DNA of 64,000 bases, from contig BCHS01000010.1 in the NCBI GenBank assembly GCA_039545275.1, forward strand, positions 310,001-374,000, in the 5' to 3' direction. Positions within the stretch are counted from its first letter, which is position 1; each line of letters opens with the position of its first letter. The notes beneath the pieces were generated by a model. The model saw nothing but the letters and a program-made list of their open reading frames with translations. It was not told the DNA's origin and made no database searches. Both the position numbers and the translations under genes were made by a program. The DNA is from Pseudomicrostroma phylloplanum (lineage: Eukaryota; Basidiomycota; Exobasidiomycetes; Microstromatales). Below, one piece after another: positions 1 to 64,000 of the stretch.

Positions 1-20
1 TCCTCTGGGCATACTCCGCC

Positions 21-2124
21 ATGAATCCCGCACTCCCGGGAACCATCCTGGCCCTTGCCGCCGCCGTCCTCCTCGCTCTCGCAACAGTGACTGTTCCTGT
101 CACCACCTCCCTATACTTCCTCGAGCTCACCGCCAGCTCCAGCTCCAGCGCCGAGACGCTCCGCTTCGGCACACTCGGGTACTGCGTCGGCAGCACTTGC
201 TCCTCGCCTAGGGTGGGGTACAACGTTACCGATGCCGCCGAGCTGCTGGGAGTGAGAGGGTCTGCCTCCTTTTTGAGCTCGATTGCTACAGACCTGGTGC
301 GCAATCTCACCTATGTCCTCATCCTTCATCCGGTTGCATGCGGGCTTGCCGCCCTCGCCTTTCTACTGGGAGTACTGCAACATTGCGCTTTTGGCATGGG
401 ATGCTTGGCTACCTTTGTTGCCGGACTGGCAACGACGGTCTCGTTGGCGTCCTTTGCCATTGATCTTGCCCTGTTTACCATTCTTAAGAAGAGGGTGGAA
501 GCCCAGGGAGGAACGGCCTCCTATGGTCAAGCTAGTGAGTTGTGCGATGCCCTCGAGGCAGACAAGCAGATCCGACGTACTGACACGCCGTTCCTCCCTC
601 GTCCACCCCTCAGTCTGGCTCACTCTAGCTGCAGCCGTCTGCCTGATCCTCGCGCAAATTGCCCTGTGCTGCTCCTGCTGCTGTCCAGGCTCAAGCGCAG
701 GTCGAAGCAGGGGACGTGGCAAAAAGGACAATGACGACTACAATACTCCCCACCCCGATCCAAATGCCTACGGCCAGCGGATGAGGATGGATGCTCTAGA
801 GGCAGAGCAGAACAGAAAGGCTGGAGGTACAGGCAACCTGCCTCAATTTGCCGAGTACGAGCATGTGGTGCCGCTCAAGGACGATTACGAGTACCGCAAT
901 TATGGGGATGATGGACGTGGGTATGGTGACTATGGACAGGCTGGGGTGGGGAGGACATTTGGACAGTCACAAGGAGCGTATGGACAGGGCTCCGGTGGAG
1001 CAGGAGGGTACGTCAATGGCGTAGGACCAGCCTACGGCGGAGGCTCAAGCGGCGCTGCTCCCGGCGCAGCCGCTGCGGGATTGACCGCTGCGACTGCGTA
1101 CCACAGTGCTGCCCCTCGCGACGACACGGGCCGGACAGAGTACACCGACGACCCGTACGGCCGCTCTCACCGCGGCGACGACTTTACCACCGAGGTGGCC
1201 GGAGAGGCCTATGGGGGCGAGGAGTTCTACCCATATCCGCATCCTCACCAAGGAGGACCTTCTCAAGCCACTACCACGGCTGGGTATGCACCTGTAGGCT
1301 CTGCAGAGCAAGCGGCCGCCTACTATGCAGACGAAGCATCGCCACAGCATGCCAATGCCTACCACTACCCCACTGCGCAAGAGCAGGAGTATGACCAAGG
1401 GTACGGCCACGGCCAGGGCCAGGGCCAGGGGCAGGGGTACAGCCAGTACGCCCACCCGGCCTCCTCTGCTGCTGCTGCACAGCCAGAGCGCAGTCGCTCC
1501 CTAGCCCAGAGCGTCACATCGGGCTACGCCGTCGGCGGACCCTCCACCATGGCCATGCCTGTCCCGCTCCCAGCGCCGGGCAGACGGAGCGCTGCGCAAC
1601 GACTTGGGATGAGCTCGTCGCACGACACGGGATACCAGTCGAGCCGACAGCAGAGGAGTGATACATATACCGACGCGAGCGAGATGGGAGGAGTGGGGGA
1701 TGCGTATGGTGGAGGTGGAGCACAGTCGTCGATGGGAGGCAACGACGCATACTATGACTCGCAACACCACCAGCAGCAGCAGCAAGACGATGCATACGAC
1801 GACTACCAGTACTCACAACAACCCAACACCGGGAGCAGCGGTTGGGCAAGTGGCGGTGGCGGCGGTGGTAGTGCAGCGGCTCAAGTCGCCCCAACCTCAA
1901 GCGCGTACGCACAGGAAGAGGATCAGCACAACCAATACCAGCAGCAGCAGCAACCCGAAGTTCCTTCATACGAAGCAGCCACGGCCGTTTCTTCTGCTAG
2001 TCCCGTAGCTGGCTCGGCTCCCGGAGGTGGAGGAGGCGGGAGTGGGGGTATGGGCCGGAGAGGCCCTCTGCCTGTGCCTGGTGGGGCGAGTAGTGGATAC
2101 CCGAGTGAGAAGACGCCGCGCTGA
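21..2124 (+). CDS. RIM9: PalI/RIM9-type pH-response membrane protein
   Basis: Two exons (21-534 and 614-2124) joined across a 79-bp GTGAGT...CAG intron give 674 residues. The N-terminal part has the SUR7/PalI layout. A signal-anchor helix lies at residues 6-29. A short cysteine-bearing external loop follows, containing the FGTLGYC-like motif of PalI proteins. Three more helices lie near residues 98-120, 122-152 and just after the splice junction (WLTLAAAVCLILAQIALCC). The remaining 480 or so residues are a disordered cytoplasmic tail rich in Gly, Tyr, Gln and Ser, including a GQGQGQ run near 1408-1436. In known fungi PalI/Rim9 helps place the PalH/Rim21 alkaline-pH sensor in the plasma membrane; that role is inferred here from family membership. 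The ATG is only 20 bases from the window edge, so promoter and 5' leader lie outside. It converges on the next gene. Confidence 0.85.
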
Positions 2125-2665
2125 AGGGTCGGGGAGCAAAGGCGAGAGGGGGAGAAGGGAGAAGGGAGAAGGGGAAGTAGGAAGTAGATTGTGATACCTG
2201 GCTCGGCCAGCCGCCTTGTGAATGCTCTTCTGAGCCATGTAGAGAGCGCACGTGTATATGGATTCAGACTGTAATGTCATGCCCTCGCGTATACACGATC
2301 CGGCCAATGGACCGCACGGACGATTGGATCCTGATCATGTCGCTTCACATCACCTGCCCTGGGAGCGACCGTACTCTCGATCGACGAACAATGCGAAGTG
2401 GGAAGTCTGAGTATGGGATTGCTATGGCTATCGGCTATGTACACATGCATGAAGAGGAGGGAAAAAAAGGAGGAAGGAGGAGGACATGATGAAGGAGACG
2501 GAAGAGATACAGAGCGAAGTGTCAGATAGACAGACTGGTATGCATCGAAACAGAAGAAGCGAGGATGAGGGGGGGGGAGGGGGGAGGGATGAAGGTCCAT
2601 CGAGCCGCAGGCAACGCAACGTCCCGAGAGTCCGCCCTGCCACCACCTGAGTCTAGCCTGACGTT
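2125..2665. other. convergent intergenic region with long G-runs
   Basis: About 540 bp between two genes that end toward each other. No gene seen. Positions 2569-2588 hold runs of nine, six and three G separated by single A bases, a candidate G-quadruplex on the + strand. A second purine-rich stretch lies at 2455-2490. Confidence 0.6.
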
Positions 2666-4864
2666 CTAGAGCGCCTGAGGTTCCCAGCTGAGAGGTCGCT
2701 CCGGCGTGTCTCGGCCGGTGGGGTATTGTCCGTCGTTCCAATGCTGCTGTGCTTGTGCTTGTGCAGGCCGCAATTGCTGCCCGTACTGCCCTTGCCCAAA
2801 GTGCCCAGACTGCTGCTGCTGATAGTCGTCTAGCTGATAGCCCATCGACGGGTATGTCTGACCACCCCGGGAAGTCATCTGTCCCGCTGAAAGGGACTGA
2901 TCGTACCCTGACCCTGGAGCGTGTCCATACTCTTGACCTTGACCCTGGCTCTGACTCTGGCTCTGAGTCTGACCCTGCGACAGTCCTCCACTCGCCCATT
3001 CCCTACTGGTCCTGCTAGGGTATTGCTGCTGGTAGTCCCGCGCTGCCGTCTGGTAGTTGGAGTACGGATGGCCGGGCTGCATGGCGGGCGGGTGCGCCGA
3101 GGCTGGAGCCTGTAGCTGCTGCTGCTGCTGCTGCTGCTGCTGAGGGACCTGAGGCTGGGCAGCGTATGCATTATTCGAGCGTCCGAAGGACTCCTGCCTT
3201 TGTGCAGAGACAGGGTAGCGCCCATTGCTACTCTCGTCGGACATGCCTTGCGGATAAGGCCCTTGGTCGTACCGCGCCGTACGACCATTGGTGGCTGGCA
3301 GATAGTAGTCCTGTGCCGAGTTTTGAGAAGATTCAGGGGTATGCAGATGTTCTGGTCTCTGGGGGTATTGGTAGTACTGAGCAGCAGCCGCGGCTGCTCC
3401 CGAGGGAAGCGGAGGTGCCTGCTGAGGCTCCATCTGCCTTGACTGGTCGTGCGTGAGCGATGTAGATGAGCGGGAGGAAGCGAACCCCCCTCTATGATAG
3501 TCGTAACTCTTGGCACCTGGCGTGAGTGGAACGCCATCGTCGTACCTGTGTTGATCGACTAGCGTGTCTTCACGGTAGAGCTCGTTGCGTGACGCAAAGT
3601 TCTGGTATGGCTGTGTACTTTCTGGGAGCTGCTGCATCTCATTGCGGGGCGTAGCACTCGTTGTCATCCCAAAGTCATTCTTCTTTGACACCTGCTGCAC
3701 GCCCCAGGCACCAGCGCCATTATTGTCGTCGTCGTGCCGACCATCTGCGCCAAAGGCTGCCACAATATCGCCAGCATTGAATCGAGCATCTTGGCGGGTG
3801 TACTCTTTGCCTCGCATCCTGTCAAAGGCGAAGCGCATCGAGTGCCAGAGTTCGACAAAGAGGTCGCCCGGCCACAAGGCGTGCAAGATGGCATACAGCG
3901 GGTTGGTGTGCTTGATCTTGACCTTCTTGGGGTCCAGTCCATCATTCTGGTCTATTGCCATCTGCCTGCCAATCGCCTTGTACTCCTTCCAATTGAAGGC
4001 CCACACCTGGAATGCTGCGACCAGGACCATCTCCAGAGAAGTGCAAAGAGCATTCAGCCCATCAGAGACGTTTGTGGCCGTCCAGTACTCAGTCGCCTTG
4101 ATGACGCCCTTGTCTTGAAGGAAGCTGAAGATGAAGGACTGGTAGAAGGTGAGGAAGATGGCGGCCTTGACCGAGAGGAACTTTGCGAGCGGTCTTCGGC
4201 CCTTGAGGTCTTCCCTGATCAGAGCGTAGAGGACGATCAATGCATAGAGGGCTACGCTGATGGAGGCAAAGTCGACGGCAAGGATGTAGACGTAGCCATA
4301 CCGATACGAAAGAGAGCTTTCGCAGAGCAGATTGTAGTACTGGAGCACGATGCCGGCGATTGAGAGGGCCGGACGCACAAAGCAGTATTGCACTACTCCC
4401 CACTTTATGATCACAAGGTAGTATGCCTTGCTAGGCCGGTATCGGAAGCAGCAGAATGGCAGCGGAAGCTTCTTCTTGTCCTTCTTTGCAAGTACGTTTC
4501 TCTGCTGGCCTTCATCTTCGCCAATGTAGTTGAGGATCAGGATGAGAAAGGCTGCGATGGCTACTGCTTCCCAGACGATTTCGATGAGCTCGTAGTAGGT
4601 GTAGTCTCTGAAGAAGCGGTAGGAAAAGAAGGAGATGATGGCAAAGACGGGAGCAAAGAGGAGAATGCGAATGATCTGGCGCTGCTGGTTGGGACGATGG
4701 TAGTTGCGACCATGGCCTACGATGGTGATGAGGGAGATGCCTAGAGTGACGGCAGCTGCTGCGCCGGAGATGATCCAGCCGATCTTGTGAGCATCCCAAT
4801 TGCCGTTCCAGAAGGTTTCCTGGTCAACGGCGACGGTGTTGTCGCTGGGACAAGTGGCTACCAT
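2666..4864 (-). CDS. TMEM184/DUF300 family seven-helix membrane protein (Hfl1-like)
   Basis: Single-exon gene of 732 residues. The first ATG is at 4864; the open frame runs three codons further upstream but only to a GTG. Residues about 27-300 form the DUF300/organic-solute-transporter-alpha-like domain with seven hydrophobic helices. It includes FFSYRFF and the charged KKDKKKLPLPFCC loop before the central helices. The last 400 or so residues are low-complexity, with a poly-Gln tract (CTG repeat near 3115-3142) and SQSQSQGQGQ repeats near 2925-2980. Members include human TMEM184 and fission yeast Hfl1, a vacuolar-membrane protein that binds Atg8; which function applies here is not visible. 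It is divergent from the sugar transporter at 6605, with 1.7 kb between the start codons. Confidence 0.85.
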   Translation of the reverse strand: MVATCPSDNTVAVDQETFWNGNWDAHKIGWIISGAAAAVTLGISLITIVGHGRNYHRPNQQRQIIRILLFAPVFAIISFFSYRFFRDYTYYELIEIVWEAVAIAAFLILILNYIGEDEGQQRNVLAKKDKKKLPLPFCCFRYRPSKAYYLVIIKWGVVQYCFVRPALSIAGIVLQYYNLLCESSLSYRYGYVYILAVDFASISVALYALIVLYALIREDLKGRRPLAKFLSVKAAIFLTFYQSFIFSFLQDKGVIKATEYWTATNVSDGLNALCTSLEMVLVAAFQVWAFNWKEYKAIGRQMAIDQNDGLDPKKVKIKHTNPLYAILHALWPGDLFVELWHSMRFAFDRMRGKEYTRQDARFNAGDIVAAFGADGRHDDDNNGAGAWGVQQVSKKNDFGMTTSATPRNEMQQLPESTQPYQNFASRNELYREDTLVDQHRYDDGVPLTPGAKSYDYHRGGFASSRSSTSLTHDQSRQMEPQQAPPLPSGAAAAAAQYYQYPQRPEHLHTPESSQNSAQDYYLPATNGRTARYDQGPYPQGMSDESSNGRYPVSAQRQESFGRSNNAYAAQPQVPQQQQQQQQQLQAPASAHPPAMQPGHPYSNYQTAARDYQQQYPSRTSREWASGGLSQGQTQSQSQSQGQGQEYGHAPGSGYDQSLSAGQMTSRGGQTYPSMGYQLDDYQQQQSGHFGQGQYGQQLRPAQAQAQQHWNDGQYPTGRDTPERPLSWEPQAL
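3115..3142. repeat. CTG trinucleotide repeat coding for poly-Gln
   Basis: About nine consecutive GCT/CTG units inside the DUF300 gene, read as glutamine on the minus strand. Confidence 0.85.
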
Positions 4865-6313
4865 GCCGAACACGGCAACGCAGATGGAGCTGGAATGTGA
4901 TCACTCCCTGACGATGTGGGTAAAGGGTGTTTGTATCCTTCAAGAAGGGCAGCGTTTTGAAGGCGTCTTGAGCGAGCGGCGACGTGCAGCCGGCGCGCGG
5001 AAAAGACGCCGACAAAGAACATCTCCCATGGTCGCCTCGCCGTGCCGCTCACACTGCCCGCTCCTGCCGATGATCTGCCTGGCGCCGCACATCTAGAAAT
5101 AAAAGAAATGAGTAGTGTGAGAAGGTGGAGATGAGCAGATCAATGGCATGGAGGTATTCGTTTAAACTTCGGCAGTCATAAAGGCGGATGCAAAGCCTTT
5201 GTGTCTCGCATGTGGCCACGCTAGACGGGCGGCCACGAGGCCATGCAACAACGGTGCTTGGCAGCACCCTCACCTGAGTGTTTCGGACTTTGGCGGCGAG
5301 GTGTGATGTACAGGGGCTGCCCCGGGGGAGGGAGCGATCTGGGTGTGCCGCCGATATCGCCTCTGCAGGTCCGCTCATGTCACGCATGGAAGCAAGCCCT
5401 GATCATGAACAGCCAGTGCTAATGAGAGGTCATCTTCTTCACACTGTCCTTGCGTCAGTCTGGCAAGCAGCGATCGTCTTCTGTCGCAGTAACACCGTGT
5501 CCTGCGACTGGCGCCTCTTCCTGAGGCATGTGAGCGTTAGACGAGTACATCGAGACAATCGGTGCCCCTCGCTGGTTGCGGAGAAGCGTCACATAGAGCA
5601 GGTGTGCCATCTCCGTCAGACGTCCCTTGCTAGAGCGAACGGACCTGAGCGACGGCGGAGGCTGAGTGACGGAAGCGAGGCGGAAAGGGGCGCAGACCAG
5701 CCATGCGCGTCCATGAATGCCAAGAAGAGGACAGTTGCTGCAGAGGTTCGCCCCGCCCCCCCGCTTCTCCACGCCTCTGGATCCTCTTCCGTCGATGACC
5801 ACCTCATCGTTCTTGGCATGGAGGATAGGCCGGCAGCCCCGCCATCAGACCTGCTCTCAATCTTGATTGTCTCTGATCATCGCAACGGCGTGTGTCCCCG
5901 CTGAGGTGATGCCGTCATCGCCGAAAAAAGACCGTAGGTCCCCAGCTTGACAGAGCAAGAGGGAGACGCTTCAAGCGTCTCAGCCTCGTGCTGCAAGTTG
6001 AAATTGCCGTCTTGGCAGCTCGGATATTCAACAGCCGGGGACTAGATGCGTTTCTGCCGACATATGCGCTAGAGCGAAGGGCTCTGGGGTTGTATCACTC
6101 GTCAAGGGGGGTCGCGACCCATCGCGGTAGGCAACGATCAAAACAAGGCAATCCGTCAGGGAAGCCGCCTCGTACGATACTCCGCTGCCGCCAAGACATC
6201 CCTACTACATCGTGCAGCGCGGGGAAGAGCAGAAGACCGACCGCTATGCCCTCCAGACGAGTGCAAGATCCGAGGCAAGGAAGAGAGTAACACAGTAGCA
6301 CACAGCAGCCAGC

Positions 6314-6340
6314 AGAGAGAGAGAGAGAGAGAGAGAGACG
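6314..6340. repeat. GA dinucleotide microsatellite
   Basis: An uninterrupted GA repeat upstream of sugar transporter 1, about 270 bp before its ATG. Confidence 0.8.
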
Positions 6341-6421
6341 TCGGACAACTTTGCCTTTGACGCTGTGCCTGACTCGGGTGAACAGACTGGGATTGAAATG
6401 TCGCTGTTGAGCAGAGTAGCA

Positions 6422-6460
6422 GGATATCCCTCCATGGAGGGAGGACATCGCACTATATAA
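6422..6460 (+). promoter_or_regulatory. palindrome plus TATA box of sugar transporter 1
   Basis: A perfect 16-bp palindrome TCCCTCCATGGAGGGA occupies 6427-6442, overlapped on its left by the 8-bp palindrome GGATATCC (6422-6429). A TATATAA element follows at 6454-6460, about 145 bp before the ATG. The spacing suits a dimeric regulator bound just upstream of the core promoter; that function is inferred. Confidence 0.5.
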
Positions 6461-6481
6461 CGGAGCGCAGGCTTCTGTCCC

Positions 6482-6519
6482 CTCGACGAGCGAACATCCC
6501 CTCGACGAGCGAACATCCC
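6482..6519 (+). repeat. 19-bp tandem repeat in the transporter 1 leader/promoter
   Basis: Two exact copies of CTCGACGAGCGAACATCCC (6482-6500 and 6501-6519), followed by a third start (CTCG). They lie between the TATA box and the ATG, so they probably fall at the transcription start or in the 5' leader. Confidence 0.8.
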
Positions 6520-6604
6520 CTCGCATTCATATCCAGCGTCGCTTCAGGCCGTCACATTTTCTTCTCACTTGCCATCTTCAAAAGTCAACTCAAGACAGAC
6601 AAAG

Positions 6605-8410
6605 ATGGGCCTCTTTGACACCGCCCACAAGCCGGGAGAGGACTATCCGAGCTACTTCGGCCTCTCGGGTGCTCCATTGAGTCGTATGATCGGTTTCGCC
6701 GCCGGTACTGGCTTCGTGAGTTCAAAGAACTCTGGTTAAGGTCGCGGTGTATCAACTCTGTCATGCTGACACAACATCGCCCCTCTACAGCTGCTCTTCG
6801 GCTTCGACCAAGGTGTCATGGGTGGTCTCCTCACCCTGCCCTCGTTTGTGTCTACCTTTCCCGAGATCGACACGACCACACCCGAGGGGTCTTCAGCCAA
6901 CTCGTCTGAGACGGTCTTGCAAGGTCTCACCATTGGTCTCTACGAAATTGGTTGCTTCATCGGGGCCATCTCCTGTCTCTGGCTTGGTGACATGCTCGGA
7001 CGACGCAAGATCATCTGGATCGGTACAATTATTATGGTCATCGGCGCCATCATCCAGGCTACCTCGTTTGGCATCGCACAGCTCATCATTGGAAGAGTCA
7101 TTGGCGGAGTTGGGAATGGTATGCACACTGCGACTATTCCAGTGTGGCAGTCCGAGTGCTCCCCGCCCCACAAGCGCGGGATGCTCATCATGATCGAAGG
7201 AGCTCTCATCACCGGCGGTATCGCAATGGCTTATTGGATCGACTTTGCTTTCTACTGGCTGGACCCCTCTTCGACCAATGCTCCTGGCACCTACAGCCTT
7301 GACGACTACCCGCACTCTTCCGCGTCATGGCGCATCCCGATCGCTTTCCAGATCGTACTTTGCATCCCCACTATGATTACCATCTGGATGCCAGAGTCGC
7401 CTCGATGGCTTCTCCTCAGAGGAAGAGAGTCCGACGCTCGAGGAGTCCTCGCCTCGCTCGACAGGATTCCTCTCAACGACATTAGCATCGCCGCCAAGGT
7501 CAAGGAAATCAATGCCTCGATCGAGGAGGCGCAGCACAAGGGTCTCCAGGATCTCTTCAAGCAGGGCAAGGAGAGGAACTTCCACCGTACTGCTCTTGGG
7601 TTTGTTATTCAGATGTTTCAGCAAATTTCGGGTATAAATTTAATTACCTACTATGCAGCTACTATCTTCGAGTCCAACTTGGGACTTTCGCCGCTCATCT
7701 CTCGCATTCTAGCTGCAGCAAACGGTACGGAGTACTTTATCGCGTCCTGGATCGCGGTGTTCACGATCGAAAAGTTCGGCCGACGCAAGCTCATGATCTT
7801 TGGTGCCATCGGTATGAGCGCTTGTATGGCCATCTTGACCGGCTGCACATCTCCAGCGGCTCTCAACCCTGTCGGCGGTGTCGCAACTGGAGAGGCTCAA
7901 AATGATGCCCCTGGTTACGTCGCCGTTGTCTTCCTCTTCCTCTTCAATACGTTCTTCGCCATCGGATGGCTAGGTATGACATGGCTGTATCCTGCTGAGA
8001 TTACGCCGCTGTCTATCAGAGCAGCTGCGAATGGTATCTCTACATCCGCAAATTGGCTCTTCAACTTCATGGTCGTCATGGTGACCCCGATTGCGTTCGC
8101 CAATATCCGAAACTACACATATCTGGTCTTTGCTATCATTAACGCCTGCATCGCCTTCAGCTCTTGGTGGATCTTCCCCGAGACGGCAGGTCGATCGCTC
8201 GAGGAGATGGACGGCATCTTTGCTCGCTCTTCGTACATCAATCCTCACGATGTTGTCAGGGTCGAGAAGGCGACTCCCAGGAAATACGACACACAAGGTC
8301 GACTGCTGGAGCTCGAGAATGTAGACACCGAAGAAGGAGGTGTCAGCGAGAAGAAGACAGCTGTCGGAGGACCGTTGCTGCAGACTTCTTCGGCCCAGAG
8401 CAGCCAGTGA
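6605..8410 (+). CDS. MFS sugar (hexose) transporter 1
   Basis: Exon 1 is 6605-6715 (37 codons) and exon 2 is 6791-8410, with a 75-bp GTGAGT...CAG intron; 576 residues. Sugar-porter signatures appear in order: a GFDQGVMGG motif after helix 1, GDMLGRRKIIW in the first cytoplasmic loop, GRVIGGVGNGM in helix 4, PESPRWLLLRGR after helix 6, QQISGINLITYYA in helix 7, and PAEITPLSIRAAANGIS plus FPETAGRSLEEMD near the end. It should take up a hexose or related sugar by proton symport at the plasma membrane; the substrate is not readable. It is a close paralog of the gene at 17105-19309, in the same direction. It keeps only the first of that gene's four introns. The promoter has a TATA box, a palindrome and a tandem repeat. 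Confidence 0.95.
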
Positions 8411-10179
8411 TGGGATAAAGACGCTTTACGTGCCTTTTTACCTGTGACTCCTATGCTCCGAACGTCCTGTACCATCGTATGCTTGCAGAATGTAGATAAA
8501 TCCCGTATTACATGACCAAGGCGGGACTTGCTCGATGCGTCTCCTTCAGTGACTCAGTATGATACCCCTACGCCCTCAACCACGTTTCTTTCACCTTGCA
8601 CTAGCAAGAGAGAAATGCTAGGGGGGCCCGGACTCGGTCCTGGGTCCTCGCGCAGCAGCCAGATTGTAGGCGGTTGGATCGATGTCTGTACTTCTGCCCA
8701 CCCATCTGCTTTACACCGACCATCGTTTCAGCCCTCGACCTCCAGGCTTCTCCGCCCGACGGCTTCATCAGGGCCAGCCTGGCTCTGTCAAGAGAGGAAA
8801 CCACTTCACTTCAATACGCTGCGCAACGTGCCCAGTCAATTTCTTCGCAGCAGAGTGAAGCGATTCAGGCGACACAGTCCGGTCCGAATTCTGGCAACTG
8901 GCTCTGGACGATATACTTCGCAGCGACTGATCTCCCACAGGTCGTGGCGGTCTCGAGGCGGGGTCTCTTGAAGCACAGCCATTCTGTCTTTGAGAGGGGC
9001 GTGCGCCACTTGTCTTTTCGCGTGCCGCGAAGGAAACGCGGAATTCGGCACGGGTCTAGTGCCGTCGCACCTCCTCATGCAGTTGGCGGGGCTCACGTAG
9101 GCCTCGGCAGGGAGACCGCTCTAGTGCTCACTCAACGGGGGCTGCTGCAAGAAGAGAGGCTCAGGCGAAGACGGGGCAGTCTCGAGTGCTAACCACTAGA
9201 TACGAACATACGAGAGGATCCTGCGGCCGGAAGGTGTCATGGAATTGGACCAAGTTGGGAGCAGCTCAGTAGGCCTTACTATCCAAGCTTGACGCTGAAG
9301 GAAGCACAACGTATCGGCTCCGTAAAGGAGAGCCGCGCAACGGAAAGGAGTGCGCGCACTGCCAGCATGACGCGTCTGAGGTCTGCGTCCAGCCCTCTTA
9401 CTGGCGCTGCGATGACTCCTCGCCCTCGTTTTCTTCTCTTTTCTCCATCCAGACATCTCATCACATAGATTCATACCTTAGCTTCACACCACGCCTATAC
9501 TACGCATACCCTACACGATGTCTGGATCACAGTCCACTCAAGGGCTCTATTATAGGTCAGTAGTCGAAGTGCAATGCATCGACGTGCAAGTAACACCATG
9601 AGGTCTGACTCAGCTCTAAACACTCTCTGATCAACAGTACGACGCAGCAGCAAATCTGTCAAAGCTACACTACTGAATCCACTATTCCAAGCAGCGTCGA
9701 GCAGCGTTAGCTATGGCCGCATCCATGTGGGCCTCCACCACGAAGGTGCCAGCAATGGATGCACCCGCTATCGAAGACTCTCGATGGCCGTTGCTTTCAA
9801 CAGCGCTAGATCAAACGTCAGACAGCAAGTGGTACGCCTAGTAGCGATCTCTCTCTAGCACTACCAGCTAAGGGCGAGAGTGAGTCAGGACCACAGCTAT
9901 GAGACTCCAGCCTGGATCGAGCGCAAGGGCAGCAGTCGCCTCCCTCAACACCATCGCCTCAGATGTGCAAATTACCTCAGACCCAAGGTTACCATGCTGG
10001 CTCGCCCTTATGCTCTACCTCAAGAGTATTCGATGCTCCCCAACAATTCCGTCGACCTAGTGCATACATGGTATCGATCGATGGATCCCTCTGTCTGTAA
10101 GTGTCCGAAGGGTAATTAGTCGGCAATCGAGAGATGACATGACATCTGACCTCACGCTACGCTTTGCGCTGGCAAGCAG
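8411..10179. other. long intergenic region before the endonuclease array; possible lost leader exons
   Basis: No confident gene. The open frames at 8528-9192 lack domains. An ATG at 9519 begins a 13-codon reading frame that runs into GTCAGTAGTCGAAGTG (9558), a donor-like sequence resembling motifs just upstream of endonuclease copies 1 and 3 (GTAAGTGTCCGAAG near 10096; GTGAGTAGCCGAAGTG near 13550). A pyrimidine-rich stretch precedes it. This suggests 5' leader exons of the array or a further remnant, but I could not join them in frame to copy 1. Confidence 0.35.
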
Positions 10180-11565
10180 GATTCTCAGGATGCTTTCCGA
10201 GGAGACCATCATCCGAACTCCCACCGGGAACCGACCTCTCTCGACCCTTTGAACTGGCGATACCGTCTATGATGCTCACAATGAGGTCATAACGGTGACG
10301 ATCGAACCTTTGGAGCAACTGGGCAACCCCCACAGAATCGTCTTCCGCCCGTATCACTGGTCTCACAATTTTCACCACGATGACGAGGCGATCGCCTCGT
10401 TCATCGTCGACGAGCAGCACAACTTACACCTGGTAGCACCCAAGTACGTGGGTGCGATCACAATCAAGCGTCGAAAACATCCACAAATTCGCTCCATGGT
10501 CGGCTGGCACACTAGGTGTGTCGGGCAGACCTCCTCTGAAGAGGAGGCTAGGCAGGAGCTGGACTGGCCTTCGGTTCCGGCTGCTGCCGAAACCTCTCTC
10601 CGTTCGGCCCCTGGATCCAAATGATCTTCAGTTCGTCCCCCTCTGCCGGCCCCTCCAGCGACGTGTCATACGTTCCATCGAGTCAGTCAGCCAAAGGCCT
10701 GGACATGCCAGGACACATCTCCAAGGACCCAGAAGGAGGCAGTCATTACGGCAATGCCAGCAAAGCCAGCGATGAGACAGACGACGAGGACGATCCTCCG
10801 GCACAGGCACCAAGCTCCGACGCCTTCGTACGAGATGTCAACTATTCGCCCGATGTCGTTCGCCGCGCCGCAGAGCGGCTCGAGAGCGACACTGCTTGCC
10901 AGTGCGGAGCATCCCGAACCTTCACAATCACCTGCGGGTCCCGAGATGAGGCTCGGTACCTCCGGATGGCCCTTCGGTTTCCCCATTTGTCATACAAAGT
11001 AGATCCGCAAGCACTCCTTCCCGGTGACCCTCATACGGTCGCCGTCTCTCGATACGTCGCCTCAGGGCACGTCAAAAATCCAGCGGGCGGTGAGCCTCCT
11101 CAGGGTGCCTATCTGAAATTGGCTCGCTTTCCATTTGAAACGCTCACGCAAGAGGCCATAGTCGATGGGAATCTCCCCATCGAAGCTAAATGGCTCGGCC
11201 TGTGGCTAGGCGACGGTCTACACAGCGACACCATGATCTCCTCATCCGATCTGGATGAGACGAGAGACTACCTCACTGACTACGTAGACCGGCTAAACGC
11301 CACTCGCTCTGCTGGAGCAGCACCCTTACATCTGCGAATCACACCGAAGATCTTTGCTGAAGATCATCCCGTCCACAGCAATGTGACGGTCTTCGACTTT
11401 ACCATTGCCAGCACCTTCCTGGAGCACATCGGCTTCTCTCTGCCTAGGCCTGGCAAGAGCGCCGGTCCGTCCTCTATCTGCCACTACTCGTCTTTCTCCC
11501 TTGCACTGCCACACACACCCACTACTCTCTCACATCTCACACTCTCATATCCCGTATTTGAGTAG
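10180..11565 (+). pseudogene. LAGLIDADG/Hint endonuclease copy 1, truncated
   Basis: Homology to the other copies begins after a probable acceptor (GCGCTGGCAAGCAG, ending 10179). The Hint-N part (TIIRTPTGNR) hits an in-frame TGA at 10250-10252, at the place where copies 2 and 3 have LEA and LGA. Reading resumes as GDTVYDAHNEV through block B (HNLHLVAPKYVGA) to a second stop at 10622. The frame then shifts to 10621-11565. That frame carries the acidic linker, CQCGASRTF (from about 10897) and the first LAGLIDADG block LGLWLGDG (11194-11217). After IASTF (about 11415) homology to the other copies ends and the frame runs out at 11565, so the whole second half with LAGLIDADG block 2 is missing. 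It cannot make an active double-motif endonuclease. Confidence 0.7.
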
Positions 11566-11637
11566 CTGATGTGCGACAAGGCGACTTGCGAAAGATGACA
11601 CGGTATCCGAGCGTCCCACCATTGCGCTGGCGAACAG

Positions 11638-11974
11638 TAGTACCAGGCTCTCAAACGAGACTATCGTTCCAACTCCTACCGGAGATCGATCGGTGAGGTC
11701 TCTAGAGGCCAGAGATCAAGTCTTCGACTCATTCAATCAGATCATCAACGTCTCCGTCGGTCCGCCGACTCCGTTGCAGGCCGCGCACAGAGTCGTATCC
11801 CGTCCCTACCACCATGCACACAACGGTCTGCAGGAGAACGAGGCTGTCGCATCCTTCACAGTCGACTCCACTCACCAGCTACATCTCTGGGCTCCCAGAT
11901 ATGTCGCTGCGCACGTCATTCGAGACAAGAAGGAGCCCGACTGGTTTACAATTGTCGAGTGGCGTACTCGCTGT
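11638..11974 (+). pseudogene. Hint-N half of endonuclease copy 2, cut off by a 7-nt deletion
   Basis: The conserved region starts after GCGCTGGCGAACAG. It reads without a break through TIVPTPTGDR, a DQVFDSFNQIINV segment like intein block A, and block B (THQLHLWAPRY) to a cysteine codon at 11972-11974. There copies 1 and 3 have 24 nt before the conserved Glu-Glu codons and copy 2 has 17. The 7-nt deficit shifts the frame into that of the downstream ORF. No ATG opens this part; an upstream exon or a lost start is likely. The donor-like motif seen in copy 3 (GTGAGTAGC) is TTGAGTAGC here (around 11558), so its donor GT is absent. Confidence 0.6.
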
Positions 11975-13434
11975 ACACTTCTCCGGAGGAGCTCGCTAGG
12001 AGGGAGCTGGGTCAGCTCGAACGACCGATGGTCGACACATACCTTCGACCTCGCCCCGTAGAGCCAGCCGCCCACCACCCGCCCACCGCGTCAACTCCGC
12101 CCCCGTCCGCCGCCCCGTCCAGCGACCCATCGTACGCTCCAATCAGCGACCTCGATATGGACGACGATGCGGACGCACACGAGCAAGACGACGAGCAAGG
12201 CGGCGATGGCGGTCTCAACAACATCGACGAGGACGGTGACACTGACGATGACGACGACCACATGCAGGACATGCCAAGTCTGGACGGTTTTAGGCAAGAC
12301 GAGGCCTACTCGCCTCGGTTGGTCGAACGTGCCATAAGACGCCTGGCTAGCGATCAGGCTTGTCAGTGTGGAGCCACTAGGACGTTCACCTTGAGCTGCG
12401 GCTCCGAGCGCAGCGCTACGCTGCTTCACATGGCACTTCGTTCCCCAGAACTGTCAGTGACGATTGATCCACAAGTAGTACTGCCTGGAGAACCTCACAG
12501 TCTCTCCATCACCCACTTCATGACGTCGCGTCACGTCAAGAACCCAAGCCGGGGCGATCCTCCTCCTGGCGGCACATACATCAAGCTTGCGCGATTCCCA
12601 TTCGAGACTCTGCCCCGGGGCGAGGCTAATGAGGACAACCTGCCCATCGAGGCCTACTTTCTGGGTACCTGGTTGGGCGACGGATCCCACGATGCCGTGC
12701 GCATCACCACGTCGGACCTCGACGAGACGCGGGACTACCTTGCTGGGTACGTCGATCGGCTCAATGCCTCTCGGCCCCGTGGCACAGCTCCCCTGCAGCT
12801 ACACATCCGTCCTCACCTCTGGCACGAGGGGATGATACACACGAACCTCACTGCTTGGGAGCTTTCTATCACTAGCACATTTCGCGAAGATGAGGGCGGA
12901 TACTGGAATCCCCTTCGCGGTGGTCTGCAAGCGCTCGGCATCTTCGCCAACCACAAGGCACTCGGGATCCCCATTCGATACCTCAATGCGAGTCAAGAGG
13001 CGAGGGTGGCGCTCTTGGCCGGCCTCATCGACACGGATGGTAGCCTAGTCTCGAGCACCATCTACGAATTCAGCCAGAGCGTCGAGCATCGACAGATCGT
13101 GGAACACACGCGCGAATTGGCAGAGGGCCTGGGGATCAAGGTCGGAAGGGTGACCAGCCATTGGTCCATCAACCCAGCTGACCCCACGGAAGAGAACGAG
13201 TCACTACGATTCGTCATGTCCGGCCCAGCCTTGGCCCTCATCCAGCCACATCTGAGAATGCCGCGCAAGAGGGTACGCGGCGGTTTCTACGACAACCACC
13301 TGCGGGCCTTCCGCGTGGAGTTGGTACTTGAGGGGAGACGCATGTTGGGACGCAGAATTACCTGCCAGGGGCGCGAGGTCACTTTCATACAGCAACAAGA
13401 CGGCAACATCCTTCGGGGTGATTACCCACGGTAA
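11959..13434 (+). CDS. LAGLIDADG homing endonuclease, copy 2 (intact endonuclease frame)
   Basis: A 491-residue open frame starts at an ATG just before the 7-nt deletion point of copy 2. It holds a long Asp/Glu-rich linker (residues about 55-115) and YSPRLVERAIRRLASD leading to ACQCGATRTFTLSCG (from about 12358). It then has the intein-type linker around KNPSRGDPPPG, LAGLIDADG block 1 as LGTWLGDG (about 12661-12684), and block 2 as LAGLIDTDG (about 13016-13042). Both catalytic aspartates are kept. The end (REVTFIQQQDGNILRGDY) resembles the last intein strands, but the closing Val-x-His-Asn is absent, so protein splicing is not expected. It could be translated alone as a DNA endonuclease with an incomplete Hint domain. 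Expression and activity are unknown. GTAAGC follows at 13432, so a further 3' exon cannot be excluded. Confidence 0.6.
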   Translation: MAYSLYTSPEELARRELGQLERPMVDTYLRPRPVEPAAHHPPTASTPPPSAAPSSDPSYAPISDLDMDDDADAHEQDDEQGGDGGLNNIDEDGDTDDDDDHMQDMPSLDGFRQDEAYSPRLVERAIRRLASDQACQCGATRTFTLSCGSERSATLLHMALRSPELSVTIDPQVVLPGEPHSLSITHFMTSRHVKNPSRGDPPPGGTYIKLARFPFETLPRGEANEDNLPIEAYFLGTWLGDGSHDAVRITTSDLDETRDYLAGYVDRLNASRPRGTAPLQLHIRPHLWHEGMIHTNLTAWELSITSTFREDEGGYWNPLRGGLQALGIFANHKALGIPIRYLNASQEARVALLAGLIDTDGSLVSSTIYEFSQSVEHRQIVEHTRELAEGLGIKVGRVTSHWSINPADPTEENESLRFVMSGPALALIQPHLRMPRKRVRGGFYDNHLRAFRVELVLEGRRMLGRRITCQGREVTFIQQQDGNILRGDYPR

Positions 13435-13674
13435 GCTGTCAGTCCACTCTAGACGCTCACACCGCGTCATACTCGAGCATCCAATACATTCAAGTTTCCT
13501 CGTACAGTGCACGCATCATCCACACCGCTCACCTACTTTTCTTGATTGGGAGTGAGTAGCCGAAGTGTGACGAAGCGAGTTGCGTGAGGTGACGCGGTGA
13601 TTGACCCGTCCCCCATCCCCACCCCTCTTCTCTTTCCCCCTTTCCTCCTTCCCGCCAATCGCACTGGTGAATAG

Positions 13675-15394
13675 AACTTTCACGAAGCTCTCCAACGAGA
13701 CTATCGTTCGGACTCCTACCGGGGACCGCAACATAGCATCATCTTGGCGCTATCGATCGGATCTTCGATCAATACAATCGAATCATCAATGTTTCGGTCG
13801 GCCCGCCTGTGGCTCTGGCCAATCCACACGAGGTGCTCTTCCATCCATACCATTGGTCAAAGAACCACCATCATCAAGAAGAGGCCATGACCTCCGTTGT
13901 TGTGGATGCAGCACACGAGCTACACCTCGTCGCTGCCATATACGTGGGCGCAACTCTGGCCTCTACCAAAGACCAGCCCAACAATCTTTCTATCGTGAGC
14001 TGGCATACGCTGTGTGTTGGCTTCACGACTCCTGAAGAGCAGGCACTACTGGAGATCGCCCGACTGGCATGGCCGACGGTGCCTGCTGCACCAGAGACAT
14101 ACCTCAGACCTCGAGCGCCTGCAACAGCAAGTGCGGCTTCGACAGCACTCCTTGGCTCATCGCCTGGTTCAGCGCCATCGAGCGATCCCTCTTTTCATCT
14201 ATCCAGCGACGACGAAGGCTCTGAAGCCAGTGACGGGACGCTCGAGGCTCCCAGCTCGGATGCGTTGATGCAAGACGGAGCGTATTCAGTGCCTCTCGTC
14301 AAACACTTCACGAATCGTCTCAAAGACGAGCGCGCATGCCAATGCGGTGCCTCGAGGACCTTTCAGGTCACTTGCGGTAATGCTGCACAGGCCCGGCACC
14401 TCAGACGGGCGCTTCGAGCCCCTGAGCTTGCTCCGCGTGTTGATGCAAAGGCACTGCTGCCGGGCGACCCCCACAGTCTTTCGGTAGAGCAGTTCATGGA
14501 GTCCAAACACGTCAAGAACCCTCGCACGGGCGACCCTCCCAGAGGTGCATTCCTGAAGCTCGCTCGCTACCCCTTCGAGGTTCTGCCAGACGGAGGACCT
14601 CAGGCCGAGGAGCTGCCTTTGAACCCCAAGTACTTCGGCACCTGGCTCGGAGACGGGTACAATGACGCTCCTGCTATCAGTCCATCGGACCTAGACGAGA
14701 CCCGGGAGTGGTTGTCTGCGCTCGTCGAGCGCCTGAACGTCTCTCGTCCTGTGGGAGCGGCGCCTCTACGCCTCACCATCGCGCCCGTCCTCACAAACCG
14801 AGATTGGCCTCGAAGCAACCATACTGCTGGAGGTTCTCCATTGCAAGCTCCTTCCGAGAGCAGGAGGGCTATTATTGGAATCCGATCCGAGGTGGTCTCA
14901 GGCTCCTCGGCGTCCTCGACGGTGTCAAGTGCATCCCGGAGATGTACTTTGACGCAAGCAAAGAGGTCAGGGCGGCGCTTCTTGCGGGTCTCATCGAGAC
15001 CGACGGCAGCATCCGGGGAGCCACCGGCTATACGTTCACCCAGTGTGTGGACCATCAACGGCTATTCGATGACACGCGGCGACTGGCCGAGGGCCTCGGC
15101 ATTAAGATCGGCCGGATCCAGCACTCCATGGCGCCAAATCCCCACAACGAGGGCGAGCTCAATCCAGCTCTGACCTTTTCCATGTGGGGACCCGAGCTGG
15201 ACTTGCTGCAGCCGTATATCACGCTGCCTCGCAAAAGACTTCACGGCGAATTTATCGACGCACAATTGCGGTCGATCCGCGTCGAGAAGATCGCCGGGCA
15301 TCAAATTATCATGGGACGCATCGTCAGGTGCGAAGGACGTGAGGTGACCCTCGTACAGCAACAAGACGGCTATATCGTCCGTCGTAGGTACTAG
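13675..15394 (+). pseudogene. LAGLIDADG/Hint endonuclease copy 3, two frameshifts
   Basis: Copy 3 follows a good polypyrimidine tract and acceptor (GCACTGGTGAATAG, ending 13674). TIVRTPTGDRNIAS is followed by one extra base at about 13742, after which LGAIDRIFDQYN realigns exactly with copy 2. The second frame runs through block B (AHELHLVAAIYVGA), the SSDD linker, ACQCGASRTFQVTCG (from about 14334) and block 1 GTWLGDG (about 14638-14658). One T is then missing at 14828/14829: copy 2 reads ACTGCTTGGGAG where copy 3 reads ACTGCTGGAGG. The third frame supplies REQEGYYWNP, block 2 LAGLIETDG (about 14981-15007) and the Hint-C-like end to the stop at 15392-15394. All motifs survive; two single-base indels break the frame. 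Confidence 0.7.
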
Positions 15395-17104
15395 CCCACC
15401 CGTCGTAGTGCTATACTACCCTTCCACTGTGTAGAATCGTCGTTGTTGTCTTGCACTACATCTTGAACACGCATTCGCTCTCTGCCTCTTAGCATACTGC
15501 CGATATCATGCCTTTAATCACATATTGTCCGAATGAGTACAATGGCATCGCTGTGAAACACCCAGTGTGAGGTTGAGAGGGTAAGAAGAGCCTGTGAGAA
15601 AGTACCACTGCGCGCTGTGCACACACGAGACAGGCGAAATCAATGGCGAGGACGAGGAGGCGATGGTACTGGTTGGACCGGCAGAGGATGCGTTGCGTTG
15701 CGTTGCCCTTTGGCCTCGGGTGGTGGTGGGGTGGTGTTGGATTAAAGTCAAAATTCAGAATCTTTCCGCTACTTGACGCACTTGCGGCTGCTAGTGTCTA
15801 GTCGAGCACAGGTGGCACTGCCTGTCCGAGGAGAAGACACAGACATGACAAGCGTCCAGAGCTCAGTCGGTAATGTGAGAATCTGAATACGAAGCAGCTA
15901 GCCTCGTGGCTACAGCGAGGCCCTCCAGAGTGAGGGATGGCGTGTGACCAAGAAAGGAATCGAAAGGGCCACTTGCCGGCGTGGATTGAGAGCAACGCGC
16001 CACACATACCCGCCATACTTTCAAGGAGCAGACGACCAGGTCCAACCTTTCACAGCGGCCGTCGCATAGCGTGGGTCTGGTCCCTGACCCTGGAGCCTGC
16101 CAGAGCTTCGGCTCCTTGGTTGCCCCGCTTCTCCAGACGCCACAGGCGCTTCAGCGGCACAACGATGGGTAATCATTGCTTTACCCAGGTGTATTGATGT
16201 TCCGCTGTCGGCTTGGGTGATCGTGCCGTAATCCACCACAGCGTGGGCTCTTCGAAAAGTCTGAGCGCCACGCGTGGGAACGCTGAAGCGGGCAATGGGG
16301 TGTCATGCGACAAGTGTCCGGCACAAGGTCACGTCGATGAGGAGCGGCAACCCGTGCTAGCGAGGCTACGGGCGAGAGCTCCGGAGCCCCGCATTGGTCG
16401 GCGTGCCTGCGTCATAAGCGAGAAATTGGACAGAGGCGCAGTAGTTGGCTCCCTCGCCGCCCGTGTGAATGAAACAAATGCTGACACTGGGCGCTGCTGC
16501 CTGTGTTTTGCTAGCGGCACCCCTCCTTGCAGTGCGCCAGCAGGCAGACTCTACTCCGTCGGCGGCTTCACCGGCGATCTCGGGTGCCACGCCGACAAAA
16601 GTAGTCGCCTGGAGCTCCAAGGCCTGCAGGCCCTCCCCCCCTGTTCCTCATGCACGCTGCAGGCTGCATTTCATGGGTATCAGGCGCGCGGCAAATGAAG
16701 AGAGGAATTGATTGACAATCTCTGGATAGTACATCATCCGGGGGCGGAGCCGGCAAAGTTCATCCACACCGCTGTTGCAGCCGGCGCCAAGGGGAAGAGG
16801 GCTACTCCCTGGACCTCCCGCCCCTTCGCGTTGGTGCCTTGCTCGGGTGACACACCGGACAGCCATGGGGAGGAGGAGGAGGAGAACCGGTTCTCGGCTA
16901 TTTCGTCGTGTGGGGTACTTAACGGCGCGAGTCTGGGGCAATTGTCATCCCCCCATCAACCTCGTTCTCTCCCATCAAGGCCTCGGACCTCGTTGCTTAT
17001 CTTTCGTCTCAGCCGGAGCTTTCCTCCCAGCCGTCTCCCCTTCTCGTTCCACTCATCTACTTCATTCTCTCTGTTCTCAGCTTTCCCCTTGCTAGTCTGT
17101 CAAG
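15395..17104. other. intergenic region upstream of sugar transporter 2, no gene seen
   Basis: 1.7 kb between endonuclease copy 3 and the next ATG. Short overlapping open frames on both strands (such as 16213-16698) show no domains. A pyrimidine-rich stretch at about 16940-17100 is probably the transporter promoter or leader. No clear TATA box was found. Confidence 0.55.
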
Positions 17105-19309
17105 ATGGGTAGATTCAACCATACCACCGGTGATCGGGACTACCCGACTTACTTCGGTCTGTCGGGCTTGGCCCTCAGTAGGATGATCGGTTTCGCTGCC
17201 GGTGCCGGTTTCGTGAGTATCGAAAGTGATGATGTGCATGTATGCTGCACCTCCCGTACTCAAGTCTTTCTCTCTATCTACCCTCACGTTCGCAGCTGCT
17301 CTTCGGTTACGACCAAGGAGTCATGGGCGGCTTGCTCACTCTCCCTTCCTTCGTCGCGGTCTTTCCTGAAATCGACACAACTACGACTGTCGGTTCCAGC
17401 GCCAAGTCCCACCAGGCTACCCTGCAAGGAGTGGCGGTCGGTCTCTATGAAATCGGCTGCTTCATTGGTGCTATCTCCTGCCTCTGGCTGGGTGACGGCC
17501 TTGGACGAAGACCTGTGATCTGGATTGGAACCATCGTCATGATCATTGGAGCCACAATTCAATGCACGTCCTTCTCCCTAGCGCAGCTCATCGTCGGTCG
17601 TATCGTCACGGGCATCGGCAACGGAATGCATACTGCCACGATTCCTGTTTGGCAATCAGAGTGCTCACCACCTCACAAGCGTGGTATGCTTATTATGGTC
17701 GAAGGTGCACTCATTACCGGAGGTGTGAGTATCAGTGGACGCCGCTTTTAGCTGCGGAGATCAGCTTTCTGACCCTATCCACTCCTTTTAGATCTGCATT
17801 TCGTATTGGATAGACTTTGCCTTCTACTGGATAGATCCTTCCTCTCGCTACCCCACGGGTGGGTTTGACCTTGCCGACTTCCCTCACGCGTCGGCCGCGT
17901 GGAGGGTTCCCATCGCGTTCCAGATCCTCTTGTGCATCCCTACCCTCATCACAATCTGGATGCCCGAATCTCCACGTTGGTTGATGCTCAAGGGGCGTGA
18001 GGAGGAAGCTCGAGGAGTTCTCGCATCCTTGGACCAGGTCAACATTCACGATCCTATCATTACTCTCAAGACCAACGAGATTCGCGAGTCGATCGAAGAA
18101 GCTAACCACAAAGGCCTCGGTGATCTCTTCAAGCAGGGCAAAGAGAGGAACTTCCACCGCACGGCATTGGGCTTTGTGATCCAGATGTATCAGCAGATCT
18201 CCGGCATCAGTAAGTACTCATCCGAGATCCTGGAGCACCTTGAGAGTACTTTGGTACGGTACTGACCAAAGATCTCTACCAACCATCTTCATCGACTTCT
18301 TCCCCACTACATAGACCTTATCACCTACTACGCTGCGACGATATTCCAGAACAATCTCGGCATGAGCCCACTAATTTCTCGCATTGTGGCAGCTGCGAAC
18401 GGTACGGAGTACTTCCTGGCGTCCTGGATCGCAGTCTACACCATCGAGAACTTTGGTCGCAGGAAGCTGATGATCTTTGGAGCTATTGGTGTGAGTAAGA
18501 CTAGCGATCAGTGATTCGAGGTGCCGAACTGGCATGATGGCTGAGCAGGAGGTAGCAGAGCGGGATCGAGAGCATTGGGAACAGGGAGACGGGAACTCAA
18601 GCAGAGGGATACGGGAGCGTGTCGATTGCGGTACCTTCGCGACGCGCCTGGCTGACGGTTCCGTTCCGCGTCTCCTCCACCCCCCGCCCGCTCACAGATG
18701 TCTGCGTGCATGGCAATCTTGACCGGCTGTACGTCCAAAGCAGCTCTCGACCCCGTTGGCGGCGTCTCGACCGGCAAGGCTCAGAACGCTGCCCCTGGGT
18801 ACGTCGCCGTAGTCTTCCTCTTCCTCTTCAACACCTTCTTTGCCATTGGCTGGCTCGGAATGACCTGGCTCTACCCCGCCGAGATCACCCCTCTCTCAAT
18901 CCGAGCCGCGGCAAACGGAATCTCCACTTCTGCCAACTGGCTCTTCAACTTCATGGTCGTGCTGATCACGCCAATTGCGTTCGCCAACATCTCCAACTAC
19001 ACCTACCTGATCTTTGCCGTCATCAATGCACTCATTGCCATTACCTCCTGGTGGATCTTCCCCGAGACCGCCGGCAGGTCCCTGGAGGAGATGGACGGAA
19101 TCTTTGCACAGGCCTCCATGTTGGACCCATACGACGTCGTCAGGATCGAGAAGAGGACCCCAAGGAGGTACGGCACGGATGGAAAGCTCCTCGATGCGGA
19201 CAATATCATCTCCGAGCAGGGACTTGGCAATGGCATGCAGGAGAAGAAGACGGGTTCTGGCGGCAAGAACGCGCTGGTACAGACTCGATCGGCAGACAGC
19301 AGCATGTGA
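17105..19309 (+). CDS. MFS sugar (hexose) transporter 2
   Basis: Five exons: 17105-17212, 17296-17724, 17792-18209, 18315-18490 and 18698-19309, giving 580 residues. Donors are GTGAGT (introns 1, 2 and 4) and GTAAGT (intron 3). Sugar-porter motifs match transporter 1 nearly block for block: GYDQGVMGG, GDGLGRRPVIW, GRIVTGIGNGM, PESPRWLMLKGR, QQISGINLITYYA, PAEITPLSIRAAANGIS and FPETAGRSLEEMD. It is predicted to be a twelve-helix plasma-membrane proton-sugar symporter. Intron 1 sits at the same place as the only intron of transporter 1 (after GF, before LLFG). The three later introns are absent there. The two genes are a same-direction duplicate pair split by the endonuclease array. The sugar specificity cannot be read. 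Confidence 0.95.
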
Positions 19310-20246
19310 GCCTTGCAAACAGGGCTGGCTGGCTGGATATGGCTTGGCACGATCGGTGTCACCCTCTCCTTTCATACCATTGTTTCCATGTTCTGGCAAT
19401 AGGGCTCGCTGGGCTGCCACGGTCCCTGCCATCTTTCCTTTCATACCTTTCCCCCCCTTTCCGATAGAAGGTGCGCTGCTCAGATGCCGTTTGCTCTGGT
19501 ATTTAGAAGCTTCCCTCCCTGCCTTTGAATATATGTTGTATGCTCTATATTGGTTCGCAGCTCGCATCACAGCTTCGCTTGATATCCGCCTGAGGAAGGT
19601 CCTTCTCCCGTCTCCGCGGGAGGAGGAAGCTCGGCGCCGCTACCCTCCAGGACCGTTTGCCCTCTCGTCCTCACTTCATGCCGTTCCGTCCATGATGCTG
19701 CACAGGTGAATTCAGGCACACACGACCCTCATTTGCTCCCTGGTCATGATGGCCATACCTGGCTGGCCCCGACCTTCCCTTGCTTTCGTGCGATTCGTAC
19801 CCATCCCTGCAATCCCATCGCCTCTACCATCCGCAGAAGATGGCCAACCATGAGCTGATCATCTCTCTCCCTACGTACGAAGGAACAGGTCAGGTAGTGG
19901 CTGCCGTTCACAAGCGAGCGCAGGAGCTCCTCTGGTCCAGGTGAGCGAGCGGAGAGGGGCAGGCAGGCGCGGGGCAGAGGCCCAGAGGCGCGCCTGGGCG
20001 GAGCGGAGGCGAGGCGGGGCGTGAGCTGGAGCTTCTGGCTGCGAGACAGACACACACACACACACGCACCGCACACGCACAGGCAGCCAGCCTTCCGCTC
20101 CTTCCATCGTCCATCCCTGCCATACCAACACCACAGCCAAGGGCGCTGACCCTTTTCTTTCCTTCCCTCTCCCACCGACATCCTCCGAACCCCGTATCCA
20201 CCCCTCCTCTCACCCCCATTGCGCTCTCCGTTCTCCCTCGTGCGCC
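19310..20246. other. intergenic region with CA repeat
   Basis: About 940 bp between transporter 2 and SEC21 with no convincing gene. A CA-rich dinucleotide stretch lies at about 20046-20092. The following pyrimidine-rich segment up to the ATG is the likely SEC21 promoter. Confidence 0.55.
20046..20092. repeat. CA-rich microsatellite
   Basis: CA dinucleotides interrupted by CG, about 155-200 bp upstream of the SEC21 ATG. Confidence 0.75.
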
Positions 20247-23200
20247 ATGTCGCTCAGCAAGAAGAACGAAGAGGCGGGCGGCGGCGTGGGCTCCTTCTAC
20301 CAGGACAAGGCCTCGGTAGTACAGGAGGCCAGGGCCTTCAATGAGACGCCCGTATCGCCCAGGAAGTGCAGGATCGTGCTCACAAAGGTCCTGTATCTCC
20401 TCTACACTGGCGAGACTTTCGGAAGGCAGGAGGCCACGACGCTCTTCTTTGGCTGCACAAAGCTCTTCCAGAACAAGGACGTGAGTAGTGGACAGGCGAG
20501 GGGTTCTGGCGCATAGAGACGGACAGGAAGCTCACTCCCAATGATGCCTCACTCATTGGGCCTTCTCTCCTCCATCAGTCTGCTCTTCGTCAGATGGTCT
20601 ACCTGGCCATCAAGGAGCTCTGCCCCCTCGCAGACGATGTTATCATGGTCACTGCCTCTATTATGAAGGACATGCAACCAAACGTAGAGGTCATCTACCG
20701 GCCCAATGCCATCAGAGCTCTCAGCCGCGTCGTGGATCCCTCCATGGTTCAGGGACTAGAGCGTTTCTTCAAGTCCGCCATTGTTGATCGCAACACCTCC
20801 ATCTCGTCTGCAGCCCTCGTCTCTTCTTACCACCTCCAAGTCGGCGCCCGAGACGTAGTCAGACGATGGGGTAACGAAGCGCAGGAAGCTATCAGCCCCA
20901 AGTCTTCTTCGGGCGGTGGGGGTGGTGGCTTTGGCGGCTTCGGCTTTGGGCTGGGAGGCGGTGGACAGCAGCAGCAGAACCAGAGCGGCTTCCAGAGCAT
21001 TCCCAGCAGCTCCAACATCGTCCAGTACCACGCCCTCGGTCTCCTCTACCTCATCCGATCGAGCGACCGCATGGCAGTCACGAAGCTCGTACAGCAGCTT
21101 TCTGGCGCGGCTTCTGGGCGCGGAACATCAGCACCGGTCCTGCGCAGTCCCATGGCCCTGTGCATGCTCGTCAGGTACGCTGCCAAGGTAGCAGAGGAGG
21201 ACCCCAACCTCAGGGGTGTGATGATGGAGCTTCTGGAGAATTGGCTCAGGCACAAGTCTGACATGGTCAACTACGAGGCTGCTCGAGCCATTTGCGAGAT
21301 GAGAGGGGTCACTGCTGCCGAGCTCGCTCGTCCAATTGCCGTCCTCCAGCTCTTCCTCTCCTCGTCAAAGGCGACTCTCAAGTTTGCTGCGATCCGAACC
21401 CTCGCTAAGCTCGCTCAGGCACAGCCAGCTGCTGTGTCGAACTGCAACGTGGACATGGAGAACCTCATCACCGACTCCAACCGAAGCGTTGCGACCTACG
21501 CCATCACTACTCTGCTGAAGACGGGTACCGAGGCCTCGGTTGATCGCTTGATGAAGCAGATCAGCACTTTCATGAGCGAGATCTCGGACGAGTTCAAGGT
21601 CATTGTTGTGGACGCCATCCGCTCTCTCACGCTCAAGTTCCCCACCAAGCAGGTGACCATGCTTGCATTCCTCTCTGGCGTCCTGCGCGACGAGGGAGGC
21701 TACGAGTTCAAGAAGGCCGTCGTAGAGGCCATCTTTGACATGATCCGATTCATTGGCGACTGCAAAGAGGCTGCTCTAGCGCATCTCTGCGAGTTCATCG
21801 AAGACTGCGAGTTCACCAAGCTCTCCGTCCGTGTTCTTCACGTCCTGGGGAGCGAAGGACCCAAGATGCTCACTCCGCAAAAGTACATTCGCTACATTTA
21901 TAACCGAGTCATCCTCGAGAATGCCATTGTGCGAGCTGCTGCCGTCAATGCTCTCGCCAAATTCGGCGTGAACGACAAGGCCCTTGCTGGACGCATCGAG
22001 GTGCTGCTCACTCGCTGTCTGGACGATGTTGATGACGAGGTGCGAGACCGTGCTGCTCTCAACCTCAAGCTTCTGTCGAACACGACGCTCGCCGACCGCC
22101 TAATCAAGGATGAGTCGTCGTTCAAGCTCAACGACCTCGAGACTCAGCTGCAAAACTACCTCACTGCTGGTCCCTCATCTGCTGCGTTTGACGTGTCGTC
22201 CGTCGCAAGGATTTCGCGAGAGGAGGCTCAGCAGGAGGCACTGCGGGCCAAGACGGCTGCTGCTTCGCAAGTCGCCATGGCTTCCGAGGGCTCCTCCAAG
22301 GTGGCCTCGACGTCTGCTGCTGGTGCTCAGGCAAACGGCGGTGGTGCCTCGTCATCCTTTGCCGATGCCCAGAGTGCCTACGCTTCCGAATTGAGTTCGA
22401 TCTCGCAGCTGTCGAGCTATGGACCCCTGCTCAAGTCGTCTTCGAAGCCGGTCGAGCTCACAGAGAGGGAAACAGAGTACGTCGTCACGGCCGTCAAGCA
22501 CGTCTATGCAGAGCACATTGTCCTGCAGTTCAACGTCACCAATACCCTCTCCGAAGCTGTGCTGGAGGACGTGGCCGTGGTGGTGGGAGGTGTAGAAGAT
22601 GCCGGTCTGACAGAAGACTTCATCCTCCCTGTCGGCCTGCTCAATCAAGAGTCTCCCAGCGGAAAAGTCTACGTCTCCTTTACCCGCAACGGCGGCGCAA
22701 ACGAGTTCCCTCAGGGCTCACTGACGGCCACTCTGCGCTTCACGACAAAGGAGGTGGATCCTTCTTCGGGCGAAGTGGAAGAGGAAGGATTCGAAGACTC
22801 GTACGAAATCGAGGCGCTGGACCTGGGCGTATCCGACTATGTGCAGCCCAGGTTCTGCGACTTTGAGAGAGAGTGGGGAGAGTTGGGCAGTAGCGGCGCT
22901 GCTAGTGCCACTGAGACGTACTCGCTCACGGCGGTGGCGTCTCTCAAAGGTGAGTCTGTCTTGCACGAGAGCAACGCGAGTTGCGTTACAGAAGACTGAA
23001 CCTGTTCACCTTTCCCCTCTGCCTAAACCAGATGCCTGCGACCTGCTCATCCCGCTGCTCGGCCTCGAAGCTCTCGGCGGCACCGACACGCCCACGTCCA
23101 GCAGCGTGCACACGCTCAACCTAGCCGGGTCCGTCGTGGGGGTGAATGCAGGTAAGGCGTCTCAGCAAAAGGTCCTCACGCGCGCCCGAATGACCTACTC

Positions 23201-23282
23201 TTCTGCCGAGGGAGTCGGGCTGGAGCTGGCCGTCAGGGCGCAGAGCGAGGAGGCCGTGGGACTGATGATGAGCGCCATCTGA
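20247..23282 (+). CDS. SEC21: coatomer (COPI) subunit gamma
   Basis: Three exons (20247-20480, 20579-22949 and 23032-23282) give 951 residues, close to the usual length of about 900. The start (SFYQDKASVVQEARAFNETP) is the conserved N terminus of gamma-COP. Residues up to about 560 are an adaptin-type HEAT-repeat solenoid (KLFQNKD, YLAIKELCPLADDVIMVTASIMKDM). A Ser/Ala-rich hinge follows, then the appendage domain. The platform subdomain ends in the separate third exon, closing with RAQSEEAVGLMMSAI. The protein is part of the heptameric coat of Golgi-to-ER vesicles. A Gly-rich insertion with GGQQQQ sits at about residues 188-215, within the solenoid. Introns are 98 bp and 82 bp. Confidence 0.95.
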
Positions 23283-23494
23283 TCTCTGGGAAGGAAAAGT
23301 GGGAAAGAGGAGCCTTTCTCCCGGCGAGGCTTGTTAGTGCGTGGATCGGCAATGATAATCACGTCTTTTGTGCTAAGTTTTCTGGTCTGTCCTGTGAGCA
23401 GGCGGACGATAGGTTGTTCAGTCAGAGATTCTCTTTGATTGCTGTATGATAGGTAGACAGAATGAACTAGCAGTCTACTCCCTGCCCCACCTCC

Positions 23495-25027
23495 TCAATC
23501 CACATCCAAGCTCCCCAAAACCTCCTCTCCCCTCTCCCAGAAGCTCTCAAACAGACTAATCAAGTGATCCACATCCCTCGTCCCGCACATCTCCCGAATG
23601 GAATGCATCGCCAATTGAGGAATGCCCAAGTCGAGTGTCCTGATTCCGTTCTTGGAGAGGAGGGGACCAATGGTCGAGCCGCAGGGCATGTCGTTGCGCA
23701 TGGAGAACTCTTGCAGGGGGACTCCAGAAGAGGAAGAGGAGCGAGCAAGACGAGCCCACCGTCGTACGAGGAAAGTGGTCACGGCCGTCGAGGCGTACCG
23801 CTGCTTGTAATTCGTCTTCACCACTACTCCCTCGTTCAGCTTTGCCGAGTTGTTCGCCTCGTAGTACGACATGTAGTTTGGATGAATCGAGTGCGCCATA
23901 TCCGATGAGATCAAGAATGACTTTGCCAAAGCAGCATCGTACCCGTCCCCTGCACCTTGGAAGGCTGTCACCCCATTCACTTGAATTCCGGCTAGACGAC
24001 GGATAAGAGAGGGGAGCATGTTGGATTCGGCACCGTGGTTGCTTACACTGCCTACCTCTTCATTGTCGAAGAGACAGATGGCACGGATGGAGCCAGAGGT
24101 GGAGAGGTTGCTGCTTTCTGGTGTCAGACTGGAGATGAGGGCCGTTGTGGCGCAGAAGCAACTCATGAGATTGTCCAGACGGGCGGAATTGATGAATTCA
24201 TTGTGGGCACCTCCGATGGTTGCTCCCTGAGTGTCAAAGAGGGAGAGCTCAAAGTCTTGGATTTGCTCTGGAGAGACGTCGAGCTCTTGCGCGAGGATGT
24301 TGAGCAAGGTAGAGTGGTGCTTGGACTGCATGGTGGGGGTTCCGACGACGCCGGCAGCTCCCTCTGCCTCTGCCGCTGCACCCGCCGAGTCGGCTGTTGC
24401 CTTTGAGTTGAGCTGGTCGGAGACGAGACCCAGAATGGGGACCATGTTGTCCTCGATGTTGGCCTTGTAGCCATCATTGGCTGAGCGGTTGAGGTGAATG
24501 GCCAAGTTGGGGATCCTCAGGATGGGCCGGTTAATGTGGACCAGCTTGGAGTGGAATGTACTACAGTCTTGCGATGCATCTGCCGCGACGATGACTCTGC
24601 CAGACAGTCCCAGATCACGGTCCCACCATGTGCTCCACAGCCCTCCACCATAGGTCTCCACACCGACCTGGATGAACCCTGCCTTTTCCTTCTTTGTGAC
24701 TGGCTTCAGCTTGAAACACGGCGAGTCGGTATGAGCTCCAACCACATGCACCCCTCCCTCTCCAGGCGTAAAATCTCCTCCAACGGCAAAAGCCACTAGA
24801 GCAGACTGATTACGGGTGTAGTAGTACTTGCCTCCTCGCTGCAAGTGGTGATCCCACGCCTCGGACTCCCTTAGCTTCTTGAATCCAGCTGACTCGAGGA
24901 GGAGAGAGGAAGTGTGGACTGCATTGAATGGGTCGGGGGATGCGTCTACGTACTTGATAAAGTCGAGTGCGGAAGCAGGCGGGGCGGGTGCCGAGGAGGT
25001 GGAGTAGGGAGCAGAGGTGTTGGTCAT
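23495..25027 (-). CDS. APE4: aspartyl aminopeptidase (M18 family)
   Basis: Single exon, 510 residues from the ATG at 25027, which has a strong CACCATGA context. The frame stays open to an ATG at 25105 and another at 25261, giving a low-complexity extension of up to 78 residues that includes a YTYTYT run from a TG-rich microsatellite. I prefer 25027 because the family core (ALDFIKYVDASPDPFNAVH) begins about 17 residues later. M18 metal-site motifs are visible: GAHTDSPCFKLKP, EDNMVP, DNEEVGS and DMAHSIHPNYM. The enzyme removes N-terminal Asp or Glu from peptides with a dinuclear zinc centre, usually as a large homo-oligomer in cytosol or vacuole. It shares a divergent promoter with the NUDCD1-like gene. 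Confidence 0.93.
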   Translation of the reverse strand: MTNTSAPYSTSSAPAPPASALDFIKYVDASPDPFNAVHTSSLLLESAGFKKLRESEAWDHHLQRGGKYYYTRNQSALVAFAVGGDFTPGEGGVHVVGAHTDSPCFKLKPVTKKEKAGFIQVGVETYGGGLWSTWWDRDLGLSGRVIVAADASQDCSTFHSKLVHINRPILRIPNLAIHLNRSANDGYKANIEDNMVPILGLVSDQLNSKATADSAGAAAEAEGAAGVVGTPTMQSKHHSTLLNILAQELDVSPEQIQDFELSLFDTQGATIGGAHNEFINSARLDNLMSCFCATTALISSLTPESSNLSTSGSIRAICLFDNEEVGSVSNHGAESNMLPSLIRRLAGIQVNGVTAFQGAGDGYDAALAKSFLISSDMAHSIHPNYMSYYEANNSAKLNEGVVVKTNYKQRYASTAVTTFLVRRWARLARSSSSSGVPLQEFSMRNDMPCGSTIGPLLSKNGIRTLDLGIPQLAMHSIREMCGTRDVDHLISLFESFWERGEEVLGSLDVD

Positions 25028-25570
25028 GGTGGACAGACGGGGAAAGGATAGGCTTGTAGATGGTGGGGAGGGTGAATCCGATAGACGCTCGTAGCCAGAG
25101 GACATCGACGAGGGGCGATCGCGGAGGGTGGGCCGACGCTGTGCAGTCGCCGTGTTGGTGGTGGTGTTGGTGGTGAGTAGCCTGGTGTGGGTAAGATCGC
25201 TGCGGCAGAGTGTGTAGGTGTATGTGTATGTGTATGCTGTGCGAGCGCGGCCAGTGAGCATGGGTTGCTGTGCGTGCGACTGCGAGGGTTGCTATGGTTG
25301 ATGGTGGTGATGGCTGGTCTGCGCCTGCGTCTGTGGTAAGTCGCCCCCTGTGTTCGCCTGATCGTCTGCATCAACTCCGCTGTGAGTGACGGCCGCCAGT
25401 CCCGCTGCCTGGGCCCAGATTGGCGCATGCACGGTCCAGTCGTGGGAGCAAAGGCGGACCGGACGCAGCGGGAAGATTTGTCATTTCTTCCTTTGCGACG
25501 ATCGTCCTTGTTGCTTGAGCCGCATGGCGCTGGCTCCCTTCCCTGCCAGCCAACCAATGCCACATCCACC

Positions 25571-28015
25571 ATGCCAGCGCTACCAAGGGCTCCTGCCACC
25601 TTCGAGGCGGATCACAGGCTGCTCAACGACAACTTCCAGGCGTACAGGCTAGTACCCTCCGAAGATGCTGCGGGGCCTGCATACGCTGTACAGGCCACAA
25701 GCCATCGTCTGCCCCTCTCCATCACACTGGCACAGCTGAGTCCTCCTGCAAATACCCCCTCGCTGGGGTACAAGGACCTCAAGGATCGATTCACCCACGA
25801 GAAGCTCGTTCCTGGTTCCATACCCGGCCACTTGGCATACGTAGACGACGGCTCCTTCGTCGTACTCATCGTATTCGCACCAGAGTCACATCGCCCAACC
25901 TTTCATCCCCTCTTTAATCTCTCGCCGCCCGATAGCTATACTCTACGCGGTCTACCTAGCATACACGCACTACCCGAAGGCAGATGGCTGGCAGCAGATG
26001 GAATGAGTAGGATGACACTCATCGAGAGTAAACAGCAAGGCACAAGGTGGACACCAGAGACCCTCGACGCCTACACCACTCCACAGACGCACCAGCAGTC
26101 TTCCCGCATACTGGCCGCTAGGCAGCAAGGCGAAGTCGTCCATGTGCTGCTGCAATCCGCACGGAAAGAAGCAGCCCCTGCCGTTTCGCAAGGAGACCCA
26201 AGGCCTACACAGTCTGCCAAGACGCTCTTCAACGTATCTCTCCTAACGCTGCCGGCGCCTCGCAAACATCAGCGCCAAGAGGCGCCTGCTACGGCGCAGG
26301 TCATTTGGACCGTAACCGGCGAAGAAGCAGCCTACTACGCTACGCTCCACCCGGACGGCCAGGCCGCACTCGTGTCGGAGGAACCCTTCGGCAGGGCCGG
26401 AGCCTCCCGTACCGTTCCTACTTCTGTCACCCCGCAAGCAACACGTCCAACCACAGCTGCTCCAGCACCGACGTCTCAAGCGTCCAACGGCTCGAGCGCC
26501 CCTCCCTTCTTCTGGCTGCAGACGCCAGACTCGGTGACGGTAGTCTTCCAGTTACCACCTCGCCTGAGCAAAAACGACTTCCGCGTCCACTTTTCGCCTC
26601 AGGGTCTTAGCCTGTCCCTGGCCAACTCGGCATTGGACGCCATTAAGCCTCTAACACCTCGCATCGTCGAGCTCAGTGGTATAGAGGATGAAGGGACCGA
26701 GCGGACGAGCAGCCCGGAGGTCCTGCTTGCCAAGTCCATGCTCGCTGGACGCTATCGCTCTCGTGCACTCTGGGCTCCCATCGATCCGTCGAGTAGTGTC
26801 TGGACCTGGGAGCACGTCGGGCGGACTGAGCATACCAGGCAGGGGCTTCTCACCCTCTATCTCGAGAAGAAGGACGAGGGTACCCGGTGGACGAGGGTGT
26901 TTGAGCGTCCCGCGGCTACCAAGAGGCAGGCTGCCGAGGCAAGCAACGACAGGAGGCGGAGGCCCATGATCGGCGGAGCAAATTCTAGTACGAGACGCGA
27001 TGACGCAGAGCGGCTGCGCGAAGCAGAGGACGAAACGGAGGCTCAGGCCCAAGCGGATCATGCCGAGCTCAACGGAGTCATCGACGAGGACGATCCACCG
27101 GAGACGATGGACCCCAGTGAGCTCCTGGCGATGGTCGAATCCCTCGACAAGTACACGGCTCCAGAGGGAAGCGGATTCGACGACGATCCTCAACCGCGCA
27201 TCGATGGACCCGACGTAGGCTTTGGAAACAGGGAGAGCTTGCTGCACGACCAGCTCGAACCGGAGGACGCAACGGTAGGCAGGCAATTGAGGCTGACAAA
27301 CGTCTCGACGGGCTTCCAAAGTAACGGAAACGGAAACGGAAACGAGGGATGTGCCATCGATACGCATCCCGAAACGTCCAATGTCTGGAGTCTCGCCGTC
27401 CCCCTCCCAGAGACGGCCAGCTCTTCTCCGCTCGTAGTGCGCAAAGACCTCCACGGGCTCGTCTTTCTCCCTGGCGAGGAGCAGGACGCTCAAGGCAGGC
27501 GGCCATGGAGACACGTCGACACGCTCCCTGCCCTGTCCTTTGTCCTTGCCTCGAAGCGCGACCTGAGTAGAGTCTACCTGCGCCACTCCCCTCTGCGGGG
27601 CCCGGCCGCTAGCGCCAGGGCGCGCAGGTACGACTCCCTCGTCCTCGCCTTTGAATCGCCTCCTCCTACCAGCGCGGGCCACCAGCACCCCTCCTCTTCT
27701 TCTTCTAGTGGTTCAGGTGCAACGCACGCGGGCAACCTATTCGTCTACTATGGCCAAGAGCTTCTGCGAACACAGGGGAGCGACGACCTCGAGGGTTCCA
27801 AAGAGAAGTACGCCTCTTCGCGCGTGATCAGGTTGGATGCCGGTCTAGGGGATGATGAGCAGGCGAGGAACGAGGGAAGCGGTGCACTCATGGGCGTCGC
27901 GGCGGTCAGGCTGCCCTTTGCGGAGGGTGATTCCCGACGTGAGCAGGGAGAGGCGGATGAGGTGCTGGTGTGCCTTTGTGAGAGGAGACTAATTATGTTA
28001 CGTGGTGTGCTGTGA
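25571..28015 (+). CDS. NUDCD1: NudC-domain protein, NUDCD1 (CML66)-like
   Basis: Single exon, 814 residues from the ATG at 25571 (CCACCATG context); the frame is open back to 25382. The N-terminal half resembles the beta-propeller-like region of NUDCD1. A CS (p23/NudC) domain begins at about residue 310 with PPFFWLQTPDSVTVVFQLPP. It ends near WTWEH, LTLYLEKKDEGTRWTRVFE. A charged linker and a second conserved segment (VVRKDLHGLVFLPGEEQD) close the protein with ERRLIMLRGVL. Human NUDCD1 works with Hsp90 and COPI-associated clients; the fungal role is inferred only from domain order. Its 3' end converges on mitochondrial L1. Confidence 0.85.
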   Translation: MPALPRAPATFEADHRLLNDNFQAYRLVPSEDAAGPAYAVQATSHRLPLSITLAQLSPPANTPSLGYKDLKDRFTHEKLVPGSIPGHLAYVDDGSFVVLIVFAPESHRPTFHPLFNLSPPDSYTLRGLPSIHALPEGRWLAADGMSRMTLIESKQQGTRWTPETLDAYTTPQTHQQSSRILAARQQGEVVHVLLQSARKEAAPAVSQGDPRPTQSAKTLFNVSLLTLPAPRKHQRQEAPATAQVIWTVTGEEAAYYATLHPDGQAALVSEEPFGRAGASRTVPTSVTPQATRPTTAAPAPTSQASNGSSAPPFFWLQTPDSVTVVFQLPPRLSKNDFRVHFSPQGLSLSLANSALDAIKPLTPRIVELSGIEDEGTERTSSPEVLLAKSMLAGRYRSRALWAPIDPSSSVWTWEHVGRTEHTRQGLLTLYLEKKDEGTRWTRVFERPAATKRQAAEASNDRRRRPMIGGANSSTRRDDAERLREAEDETEAQAQADHAELNGVIDEDDPPETMDPSELLAMVESLDKYTAPEGSGFDDDPQPRIDGPDVGFGNRESLLHDQLEPEDATVGRQLRLTNVSTGFQSNGNGNGNEGCAIDTHPETSNVWSLAVPLPETASSSPLVVRKDLHGLVFLPGEEQDAQGRRPWRHVDTLPALSFVLASKRDLSRVYLRHSPLRGPAASARARRYDSLVLAFESPPPTSAGHQHPSSSSSSGSGATHAGNLFVYYGQELLRTQGSDDLEGSKEKYASSRVIRLDAGLGDDEQARNEGSGALMGVAAVRLPFAEGDSRREQGEADEVLVCLCERRLIMLRGVL

Positions 28016-28180
28016 TAATCAAGTTCTGGTACGGTACGGTACGAGATGAGGCCTGTATGAGCGTAATGAGGAGTCATCGAAGATCATATGTCCTGGTTGT
28101 TTTAATCGTCATTGCTGTTCTGTGATCTGCATGCGTACCTCTCACCGCTGCCCACGAGCACCCGTCGTGCTCAGAGCTCT

Positions 28181-29310
28181 TCACAACACGTCCGCCAGCT
28201 CAATCTTGACCCCCGGGCCCTGCGTAGAGCTAATGTGCATCCCCTTGATGACCGCCTTTGCCCTCTTGATCAACTCAGGCGGAGGCGGTGTCCCCACCTG
28301 TCTCTTTGGCATCTTGAAACTCGAAGCCTCCTGAGAAGCTTTGGCCGTCGAGCCACCACCGGAGAGGCCAGAAGTGGCGCGCTCCAGCACTGATGTTAGC
28401 ATGGCGAAGATGTTTGTGCGCAGTTGGGCTTCGGTGAAGTGCAGGCGGCCCACGGCTGGAGGTAAGGAAGGGAAGGTGGGAGAGGGAGGATGGTGAGACG
28501 GGGTTATTGACGGACGAGGACAACCGTGTGTGCTCAAAGTGTCTACTACTCACCAGCTCGAATGACCGCCTGCTTATCGCCTCTCCAGTCAATTCCACCA
28601 ATCGCCTCATCAATCGCCCTCCTCATATCCTCCTCACTCGCAGCAACCGTCCCCCTCTTAACATTCGGCATCAAACCCCTGGGGCCCAAACTCCTAGCCA
28701 AAGCTCGACTGACCGCGCTCATGATATCCGGCGAAGCGAGGACTTTATCAAAGTCCCCCGCACGATTCTCGCCAACGGCCTGGATCAGCTCTGCGCCGCC
28801 GACGATGATGGGCACGCCGGCCTTCTGGGCCGCCTTGGCCGCGTCGGCTGCGGGTGAGCCGTCCTCTGCAAAGATGAGGAGCCTGGGCGGCTTCAAAGCA
28901 GGGGAGTGAGGGAAAGAGATGCGCCCACGGAGGGCATTGGCCTGGTGGGAGGAGATGCCCGTCTTGATGTAGATCTCAAAGGCATTGAAGGGCTTTGTCA
29001 CCTCGACGGACTTCAGAAGGCGGTAGGCATCTGAGAGGAGGTAGGTCTGGTTGCGAGAGATGACGTGCGGGTCTGCTGCTAGCTTTGCCTGGCGCTCACG
29101 ACGCCGGGCGGCTTTTACTGCGTCTTTGCCTTCTCCTGGGCGAGACTTGCCTAGGGTGACGGCAGAGGAGGTGAAGGAGCGAGCGGGCGAGGGAGACGAG
29201 GAGGAAGAAGAGGAGCAGGCGAGGGCGGATGAGCATGAGGGAAGGTCTGCGAGTGTCACCAGACTGGTAGTCGCTAGACTGCGTCGCACTGGGCGCAATA
29301 GCGAAGTCAT
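28181..29310 (-). CDS. MRPL1: mitochondrial large-subunit ribosomal protein L1 (uL1m)
   Basis: Exons 29310-28554 and 28455-28181 with a 98-bp GTGAGT intron give 343 residues. The first 60 or so are Ser/Arg/Ala-rich, as in a mitochondrial presequence. The L1 domain follows, with VEVTKPFNAFEIYIKTG, ISFPHS, the alpha/beta insert (PRLLIFAEDG), the core motif SLGPRGLMPNVKRGTV, and after the intron VGRLHF and the closing KGMHISSTQGPGVKIELADVL. uL1 forms the stalk beside the E site of the ribosome. Its stop lies 165 bp from that of the NUDCD1-like gene. Confidence 0.92.
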
Positions 29311-29644
29311 GGCGGCAGCGGCGATAGGGTGAGATGAAGCGTCGTACTGGGGTACCTCGGAAGGAAGGACTGGGATATGACACTTTTGGCATAGGGCCTT
29401 ACGTCACGTGGGCCATACATCGGAACGGAATCTGGCCCTTCTCTTCGCAAGCCAATCAGAGCTTCATACTGCTAGCAACTATCACACTCTGTATGCGCAA
29501 AGGTGGTTGTATGAGGTGGGAAGCGAACAGAGACGGATGATCGTACAAAGATGAAAACAGACACCACAAAAGACCGAAGACGGAAGTCAATGCGGACGCA
29601 GAGCAAGCGATGTTGCTGCTAGCGATCCGCTAACATGACTCCGT
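29311..29644. other. short intergenic region
   Basis: About 330 bp between the start of mitochondrial L1 and the stop of RPL35, both on the minus strand. It should hold the L1 promoter. No gene or clear motif seen. Confidence 0.5.
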
Positions 29645-30738
29645 TTAGGCCTTGAGGACGTACTGGCGCTTGCCAAAGTGAACCGACCTCTTGTGTTGAC
29701 GCTCGGTGGTCTGAGTTCGCTCGTGCTGGGAGGGAAAGAAGAGTGGGAGAGTGTGTAAGCGTACTGTCCTACATCTCATGAGTTGCGAGTGCATGACAGC
29801 CGACAGTCGTGTCGATGCCCTCCTGCCCCTTCTATGATGTAGCAAGCAAGGTGTGCAGCAGCTGTCCTCCCCTGTCACCTCCGCCATTGACCTGCGTGTA
29901 CGCATATGCGTCACACATCCATCCAGCCGCCTTTAACCAGTTGCTGTTACATAGCAGAATGCCACAGGCTTGGCTTCCGACGCTGTACTCTGGGCCTTCC
30001 TCGACTGGGTGTACTGGCTTGAACCATCGAGGACAGGGTCCCGGCCGCCTCTTCCAGTTTCTGTCTACCCCCGGCCAAGCCCTTGCTGTCCATCACATCT
30101 CTGAACACGACCTTCTCTGATCCCTCTGTTCCATCGATGCTCACCTTGGTCAGCCTCCTTCGGATAGCCCTGGTCTGCTTAGGTCGGAGGTCGAGGGGCA
30201 TGTACTTCTTGCCCTTGTAGAAGTCACGCAGGTTGGAGCGCTGCTTGGCGTTCATGACGGTGAGGACACGGGCAATCGACTTGCGGGTGGAGTTGCTGGA
30301 GGAGGGGGTATAGCAGGGACGATGGATGTGATCGCAGGTCAGTATGCAGCTCTATACGATGTGGAACATGTATCTTGGGGCCCATTTGGTGTGCTGTTCC
30401 CACCTGCCATCACGGCTGGACCTGGAATTCCTTCCATCTCGAATCGCATTTCCTCCTCGAGCGTCTGGCCCCCTGTCGCTTTCTCCCTGCGCTGATGCTC
30501 TCACACCACCCGCTAGGTCTGTACTACCTCGGCCTCCTGCCCAACCATTGTCTGCATTTCGTGCCTGTGTCTCCTCTGCAGCGGCCTTGCCAACTCACAT
30601 CCTGGTCAGCTTGCTAGAAGCACCACCAGCGACCTTGGCCACACGGAGCTGGAGGAGCTCTCCCTTGAGCTCCTCGAGCTGCTTGGTCAAGTCAGCCTTG
30701 GACTTGGAGGTGAGTTCGTGTGCCTTGACTTTTGCCAT
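29645..30738 (-). CDS. RPL35: cytosolic 60S ribosomal protein L35 (uL29)
   Basis: Three exons on the minus strand: 30738-30599, 30295-30145 and 29725-29645. They encode 123 residues, the expected size. Exon 1 gives [17 protein letters not shown] to KLTR. Exon 2 adds the conserved [15 protein letters not shown] and [25 protein letters not shown]. Exon 3 gives [22 protein letters not shown] and the end. uL29 sits at the polypeptide exit tunnel and contacts nascent-chain factors. The introns are long for this genome (303 and 419 bp). The gene is divergent from RPS28 with 397 bp between the ATGs, so the two ribosomal protein genes may share control elements. Confidence 0.95.
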
Positions 30739-31135
30739 TGTTGATGATGAGGATGATGGGGTGATGGTGAGGGGGAGGGGGAGTGGGATTTCGAGAATGT
30801 GTGGTTGAGACTTCTGAAGCGGACGGCTGTGGCTGCGTGCCTGTGGTCTGCCTGCCTTGGCTGCCTCTGGCTTGGCTGCTCTGCCCTGCCCCTCTGCCTC
30901 GCCCCGCCCCGCCCAGAGGGAGGCCGCGCCGCAACTGTGGAAAATCTGCAGAGGCGTCCGTGGTTCGTTGCGCGCGGCGATTCTGCCTCGCCCGCGTCTG
31001 GCTCCGAAGCTGCAGCAGGCGACCCATCTGCGGCCCCCGTGGCTTCCCCCCTCCAGCCTCACTCACACGAATCCTTCGACAGTCTACCTACTCCCGGCCT
31101 CTACCTATCTTCCCTCACACCACCACATACACATC
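30739..31135. promoter_or_regulatory. divergent promoter of RPL35 and RPS28
   Basis: 397 bp between two ribosomal protein ATGs pointing apart. Near the RPS28 side it is pyrimidine-rich (CCTCACTCAC, CTACCTATCTTCCCTCAC), typical of ribosomal protein leaders. The centre is very GC-rich. No TATA box was seen. Confidence 0.5.
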
Positions 31136-32106
31136 ATGGAATCTTCAAAGACACCCGTCAAGCTCGCCGCTGTGAGTATACAAGCACGCCAGGCGGATCT
31201 CTACATCGACAAATTGCTATGTGGAAGGTTTGGCAAGCAGGCCTGGCTGGACTCGAAGGAGGCAGCCGTAGGAGGATGTGTGGGCACAAGAGGATGTGAA
31301 CGCCGCCAGGAGCGAGGCCATAGAACGAAGTCATAGGACCGCACATTAGGCATATGACTAGCTCAGATGGCTTCGCTGGCGAGACGTCACAGACCTAGCT
31401 GCTCATAGCAGATAGGATCTTCGTCTCGGGGGCTGGGGGCCGGGGGCTAGGCCAGGGTACAGAGCATTGTCATGTTACAGATGCACTGGTGACTCTTCAG
31501 CCCCTACGAGCTGGCGAGACTGGCGACAAGGAGCCCGTAGCATGGCTACTGGAGTCCGGGACAGAGCCAGACATGATCACTGCAGCTGTCTCTTGCCTAC
31601 ACGCACCCTCTTCACCCTGCTGACCTCACGATTGCCTCGTGCTCTTCTCCCTTTTCAGGTCACCAAGGTTCTGGGCCGAACTGGATCGCGAGGAGGAGTC
31701 ATCCAGGTCCGAGTTGAGATGATGGGACAGGAGGACGGAAACCGATCGATCATCCGAAACGTAAAGGGACCCGTGAAGGAGGGTGACATCCTCGCCCTGC
31801 TCGAGTCGGAGCGTGAGGCTCGGTGAGTACAATGGCAGCCCTGATGCGAGGCGACAGGAAGGGACAGGGGCACAAGGAAGGAGAGGCTGCCACCAGATAC
31901 GAACGAGGCGGTATGGCGTAGTCGCAGTCCATGGGAAGGCTCTGTGGGGGTCTCATGACAAAGCATATAGCGAGGTGGAAGGCAGGGCCGATGTAGGAGC
32001 AGGAACAACTGGGTCGATCGAGTTGGTCAGCACATCGTAGCTCAAGACCACCATCACTTACACATGGCCACTCTCCACCTTTACCCTACACAGACGACTG
32101 CGTTAA
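31136..32106 (+). CDS. RPS28: cytosolic 40S ribosomal protein S28 (eS28)
   Basis: Three exons: 31136-31171 (12 codons), 31659-31822 and a 13-nt last exon 32094-32106, together 70 residues against 67-69 in other fungi. The product begins [12 protein letters not shown], continues [20 protein letters not shown] and [26 protein letters not shown], and ends RLR, all diagnostic of eS28. The CG left at the end of exon 2 is completed by A of exon 3, giving Arg-Arg-Leu-Arg-stop. Introns are 487 and 271 bp, far longer than most here. eS28 lies near the mRNA exit of the small subunit. Confidence 0.95.
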
Positions 32107-32500
32107 GACCCTCAGAACTTCTCTCGAAGCTCTCAGGTCCAAGGCACGTCACGCACACTTCTCGATCTCAAAATCCGAAGCGGCCTATCTTGTTGAGCTG
32201 ATCAGCAGTTGCCGTCTTCATCATCATTCACCCCTCGAGTTGTAGGAAGCATCTTCTCCCACTTCTCGGGGTTCTATCTGTACAATTTTGCTTGCCAGCC
32301 TCATTCCATTGTCCGATCCAATCGACATTGCCATCGCACATCATGACTGCTTCGTCTGACAGGGGTGGTGTAGCGTTGTGAGACAGCCTATGAAACCAGC
32401 GATGCTCGGGATCTGTGTGACCTGTATGTGGGTGTGAATTGAAAGAGAAATGCTAGTACAAAAATGAAATCGATCCGGACCCGGCTCGCTCGCTCTCCTC
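32107..32500. other. convergent intergenic region
   Basis: About 390 bp between the RPS28 stop and the stop of mitochondrial L17. It holds the two 3' UTRs. No gene or repeat seen. Confidence 0.5.
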
Positions 32501-33635
32501 TTACAACCTCGCCTCTCTCCTGCCACTGCTGCCGCTACCACCACCGGGTCCAGCAGCAGGTACCGCTGCCGCTGCAGTACTCTTGAAGCTCGTCGCCCTA
32601 CTCCAGGTGCCATGTTGTGCCCTCTTTGCGAACTGACCCTTGCCCAGACGGACAACGCTGTTCTTCTTCCTGCCCTTGAGTAGTTGTGGTTGCCAGATAG
32701 CTTTTTGGCCTGGAAGTAGCGAGGTGGTGCTGCTGCTGCTTGAGGCAGAGGTGGGCATATCCTCTACGTTTCCACCTGCCTGGTACCTCCTACCAATACG
32801 GGGAGGCGTGAGCAATCTGCCCCTCGGTGCCAGATCCTTCCAGGTCTTGTCCTCCATGAGCTCCTCATCCGGTCTTGCCTGTCCAGGGCCATCAATCTCC
32901 TCTGCCGCCCTCAGTCTCCTGAGATGCACCTCGGCCTTCGCTGCGAGCTCTCGCCTCATCTCCTCCTCTGAGCGACCGGTATACCTAACGAGCTTCCTAA
33001 TGTTCAGCCGTGTAAGCTCATTGAACGCCTCCTTGTTGTCCTCGAAGCGCGTCACCTGCGTCTGGTCCAGGAAGAGGGCGCTTCCCAGTTGCGAAGTCGA
33101 CTGGCCGGATCGCTTTGAGCGCAGCAGCGTCTCGCGGGCCATGGCGCGGGCGGTCATCTCGAAACGAAGGTCACCCTTGCTGTTGTCCACCAGCTCGAGG
33201 AGGGCGCGGGGAGCATTGTCTCCGGGACGATTGCCGTGCAGGTGCAGACGGGTGTAGCCGCCTGGACGATCGGCGTAGCGCTGTGCGAGCTGTTGCAGGA
33301 TGGGAACGGTGGTGTCTCGGGCCTGTAGGTACAAGGGAGAGAGAGAAGGGATGAAGCTCAGCAAATGCCCCAGTGGCAGCTCCACCCCCTCGCCAAGCAC
33401 TCACAAATACATATCCAGAAGCCTTTGCCGCCTGCTGATTTGCTCCTCTCCTATCCACCTGCTGCGACCTCTTTGCCTTTGTGATGATCTTCTCTGCCTC
33501 CCTCTGCGCCTCCTTGGCCTTTGCGACGGTCGTGGAGATCCTCTCGTGCTGGAAGAGTGAGGTGACCAGGTTCCGCAACAGATGGTTGCGGTGCCCCGAT
33601 GTTCGGGAAAGCTTGCGGAAGGCGTGGCCCTTCAT
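32501..33635 (-). CDS. MRPL8: mitochondrial large-subunit ribosomal protein L17 (bL17m)
   Basis: Exons 33635-33405 and 33322-32501, joined across an 82-bp intron, give 350 residues. The N terminus is the bL17 core: [36 protein letters not shown], continuing as the AEKIITKAK helix and, after the splice, [23 protein letters not shown]. The bacterial protein ends near residue 130; here roughly 200 more residues follow, rich in Arg, Glu and then Ser/Gly, as in fungal mitochondrial L17. The symbol follows budding yeast. Its ATG is 314 bp from that of ACP1 in the opposite direction, a likely shared promoter. Confidence 0.92.
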
Positions 33636-33949
33636 TACGAGAGCGGTGAGAGGGAGGTGAGTGGGTTTGTATCAGGGACTGTTGATGGCGTGGGGTAGTC
33701 CGCTACTATGCTGATCGAGCGTAAGAAGATCGGTCGAGGAATATCTGGTCTCCCTCGGCAGTGGGTGCGCCTGTGTCTCTGTGCGTGTGGCCGGGAGTGG
33801 CAGCCCAGCCGCGCAACCCCCAGGCGTGTGGGCCAATCATTAATCATCTCTCGCCCGCACCACTCATTCACCTCTTCGCATGCCAACCAACTAGTGTCTA
33901 TTCACGACCAACCTCCCCCATTCTCATATACATACCAATCACCTTCACC
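33636..33949. promoter_or_regulatory. divergent promoter of mitochondrial L17 and ACP1
   Basis: 314 bp between two start codons of genes for mitochondrial proteins. The ACP1 side is pyrimidine-rich. No TATA box was seen. Shared regulation is an inference from position. Confidence 0.45.
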
Positions 33950-34913
33950 ATGGTCTCTTCAACCCTCCGTCTCGCATCCTCATCGCTGCTGCGCTCCGCC
34001 GCTCGATCCTCCTCGGTCGCCCTGCCCCGAGTCGCAGCCCTCGCTCCTTCTTCTCGCCTCGTGGCCCCCGCTGCTACTGCTGCCTTCAAGGTCGCTCCCG
34101 TCACACTGGGCAACGCCGTTAGGGGATACGCTTCTGGTTCGGGACTGAGCCACCAGGAGATTCAGAACCGAATCGTCGAGGTGCTCAAGAGCTTCGAGAA
34201 GGTGGACCCGGCAAAGGTGAGAAGAAGGCAATTCTGAAAAGGAAGGAATGAGAAGGATGCATATGATAGCCTCTCGTGGCCCTGAGGGACTGTAGTGCGA
34301 AGGGCAGAGACTAGTCTGGGGACAGTAGACGAGATGCAGAGGGCTTCGAAGCTTGTCTCTCGACCAGGCTTCCCTCCCTATCCTCTTTACTGCGCCCCTC
34401 TTTCTCTGTCTGGTAGGCAGAGGCTCCACATGTATGCTCGCAGTCCACTGACATCGCCTGTTTCCCCTCTGTCCCTCCAATCGGTCAGGTCAACGCTGAC
34501 GCTGCCTTCACTAGCACCCTCGGACTGGACAGCCTCGACGCCGTAGAGGTCGTCATGGCAATCGAGGAGGAGTTCAACATTGTGCGTAGTTCTTTCTGCT
34601 CAGCTTGGGGTTTGAAGCGCGTAGGGGGGAGGAAGGTTGGATGGGAGAAGCTAGCAGACAGGACAGACCATTTAGCGAAAGAGAAGGTCGTTGAGACTAA
34701 CCAGCTGTTCCTCTTTTACATTGCGTTGCATCTATTACAGGAGATCCCCGATGCCGATGCCGACTCGATCCAGACTGTTGGCCAGGCCATCGAGTACATC
34801 TCCAAGACCCCCGAGGGTGAGTTCGCGAGATTGTGACGGGTTCCCTTATGGCGGCCCATCTCTCCCTGCTGACGCGCTCTACTCCGCTCTTGTCTTGTCT
34901 TACAGCCCAGTAA
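33950..34913 (+). CDS. ACP1: mitochondrial acyl carrier protein
   Basis: Four exons: 33950-34216, 34489-34581, 34741-34816 and an 8-nt last exon 34906-34913 (CC CAG TAA), together 147 residues. The first 60 or so are a Ser/Arg/Ala mitochondrial presequence ending near RGYASGSGL. The mature ACP has helix 1 (IVEVLKSFEKVDPAK), the phosphopantetheine attachment motif GLDSLDAVEVVMAIEEEF (Ser in DSLD), and helix 3-4 (EIPDADADSIQTVGQAIEYI). It carries acyl chains for mitochondrial fatty acid and lipoate synthesis and is a subunit of complex I in many fungi. Donors are GTGAGA, GTGCGT and GTGAGT; introns are 272, 159 and 89 bp. Confidence 0.93.
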
Positions 34914-35288
34914 GCCTTTCGATTGAAAGCGAAAGGAGGGTCCAGGGCGAATGGGATGAATGAGTGGAGGAGGGCGATGCCAACTCATTTTTAGGGAAGG
35001 CTCGGGCCTCTCCGGGCATCCCTGTCACGTTGATCTTTGCCGTCTTACCACGCATCAATCTCATCTCGTTCGGTTCTGCTGCTAGCATTGCATTTTGTCT
35101 GGCGCAGGACAAGCGTATACGTGCATACACGCTCTCTCCTGGAGTCTGAAGTATTGTACACTCTCATCCTGCATTCCTGAGCACTCCCCACCAACTACCG
35201 CCAATGCTTGACAACCCGCACCACGTTTGCCTCCGCCGTCGTCGAGACACACTATCTCTGCTTCCTCTTCTGTAGGCGTATGCATCGC
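34914..35288. other. convergent intergenic region
   Basis: 375 bp between the stops of ACP1 and RSE1; both 3' UTRs. No gene seen. Confidence 0.5.
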
Positions 35289-38200
35289 TCAGAACGCGCT
35301 AGCTGTCCTGAGCGTCTCGAGCTTCTTGTTGACCTCTGCCGTGGACCGGTCCAGCTGCTCCGCCAGTGCCGCCTGTCTATTATGGTTCAGCAGTCCATAC
35401 GTCTCGCATAGGTCACCATCGATGACGCTCTTGACGGGGGCATAGAAGCCCCTGTAGGCGAGATGGTCCCTTCCCACCAGGGAGGACGAGGCGGCGACGG
35501 CGGCCGAGGCAGACGCGACGCTTGCCTCCTGGCGCAGCGCCATTTCGAGCGTGGAGAGCATCTCGATGTCCTCTTTCGACACGAAGGGGATCAGCACACC
35601 GATCGTCCCGCCTAGACAGGTGTACAGGATGACGTCCCTCCCGCCTGGGGCCAGGGCCACACGATGGATGGCAGTGACAATGTCCCCCAGGTAGTAGTGG
35701 GCCTGCAGTGCGAGCCTGTGCGGCGCTCCTTGCAGGTACGGCTTCTCGTGCAGCACAGTCAGTCCCGTGGGGTCCTCGTCGACCGACTGCGACACACTCG
35801 AGTCGAGACGGTTGATGAAGATGTTCCCAAACTTGTCGCCCGCGGCAACAGTGTCGTAGTCGAGCATCGTCACCGCCGTGGTCCACCGAGGCTGGATGTC
35901 GTCGGCAAAGATGATCAGCCGATTCTCACCCGACTTGTAGGTGACGTACATCGTCGACTCTTGCATGTCGCCCACGATGATGCGGGAGCCTTGGGTGTGC
36001 AGACAGGTAATGGCAGTGGGGAAGCCGCGGTTCTCGCACTTGCGCAAGAGCTTCTTCTTACCCAAGTCGTAGATGCGTAATGTGCTGCCTACACCGGCCA
36101 GAAGACGACCTTGGAATCGGCGAAGTGCAAAGGGGACGTCCTCTACCTCCGTCTTGTGCACGAACTGCAGCGACTTGCCGCCGTCGATGATCCTGTACGT
36201 GGTGAGGAAGGCCTGTCGGATCGTTCGCGGTGTGACAATTGTGTCGGCTGCAGTGCCCACAACTAGGTAGAGATCAGCCTCATCGGAGCTCTGCTGCCCA
36301 TTGCTGGCAAAGGGCACGACTGCGACGCTGAAAGCAGCCACGTTGTTCTCCAGCTCGATCCTGTGAGCGGTCGTCGAGGTCAGAGCGTCCACGACTCGGA
36401 TGCAGCTACCCCACTGTCCTGCTTCAGCTCGGATCGGTCCGAAGTCCGCGGGGTCCAAGTCAAGCACTCCACGCTGAGCTGGCTTGGGCTCCTTGGCCAT
36501 AGCTGCTATCCGCCGCTCCTGTTCCCATGGCGAAAGGGTACGGTGATCGGCCTCTGCAAGATAGAAGATACCGTTGTTGGCAGGATGAGGCGTCATCCGC
36601 CTTGGTGTATACGACAGAGGGATGCTGTCTGACTTGAGCTTCGTGCCTAGCGTCGGGATGGTGAAGATGCGAAGACTGCCGCCCACGATGCCGATGAGAC
36701 CATCGGGACACATCTCGGCATTGAAGGTCCAAGCGTGATCCAGCGCGTCGAAGATCAAAGGCGTGAAGTGCGTCCTCGATTGATGGGCATAGTTGAGCCA
36801 CGGCCGCGAGCTCAGTGCAAGAACGCCCGGCTCTCCACCTTGGAGCTTCACCCTCACCAATCTCACAGGTTTAGCGCCCAAGAAGCGTGTCCGTGTGTCT
36901 GTCAATTGTCCAGAAATCGGATCCAGGACTGTGCGGAGTAACACTCCGTTCCTCAGCCCAATGTTGACAAACATGGTTGCATGGTTGCGATCGATTGTGA
37001 CGTCCTTCATTTCGGCAACGCAGATGCTGTTCGGCGGCGCTGTGAGGGCTTGAATAGAGATGGACGCCAATGTAGACTCTGGGTCCAGGGAGATGATCCT
37101 CACGGTGGAGTCTTCACATCCCACGGCAAGGTATGGAGTTCTTTGCCGGCCCTCTGGTGGATCCGCCATTGACAGTGTGAGGACTCGCGACCCCATGCTC
37201 TTCCGCTCCTGGTACTCATTGAGCTGCCCATCCATGTCCTGCTCAAAGTAGACCAGCTCGTTGGTGGGAGCCAACGCTACGACGACTTGACGCTCGTTTG
37301 TTGCAGCGGCGACGATGGTCGTCTGCTCGCCATTGGACATCGCCGGTGCGGCCCACTCCACCACTCTGCGATCCGGCATGACATGACGGATGCCCTTGGG
37401 GTGTACCTGCAGCAAGGCATCGGCACCCAGCTGCTGAACAGCAAGTGTAGGAGCGGACGTGAGGAAGCCAGAGTCATTCACTTCCTCGATGGTCTCGCCA
37501 ATGGAGAGTATCAGGGTACCATTGACGAAGCTGAGCACAATGTACGAGTCGTACTCGTCCCCGCTCCGAAGCCGTGTTGTCCAGATGGCATTAGGTATAC
37601 CGGGAAGATCCGAGCTGACTGCCTCCTGCACTTCGAGACCATGCTGCAGCATCTTGAATGTGCTGCGAGGTCCTCTACCACATGCTGTAAAGATCTGTGG
37701 CGAGTCGCTTGCAGTAGCGTTGAAGACATGGGCGTCCAGAATAGGATCAAGAGCGGACAGATTATCGGTAAGGAGGAGATTCTCTAGCTCCCTCGGCGTA
37801 AAGGTGGGAGGCTCGATCGGCGTCTCCGTCATGCCCAGTGCAGGGTAGCTTGTACTGGAGTATGTCGGGATATCATCGTCATCTCCCAGCTTCTGGAAAG
37901 AGTAGAGGTGAGATGCGCCGTACTCTGCTGCTACGAAGAGGAAACCGGCTCTCAGGATATTCAGGGACGTAGCGAGTGGGACTGTATCAAAGTACTTGAT
38001 GTTCAGGGATTTGATGTCTTCATCTTCGTGGTCGATGGTAATCTTGAAGAGGTCTCCGTCTTCGTTCTGCACCAGGAAGAAGAAGTTGTTCTTCATCCGG
38101 TGGCACACGGATGCTGTGACGATTGTTCCTCTCCGCTCTTCCTTCTTCTCTACAGGGTTGAGCCTGCGGGGGATGGCTACCCGATGCTCCTCTCCTACAC

Positions 38201-39078
38201 TGTGTTTGTACGTGACGTAATCTTCCGAGCAGACCAGGACGCCTCCAGGTCCCTCCCATCGTTCGGTATTCTGATTGTAGCCTCCTGGCACCTGGATCAA
38301 ATACGACGAGCGTGGATCCACCGGCGAAGACCATCTCCGCACAACATGATTCAGACCCAAGTCGAGCTCGTAGTAGGTGAGGAGCTTCTCAGTGGTATGG
38401 TATGCCTCTCCTGTCGAGTCTCGATCCGCCTCCTCATAGTCCACCTCCAGCGCAGCAAAGGTGGGATTCTCAAACCCAACATCCAGGCCAACCAAGGCGT
38501 GGATGATGGCATTGGGCTTGTGAGCTTCGAGCGGGCTGGAGATGGTGAGATTGGCAGCTGCATCTCGGTTGAGGATGTAGACGAGCTTCGACTTCTCAAT
38601 TGCGCCGATCATGACAGCCCTTCCTTTTGGATCAGAGGCGAGGTACTGGCCGGGTACGATTCGCCGCGAGCCTGACCTGCCGAAGGTCTCTTGATGGACG
38701 ATGACAAAGGCATTTGCTCGACTGTCGAGCTCGGCAATGGTAATTCTGCCCGAATCGGATCCAATGATCAGGTAGTCTGCAAGGGGAGACAGCAGCATCA
38801 GCAACACGATTGGTCTCACCTGGACTGGCCACCATGTCTCACTCACCCTTCGAACCTCCCGTCAGCCTGAACGAAGCCAGACTCCTCACGATACCAAATG
38901 CATCATGCTCAAAGATGGATCGAGCCTTCCCTGTGACGCTCGTATCCGGTCGCAGCAGCTCCAGCCGTGTCCCGCCCCTGCAGACTACGATTTCCTGCTG
39001 CCGTGTACCGGAGAATTGGCCAACGACGGAGGCGGTGATGGCAGAGGGCGGAGAGAGGGTGGCATTGTAGAGATGCAT
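35289..39078 (-). CDS. RSE1: splicing factor 3b subunit 3 (SF3b130/Rse1)
   Basis: Exon 1 is 39078-38847 and exon 2 38776-35289, joined across a 70-bp GTGAGT...CAG intron; 1239 residues against about 1217 in human SF3B3. The start (MHLYNATLSPPSAITASVVGQF) and the next segments (GTRLELLRPD, HDAFGIVRSLASFRLTG, then DYLIIGSDSGRI after the splice) match the family. Further blocks include QYLASDPKGRAVMIGAIEKSKLVYILNRD. The C-terminal CPSF-A region has VVGTA, GSTLRIYDLGKKKLLRKCENR and FGNIFINRLDSSVSQSVDEDPTG. The protein is a three-propeller scaffold of the U2 snRNP that holds SF3B1 at the branch site, which fits an intron-rich genome. A long open frame without exon 1 would start falsely at 38846. 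Confidence 0.95.
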
Positions 39079-39653
39079 CGTGGGGAGGGAAGCTGCAGAG
39101 AGCCTTCGAGCCCTAGCGTTCTATGCAGCCAAGTGAGCCTCAGAGGAGGTCGAGTATGGAAAGGAAGGATATTCGCCGGTTGGTGGGATACTGTCAATGT
39201 AGGAAGTGGTTGGAAGCGTAGGTGAGATCTTCTCGCCTGAATCGCCCCTTCCGTCTCCGCTGCACCGATCAGGCTCGGCCACCCGACAGAGGCACGCTCA
39301 AGCAACGACGCTCTATGAACACAACTATTATTTCTGCAGATAGCGACGACGATGGAGGACACGTACAGAGACAAAGCACCAGGGGACTTCCCTGATGGCG
39401 GGAACAGACGAGGCCTCCCGTCCTTGCCTCTTGCGACCTGTCACCAGAGAGCATGGACACTACAACAAGGGGAGAGTCGAAGAGAAGAAAGGGTATGGAC
39501 CACACACGTATTTGACCAGATACAAAGGAAGATCAGAGAGATCCTTGCGAGAAGGAGGAGAAGTGAAGAGAAGAGTATCAAGACAATCGGTCTTGTCATT
39601 GAGCCATCACTATAAGTTCGAATCCTAGGTGCTCTTTGTTGAAAGAGCACTCT
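39079..39653. other. intergenic region: RSE1 promoter and bZIP 3' end
   Basis: 575 bp between two minus-strand genes. It holds the RSE1 upstream region and the 3' end of the bZIP gene, including the hairpin at 39629-39650. Short open frames here have no domains. Confidence 0.5.
39629..39650 (-). promoter_or_regulatory. hairpin just after the bZIP stop codon
   Basis: A perfect 9-bp inverted repeat, GTGCTCTTT (39629-39637) and AAAGAGCAC (39642-39650), around a 4-nt loop. It begins 3 nt after the stop codon (39656-39654) of the minus-strand bZIP gene, at the very start of its 3' UTR. A role in mRNA stability or 3' processing is only a guess. Confidence 0.5.
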
Positions 39654-41246
39654 TCAGTCCTCGCGGGTTCGCTCTCCACCGCTAACACTTGACTGCTGCT
39701 GGTGGAGAGAAGTTCCCACGCCTCGAGGGTGGAGACCGGTATCCCTGCCGGGCTGGATGTTGCTGCCGGGCATTGTAGTGGGGAAAGGGTGCTGAATAGT
39801 AGGCGTCATGGTGCCAGGCCTGATGGTGATGAGGCTCTTGAGCCAGCCGTTCTCAGTGCTGAGGCGGGCGTTCTCGTCCTCCAGGGCCTTGACCTTGTCC
39901 TCCAAGATCTTTGCACTGTGCTCGAGGGCTTGCTCCCTCTGCTTCTTCTTGACGCGGAATCGGGCAGAAGCAGCCGTGTTTCGTCGGCGCTTGTCCTCTT
40001 CGATAGCAGCTCGGTTGGCCTCGGCATCTGCTTCAGGGTTGCCAGTGTCGATGAGCTTGAGAGGTGGAATCTCGTCTCGAAGGTCTCGAGCCGTCTCCTC
40101 CTCCTCTTCAGCCTTCTCTCTCTCCCTCTCCTCTTTGGTTGAAACTCGACGCTTCTTCGACGACGGCAGATTGGCCGACGACGCTCGAGTCGATGAACCA
40201 GAGCCGCCGTTGCTGTGAACCTGATCTTTGTCCTCGACGGACGCTGCCTGTTGAGTCCAAGCCGGCGCGGCGAAGCTGGGATGCCCGCTAGGTCCTCCGT
40301 GGCCCTCGAATCCAGATGCAAATGCGCCGTTGCTAGCAGGATAGCCGGGCCCAGCGTAGCCGTTCTGAGCGTGGGCGAGCAGGTTGAGGGGGTTGTTATA
40401 AGGATTCGTGCCGGACAAGATCTGCTGGAAGGCAATTGCCTGCATCAGCTCCGGAGAGACGCCGAATGGCAGACCAGGAACGGCAGCAAGAGGTGCGCTT
40501 CCGTTGGCCTGCTGCTGAGAGGCCCCAGTCGCAGTCTGCGGGGGCAGATTGAACTGAGAGAAGGCATTCTCCCCGGTGATGACAGGCTGCTGAGACTGCT
40601 CCATCGGCTGCTCTGAGGTGCCATTGGGCATCGCGTTCTCTGCGTGCCTTCGGAGCCTAGTGTCTCGCTGACTATTGGCGGCAGCAGGGTATCCGGGTCG
40701 TCGGCCTTCTCCAGCGGCAGCAGAGGGAGTCGCAAAGTACTGGAGCTTATCAGTCGCAATCTTGTGCTCTCGAAGCAATGCCGCTTCGTGAGCAGACGCA
40801 GCATTGGGAGCAGTGTTGCCGTCGTCGTTGCGAGCACTTGATGCCCTCAAACCCTCACGGGTTTTGCCGGCCCTGACATCCGCGCGATTGGTATTGTTGC
40901 TCTCCCTCTCACGCTCCTTCTCCCGCCTCTCACTTTCCTCCCTCTTGGCCTCGGCGTCCTTCTCGTCGTCGAGGAGAAGAGCGTGGCCGGTAGGGCCATC
41001 GAAGGAGAAGTTGGCATTGGTCCAGAGCTCGAGTTGCTCAGCAAAGTCCTTGTTCGTAGCGGCTTCACCGTCGCGGTCTTCGGGAGTGAAAGCATTCAAT
41101 CCGGCCAGGATGGAGGAAGAGTCCTGAGGAGCTGTAGCAGCAGCAGCGGTACCTTCGCCCAAGGAGCCGCCAGCTTCTCGGTTCGTACCGCTGCCATTGT
41201 TCGAGAACTGCCTCAAGTTGAAGAGGAAGTCGTCGTTGAGCGGCAT
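39654..41246 (-). CDS. bZIP transcription factor, CYS-3/MetR-like
   Basis: Single exon, 530 residues from the first in-frame ATG at 41246 (MPLNDDFLFNLRQF). The frame stays open to 41591 upstream but without an ATG. The C-terminal basic region reads RRRNTAASARFRVKKKQREQAL, the hallmark of the CYS-3/MetR/Zip1 subgroup controlling sulfur assimilation. It is followed by a leucine zipper (ILEDKVKALEDENARLSTENGWLKSL). A nuclear-signal-like KKRR lies before the charged KEEREREKAEEEEE stretch. The rest is Asn/Gln/Gly/Ala-rich and probably an activation region. It would bind DNA as a dimer; regulation of sulfur genes is inferred from the basic region alone. Confidence 0.88.
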   Translation of the reverse strand: MPLNDDFLFNLRQFSNNGSGTNREAGGSLGEGTAAAATAPQDSSSILAGLNAFTPEDRDGEAATNKDFAEQLELWTNANFSFDGPTGHALLLDDEKDAEAKREESERREKERERESNNTNRADVRAGKTREGLRASSARNDDGNTAPNAASAHEAALLREHKIATDKLQYFATPSAAAGEGRRPGYPAAANSQRDTRLRRHAENAMPNGTSEQPMEQSQQPVITGENAFSQFNLPPQTATGASQQQANGSAPLAAVPGLPFGVSPELMQAIAFQQILSGTNPYNNPLNLLAHAQNGYAGPGYPASNGAFASGFEGHGGPSGHPSFAAPAWTQQAASVEDKDQVHSNGGSGSSTRASSANLPSSKKRRVSTKEEREREKAEEEEETARDLRDEIPPLKLIDTGNPEADAEANRAAIEEDKRRRNTAASARFRVKKKQREQALEHSAKILEDKVKALEDENARLSTENGWLKSLITIRPGTMTPTIQHPFPTTMPGSNIQPGRDTGLHPRGVGTSLHQQQSSVSGGERTRED

Positions 41247-41946
41247 GATGGACGAGCGAGAAGGATCGACGTCGCCTTGACTATGTTCCGGTGGAGTGGA
41301 GCGATGATGAAACTGGGCTCGGCCTAGGAAGAGCAAGAACGAGAGATCGAGGAAGAATTGCGACAGCTGGGTGCTCGATCGATGCGGTGCGCTTAGAGGA
41401 GGCACACAGGAGTCGGTCCGGATGTGGGCCGCTGCTTGGTTCTCGGAACGCAAGCAACAACTGTTCCTGCCTTTTTTCCGCCGTTTAGGCTTCAACCGGC
41501 AGGGCGAATGTTCCGAGTCAAAGCGGCGGAGGTACTGGTGAGCAAAGGTGAGGTGATGGTGAGGAAGGATAGTGTGATCGTAGGTGAGCAAGCGCTTCTA
41601 ATCACGACTTTCTTTCGAGCGTAAGCCGGGCGCGGCGACGGGGGAGATGCCCCGGTGCACCCCGCGCAGATGCGAGGCACTAGAGCAGAGCCGGCATCCG
41701 CCGCGCTCTCCTACATTCGGCGACCACGGCCAGGATTTCTATTCACCCCGCTTGGCCCAGTGATTAGAACTGAGGAAGCTGAGCACGTTCTCCCACCCAC
41801 ACTCGGCAATCAGCCAATTCGCCGGGCTGATTGAGGACATTCACGCTGCAGCCAAGGTGGAGACAATCTATGTACTGCCAGCATACATACAGTCTGGCCA
41901 TGCTGACCAGGCAGAGGAGGTCGCAGGAGCAGCGAAATTGCTTCTT
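41247..41946. other. upstream region of the bZIP gene
   Basis: 700 bp between the bZIP start and the stop of the Sel1-repeat gene, both on the minus strand. On the minus strand no ATG occurs in any frame for about 445 nt upstream of 41246 (first at about 41696), so a long leader would have no upstream ORFs. The bZIP frame itself is open to 41591. No other gene seen. Confidence 0.5.
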
Positions 41947-43803
41947 TCACCCGCGACTGAGCATCGACAGCTCCTCGGTGACGAGTCTCAGACCTTCTTG
42001 CGCCCGCGCGCCTAGGTCATCCAGCCCTTGCCCAGTAACCCCGCTGCCGGCTCCTTTCGCTCCCGCCATCTTGGCCTGTACCTCTGCCATGGCCTTGCTG
42101 CGCTGACCTTCCGGACCCATTGCCTTTGCAAGGATCTTTGCGTACAGGTCCGATGCATGTGCTAGTTGCGCTTGACGCGGTGATGAGGCCGCCTCGGCAC
42201 TTGACGTTGCAGGCACCACCCGGTCCTCCAGGTACATGCGGGCCAAGTTCATCATCGCCAGGGCATTACCACCTTCGGCGGCTACCCCAAACCACTTGCC
42301 GGCCAGCTCGTTGCTGGGCTCTACGGCCCACTTCTTGATGTGCTCCTGTCTCGCTCTTACTACTGGGTCCACTGGCGGAGCCCTCGATGAGCTTGATGGA
42401 TCCAGCGACATGTCCAGGCCTGCATTGAGAGGCTCACTTCCCTCCTCCTCGGGTGCTGGAGGCTGAAGTAGATAGCGCATACCAGCAGAAAAGGCACAGT
42501 CAGGAGACCCTAGCTCCGCGCCTCTTTCCAGCAAACGTAGAGACTCGGTAAGCAAGGTTTCTCGCCTTCCGGCATCCAGACCGCTTGGCTTCCCACCGCC
42601 GAGGGTCAGAGAGGATGGCGCAGGAGGCGCCTGTACCTCTTTTGTCATGAGATGGGCCAGAGCTCGACAAGCCCGCGACGAGCCCCTGTCTACACCCTCA
42701 CGCAGTAGTGACCTCGCCCTCTCGTCGTCCTTTCTCACCCACTTGCCCTCCGCATAGAGTGCAGCAAGCTCGAACCATGCGTCCTCCACTCCTGCCTCCC
42801 CGGCCAGTCTGTACATCTTCTCCACTTCTTGTAGCGTCTCCTGCCTTGTCCTAGGTTGTGATACTGCCGACGATGGCATTGCTCCTAGCGTAGTGGGGTC
42901 GTTGCCTCGCTCAAGGGTACTGAGGAGATGTCTTCCGATGCCGAAGATGCCTTGAGGGTGGCCGCGGCTTGCGAGGTGGGCAAAGACACGGTAGGCAGCC
43001 AAAGACTGAGAGGCTTGAGCTGCTCTTTGCTCCCCGGGGACAAGCAGATATGTGCCAGGAGGTGGCGGCGCGCGACCCTGCAATACGAGGTTGGCCCAGT
43101 AGTATGAAGATTGCCAGTCTCCCCACTGCGATCCAGGCGATGTCTCGCCAGAGGCTGAGGCCGACGAAGATGGAGCAGAGAGGCTGGCGGAGTCGAGCTC
43201 GAGAGCAGGCAGCAGGGCTGGGTCTGAGCCAAAGGCAATACGGTACATGTTGAACGCCACGGGATGCCGGCGAGGGTCTCCGCTTGATGCTACCAGTAGA
43301 GTCGTCAGCTCTGTCAGAGAGGTAGCAGGGTGTCGTTGCGATGACAGTTCTGATTGGCATGGCAGAGGATGACCTTGTCAGCACTACGGGACGCTCAGCG
43401 TTACACTCTTGCAGCCGTCCGCTCGCTCACCTTGCCTGATCTGCTCGTCCACTTTCGCCCAACCCGCCCTGGCCTCCTCTACCGTCTTGGCATCTGCAGC
43501 TGATCTGACCTGCTCCAGCACTCTGCCAATGACATCCTCGCAGAGTTGACGAGGGAGTGGGAGTTGCTCATCTGATATGGTCTTGGGCAAGAGTCTAGAA
43601 ACAGAGGAGGATAGAGAGGGCAGGGGTGCTTGTATTGTCGTTGCCCTCTGCACTGGTGTGGCTAGGCGGGGCAGAGATGAGGATGTGAATGCTCTGGCTG
43701 GGCAGCGTACGTTGGCGGGTGCAAGAGGCAGCGCAGACCGCCTGGCCGGCTTGATGGCATCGAGCCACCGTAGTCTACGGGCAAGAATAGAGCGTGGGAC
43801 CAT
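41947..43803 (-). CDS. Sel1-like repeat protein, probably mitochondrial
   Basis: Exons 43803-43431 and 43289-41947 with a 141-bp GTGAGC...TAG intron give 571 residues. The first 45 or so residues are rich in Arg, Ala, Pro and Ser and lack acidic residues apart from one Asp, as in a mitochondrial presequence (RSILARRLRWLDAIKPARR). The C-terminal half has several Sel1/TPR-like units: YRLAGEAGVEDAWFELAALYAEGKWVRKDDERARSLLREGVDRGSSRACRALAHLM and later ERGAELGSPDCAFSAGMRYL and FGVAAEGGNALAMMNLARMYLED. Such repeats act as protein-binding scaffolds. I do not recognise a named ortholog. The gene is divergent from the FHA kinase gene, 265 bp apart. Confidence 0.75.
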
Positions 43804-44068
43804 TCTGGGCCTCCTAAAAGGGGTTGTATCGATGCAGACTAATTGTCAAGAATGAGTAGTGGAGGCAGGAAGGAGTGCAAGAAGATCTGACAGCCTTAAA
43901 GGGCGTCTGTGCGTGGCGCTCGTCTCTTTCCGCCGGCGCGAAATTGGTGGACGCCTGGTTTCTCAGCCCTACGAATGATGGAAGCCACATGAGAAGAACG
44001 TTAACGGCAGTGTATGCTTGCTACAGAAGTTCACCCTTTGCTGACATCGATCGGCATGCAGCTCAACA

Positions 44069-45862
44069 ATGAGACGCTCTTCTCCTTCAGCAGCTGTAGC
44101 TGATGCGAGGGCAGTTGCCACTGCTTCACAAGGCGCTGAGCATACATCATCACCTAACGACAAGCCATGCCCCAGGCTGCCAAAGCGCTTCGTACATCCT
44201 CTGACCAAAGAGAACATCGTCGTCTGCACCAAGTCCAACCTGGTATGGGGCGAGAAAGAAGCAGCGCGGCTAGAGACGACAAGGAATGGTGTAAAGCAGA
44301 TTCTCGCACTACAACTCGACCGTCCCTTCATTGTGGGGCGAGCTAAAGACTGCGACTACGTAGTCAACTCAAAATATGCATCGGGACGTCATCTCAGGCT
44401 GCTGGCCCACACCACAGACTCTGGACACATGTTCGTATCGTGTGAAGATCTCTCCTCCAATGGCCTGGTATGGAACGGCCGTAAGCTCAGTCAAGCAAAG
44501 CTATTGCTAGGCAAAGGGGACATCATCGAGATTCCCCGCTGTCAAGCATTCGCATATAGACATCTCCGAGACGACCCTTCTCCTGGAGAAAGCAAAGACG
44601 GTAAACCGAACAAGATCGAGAAGAAAGCCAAAGATGTCAAAGAAAATGAAGTAAAGACTGATGACAAGGAAGGTGACAGCTCGAAGGCTCGCAAAGTTGG
44701 TCATCGCTACACCATTATGAGTCGCATCCTCGGCACCGGCTCCTTCTCACAAGTCTACCTTGCCTGGGACGAGAAACACAAGAAGCAGATTGCCTGCAAG
44801 AGACAAAGTCTGCACAAGACCGAGCGGCAGGACTTCATCAACATGGAGAGGGAGCTGATCATACTCTCGAAGCTTCGGCATCCCAACATCAATTCTGTCA
44901 TCGAGTGGATACAGGAGGAGTCGTGGCTTTACCTCTTCATCGAAATCGTCACAGGGAGCGATCTGTTCAACTGGACCCTGAAGCAAGGACGAGCTACTGA
45001 AGGCGAGGCGACCTTCATCGCATATCAGCTGCTCTTGGCTCTCTCTTTCCTTCACGAAAGGAAGATCGCTCACCGGGATGTCAAGCCGGAGAACGTGCTC
45101 CTCCTCTCGGCTGGCACTCGATTTCCTCACGTCCAGCTCGCCGATTTTGGTCTGTCTTGGGAAGAGGATACCACAAGAAGAGACGACACAGGCGCCGGCC
45201 TAGTCGCTTCGTCTCCTCGTGCATTCACTCAGAGCGGCACCGTTGCGTACCAGCCTCCCGAATTCCACATGAGCGCAGTCTTGCGGACGGGATACAATCC
45301 CTATCTGGATGACTCGTGGGCACTGGGCTGCACACTCGGTCTTGTGCTCCTCGGCCTTCACCCATTTGATCAGTCTGGCGCCAGCCCTGGCGCAGACTTC
45401 ACTTTCTACGTCCAAGAGCATCTGCTTGATGAGGGCGTGATCACTCGCGAAGAGCTTGAGGCGCAGAATCTGTGGATCGAAGAAAAGCCACCGGAAGAAG
45501 GCGTCAATACCGAGGAGGAAGCGGACGACAAAGCTGCGAAGAGGAACCTCGTCCGTCGCATCTTCGAAGGGCTTCACTGGAGTGACTATCCTGAGGAGTT
45601 CCGACCATCCCTAGAAGGTAAGAGCGGAAGGAGGGCGGAGACTGCGATCTCATCGATCCGTTAGCTCAAGACTACTTAGCCTACTCCTTTCAACCACCTT
45701 GTCGTAGGTCAAGCGCTTATCGAGTCGCTTCTCCAGCCGCGTCCCGAGAAGCGATGCACGATTGCAGATGCTCTCGAAAGCGCATGGATCTCGAAGCCAT
45801 CCAATGAGCTAAAGCTCATGGTGAGGAGTCATTTTGATGGGCGAGAAAGTGCGAGTGGGTAG
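44069..45862 (+). CDS. FHA-domain checkpoint-type protein kinase (Chk2/Rad53/Cds1-like)
   Basis: Exons 44069-45617 and 45708-45862, joined across a 90-bp GTAAGA...TAG intron, give 567 residues. An FHA domain spans about residues 75-175 (IVGRAKDCDYVVNSKYASGRHLRL, SSNGLVWNG). A Lys-rich linker follows. The kinase domain begins at about 210 (YTIMSRILGTGSFSQVYLA). It has the ATP lysine in IACKRQ, the catalytic loop HRDVKPEN, DFGLS, and GTVAYQPPEF where most kinases have APE. Exon 2 supplies subdomain XI (LLQPRPEKRCTIADALESAWI). One FHA before one kinase domain is the layout of Chk2/Cds1 and Dun1, which act in DNA-damage signalling. Assignment to one of them needs a tree. Without the short second exon the kinase lobe would be incomplete. 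Confidence 0.88.
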
Positions 45863-46158
45863 CTCACCCGACCCTTTCCTTCCCACCCCCTTAGTACGAT
45901 ACCCGCGTCCTACGCAAGTCTTGCGCCAGAAGTACCAGAAAGAGGCGAGCGGTCGACTGAGCGGACGGTCCGGTCTGTCCTGCATAGCTACGGGGTCTCT
46001 TTCCTTGTCCTCCACGGATTCATATCGTCATTGTTCTTCGACCATACTATACCTACTTCCCACCAGTCTCAGCCACTGGGATCCGGACTTGATCACTTCG
46101 ACTCGTAGAGGGGATATACGCCGCATATGAATTGAATACGTATGAGTGACAAGTTGAT

Positions 46159-46601
46159 CTATGCTCCACCGACGAGCTGTTCGAGAGAGAAGAGGAAGAG
46201 TGGTTAGCTTGGGGTCCTCATCTACAGAGTTGAGCAGGTAGATGCTCACAATGTTGTTAATCGGAATGTGGATCAGCTTGACAAAGTAGCCGATGAAACC
46301 CATCACTGCGAAGCCCATGCCCACCATCCTGCAGATCTGAATGAATTCTAGCGGGGCATGACAGTACAGAGGGAGACAGTGGGAGGTGGTCAGTCTTGGC
46401 AGCTCCTTCCATGCATCCTTTGCTCCTCTCTCCCCCTTTCTCTGTACATGCTGGCACTGTACTGCTATACTGCTGCCTCTCTCTCTCTCCCTGTTGCTAC
46501 TCACCCTTTTGCGATGGCTTTGTACACCTAGTCATGAACTGGGTGCCCTCCTTGACGAAGCTCTGCGGAATCTCGATGAACTCCTTGATTGTGTCTGCCA
46601 T
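46159..46601 (-). CDS. SSS1: Sec61 translocon gamma subunit
   Basis: Three exons on the minus strand: 46601-46505, 46347-46250 and an 18-nt last exon 46176-46159, giving 70 residues. [22 protein letters not shown] and RCTKPSQK are the cytosolic helix. After the first intron, [33 protein letters not shown] is the single tail-anchoring membrane helix, and the last exon adds LVGGA. This is the whole SecE/Sec61-gamma protein that clamps the two halves of Sec61-alpha in the ER membrane. Introns are 157 and 73 bp. It is divergent from calcineurin B. Confidence 0.93.
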
Positions 46602-47137
46602 TGTCGCCGAGTTGTATGAGCAAGCCGAGGTGGGTTGAAACAACAGCAAAGATAGAGGGATATAGAAGACGTAGGTGAGACGATGTTAGAGCGCTTGTAT
46701 TGCTTGCTGGAAGACTTGATCAAGGCTCGCTCGCTCGTCCCCCCGCTCACAAGAGCCAGGCTGGAAGCGGAGAGGCGGGGCTTCGCCTGCCTGCCCCCTT
46801 GTGTGGCTGTAGGCGTGGCCAGCGACGCGCGGAAGCGGGGCCCAGAGGCGTAGCTGTTCCGAGCAACACTTTGGCCTGATTGACCCCTTCGCTTACATCT
46901 GCCAGTCTGTCATCATCAGCCTTCCCTCGAGCACCAAGACATTGTAGCATATACTGACGAGAGAGCATAGCAGTCGTTGGATATCACACGACGCTACACG
47001 AAGACGCATACGACACAAGGCCCGCCCGCCCCCTCGATCACCCTCTTCGCGACGACAGCCCCGGGCATAGACCAGGACGGCCCTCGTACCCTATTTCCGA
47101 ATCCTCTTCCCCGACGGCCTTGGGCTCCTGATTCAAG
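46602..47137. other. divergent promoter region of SEC61-gamma and calcineurin B
   Basis: 536 bp between two start codons pointing apart. No gene seen. The centre is GC-rich (about 46740-46850). Confidence 0.5.
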
Positions 47138-47939
47138 ATGGGACAACAAGGCAGTCAGCTGCTGAAGGATATTGAGGAGAATTCGAATTGTGAGTAGCCA
47201 CGCCAGCACACCGTTCGCTTCGTCGAGCTCGCGTCATCGCCGCGTCCCCAAGCTCCCTCCACTCACCTGCCCTACCCCTCTTCTGCCACCCTGTCCAGTC
47301 TCCAAGGCTGAGATCACAAGGCTCAAGCGCAGATTCATGAAGCTAGACAAGGACGGCTCCGGCTCCATCGACAAGGACGAGTTCCTGCAGATCCCCGCCA
47401 TCGCCAACAATCCCCTCGCACTCCGCATGATCGCCATCTTCGACGACGATGGAGGCGGAACCGTCGATTTCCAAGAATTCGTCGCTGGCCTCTCTGCCTT
47501 CTCTTCGCAGGGATCAAGAGAGGAGAAGCTGAAGTTTGCATTCAAGGTGTATGATATGGATCGGGATGGACTGATTAGCAATGGAGAGCTGTTCCTGGTG
47601 TTGAAGATGATGGTGGGGAACAATCTCAAGGATCAGCAGCTGCAGCAGATTGTTGATAAGACGATCATGGAGGCGGACAAGGACGGGTAAGCAGGCGATC
47701 TGGTACAGCAGAGCCGCCGCTGACTGATAATATGTAGGCTGACTCCAGTTTCTAATTCCTCCTGTCATCTTGCAGTGACGGTAAACTCTCCTTCCAAGAG
47801 TTCACAGATCAGGTGGCAGCCACAGATATCGCAAGGCAATTGACGCTGGACGTGAGTGACACTAGCAGCAGGCAGAAGCAGGAAGCCGCTTTCTCTGACA
47901 GTTGCGGCCCACTTTCGCTCTATACAGGAGATCTTCTAG
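47138..47939 (+). CDS. CNB1: calcineurin regulatory subunit B
   Basis: Four exons: 47138-47189, 47299-47686, 47776-47851 and a 12-nt last exon 47928-47939 (GAG ATC TTC TAG), giving 175 residues, the family length. MGQQGSQLL is an N-myristoylation signal. Four EF-hands follow: [39 protein letters not shown] and [13 protein letters not shown], the last split by intron 2. The C terminus [12 protein letters not shown] is the conserved tail. It binds calcium and the catalytic A subunit to form the calcineurin phosphatase, which controls ion stress and virulence traits in many fungi. Its stop lies 67 bp from the stop of RMT2 (convergent). Confidence 0.95.
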
Positions 47940-48006
47940 CTTCACAGCGGTGGTACTCGCATTCGCCAATGTCATTTTTACAAGCAGACTTCAGCTCATG
48001 GACAGC

Positions 48007-49460
48007 CTAGAAGATGGACATCTGACAAATGGGGAGCCGGTAATCGTCCAGCTTCCAATATTCTCTCCTCACACCCCGCCAGACTTCCTCCTTGTCCTCC
48101 ATCTTGACAGGTACCGTGTCCCACTCGGTCTCCATGCCCACATCGCGCAGGTCCAGCTCGGCAAGTCGGGTGTAGACATCGTAGCTGGACAGGGGGAGAC
48201 GCGTAGAGGCATGTCAGGAGTTGAGCTGGGACGCGAGAGAATACGGATCTGCTACTCACAAGAAGCGATTTGTCCCGGCCAAGCCGTGGAAGAAGCTGAA
48301 TCTGGCCTTGCGTCCATTGAGTACATTGGGCAAGAGGTCAAAGAGCTTCTTGAGATCCCGGTAGTCCTGAGCAAAAGGGTCCGCGTATACGACATCGAAC
48401 TCTCCCAGCTCAGGGTCCAGCAGCGCATCCTCCCACCGCTTCGGTATCAGCTCCACCCCTTCTGCCTTGGAGATGGCCTTCGACTTGAAGTAGTTGATCG
48501 CGTCCGGGTGGGGCTCGACGATCACATGTCGTGCAGGCTTGTACTCCTGGAAGAAGTCGTCGACGATTCCCAGGCCATAGCCGATGTTGAGGACGCGGAA
48601 CCCCTCGGTCCTGCGCTCTCCATCCTCATCGTGCACCTCGTACCGAGGTGGGAAGTCCTTGCAGAGCGCATCGGCGGAGCGCCGCATGATGTTCGTCTCC
48701 CAGCCCGCCATGACCATGTTGTCGTCTTGATCCAGGCAGCGCTCCTTGCCCTTTTCGTCGGTGAAGAAGCGGAGCGGTGAGGAGAGGAAGGCGAGGTTGG
48801 AGTTGGCCAGCTCGTTTGCGGGAGCTGTCAGGGTCATGACCGTATCTACGTCTCCACCAGTCTGAGCAACGGAGCCGCTGGCGTCGCCAGATCCATCCTG
48901 GGCGTCGGCTTCTGCCGCCTTGGCCTCATCCTCAGCTTCTCCATCTTCTTCCTCCTCTCCTGCTTCACCAGCCTGCTCCTCGGCTCGCTCGGCCAGAGCA
49001 TTCAGGAGCAGCGTCTGCCGCACTCCCTCTACAGATCGAGAGTCGAAGCTTCCTTTGTCAGTCAGAGCCAGTCCAGCACCATCCTTGAGCATCTTCCGTT
49101 CGACTCACCATCCAGCAGCGCCCTATAAGCCCCCTCCCAATTCCCACTCCAAGCCACCTCTCCAGCCGTAACACCATGAATATCCACCGCATTCCAGATC
49201 GCGCCATTCCTAAGCAGGTACTTGATGACGTGCGTGTGGCCCCGCTCGGCTGCAAAGTGGAGAGCTGACCAGCCGAGGCAGGTGGGAGACTCGTACCATG
49301 GTTGGGCGAGAGCGGCAGGGGCGGCGGAAGAGGAAGGATCGGAAGGGGGGGTGGTGAGGAGGGACTTGATCGTGGGGAGGTCGCCAGCGGAGGCGGCTGC
49401 GAGGAGCTGCTCGTTGGACGAGAGCGCCGAAGAAGAGGATGATACAGCGCTGTCACCCAT
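48007..49460 (-). CDS. RMT2: protein arginine N5-methyltransferase RMT2
   Basis: Three exons on the minus strand: 49460-49109, 49028-48260 and 48184-48007, giving 432 residues. The N terminus has ankyrin-type repeats (TCLGWSALHFAAERGHTHVIKYLLRNGA, VDIHGVTAGEVAWSGNWEGAYRALLDG). A long Glu/Ala-rich acidic insert follows. The methyltransferase core has MAGWETNIMRRSADALC, the SAM-binding motif RVLNIGYGLGIVDDFFQ, VIVEPHPDAINYFK, and FDVVYADPF. Exon 3 gives the end (EYWKLDDYRLPICQMSIF). RMT2 methylates the delta nitrogen of an arginine in ribosomal protein L12. The gene is divergent from KAE1, 210 bp apart. The acidic insert is the main departure from the yeast protein. Confidence 0.93.
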
Positions 49461-49670
49461 TATGAAGAAGAGGAGACGACGTCTACCTGCCTTTGGTCCA
49501 GGGTATGGGTGATGGTGGTGAGCGGTAGGAAGATCTGTTCCGCCATAAATTTCAATTGACGCTGCTGCAGCCGGAAAGGCGCCGAGCCACTCGCTTTCTG
49601 ACAAGGCAATCCCTCGTATCAGCCATTCCCCACCAATCGACCCATTTCCCTTAGCTTATAGGACCTCGTC

Positions 49671-51122
49671 ATGCCTTCTGCCAGCCGCAGGCAGCTAGTC
49701 TCCCCTCTACCACCTCCGCCACGCACCCTCTACGCCCTTGGCTTAGAAGGCTCAGCGAACAAGCTCGGTTGCGGCATCACCTCGCACGCACCAGACGGCT
49801 CCGTCTCCATCCTCTCCAATGTCCGACACACCTATGTCACCCCTCCCGGACATGGGTTCCAGCCAGGAGACACTTCCCGCCATCACCGGCAGTGGATCCT
49901 GCAAGTGGTAGGGGAAGCGGTGAGGAGGAGTGGCAAGACGCTGGAGGAGTGCGACTGTATCTGCTTCACAAAGGGACCCGGGATGGGCGCCCCACTTGCG
50001 AGTGTAGCCTTGGTAGCTCGCACGCTTAGTATGCAGTACAATGTCCCCCTCGTGCCGGTGAACCACTGTGTCGGCCACATCGAGATGGGACGGACCATCA
50101 CCGGCGCGCAGAACCCCGTAGTGCTGTACGTCTCGGGAGGCAACACCCAGGTGATCGCCTATTCGGCGCAGCGCTACCGCATCTTCGGCGAGACGCTGGA
50201 CATCGCCGTGGGGAACTGTCTGGACCGATTCGCACGAGTCATCGGGCTGAGCAACGACCCTTCTCCGGGGTACAACATCGAGCGCGAGGCCAAGAAGGGA
50301 AAGTACCTCCTCCCGCTGCCGTACGCTACAAAGGGCATGGATGTCGCCTTGGGTGGTATCCTGGCGTCTGTAGAGGCGTACACGAGGGACAAGCGATTCA
50401 AGCCTAATGCGGGGAGTAAGATTCCCGCTGTTGGTGCAGGAGACGCTTCTGGTAGTACAGCAGACTGGGGCAAGATGGCCAATGGCGAGACATGGTCCGG
50501 CGACGGCAGGCATGTCGGCCGGCCTCTAGGACAGGACGGAGCTGAAGCTGAGGCCGAGGAGGATGAGGAGAACACAAGTGATCCGCTCGCCCGCACAGCC
50601 GCAGAGGTCGATGAGATTACGCCAGCAGACTTGTGCTTCTCCCTGCAGGAGCATGTCTTCTCCATGCTTGTCGAGATCACAGAGAGGGCGATGGCTCACA
50701 TTGGATCAAAGGAGGTGCTCATCGTGGGAGGCGTGGGGGCAAACAACAGGCTGCAGAAGATGATGGGTATCATGGCTGAAGAAAGAGGTGGCAAAGTCTT
50801 TGCTACCGACGAGAGGTGAGCTCAAGCGATAGATTTGACGGCAGTGTCTGGTCAGCGCTGACGTTCGCGATGTCTTCCCTGCGTCCCTTGACAGATTCTG
50901 CATCGACAATGGGATCATGATCGCACACGCCGGTCTCCTTTCCTTCCGAATGGGACACACGATCCCACTGGAGAAGAGTACCGTCACCCAGCGATTCAGG
51001 ACAGATGCTCCCTTCATCAGTGTGAGTGCTATTGTGTTTCGAAGCACACAGAGACCGACTGGGCGGACAGCTGACAGTGTCTCTCTTAACCCTTATGTCC
51101 GCACTTGTAGTGGAGAGCCTGA
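49671..51122 (+). CDS. KAE1: KEOPS subunit Kae1, tRNA threonylcarbamoyladenosine synthesis
   Basis: Three exons: 49671-50815, 50895-51021 and a 12-nt last exon 51111-51122 (TGG AGA GCC TGA), giving 427 residues. ASKHA-fold motifs are clear: [24 protein letters not shown], the metal ligands in [28 protein letters not shown] and [10 protein letters not shown]; exon 2 holds [10 protein letters not shown]. It transfers the threonylcarbamoyl group to A37 of ANN-decoding tRNAs as part of the KEOPS complex. About 75 residues (near 243-315), rich in Gly, Ala and Glu, are inserted before [15 protein letters not shown]. Most Kae1 proteins are about 340-390 residues, so this insertion explains the extra length. 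Confidence 0.95.
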
Positions 51123-51274
51123 GTGCCGCACTACCGCCTGTTGTTGCTGCAATTTGTATATTAGTCTTGACGCGCTCGAGGGGAGCGACGATCCACAGTG
51201 CCCTTCTCTCCCGCAATATTGTACATCTGTCCCAAAGTGACTCGCGACAAGACTTCTCCCGCCCAGCTTTCTAC

Positions 51275-52438
51275 TCAGTCCTCTACGACCTTGACTTGCT
51301 CCACTCCATCGGGCTGCGCATGGACGATGGCAGCCACGTCCTCCCCTAGCCCCTTCACCTCCGGATCATTCCTTGACACCACTTCCACACCGCCAATGTT
51401 GTCCGCTTGCCCGGCCGGATCACCCGTGTTCACGCCCGAGGCCGGATCTGCCTCGATGGCATCCGCAGTAGGCTCAGCGGTTGGGGCTGACGTCTCTTGC
51501 CGTGCTTGCTCCTCGGCTAAAGGGTCCGAGGGGGGCACTCCATCAAGTGGTGGATGAAGCTCCGAGTCGACCTGAGGTGTAGGCACGACCGGCGCTGCTT
51601 CTTCTTGCGCATCTGCAGCTGCTTCGGGGAGTGCTGCTACTGCTGCTGAATCTGCACTCGGGGGCGGCAGCTTCTTGTCCTCCGGTAGAGGTCCACCAAT
51701 CCGGATCGTCTGATGCTTCTGCGGGATATCTGCCACCTCTTCATCCTCGTCTTCCTCCTGCACATCCTCTGCCTCCCCTGCTTCCTCGTCCTCCGCTTGA
51801 TCGGCTTCTGCTGCCGCCTCGCCAATCTTGACGGCCATGGCGGGCGTCATGGAGATATCGCCCGCGCCGGCTGTAGTAGCGTCTGGATCGTCTGCAGAAG
51901 CAGCGGCAGGTACGAGAGGCTCGACTTGTGTCTCGTCGAAGAGATGCTGCCCTTGGGTCCCCTCTGCAGCATTCAGCACGCTCCCAGTCGCGCCCTCTGC
52001 CTTTAGGCTCGCGTCATCCATCACGACGTCTTCTCCCGCAGCGCCAAGCAAGGTCGGCTCAGAGGTAGACGCGGCAGCGGTGGCTGGGACCTTTACATCC
52101 GCTTGGCCGGTGGAAGAGGAGGAGGTAGCTTGTTGCTGAGAGGAGGAGGAGGCGTAGACGTACCGGGCGTCTTCTTCGTCTGGGAAAGAGCGAGGTTGAC
52201 GGTTGGTAGCCTTGACCCACTTTAGCACCTTGACTCGGGCTGTAGGATGTGGGAGGACCCATTGCCGTTCGTAGACGCTGAGAGGCAGCAAGAGGGACAG
52301 GCGAGAAGGCGTGTGTGAGCTGCAGCCCATCTATTGAGCTCAGTGGACAGGCCATTGTCCGCTTACTCACGGTACGGGCTCTTTTGCGGGATTGGGAGCA
52401 TTGGCAGCCAGAAACCTTCCGCCGTAACGAGAAGCCAT
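51275..52438 (-). CDS. acidic low-complexity protein with a BCL7-like N-terminal motif
   Basis: Exon 1 is 52438-52371 and exon 2 52277-51275, joined across a 93-bp GTGAGT...CAG intron; 356 residues. The N terminus (MASRYGGRFLAANAPNPAKEP) leads into VYERQWVLPHPTARVKVLKWVKATNR. Its spacing of Trp, Val and a second Lys-Trp-Val resembles the BCL7 N-terminal motif (WEKKWV then KWVPV), found in a SWI/SNF subunit. The rest is disordered and rich in Glu, Ala, Asp, Pro and Ser, without other domains. The BCL7 link is a pattern match by eye only; otherwise I do not recognise it. Its start is 222 bp from ATP10 in the opposite direction. Confidence 0.7.
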
Positions 52439-52660
52439 AGTGACAAGACGAGAAAGGAAACGATGAAGTCGATGGTAAGGAAGGTGAGGGGAAGGAGTGA
52501 GTAGTCTAGCGGGTTGCCCACAGACGGAAAGGAAACGCGACGGGCGACGGAGCGGAGGCGAGGCGGGCGGGTGACGGGAGCGAGAAGAAGTGAACAAAGG
52601 TGAAGCAGTTAGCGTCCTTTAACAGTCACTTTGGTAGACTATCCCCAACCAGCAACAGCA

Positions 52661-53784
52661 ATGACAAGCATCTTGAGGACGTCACTGGCTCAGGGCCGCA
52701 GTCTTCAAGCTACGGCTAGCAGCAGCAGGACTACGCTGGACTGGACCACCTCACGGCACTACGCCTCCTCTACCTCGTCCTCTTCCAAGGGTCCTGGCCA
52801 ATCCTCCGCCAGGCCCACACCTCCGCCCCCGGCCCCTCGTCCTACGCCTCCCCCGGCGCAACAGCGGCCACCACAAGCTACTGGTGCCCCCGGTCCGCCG
52901 CAGAAAAAGCCTCTCTCGCAGTCCTCGGTAGCCTCGGAGCAGGATAAGCTTCCTCTGCCCTGGCTCTCCCGCCCCCTCGGCGTCCCCTCTAAGCCCCTTT
53001 CAGCAGCCGCTGCCGCCGCCTTGCCCAAACGCAGCAGCAAAGATCGAGCGCAGGACTACCTTTCTGGCGGCAGACAGAAGGAACGTGAGAACATCGTCAA
53101 GTCGGCCACAAAGGGCTACTTTCACGACTTCCACTCCCTCAAGGCCCATGGCGGAAAGACTTGGAGGGCGCCGGCGACGATGATCAGGGAGGACAGGGCA
53201 TTGTGGTTCCCTCAGGTCAGCGGGACCTGTCTTGCTGATCGTACAACGAAGGATACGGTGGAGTTGACTGCGGGAAAGGTCAGCGTGATTGCTATCCTGA
53301 ACAGTAGGATCTCAGAGGTGAGTGCATCAGTTGAGCGCAAGTACAAAGCTTCCTGCCGGTTCTGATCCAATCTGCCCGTCCCGCCTACAACACCTCCTAG
53401 GAACACACCAAGTCCTTCTTCTCTCCTACCCTCGACCTCTACTCCTCCCACCCGAGCTTCCAACTCCTTCAGCTGAACCTGCAGCCCAATCTGCTCAAGC
53501 ACTACCTCATCTCCCTCTTCCTCTCCTCGCTGCGTTCTCAAATACCCGAACCACTACAGAAGGGGTACCTCCTGACCAAGCTGGACCTCGATAACCCAAG
53601 TGCGGGACAGGGGAGGGTGCATAGGGAGGATATGGGTATGGCGAACAAGCATGTGGGGTATACCTACTTGGTGGATCAGAATGGCAAGATCCGATGGGCG
53701 GGGGGAGGGTTTGCAGAGAAGGGGGAGAGAGAGGCGTTGCTCGCTTGCACAGGCGTATTGCTCGGCAGGGGGTCGGGAGCATGA
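52661..53784 (+). CDS. ATP10: mitochondrial ATP synthase assembly factor Atp10
   Basis: Exons 52661-53317 and 53401-53784, joined across an 83-bp GTGAGT...TAG intron, give 346 residues. A presequence-like N terminus (TSILRTSLAQGRSLQ) is followed by a Pro-rich stretch. The Atp10 family core starts at KGYFHDFHSLKAHGGKTW, with IREDRALWFPQVSGTCLADRTTKDTVELTAGKVSVIAIL. Exon 2 gives the C-terminal part, with LQPNLLKHYLISLFLSSLRSQIP, NKHVGYTYLVDQNGKIRWAGGG and the end. Atp10 binds Atp6 at the inner membrane and is needed to assemble the F0 sector. The start at 52661 is the first ATG of the frame. Confidence 0.92.
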
Positions 53785-53975
53785 AGGCGTGCACAACACA
53801 GTCGGCTGGCCATTTCGAACCGTGATAAAGTGGTAGATCGTGATGTCATTACAGATCATAAGAGAAGGGTATCAGAATTGTACAATTAGAGCACGAGGCA
53901 CAATTGCAGTAAAAGGGTATCACAACCAGCAGCTCGGGGTGGGGTATAGACATGACGAGCTGCACGGTAATTCTG

Positions 53976-55602
53976 CTAGTCTTCCTCCAGAAGACTCTCA
54001 AGGACGACGCCCTCCCTCGGCGTAGGCAGCGGCACATGCTGAGGGTCCAGATCCTCCGGAAACCTCTCGTGCAGAGCAGACTGGATCGCTGCCTCCTGGG
54101 AGGGGTCTCGCTCCGAGCTGTAGACCATCGAATCGGAGGAATTCAAAGATTGGCCTGTCGGCTCAGACAAGGACAGGGGCGCAAAGGCTGCCGTGTTCTT
54201 GTGTGTGGAGCTTGCAGTGTGCTGCAGCTCTTTTTGCCCTTCTAGAGAGAGGTCCCATGCTCGTGGGACGAGAGCTAATGGCATCAACCACTGTGGATCA
54301 CACATATGAGCAGTGACTGTTGGTCAGTAGTGTTCTCTGTAGTGATGTCTGTCACAGCGCGAAACAACTCACCGTGGCAGCAAGTACGGCTCCGTTGCCC
54401 TGGTCGACAGCCTGAATAGCTTTGAACTCCACATCCACCGTCATACTGATGTAGCGGATGTACGGCAGCATCTCAAACAGACCTCCCGCTGTCACCATAA
54501 TGGAGAGGACGTTGAGCACTGTACCGGAGATGTTGTGGGCAGTCTGCAGATACTGCATCGTCGCGCTGGGAAGCGTCACTTCAAAGCCCCACCAGAAGAC
54601 AAAGATGGCCATTCGGTCGAGAGGAGGATGGATGCTGTCGTTGATGGCCGTCTGCCGGAGAAGGGCCCCAGAGGCCTCGCCGAGTCTGCCTAGGACAGCT
54701 GTGCTTGCGAGACTGATCACTGATGCGCGAGCTTTTGGAAAGCCGGTGCCATTGCCGGTAGCGTCAGAGGAGGCCTTTGTCGAGTTTGCTTCGCGGGGCG
54801 TCAGGCCAGGCATCGGAGCAATCAAGGCGGCTTCTGCATCAGTGCGGTCTAGGCAGACAGCCTTGAGTGGGGGCTTGCTGTGAGGGAATGGCGACGCGAG
54901 TGAAGTCGTAGCGGAGAGGGCCCCCGCCTCCTTCTCATTGACCACGTTGATGGATAGGCGCTTTACAAGCACACGACGAGCCCGTACCAGGAGGTCGGAG
55001 CTACCTCTGGAGGCCTCGATGATTTCAGGCAGCGCATCGACATTCTGCACAGAAGTGAGGGCTCGCTCAGCCGTACTCTCGGCAGGCAGAAACACTGCTG
55101 ATTCGACTCCATCCAGCGCCCTGACTTGACTGATGACACGAGGAGCAGCCTTGGTATCGAGAAGCGCCTTCTTGAGACTGACTGCTTGCTTGCGAGTGAC
55201 CACATCCCCTGCGACGGCCTTGTTCTTCTTCACGATGAGACAGGTGCTGTTCTGCGAAGGAGCGCTCAGCATCTGCTCGAGCACCTTGGCATGCCGACTA
55301 GCGATCGCCTCCTTCTTGGTCAACTGAGGTCTCAACGGTGTCGAAGGAGACCGCACAGCAAGGCTCGATCCATCGTTCTGAGCTTGCAGGTTCTCCTCTA
55401 CAAGTGACCGGTTGACTTGCGCTTTGTTCGACCAGTCGATACTCGACTTGCGCTTCGTGAAGGCCGGCGAGAATGTCCTACGCAGAAATTTCTGACATTT
55501 CTTCGGCGACTGTTTCGGGACGTCGGCCGTAACGGGAGAAGCCTCTTCGTCCGGAGTAGAGCAGGTTCTGGGTGGCTGTTGTTCTGGTGACGATGTGCGC
55601 AT
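53976..55602 (-). CDS. protein of unknown function with C-terminal hydrophobic segments
   Basis: Exons 55602-54373 and 54290-53976, joined across an 82-bp GTGAGT...CAG intron, give 514 residues from the first ATG of the frame. The first 300 residues are Ser/Ala/Lys-rich and probably disordered, with a basic KKCQKFLRRTFSPAFTKRK patch. Residues about 335-412 hold hydrophobic stretches (MAIFVFWWGFEVTLPSATMQYL, TVLNVLSIMVTAGGLFEMLPYI, and AVLAATWLMPLALVP spanning the splice), suggesting membrane association. The end is acidic. I recognise no domain. The coherent hydrophobic segment rebuilt across the splice supports a real gene. Confidence 0.7.
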
Positions 55603-56340
55603 GATGGGATGGAATGATGGAAGGTGAGTTGCGAAGTGCAAATGCCGTGAGTAGTCTGCTATGTGACTGGACGTATGATCGAAGGTTGCCTGGTCGAAAG
55701 GATCGTTGGGACTAAAGTGCGAGACGTCAGTCTAGTGCGATGGTTAAAGTATGCGGCTTCAACTGGGTCGCTCTGAAATGATCTTTGGTAGGGTAGGATT
55801 GCAATGTAAAAAGGTGACGAATGAAATGAAGAGGATGCAGCGCCTTCAGGGGCTCGATGCCGGAAATGCGAGGCTAGGTATATGCGTCACCAAGGGCCGA
55901 GGGCAGAGTCAAGTGGGGGGAGGCCCCTTGTCAGGGGTATCGGAGGATGTGATTGGTATCATGATTGCGACACGAAAGCATTTCCGCGTCGCCTCTTCAG
56001 AAGGTGTGACTGAGATGACCGGTCACCGAGACGGTAGGAAGGGCAGAGGTCAAGGTATCGGAGTGAGTGGGGATAGGGGGGGCGAATGCGGGGGCGACAT
56101 TCAGGGTGCAGGGCGCGCGTGGCTCAGTCCGTCGCGCGGTGCCTGAATGGGGTCCCGCCCACTAGTGACGCACATCCCTACTGATAGCGACCTCGACTGA
56201 CCCACCCTGTCCCTCTTACCCGGCCCTTATACCCTACTGGAAGTGATTCCAGACCACCTACACCACTATCTCTACCTTCCTCTTCACGGCAGCACTCAGC
56301 AGCAACCGGAACGTATACCCATCGGCTCGGCCGTTCAGAG
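55603..56340. other. divergent region upstream of the unknown gene and AMPK beta
   Basis: 738 bp between two start codons pointing apart. Open frames on the + strand here (for example 55751-56146) have no domains. No TATA box was identified. Confidence 0.5.
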
Positions 56341-59305
56341 ATGGGCAACGCTGCTTCTAATGAAGCCCAGCAGCCGCGGGATGCAACTGCATTAGGTAGA
56401 CCACGATCACATGGCGGTGCGACCTCCCAACCTGCCACGCCCGGAGGAAGCTCCTTGGGCAGAGGGTGGAGTAGACATGGCTCCATCAGGAGAGGGGCCT
56501 CTCAGACCCCTGTGCAGAACCCCACTCGCAATCCCTTCTCTCGCGAAGGTTCAGCAGGGCCCTCTCAAGACCGACAGCTCTCCACAACCGCCGGTGGCAG
56601 TACCTCTGCACAGGCGCGCCGACCACGGGCGGACTCCGCATCTACAGCAACAGGCCCAAGATCCGAAAGCCTCACCCCCAACGCTTCTAGAGAAAGGGCG
56701 GCGACCTCTTCATTCGACACGCCTGTGACGAAGCCTAGCGCGGCTGCTGCTGGTCGATCAGCAAGCATCAGCGTAGGACTGAGCAGTCACCTTCTCAAAA
56801 GGCCAACGAAGCAGGGGTCGTTGCAGAGCTCAGATTTGCAAGATGCGGAAGGTGATTTCAAGGAGCATCCGAAAGAGTGAGTATTGGAACGAGTTCACGT
56901 TTTCGGCCTCTCACAGTTGTAGCTTACCTCGCTCCTTACCATCGTCATTCTCCAGACCTGAACAACAAGGCTCGGATCGCGGTAGGGCTCTTGCGCCAGC
57001 TCTGGACCTTGCAACTTCCTCATTCGGCCCCCAGACCATCATTTCGCCTCATCTCTCGCCAAGCATCGCTACGGATGCGCAATCCGTTTCTGGAACGACT
57101 AGCAGCCATCTAAGTCCAGCAGCAGCGTCCCCTCAGATGGCTCCGTCAACGACACGGCCATTCGGCAGAGGGGTCGCTGCCATTTTTGCGAATGCCAGTC
57201 AGTCTTCCGGAGCGCCGGCCACTTCGATGCCGCAACACGGTACAGCTACAGAGGGCAATGCTGAAAGCGATGCAGTGTCTGAGCGCATGAGCGCTGGACT
57301 GTCAGAAATTCGACCCATCGACGCCGCTGGTCGCCAACTAGCAGCTGCTCTGCCATCTTATCTCAAAATTCCGACGCTCATTCCTTCGAATCAAGAGCCC
57401 GCACCTCCATCTACTGCATTGAGCTCCCCTGTTGGTTCTCCTTCTGTGCCTCCTGCCAGTGGTAGCGGCAGTGTCACGCCCAATTCATCGGGCTGGAGCA
57501 GCGTAATGGGCACGGCTGGCAGGGCTACCGATGCTGTATTGACGACAGAAGAGGTCATCATTGCTCCAGGAGATGCCAGCAAGGTTAGCTCGCCGGCAGC
57601 TGAGGACTCTCCGGAAACACCAATCGCAGAAGATGCGAACAGAAGACCATCGCTAGGCACCGATGCAGGAGCAAAAGACCGGCCAATTACGCACGAAGCC
57701 ATAGAACGCGCTTTCGGCGCAACTGCGAGCACTAGCGTTTCGCCGTCTGCTGACGTTGAAGCTCCCTCTCAAGGGTCTACATCACTGTCCAGGACTCCTA
57801 CACCGACTCAAAAGTCCCACGCTGCGAAGGCTCTCACACCCGCTCGGCTGGATAGATCTGAAAGCACCGATGAACAGCAGCAGCAGCATGACTTGATGCG
57901 CAAGGTCCATCTCGAGACTGGAATAGCCAGCGGAACAACGACGCCGGTCATGCCTATTCCACCTGGCCTCACATCTGCTCCACCTTCCGCGATGACGCCA
58001 ACTCTGTCAAATCCTCGCCCGCAGGTAGGCGGAACATCTCCTGTTGAACAATATGCCACTCCTCAGCAATCCGGCAGAGCTAGTAAGCCAACGGCCGCGT
58101 CGGGTGGGCAGTCGACCTCCGACGAGACAGCTACCCCTCAGGCTTCTTCCAAAGCTCAGGTGCGGCCTCCGGCTCATCTCACTCCCTACTATTGGCGTAA
58201 TGCACAGGGGCCACTCTCGCTCATGCCCATCGTCTTGAACTGGCGGGGNGGGGGCAAGGAGGTCTTCGTTACAGGTACATTCGCTAATGAATGGCGCTCA
58301 AAGATTCTTCTCAAGAGAACGTCCACAAGCGGAGCTGCGTCCAGTGGTTCTAGGGGTAGGGCAAGCGGCGCCAAGGAGGAGCACACGGTCGTGTTGCACC
58401 TGCCGCCAGGCACGCACAGAATGAAGTTCATTGTTGATGATAGATGGAGGGTCTCGAGAGAGCTTCCCACTGCAACAGATGGTGATGGAAACCTGGTCAA
58501 CTATCTCGAGATCCCGAACGTTGGACCCGCACATCCTGGGCCTCTGTCTGCGCCGGGCGAAGATCTCCTGGACGGTTCAACGAGAGAGAGCCAGCGTCGA
58601 ACGGAACGGGGCATTGAGCGGGTCAAAGAGGCGGAGCGTGCTGGTAAGCGGCGACCTGCTTCCGCCGAAGGCGCTCCTGCAAAGCGTAGCGATGCAGATG
58701 ACGCGCCCAAGGATGATAAGCTGGCGGAGGAGGGACCAAAGGCCTCGGCACAGGTAGAAGACGACACATCTGCTCAGGGCGAGCTGCAGCGGGAGGCGCG
58801 CAGGAAAGCAGTCCTAGACCTCAGGGAAGAGGCCAGGAAAGCAGAGCTGCTCCGCAACGGGCAGTTGGAGGAGGTCTTTGGAGTGGACGATGAGGCGCTA
58901 AGGGCCGCCGAGACGTGGGTGCAGACGGTCCCTGAAGCAGTACTGAGGGCGCAAGAAGAGGACGAAGAGTACCGCGAGCGACTCGAAGCTCAAGGCATCG
59001 ATCCCGATCAGCATCGAAGTCAGCAACATCCAGATGACGACGATGATGCTCCCTCCATCCCACCTCCTCCGTCCCTTCCGCGTCAGCTGGAGAAGGTCAT
59101 CCTCAACTCCTCACCGGCGAACCCAGCTCTGGTACCTGCGGGCGGTCTAGTCGACGACAACTCCATCTTGCCAGCTCCGAATCACGTAGTCCTCAACCAT
59201 CTGACGGCATCGGCGATCAAAGGAGGCGTTCTTGCCGTCGGTACAACTACTAGATACAAGCGCAAGTACGTAACGACAGTCTTCTACCGCCCAGTCCAGA
59301 CCTAA
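56341..59305 (+). CDS. SIP2: AMPK/SNF1 complex beta subunit
   Basis: Exons 56341-56876 and 56956-59305, joined across a 79-bp GTGAGT...CAG intron, give 961 residues, over twice the usual 270-500. MGNAAS is an N-myristoylation signal, as in AMPK beta. About 600 disordered Ser/Thr/Pro/Ala residues follow. The glycogen-binding CBM48 domain then appears: PIVLNWRGGGKEVFVTGTFANEW, a Ser/Gly insertion, LHLPPGTHRMKFIVDDRWRVS and NYLEI. A charged helical region leads to the C-terminal ASC domain (LPRQLEKVILN, LPAPNHVVLNHLTASAIKGGVLAVGTTTRYKRKYVTTVFYRP), which binds the alpha and gamma subunits. The undetermined base at 58249 is in a GGN codon, so glycine either way. The symbol is by family, not orthology. 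Confidence 0.92.
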
Positions 59306-59787
59306 AACAGCCAGCAGGACCTATCGTGGCCCGATCCTGACTACTTCGCGATTTGGTCTACTGGTAGAAGCTGGCGTAGGCCGCCGAGAGGGACCCGAAG
59401 CCGTCCTCAACGTTCTATATGTGTTCCAAATGCTCCATCACGTAATTGTTGTGTTAGCCCCCTTTGCCCCCCTTGATTACCCCTTGTACCTTCGTCGATC
59501 GCTGTCTCGATCAGTACACGCAGACAGCAATGTACATCCACATCGCAATTTAGCAATTCCCCCGGCTCAGCACGAGAGCAAAGTCGCAAAGGGGGCAATC
59601 GGTGGCGCCGGGCGGCTTTGCTGCTAGGTACCGGAGCAAATTGCGCTTGCCTCTGATATAAGAAGAGGTTATGGGCACGGCATCCGCGCCTTTCGCTGTA
59701 CTCGTCGTCGTCCCTCCCACCTTTCCCCTACTCTATCTATCCTCAAGCTACTCCTCTCGCTCGGTACGCCGCTCCTTGTGACAATCT
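59306..59787. other. intergenic region
   Basis: 482 bp between the AMPK beta stop and the next ATG, both on the + strand. A TATA-like TGATATAAG lies at about 59654-59662, roughly 130 bp before the LtrA ATG, followed by a pyrimidine-rich stretch. Confidence 0.5.
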
Positions 59788-62700
59788 ATGCGGCACGTCG
59801 CGCCTCGCCGAAGCGCATTGTCCTCCTCGGTGTACTCGGTAGCCACACCCGTCACTCCAGGTCATCCGCACGGACAGCAGCTGTTGTCTCCCGCTGCAGC
59901 CTCTTCCGATCTAGAAGAGGAAAGAGCTCGCTCGGCTGACGGAGGAGGCAGCACTTCGCTTCCTGTTGCTCAACAGTCGCGGGCGCAGAGGCGCGGAGGC
60001 GCCGCTTCGTCGCAGCAAACGTCCATTCTTGACCGCAACGCTTCGGCCCGCGCCGCGGCACCTGGACGCCAGGGTCTGACTGTCTCCTTTGTAGAAGCAG
60101 ACATGCCTCACGCAAATCAAGAAGCTGTGCCTCCTTACAGTAGCACGCTCAGCTCCCCGACAAATACCGAACCGCAGGACCTGGCGCGTGAGCAGCGTTC
60201 GGGTGGCAACCGTCTTCACCCCACACAGACGCATGTGCCTCAGCATGCCGCTCCTCGACACTCCGCAGGCTGTCCTGCGAACGTACACAGTCCCTACGGT
60301 CCGCGCGTCAACATACAACGTCGTCCCGCTCAAGCCTACTATCCGCAGGTCTATGATCTTCCTCGTCAACAGCCCGCTCAGGCGCGCCGAAGCGGGATGG
60401 CGCGCTCTCCTCTCGGGCAACCACCACAGCAATCATTCCTAGGAGGCATCCCACCCGTCCACCGCAGTCCCCTTCAGTGTGGCCCACCACCGCCAAGACC
60501 GCCGCACCTCTCTCACTTCTCGCCGTCGAGCGTCGGACCATATCCGCACAGTGCTATTGCGACATTCGAATCGGAGGACCTCACAAGGCAGCCCAACTTC
60601 GAAGATCTCTTCTTCGATTTGCTCTTCGTTGCGAACCTGGCGGTCTACTCGGGCGCAATCGATATTGCGACCATGGCACATGTACGAGGGTTTTTGGGTT
60701 ACTTTGTTCTGCTTTGGTGGTGAGTTGCAAATTGAGGGCTTGGGCGTTCTTCGCATCGCTGACAGCCGGACCTATGACTCTCGCCCAGGACTTGGTACAC
60801 CCACTGTCTCTTCGACGTCCGCTTTCGAACCCGCCTCGGCATGCGCAAAAGCAAGTTCGTGTACTGTTCGCAAATTCTCACCCGCCTCTTCCAGATCGGA
60901 GTCTACGTCGCCTTTACGACCGCAGCGGGGCAATTTGCACGCGGAGATTTTCGATCTTTCTCCAAGATCTACTCGTTGAATCGATTCTCTCTGGCGCTGG
61001 ATTACGGTATTATCACTGTCGACGCGTTCCGACACGAGTGGTGGGCTACTGGCGGTACAGGGCAAAGCCCCGGAGGAACCTCGGTCACCAGGACGGTCAG
61101 GAGAAGCGTCGGGCCACTGGTCGGCTTTGGCTCGAACGCTGTAGCGGTATGTACTCTGCATCAGTGAACGTACGAGGCTCGTCGACTGACCATCGCACCT
61201 TCATTGTCGCCACGCAGTGTCTGATCTGGGCTCTCTCTAGCCGCATGTCTATGCAAGAAGACCACTACAAGCCAGACCGTTTCATTGTCTGGGCCTTTGC
61301 TACGATCATCGAGATGGTCCTCATCTTCATAGCCGAATGGCAGTGTCAATTCAGTTCCCTCCGCCACACGCACATATGCGAACGTTTAGCCTTGTTCGCC
61401 ATTGTCATTCTGGGCGAAGGCTTCAGTTCTCTCGGTCAGGTTCTCAACCTGCTGGCCCCTGGGCTCAAGATCAAGCCTCTCGACGGCTCATCGGTGCACT
61501 CGGTCCGCAATGATGGATGGGACGCAGATGTGGTCATGCAGACTACCTCTGCAGTGCTTATTCTGTGTTGCGCCTTCATTACCTACTATCGCGACGCTGC
61601 AATTGAGATGAAGAACCGGAGCTCTTTGCTGATCGTGACATGGAGCTACGTGCACATCATCTACTTTGCCGCGGCTGCACTGCTCATCATCGGGCTCAAG
61701 AGGCTCATTGCGTTTCACAACACGTTCTCTGCCGTCACCGTAAGTCTACCATGTGGAACGCACGCCAACGATAACGGCGTGAGATCTGACGAGCATTCTC
61801 CGTTTCACATGTGCAGACCTTTCTGTACGCCCCAACCAGATACCTGCCGAATACTCCCTTCTACGCAGGTGTCAACGCTACGGCCATTGCAGGTTTGCTT
61901 GGACAGGAAGTCAACGGCACCCTCTATCGCCCTCCCCAAAACGATCCATTGAATTCACCGGAAGCCCATGTTTACGCAGTGATGTCGGTCATTCAAGGCT
62001 TCAGCGGCGCATGGATCCCCTCGGTGGAGCAAGCGCTCGCCCTCGTCGAGTCTGCGTTACCGCTCATCGAGACGGACGTGGGTCCGACGGTGAAGAGCCA
62101 GATCCCTGGAATGATGCAGTACATCGACACCCTTCAAAAAGTGCAGACCATTGATGGTCTGATCCTTGACAAGCTCTTCGAATTCGAGTACGTCTATTGC
62201 GCAGTGGCAGTCATTTACATCTGCGACTGTCTGATCAAGGGCCTCCAAGCCGGCAAGGCCCACATCAGGACTCGACTGCCCACACTCACCATCCGCTTCG
62301 CTACTGGAGTCATGCTTCTCGGTATTCAGATTCTGTACCTGCATTACTCTACCTACCCTTCATGGGGCGTCATCAATGGCGGCATGCCCATCTTGGCCTC
62401 GGTCATGATTGGCGAGATTGCCTTGCAGATGGCCATGGACTGGTACCTGACACGCTCTCGGACGAGGAGAGAGCGCAAGGACGACGAGGCGACGATGCAA
62501 TTCTGGCAGCAAAAGGGCGAAAAGGAGAGGGCGGCCATGATGCACCAGGGGGCAGAGCAACTTGGAGACGAGGAGGGCAGCCAAAGTCAGAGCTGCGAGG
62601 GCTCTGGAGAGGATCGCTTGACTGATAGGACAGAGTCTGTCAGGGAGCAAGACCCCTCCCGGCTGCAGGTACCGCATGCTGATCCGCCTCTGCGAGTGCG

Positions 62701-62839
62701 ACCTCTGGTGCCTCCGCCGGCGGAACCGCCGGGGCCTTCACATCCTTGGGTACAGGTACAGGCGGGTCAGCGGTCGCCCGGAAGGTACTTGCGGAAGCTG
62801 TCTCATCGTCCGTCACCGAAGCCCTATGATCGCTTCTGA
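59788..62839 (+). CDS. LtrA-family (low temperature requirement A) membrane protein
   Basis: Four exons: 59788-60719, 60789-61146, 61218-61739 and 61817-62839, giving 944 residues. About 260 disordered Pro/Ser/Gln-rich residues precede the domain. The LtrA core begins at NFEDLFFDLLFVANLAVYSGAI and FLGYFVLLWW, then TWYTHCLFDVRFRTR across the first splice. It continues with many hydrophobic helices, including HICERLALFAIVILGEGF, the family hallmark. A long external loop with Asn-Ala-Thr lies near exon 4, followed by further helices and a cytoplasmic Arg/Pro-rich tail. The family is named for a Listeria gene needed for growth in the cold; the molecular function of fungal members is not established. 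Introns are 69, 71 and 77 bp. Confidence 0.88.
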
Positions 62840-64000
62840 GAGCGCATGACAGGCGGGCAAACATCATGTACGGAGCCGCCTCTGCCGCCTTCTTGACAAA
62901 CAAGGAGGATAATGTCTGTACGCTATGCTTGGCAACACAATACACACACAAACCACCGGCGACATGAAAGGAATTTTGGTTCCAACACAGGTCTTGGCGA
63001 TCTTCTTGGCGATCATGGAGTGTCTTGTGGATTCTGCCTGTTCTTGCTCTTGCAGATTTGATTGGCCAGGCGAGGCAAAACACTCACGCGGTCCTTTTTT
63101 GCCTCGGAGGGCTGGGCCAAGGTCCGCTCGGCGAATTATTCTTCGAGGTGCATGGCGCACGACACATTCCAGACGCGTCTGACGCGGCACTGGTGAAGGT
63201 AGAGGTAAAAAATAAGGGGGAGGGGGAGGCCAATGGTGCATTAACAGAAGCAAGGGGCGGGGCTGTACAGTAGCACGCTTGCCTCATCTCGGAAGATGTT
63301 CTCAACACACGCAGGTAGGAGGAAGCAAGAAGGAGCGCGTCGCATCTACTGGCTGGGAAGGGGTGTCAGAGAATGGGTGTCAGAGAATGGACCTCCTCCT
63401 GTATGAGGCAGTCGTTGTAGCGAGTCCAAGAGCAGAACAAAGGGAATGAACAGGGCTCCGGCGATTTCAGCGACGCGATGGAGGAACTTCTTCCAGGGTA
63501 CATCCGGACAGGGAGACATGGCCGACTGACAGCGACAGCCACAGACTCGGAACTTCACCCGTCCAGGTGGTCAGAGCAAGCAAGCAAGCAAAGCAAGGAG
63601 GGGGTGATCGATGCCGGCTCTCCAGCCACACACACACACACATCTCTGCCAACCCCGGCTGGCGCGGCGAGGCGCGTAGGTCAGAGAAGTGAGATTGACC
63701 TCCTGCCTGCCTGTCTGCCGCTGTGTTTGTTGCGCCCAGCTGCGAAGGAGGGGGGGCGAGGCACGGGAGCAGTGTCAATCATTGGTGCAGCCGTGTGAGG
63801 ATGCCGTTTTGCCAGTGAGGGACAATGGACAGGCGCATGGCCAGCCAGGCGCACGGCACTGCCCGAGGAGGCGGAGAGTGGCGAGGTGCGCCTGTACCCC
63901 TGGGGGTGGGTGTCCTCGGGCCCGTGTTCCGTGGCCGCCGCGCTTCCACTGTGCAAGCCTCGTCCATTTGGCCCCGCCCGCGTGTGTGCGTGTGTGTGCT
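62840..64000. other. terminal intergenic region
   Basis: No confident gene in the last 1.16 kb. It holds a 14-bp tandem repeat (GGGTGTCAGAGAAT twice, about 63361-63388), an AC dinucleotide run at about 63629-63642 and a GT-rich run at the very end. A 57-codon minus-strand frame at 63519-63346 has one hydrophobic stretch (EIAGALFIPFVLLLD), but nothing else supports it. Confidence 0.45.

Follow-up and report, generated by a model that had tools for sequence, protein, structure and literature searches.

A tandem array of three decayed, free-standing genes derived from an intein was found in the basidiomycete Pseudomicrostroma phylloplanum, and further decayed copies were present at four other loci of the genome. 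Sugar transporter genes lie beside three of the five loci. These neighbours, which an earlier note on this DNA did not have, are the best clue to how the element worked. We lean slightly towards the reading that the genes are decayed WHO-like homing elements of intein origin, which evolved independently and had mostly sugar transporters as host genes.

Structure and decay of the array

The window is the whole stretch of 64,000 nt of contig BCHS01000010.1 that was analysed; all coordinates are positions in it (Table 1), and its array is called locus C10. Three homologous copies of one gene follow each other head to tail on the + strand between 10190 and 15394. The array reported in the earlier note was thus borne out, except that it begins at 10190 and not at 10180. 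The order Hint-N, linker, Cys motif, LAGLIDADG 1, LAGLIDADG 2, Hint-C, which had been ascribed to all copies, was observed in copies 2 and 3, in broken frames, but copy 1 ends after LAGLIDADG 1 (at approximately 11433) and is without LAGLIDADG 2 and Hint-C. The linker is acidic.

Not one of the three copies is intact; each contains stops or frameshifts. Copy 1, the most damaged and the nearest to the transporter gene TP1, carries an in-frame TGA (10250-10252) and a frameshift near 10.6 kb, in addition to its truncation. Comparison of copy 2 with the relative P0001 shows a loss of 7 nt near 11974 in an otherwise complete copy; its 491-residue frame, earlier singled out for checking, starts after Hint-N and is no gene by itself. 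In copy 3 the frame shifts twice, near 13.75 and near 14.825 kb. We judged splicing introns unlikely as the source of the frame breaks, because the protein alignment continues across the joints, with short gaps differently placed in each copy. An Rfam scan of positions 5000-20500 gave no match.

Table 1. Positions of the array and of the neighbouring transporter genes in the window. Exon bounds of TP1 were read from the sequence.
Feature	Position	Strand	Remarks
TP1, Sugar_tr transporter	6605..8410	+	one intron, 6716-6790; PF00083 E 2.2e-105 on 6818-8407
5' leader with intron-like signals	10100..10186	+	three-way alignment; aligns in part with 11.56-11.64 and 13.55-13.68 kb
Copy 1	10190..11433	+	decayed; Met at intein position 1
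Copy 1 Hint-N	10190..10561	+	motif B DEQHNLHL, 10409-10432; 58% identity to P0001 residues 1-124
Copy 1 Cys motif CQCGASRTFTITCG	10897..10938	+	
Copy 1 LAGLIDADG 1, WLGLWLGDG	11191..11217	+	
Copy 2	11645..13434	+	decayed; Arg at position 1
Copy 2 Hint-N	11645..11974	+	motif B DSTHQLHL, 11864-11887; 65% identity to P0001 residues 2-110
Copy 2 Cys motif CQCGATRTFTLSCG	12361..12402	+	
Copy 2 LAGLIDADG 1, FLGTWLGDG	12658..12684	+	
Copy 2 LAGLIDADG 2, LLAGLIDTDG	13012..13041	+	PF05204
Copy 2 Hint-C end	13345..13431	+	no His-Asn, then stop
Copy 3	13685..15394	+	decayed; Lys at position 1
Copy 3 Cys motif CQCGASRTFQVTCG	14337..14378	+	
Copy 3 LAGLIDADG 1, YFGTWLGDG	14631..14657	+	
Copy 3 LAGLIDADG 2, LLAGLIETDG	14978..15007	+	PF05204, 22.2 bits (cut-off 21.1)
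Copy 3 Hint-C end	15311..15391	+	no His-Asn, then stop
TP2, tandem paralogue of TP1, 3' of the array	17105..19309	+	intron bounds by eye

Loss of splicing features

None of the marks of a splicing intein (Cys or Ser at position 1, a terminal His-Asn, exteins) was found. Position 1 is Met in copy 1 (ATG at 10190), Arg in copy 2 (11645-11647) and Lys in copy 3 (13685-13687). Among the five copies in the genome that keep this codon, three have Met (copy 1, C18 copy 1 and C13 copy 2). The C-terminal His-Asn is missing, and in copies 2 and 3 a stop codon stands at the old splice end. The earlier note was right that there is neither a Cys start nor a His-Asn end, but the residues at position 1 had been given as Ala, Asn or Arg. 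It had also claimed that no extein surrounds the copies, and we saw none on either side of those in the window. The frames stop at the end of Hint-C in copies 2 and 3, C18 copy 3, C1 and P0002, and a zinc finger with CxxC is absent from them.

Remnants of ordinary inteins within a host protein gene would account for Hint and LAGLIDADG domains that are arranged as in an intein. We hold this to be very improbable, as it does not fit the absence of exteins on both sides, Met in place of Cys or the stop exactly at the old splice end. Furthermore, an exon-like frame 5' of copy 1 does not join it in frame; by eye, the joint reads a stop, and therefore we weakly prefer to regard the 5' leader as perhaps a 5' UTR intron.

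Domain identity

The Pfam check proposed earlier for copy 2 was positive: Hom_end (PF05204, cut-off 21.1 bits) was passed by two of the five window frames scanned, copy 2 with 26.5 bits and the 3' frame of copy 3 with 22.2 bits. Both copies also have two LAGLIDADG motifs, while copy 1 has the first one only. The other three frames, which hold only Hint-N or LAGLIDADG 1, gave no Pfam family over its cut-off, nor did NCBIfam in the four frames scanned. No Pfam family was found for P0001, P0008 and P0011 at E up to 0.1. Copies 2 and 3 retain the Asp of each of their two LAGLIDADG motifs, residues with a catalytic role.

When PDB was searched with the family profile, seven sequences were found at E up to 1, namely five PI-SceI/VMA1 chains (E 2e-8 to 3e-7) and two ribosomal P2 proteins (E 0.28-0.33). 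An ordinary protein family was ruled out, with Hom_end over its cut-off and PI-SceI as the sole credible PDB match. Profile-profile comparison with HO and PI-SceI sequences aligned 150 LAGLIDADG columns (probability 96.8%, E 2.3e-10). Structure models were of low confidence and serve as weak support only. For the AlphaFold model of copy 2 (pLDDT 45, pTM 0.34) all 11 matches at E up to 0.001 were PI-SceI structures, with TM-scores of 0.17-0.21 of the query; for the Hint-N model of P0001 (pLDDT 41) ranks 1-9 were all inteins (E 0.07-0.85). The core of the earlier reading, intein-derived and free-standing genes in tandem, HO/WHO-like in form, was right.

Phylogenetic placement

All 106 input sequences matched the seed profile; five with fewer than 110 matched residues were dropped. 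Out of the 101 remaining rows 61 were used (approximately every second prokaryote-type row), or 58 once three long rows had been removed. HO was sampled by 7 of the 32 rows P0013-P0044, among the best 120 of 422 matches; the labels of the WHO rows were assigned from their genus and their resemblance to HO. The trees did not contain PRP8, RNA polymerase, GLT1 or CHS inteins as such, and the tree program flagged the family rows for long branches and unusual composition.

AU tests rejected grouping of the family with WHO (p = 2.1e-4), with HO (p = 4.8e-5) and with HO and WHO together (p = 3.5e-4). These sequence comparisons support a family independent of HO and WHO in the sense that it is nested in neither of them nor in their joint group. 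In the free tree the family lay outside VDE, HO and WHO, and a joint clade with these three was not rejected (AU p = 0.096). The independent escape suggested earlier is upheld with respect to HO and WHO, but a deeper tie to VMA1-type inteins may exist. True HO/WHO members acquired by horizontal transfer from budding yeasts would share the free-standing form, the clusters and a host gene neighbour, as far as the account of WHO goes (PMC7282813). They would also share Met at position 1, which HO has. The AU tests above and frames that stop at the end of Hint-C with no zinc finger make such a transfer scarcely credible.

The two parts of the protein score best against different inteins. The Hint-N profile matched VDE, HO and WHO with P of 1.6e-4 and 4.3e-4 (probability 24 and 34%), and the best of 40 column shuffles reached 1.3%. 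Against DnaB-type inteins the probability was 1.1%, no higher than shuffles of an initial crop of lower quality, which reached 2.0%. In the LAGLIDADG region the best 40 of 88 prokaryote-type intein rows scored 54.8-75 bits, above PI-SceI (36.7), HO (25-34) and WHO (12-19). The profile search matched only six proteins that lie outside the family, all of them prokaryote-type LAGLIDADG inteins (E 4e-10 to 4e-4). Hint-N is thus nearer to VDE/HO than to DnaB-type inteins, although the LAGLIDADG part scores higher against prokaryote-type inteins. The support from Hint-N is modest, given the lack of Pfam matches for P0001, P0008 and P0011, and this counts against the reading that we prefer.

Further loci and signs of past selection

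Four further loci (C18, C9, C1 and C13) bring the total to five. At least two copies were present at four of the five; the second copy of C9 is a weak Hint-N match (E 0.004). No sign of another intein was found in the genome: Hom_end matches at E up to 1 were confined to C10 (two, over the cut-off) and C18 (two, under it), and a genome scan for Hom_end_hint gave no match at E up to 1. The sole named relative, P0010 (BCV69DRAFT_39932), comes from Microstroma glucosiphilum (Ustilaginomycotina); P0001, P0008 and P0009 lie on contigs of 9.8, 15.6 and 7.0 kb. A single protein query against viral contigs and another against prokaryote contigs gave 5 and 42 pattern matches, of which none was confirmed. 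Since every copy found was decayed, the word "mobile" used in the earlier note fits the past of the element and not its present.

In five of eight copy pairs dN was 0.16-0.56 and dS 1.5-2.6, with dS near saturation; the other three yielded no dS. This divergence looks like a sign of past purifying selection. Such selection could also be expected of a domesticated host endonuclease, HO-like and acting for example in programmed rearrangement, that was duplicated and then lost; PMC7282813 gives HO as an example of such domestication. We regard this as quite improbable, as damaged and divergent copies at five loci fit the decay cycle of a mobile element better.

Sugar transporter neighbourhood

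A Sugar_tr gene lies 1.2-1.8 kb upstream, on the same strand, at three of the five loci (C10, C18 and C9). The chance of this placement was estimated at 7e-8 to 6e-4, with criteria set afterwards. Of the remaining two loci, C1 and C13, one has ZPR1/CNT and the other SRPRB-like/CSTF2-like neighbours (the last two named by eye), and no ZPR1 or CNT fragments were found in the C13 gap. The neighbouring transporter would be the host gene of the element; in the window this is presumably TP1. Beyond the C18 array (C18:274391-274582) the 3' end of the transporter at that locus recurs as an inverted duplicate with 77% identity. No convincing duplicated 3' end was found in the window or at C9, where candidate transporter fragments (31-35% identity, E 0.03-0.06) were put down to chance.

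Ordinary segmental duplication could also have spread free-standing, intein-derived endonucleases, with the transporters as passengers and not homing targets. Apart from TP2, the gene of this genome that TP1 matches best is tB (49% identity, next ones 38-44%), and the C10 and C18 arrays each lie upstream of a member of the TP1/TP2/tB group. With TP1 and tB closer to each other than to any paralogue but TP2, a single old duplication may lie behind both C10 and C18, and therefore the transporter association may represent two events and not three. The location of C1 and C13 elsewhere agrees with such passengers, and so does the inversion of the C18 3' end, which the WHO model in PMC7282813, as far as its account goes, does not predict. 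However, the upstream neighbours tA, TP1 and t9 are only approximately 28-35% identical (42% in one short stretch) and yet hold the same position with respect to the arrays, C9 adds a third place of this kind, and purifying selection between copies requires a reason for staying active. On balance we think that duplication of this kind is unlikely, though it deserves serious weight.

Proposed mechanism

Under the homing reading that we prefer, cleavage, a target site and homing are steps that we infer. A Hint domain that had lost its splicing residues would be translated from a Met in place of the first Cys of the intein to the old C-terminal splice end, from a gene just 3' of a host gene, which in most cases is a sugar transporter. 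Where only one of two homologous chromosomes carries the element, the enzyme would cleave the empty allele close to the 3' end of the host gene. Repair with the filled chromosome as template would then insert the endonuclease gene together with a cut-resistant 3' end, and would push the old 3' end and older copies outward. Repeated rounds would give tandem clusters, which then decay.

Some observations speak against homing. The duplicated 3' end is recognisable at only one of the three arrays beside sugar transporters, and is inverted there. Two loci have no Sugar_tr neighbour. The WHO model, as given in PMC7282813, places the youngest copy nearest to the host gene, yet in the window that copy is the most damaged.

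It is conceivable, at a little under even chances in our view, that escape of an intein and WHO-style neighbour homing arose a second time, in Ustilaginomycotina, by replacing the 3' ends of sugar transporter genes. If so, this class would be a recurrent lifestyle and not a yeast oddity, and one that reshaped nutrient transporter families. A separate basidiomycete lineage of similar layout would show that inteins can become neighbour-homing elements more than once, and without a zinc finger, and would open the origin of HO to comparative tests. It would point to selfish endonucleases that edit the 3' ends and copy number of sugar transporter genes.

Comparison with known systems

According to the account in PMC7282813, WHO ("weird HO") genes of Torulaspora and Lachancea are free-standing, intein-like endonuclease genes with no exteins or C-terminal intein motif. 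They form pseudogene-rich tandem clusters, mostly downstream of the carbon metabolism gene FBA1, with a few WHO genes elsewhere, and some clusters hold a duplicated 3' fragment of the host gene. The basidiomycete family resembles them in being free-standing without exteins, in its pseudogene-rich tandem clusters 3' of a carbon-related gene, and in the host 3' fragment at C18, although this is inverted and the sole one seen here. In contrast to WHO as described there, the family forms a separate lineage by AU tests, its neighbours are Sugar_tr genes at three of five loci and not FBA1, a Cys motif between Hint-N and LAGLIDADG stands instead of a C-terminal zinc finger, and its one named relative is a basidiomycete.

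HO of Saccharomycetaceae is likewise free-standing, with Met at position 1 of the intein. It differs in its zinc finger and its action at MAT in mating-type switching (both from the account in PMC7282813), and the family does not group with it.

The VMA1 intein VDE/PI-SceI is the best PDB match by sequence (E 2e-8) and also by the weak model of copy 2, and the family Hint-N aligns with it nearly end to end. However, VDE splices from VMA1, whereas the family has neither extein nor splicing residues. Prokaryote-type inteins (DnaB and others) resemble the family in the LAGLIDADG region. The similarity in Hint-N is weak, and they reside inside host proteins such as DnaB, whereas the family is free-standing.

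Structure of the array

The window (C10:310001-374000) comes from a genome of 17.08 Mb in 20 contigs and carries three copies of the same gene, arranged head-to-tail between the tandem sugar transporter genes TP1 and TP2. In copies 2 and 3 the domain order was Hint-N, acidic linker, CxCG...C motif, LAGLIDADG 1, LAGLIDADG 2 and Hint-C end. The earlier note had assigned this order to all three copies; copy 1 follows it only up to LAGLIDADG 1, and its similarity ends at about 11433. Where window copies could be aligned, identity was 49-52% downstream of Hint-N, starting with the linker, and 38% between copies 2 and 3 in part of Hint-N. The conserved CxCGxxRTFxxxCG motif is possibly metal binding. 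It was partly missing from a C18 copy. The 5' leaders were partly alignable and had a common CTGG..A.AG directly ahead of the frame. Those of copies 1 and 3 also showed a GTAAGT/GTGAGT-like start; judged by these letters, they look like a possible 5' UTR intron.

Positions of the array features, neighbouring genes and related loci (window coordinates, unless a contig of the same genome is named)
Feature	Position	Description
TP1	6605-8410	sugar transporter, one side of array
TP2	17105-19309	sugar transporter, tandem with TP1, other side of array
5' leaders	10100-10186, 11560-11640, 13550-13680	three copies
CxCGxxRTFxxxCG motif	10897-10938, 12361-12402, 14337-14378	copies 1, 2, 3; linker/LAGLIDADG 1 interval
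C18 array	C18:271084-273922	three copies; Hint-N in one, the others cut on 5' side
L009	C18:274391-274582	repeated transporter 3' end
C9 array	C9, ~212.4-213.1 kb	end of one copy, weak Hint-N match (E 0.004) of next
C1 locus	C1:370.1-370.95 kb	one cut copy
C13 locus (L025/L026)	C13:257557-259044	two Hint-N-only relics, tandem

Domain identity and free-standing form

Pfam Hom_end matched copy 2 (26.5 bits) and copy 3 (22.2 bits) above the cut-off of 21.1 bits, which bears out the homing endonuclease domain proposed for the copy 2 frame; three other window frames gave nothing above cut-off in Pfam. Hom_end matches at E up to 1 were obtained for 5 of 9 rows of the family (the copies and their relatives) and, genome-wide, at C10 (the contig of the window) and C18 only. 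A single-sequence search of PDB reached PI-SceI, the VMA1 intein (VDE), at E 0.044 only, and the nine-row family profile at E 2e-8; five of the seven rows that this profile matched were PI-SceI/VMA1 chains, and the remaining two had E of at least 0.28. For a low-confidence structure model of copy 2 (mean pLDDT 45), every one of the 11 matches at E 0.001 or lower was a PI-SceI structure, with low TM-scores. We consider the LAGLIDADG identity certain.

The Hint-N identity is very likely. The Hint-N profile aligned from residue 1 with VDE+HO+WHO (P 1.6e-4 and 4.3e-4), at probabilities of 24 and 34%, where the highest value among 40 shuffles was 1.3%; VDE+HO alone gave 17% and three WHO rows alone 0.4%. 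With a weak structure model of the related protein P0001, ranks 1-9 were all taken by inteins (E 0.07-0.85). Pfam Hom_end_hint reached E 0.027 at best on the C18 copy, below cut-off, and had no match in the genome-wide search at E up to 1. P0001, P0008 and P0011 matched no Pfam family.

The frames stopped exactly at the former C-terminal splice site, without His-Asn, and no extein or zinc finger was seen around or in the copies. The claimed lack of extein, terminal His-Asn and Cys at position 1 was confirmed. The earlier note had read Ala, Asn or Arg at position 1; we found Arg in copy 2, Met in copy 1 and Lys in copy 3. Met also occupied this position in C18 copy 1 (MLGVDTVI) and C13 copy 2 (MLGVDTVL), which together with copy 1 makes 3 of the 5 genomic copies retaining the codon. 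P0001, P0008 and P0011 likewise begin there, but gene callers favour Met, and therefore these starts were not counted as independent.

Decay and past selection

None of the copies found at five genomic loci (a lower bound, given the searches) had an unbroken Hint-N-to-Hint-C frame. Copy 1 was truncated and also carried a TGA and a frameshift; copy 2 had a single 7-nt gap relative to P0001, and copy 3 two frameshifts. We compared eight copy pairs, and dS was computable for five: copy 2 and two parts of copy 3 (dN 0.47, 0.42; dS 2.1, 2.4), two C18 pairs (dN 0.16, 0.22; dS 1.49, 1.62), and copy 2 and C18 (dN 0.56, dS 2.65); three gave none. As dS is near saturation, the ratios are rough. In all eight pairs the third codon position differed more than the other two. 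From dN against dS and this excess, most of the divergence seems to have built up while the copies still encoded working proteins, with breakage coming afterwards.

Descent and relatives

In a tree built from 58 rows and 242 columns of the LAGLIDADG core, the family formed one clade (100/100) and HO+WHO+VDE another (100/100), with the family outside it; the tool flagged long branches and unusual composition, and the tree was built without Ustilaginomycotina Prp8 and RNA polymerase inteins. The WHO rows, labelled by genus and likeness to HO, came from Torulaspora globosa and Lachancea, where they are annotated as hypothetical or without a named function. AU tests rejected clades of the family with HO+WHO (p = 3.5e-4), WHO (p = 2.1e-4) and HO (p = 4.8e-5). 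The independent intein escape proposed in the earlier note is supported as regards nesting in HO, WHO and HO+WHO. A clade with all of HO, WHO and VDE was not rejected (p = 0.096). The family profile scored the best 40 of 88 prokaryote-type rows, mostly collected by likeness to HO/VDE, at 54.8-75 bits, higher than VDE, HO and WHO; the Hint-N similarity leans in the opposite direction, towards VDE+HO. Given that p value, the opposed signals and the warnings, the ancestor may have been an early intein of the VMA1 type or some other intein. In part of the table of PMC5784728, Ustilaginomycotina are entered for Prp8 and RNA polymerase inteins and not for VMA1.

Six further family proteins were found. 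Metagenome or assembly collections supplied P0001, P0002, P0008, P0009 and P0011; the sixth, P0010, has 196 residues and is annotated as hypothetical in Microstroma glucosiphilum. Very tentatively, P0010 would point to a Microstromatales affinity of the window's host. None of the six had the full Hint-N-to-Hint-C extent, and no relative was confirmed on viral or prokaryote contigs. In titles and abstract starts of open-licence PMC papers, no such family was reported for homing endonucleases in Pseudomicrostroma or Ustilaginomycotina nor, among the matches listed, for basidiomycete or free-standing inteins or for WHO elements and their follow-ups.

Neighbouring transporter genes

A Sugar_tr gene ended 1.8 (C10), 1.6 (C18) and 1.2 kb (C9) before the first recognisable array piece, on the same strand, and a second lay downstream at C10 and C18. 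With Sugar_tr-like matches merged to 26 loci (a lower bound), the probability that 3 or more of the 5 array loci would fall within 2.5 kb downstream of a Sugar_tr gene on the same strand was 7e-8 (8e-7 given 60 genes), and within 5 kb on any side 5e-5 (6e-4 given 60 genes); the true surprise is smaller than these figures suggest, because the proximity criteria were set after the data were seen and the C10 and C18 arrays may come from one shared duplication. The C1 copy was flanked by SRPRB-like and CSTF2-like genes (named by eye); an MFS-like gene ~3.3 kb off on the other strand, with a faint TP1 match (E 0.004), was excluded from the count. The C13 relics had ZPR1 upstream on the same strand; on their other side a CNT nucleoside transporter faced them with its 3' end, ~0.5 kb off. 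Here too a neighbour is a solute transporter, though from a different family.

TP1 retained only the 5'-most intron common with TP2 and lacked TP2's three later introns, one of which also occurs in the C18 transporter tB (by eye). Replacement of the 3' part of TP1 by cDNA, perhaps at break repair, would fit this loss.

In summary, the array is real, decayed, intein-derived and free-standing, and is neither HO nor WHO. We lean slightly towards a WHO-like life beside sugar transporters as the best explanation. Neither C10 nor C9 yielded a convincing transporter 3' fragment. At C18, ~0.5 kb past the array, L009 repeated on the opposite strand the last coding part of tA, the transporter upstream of that array (codons 460-523; 64 codons aligned, 77% identical), and the DNA similarity continued through the stop codon. 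In PMC7282813, FBA1 3'-end fragments are present in WHO clusters, and the WHO model counts them as part of the element. The duplicated 3' end at C18 is inverted, the wrong orientation for a simple WHO model.
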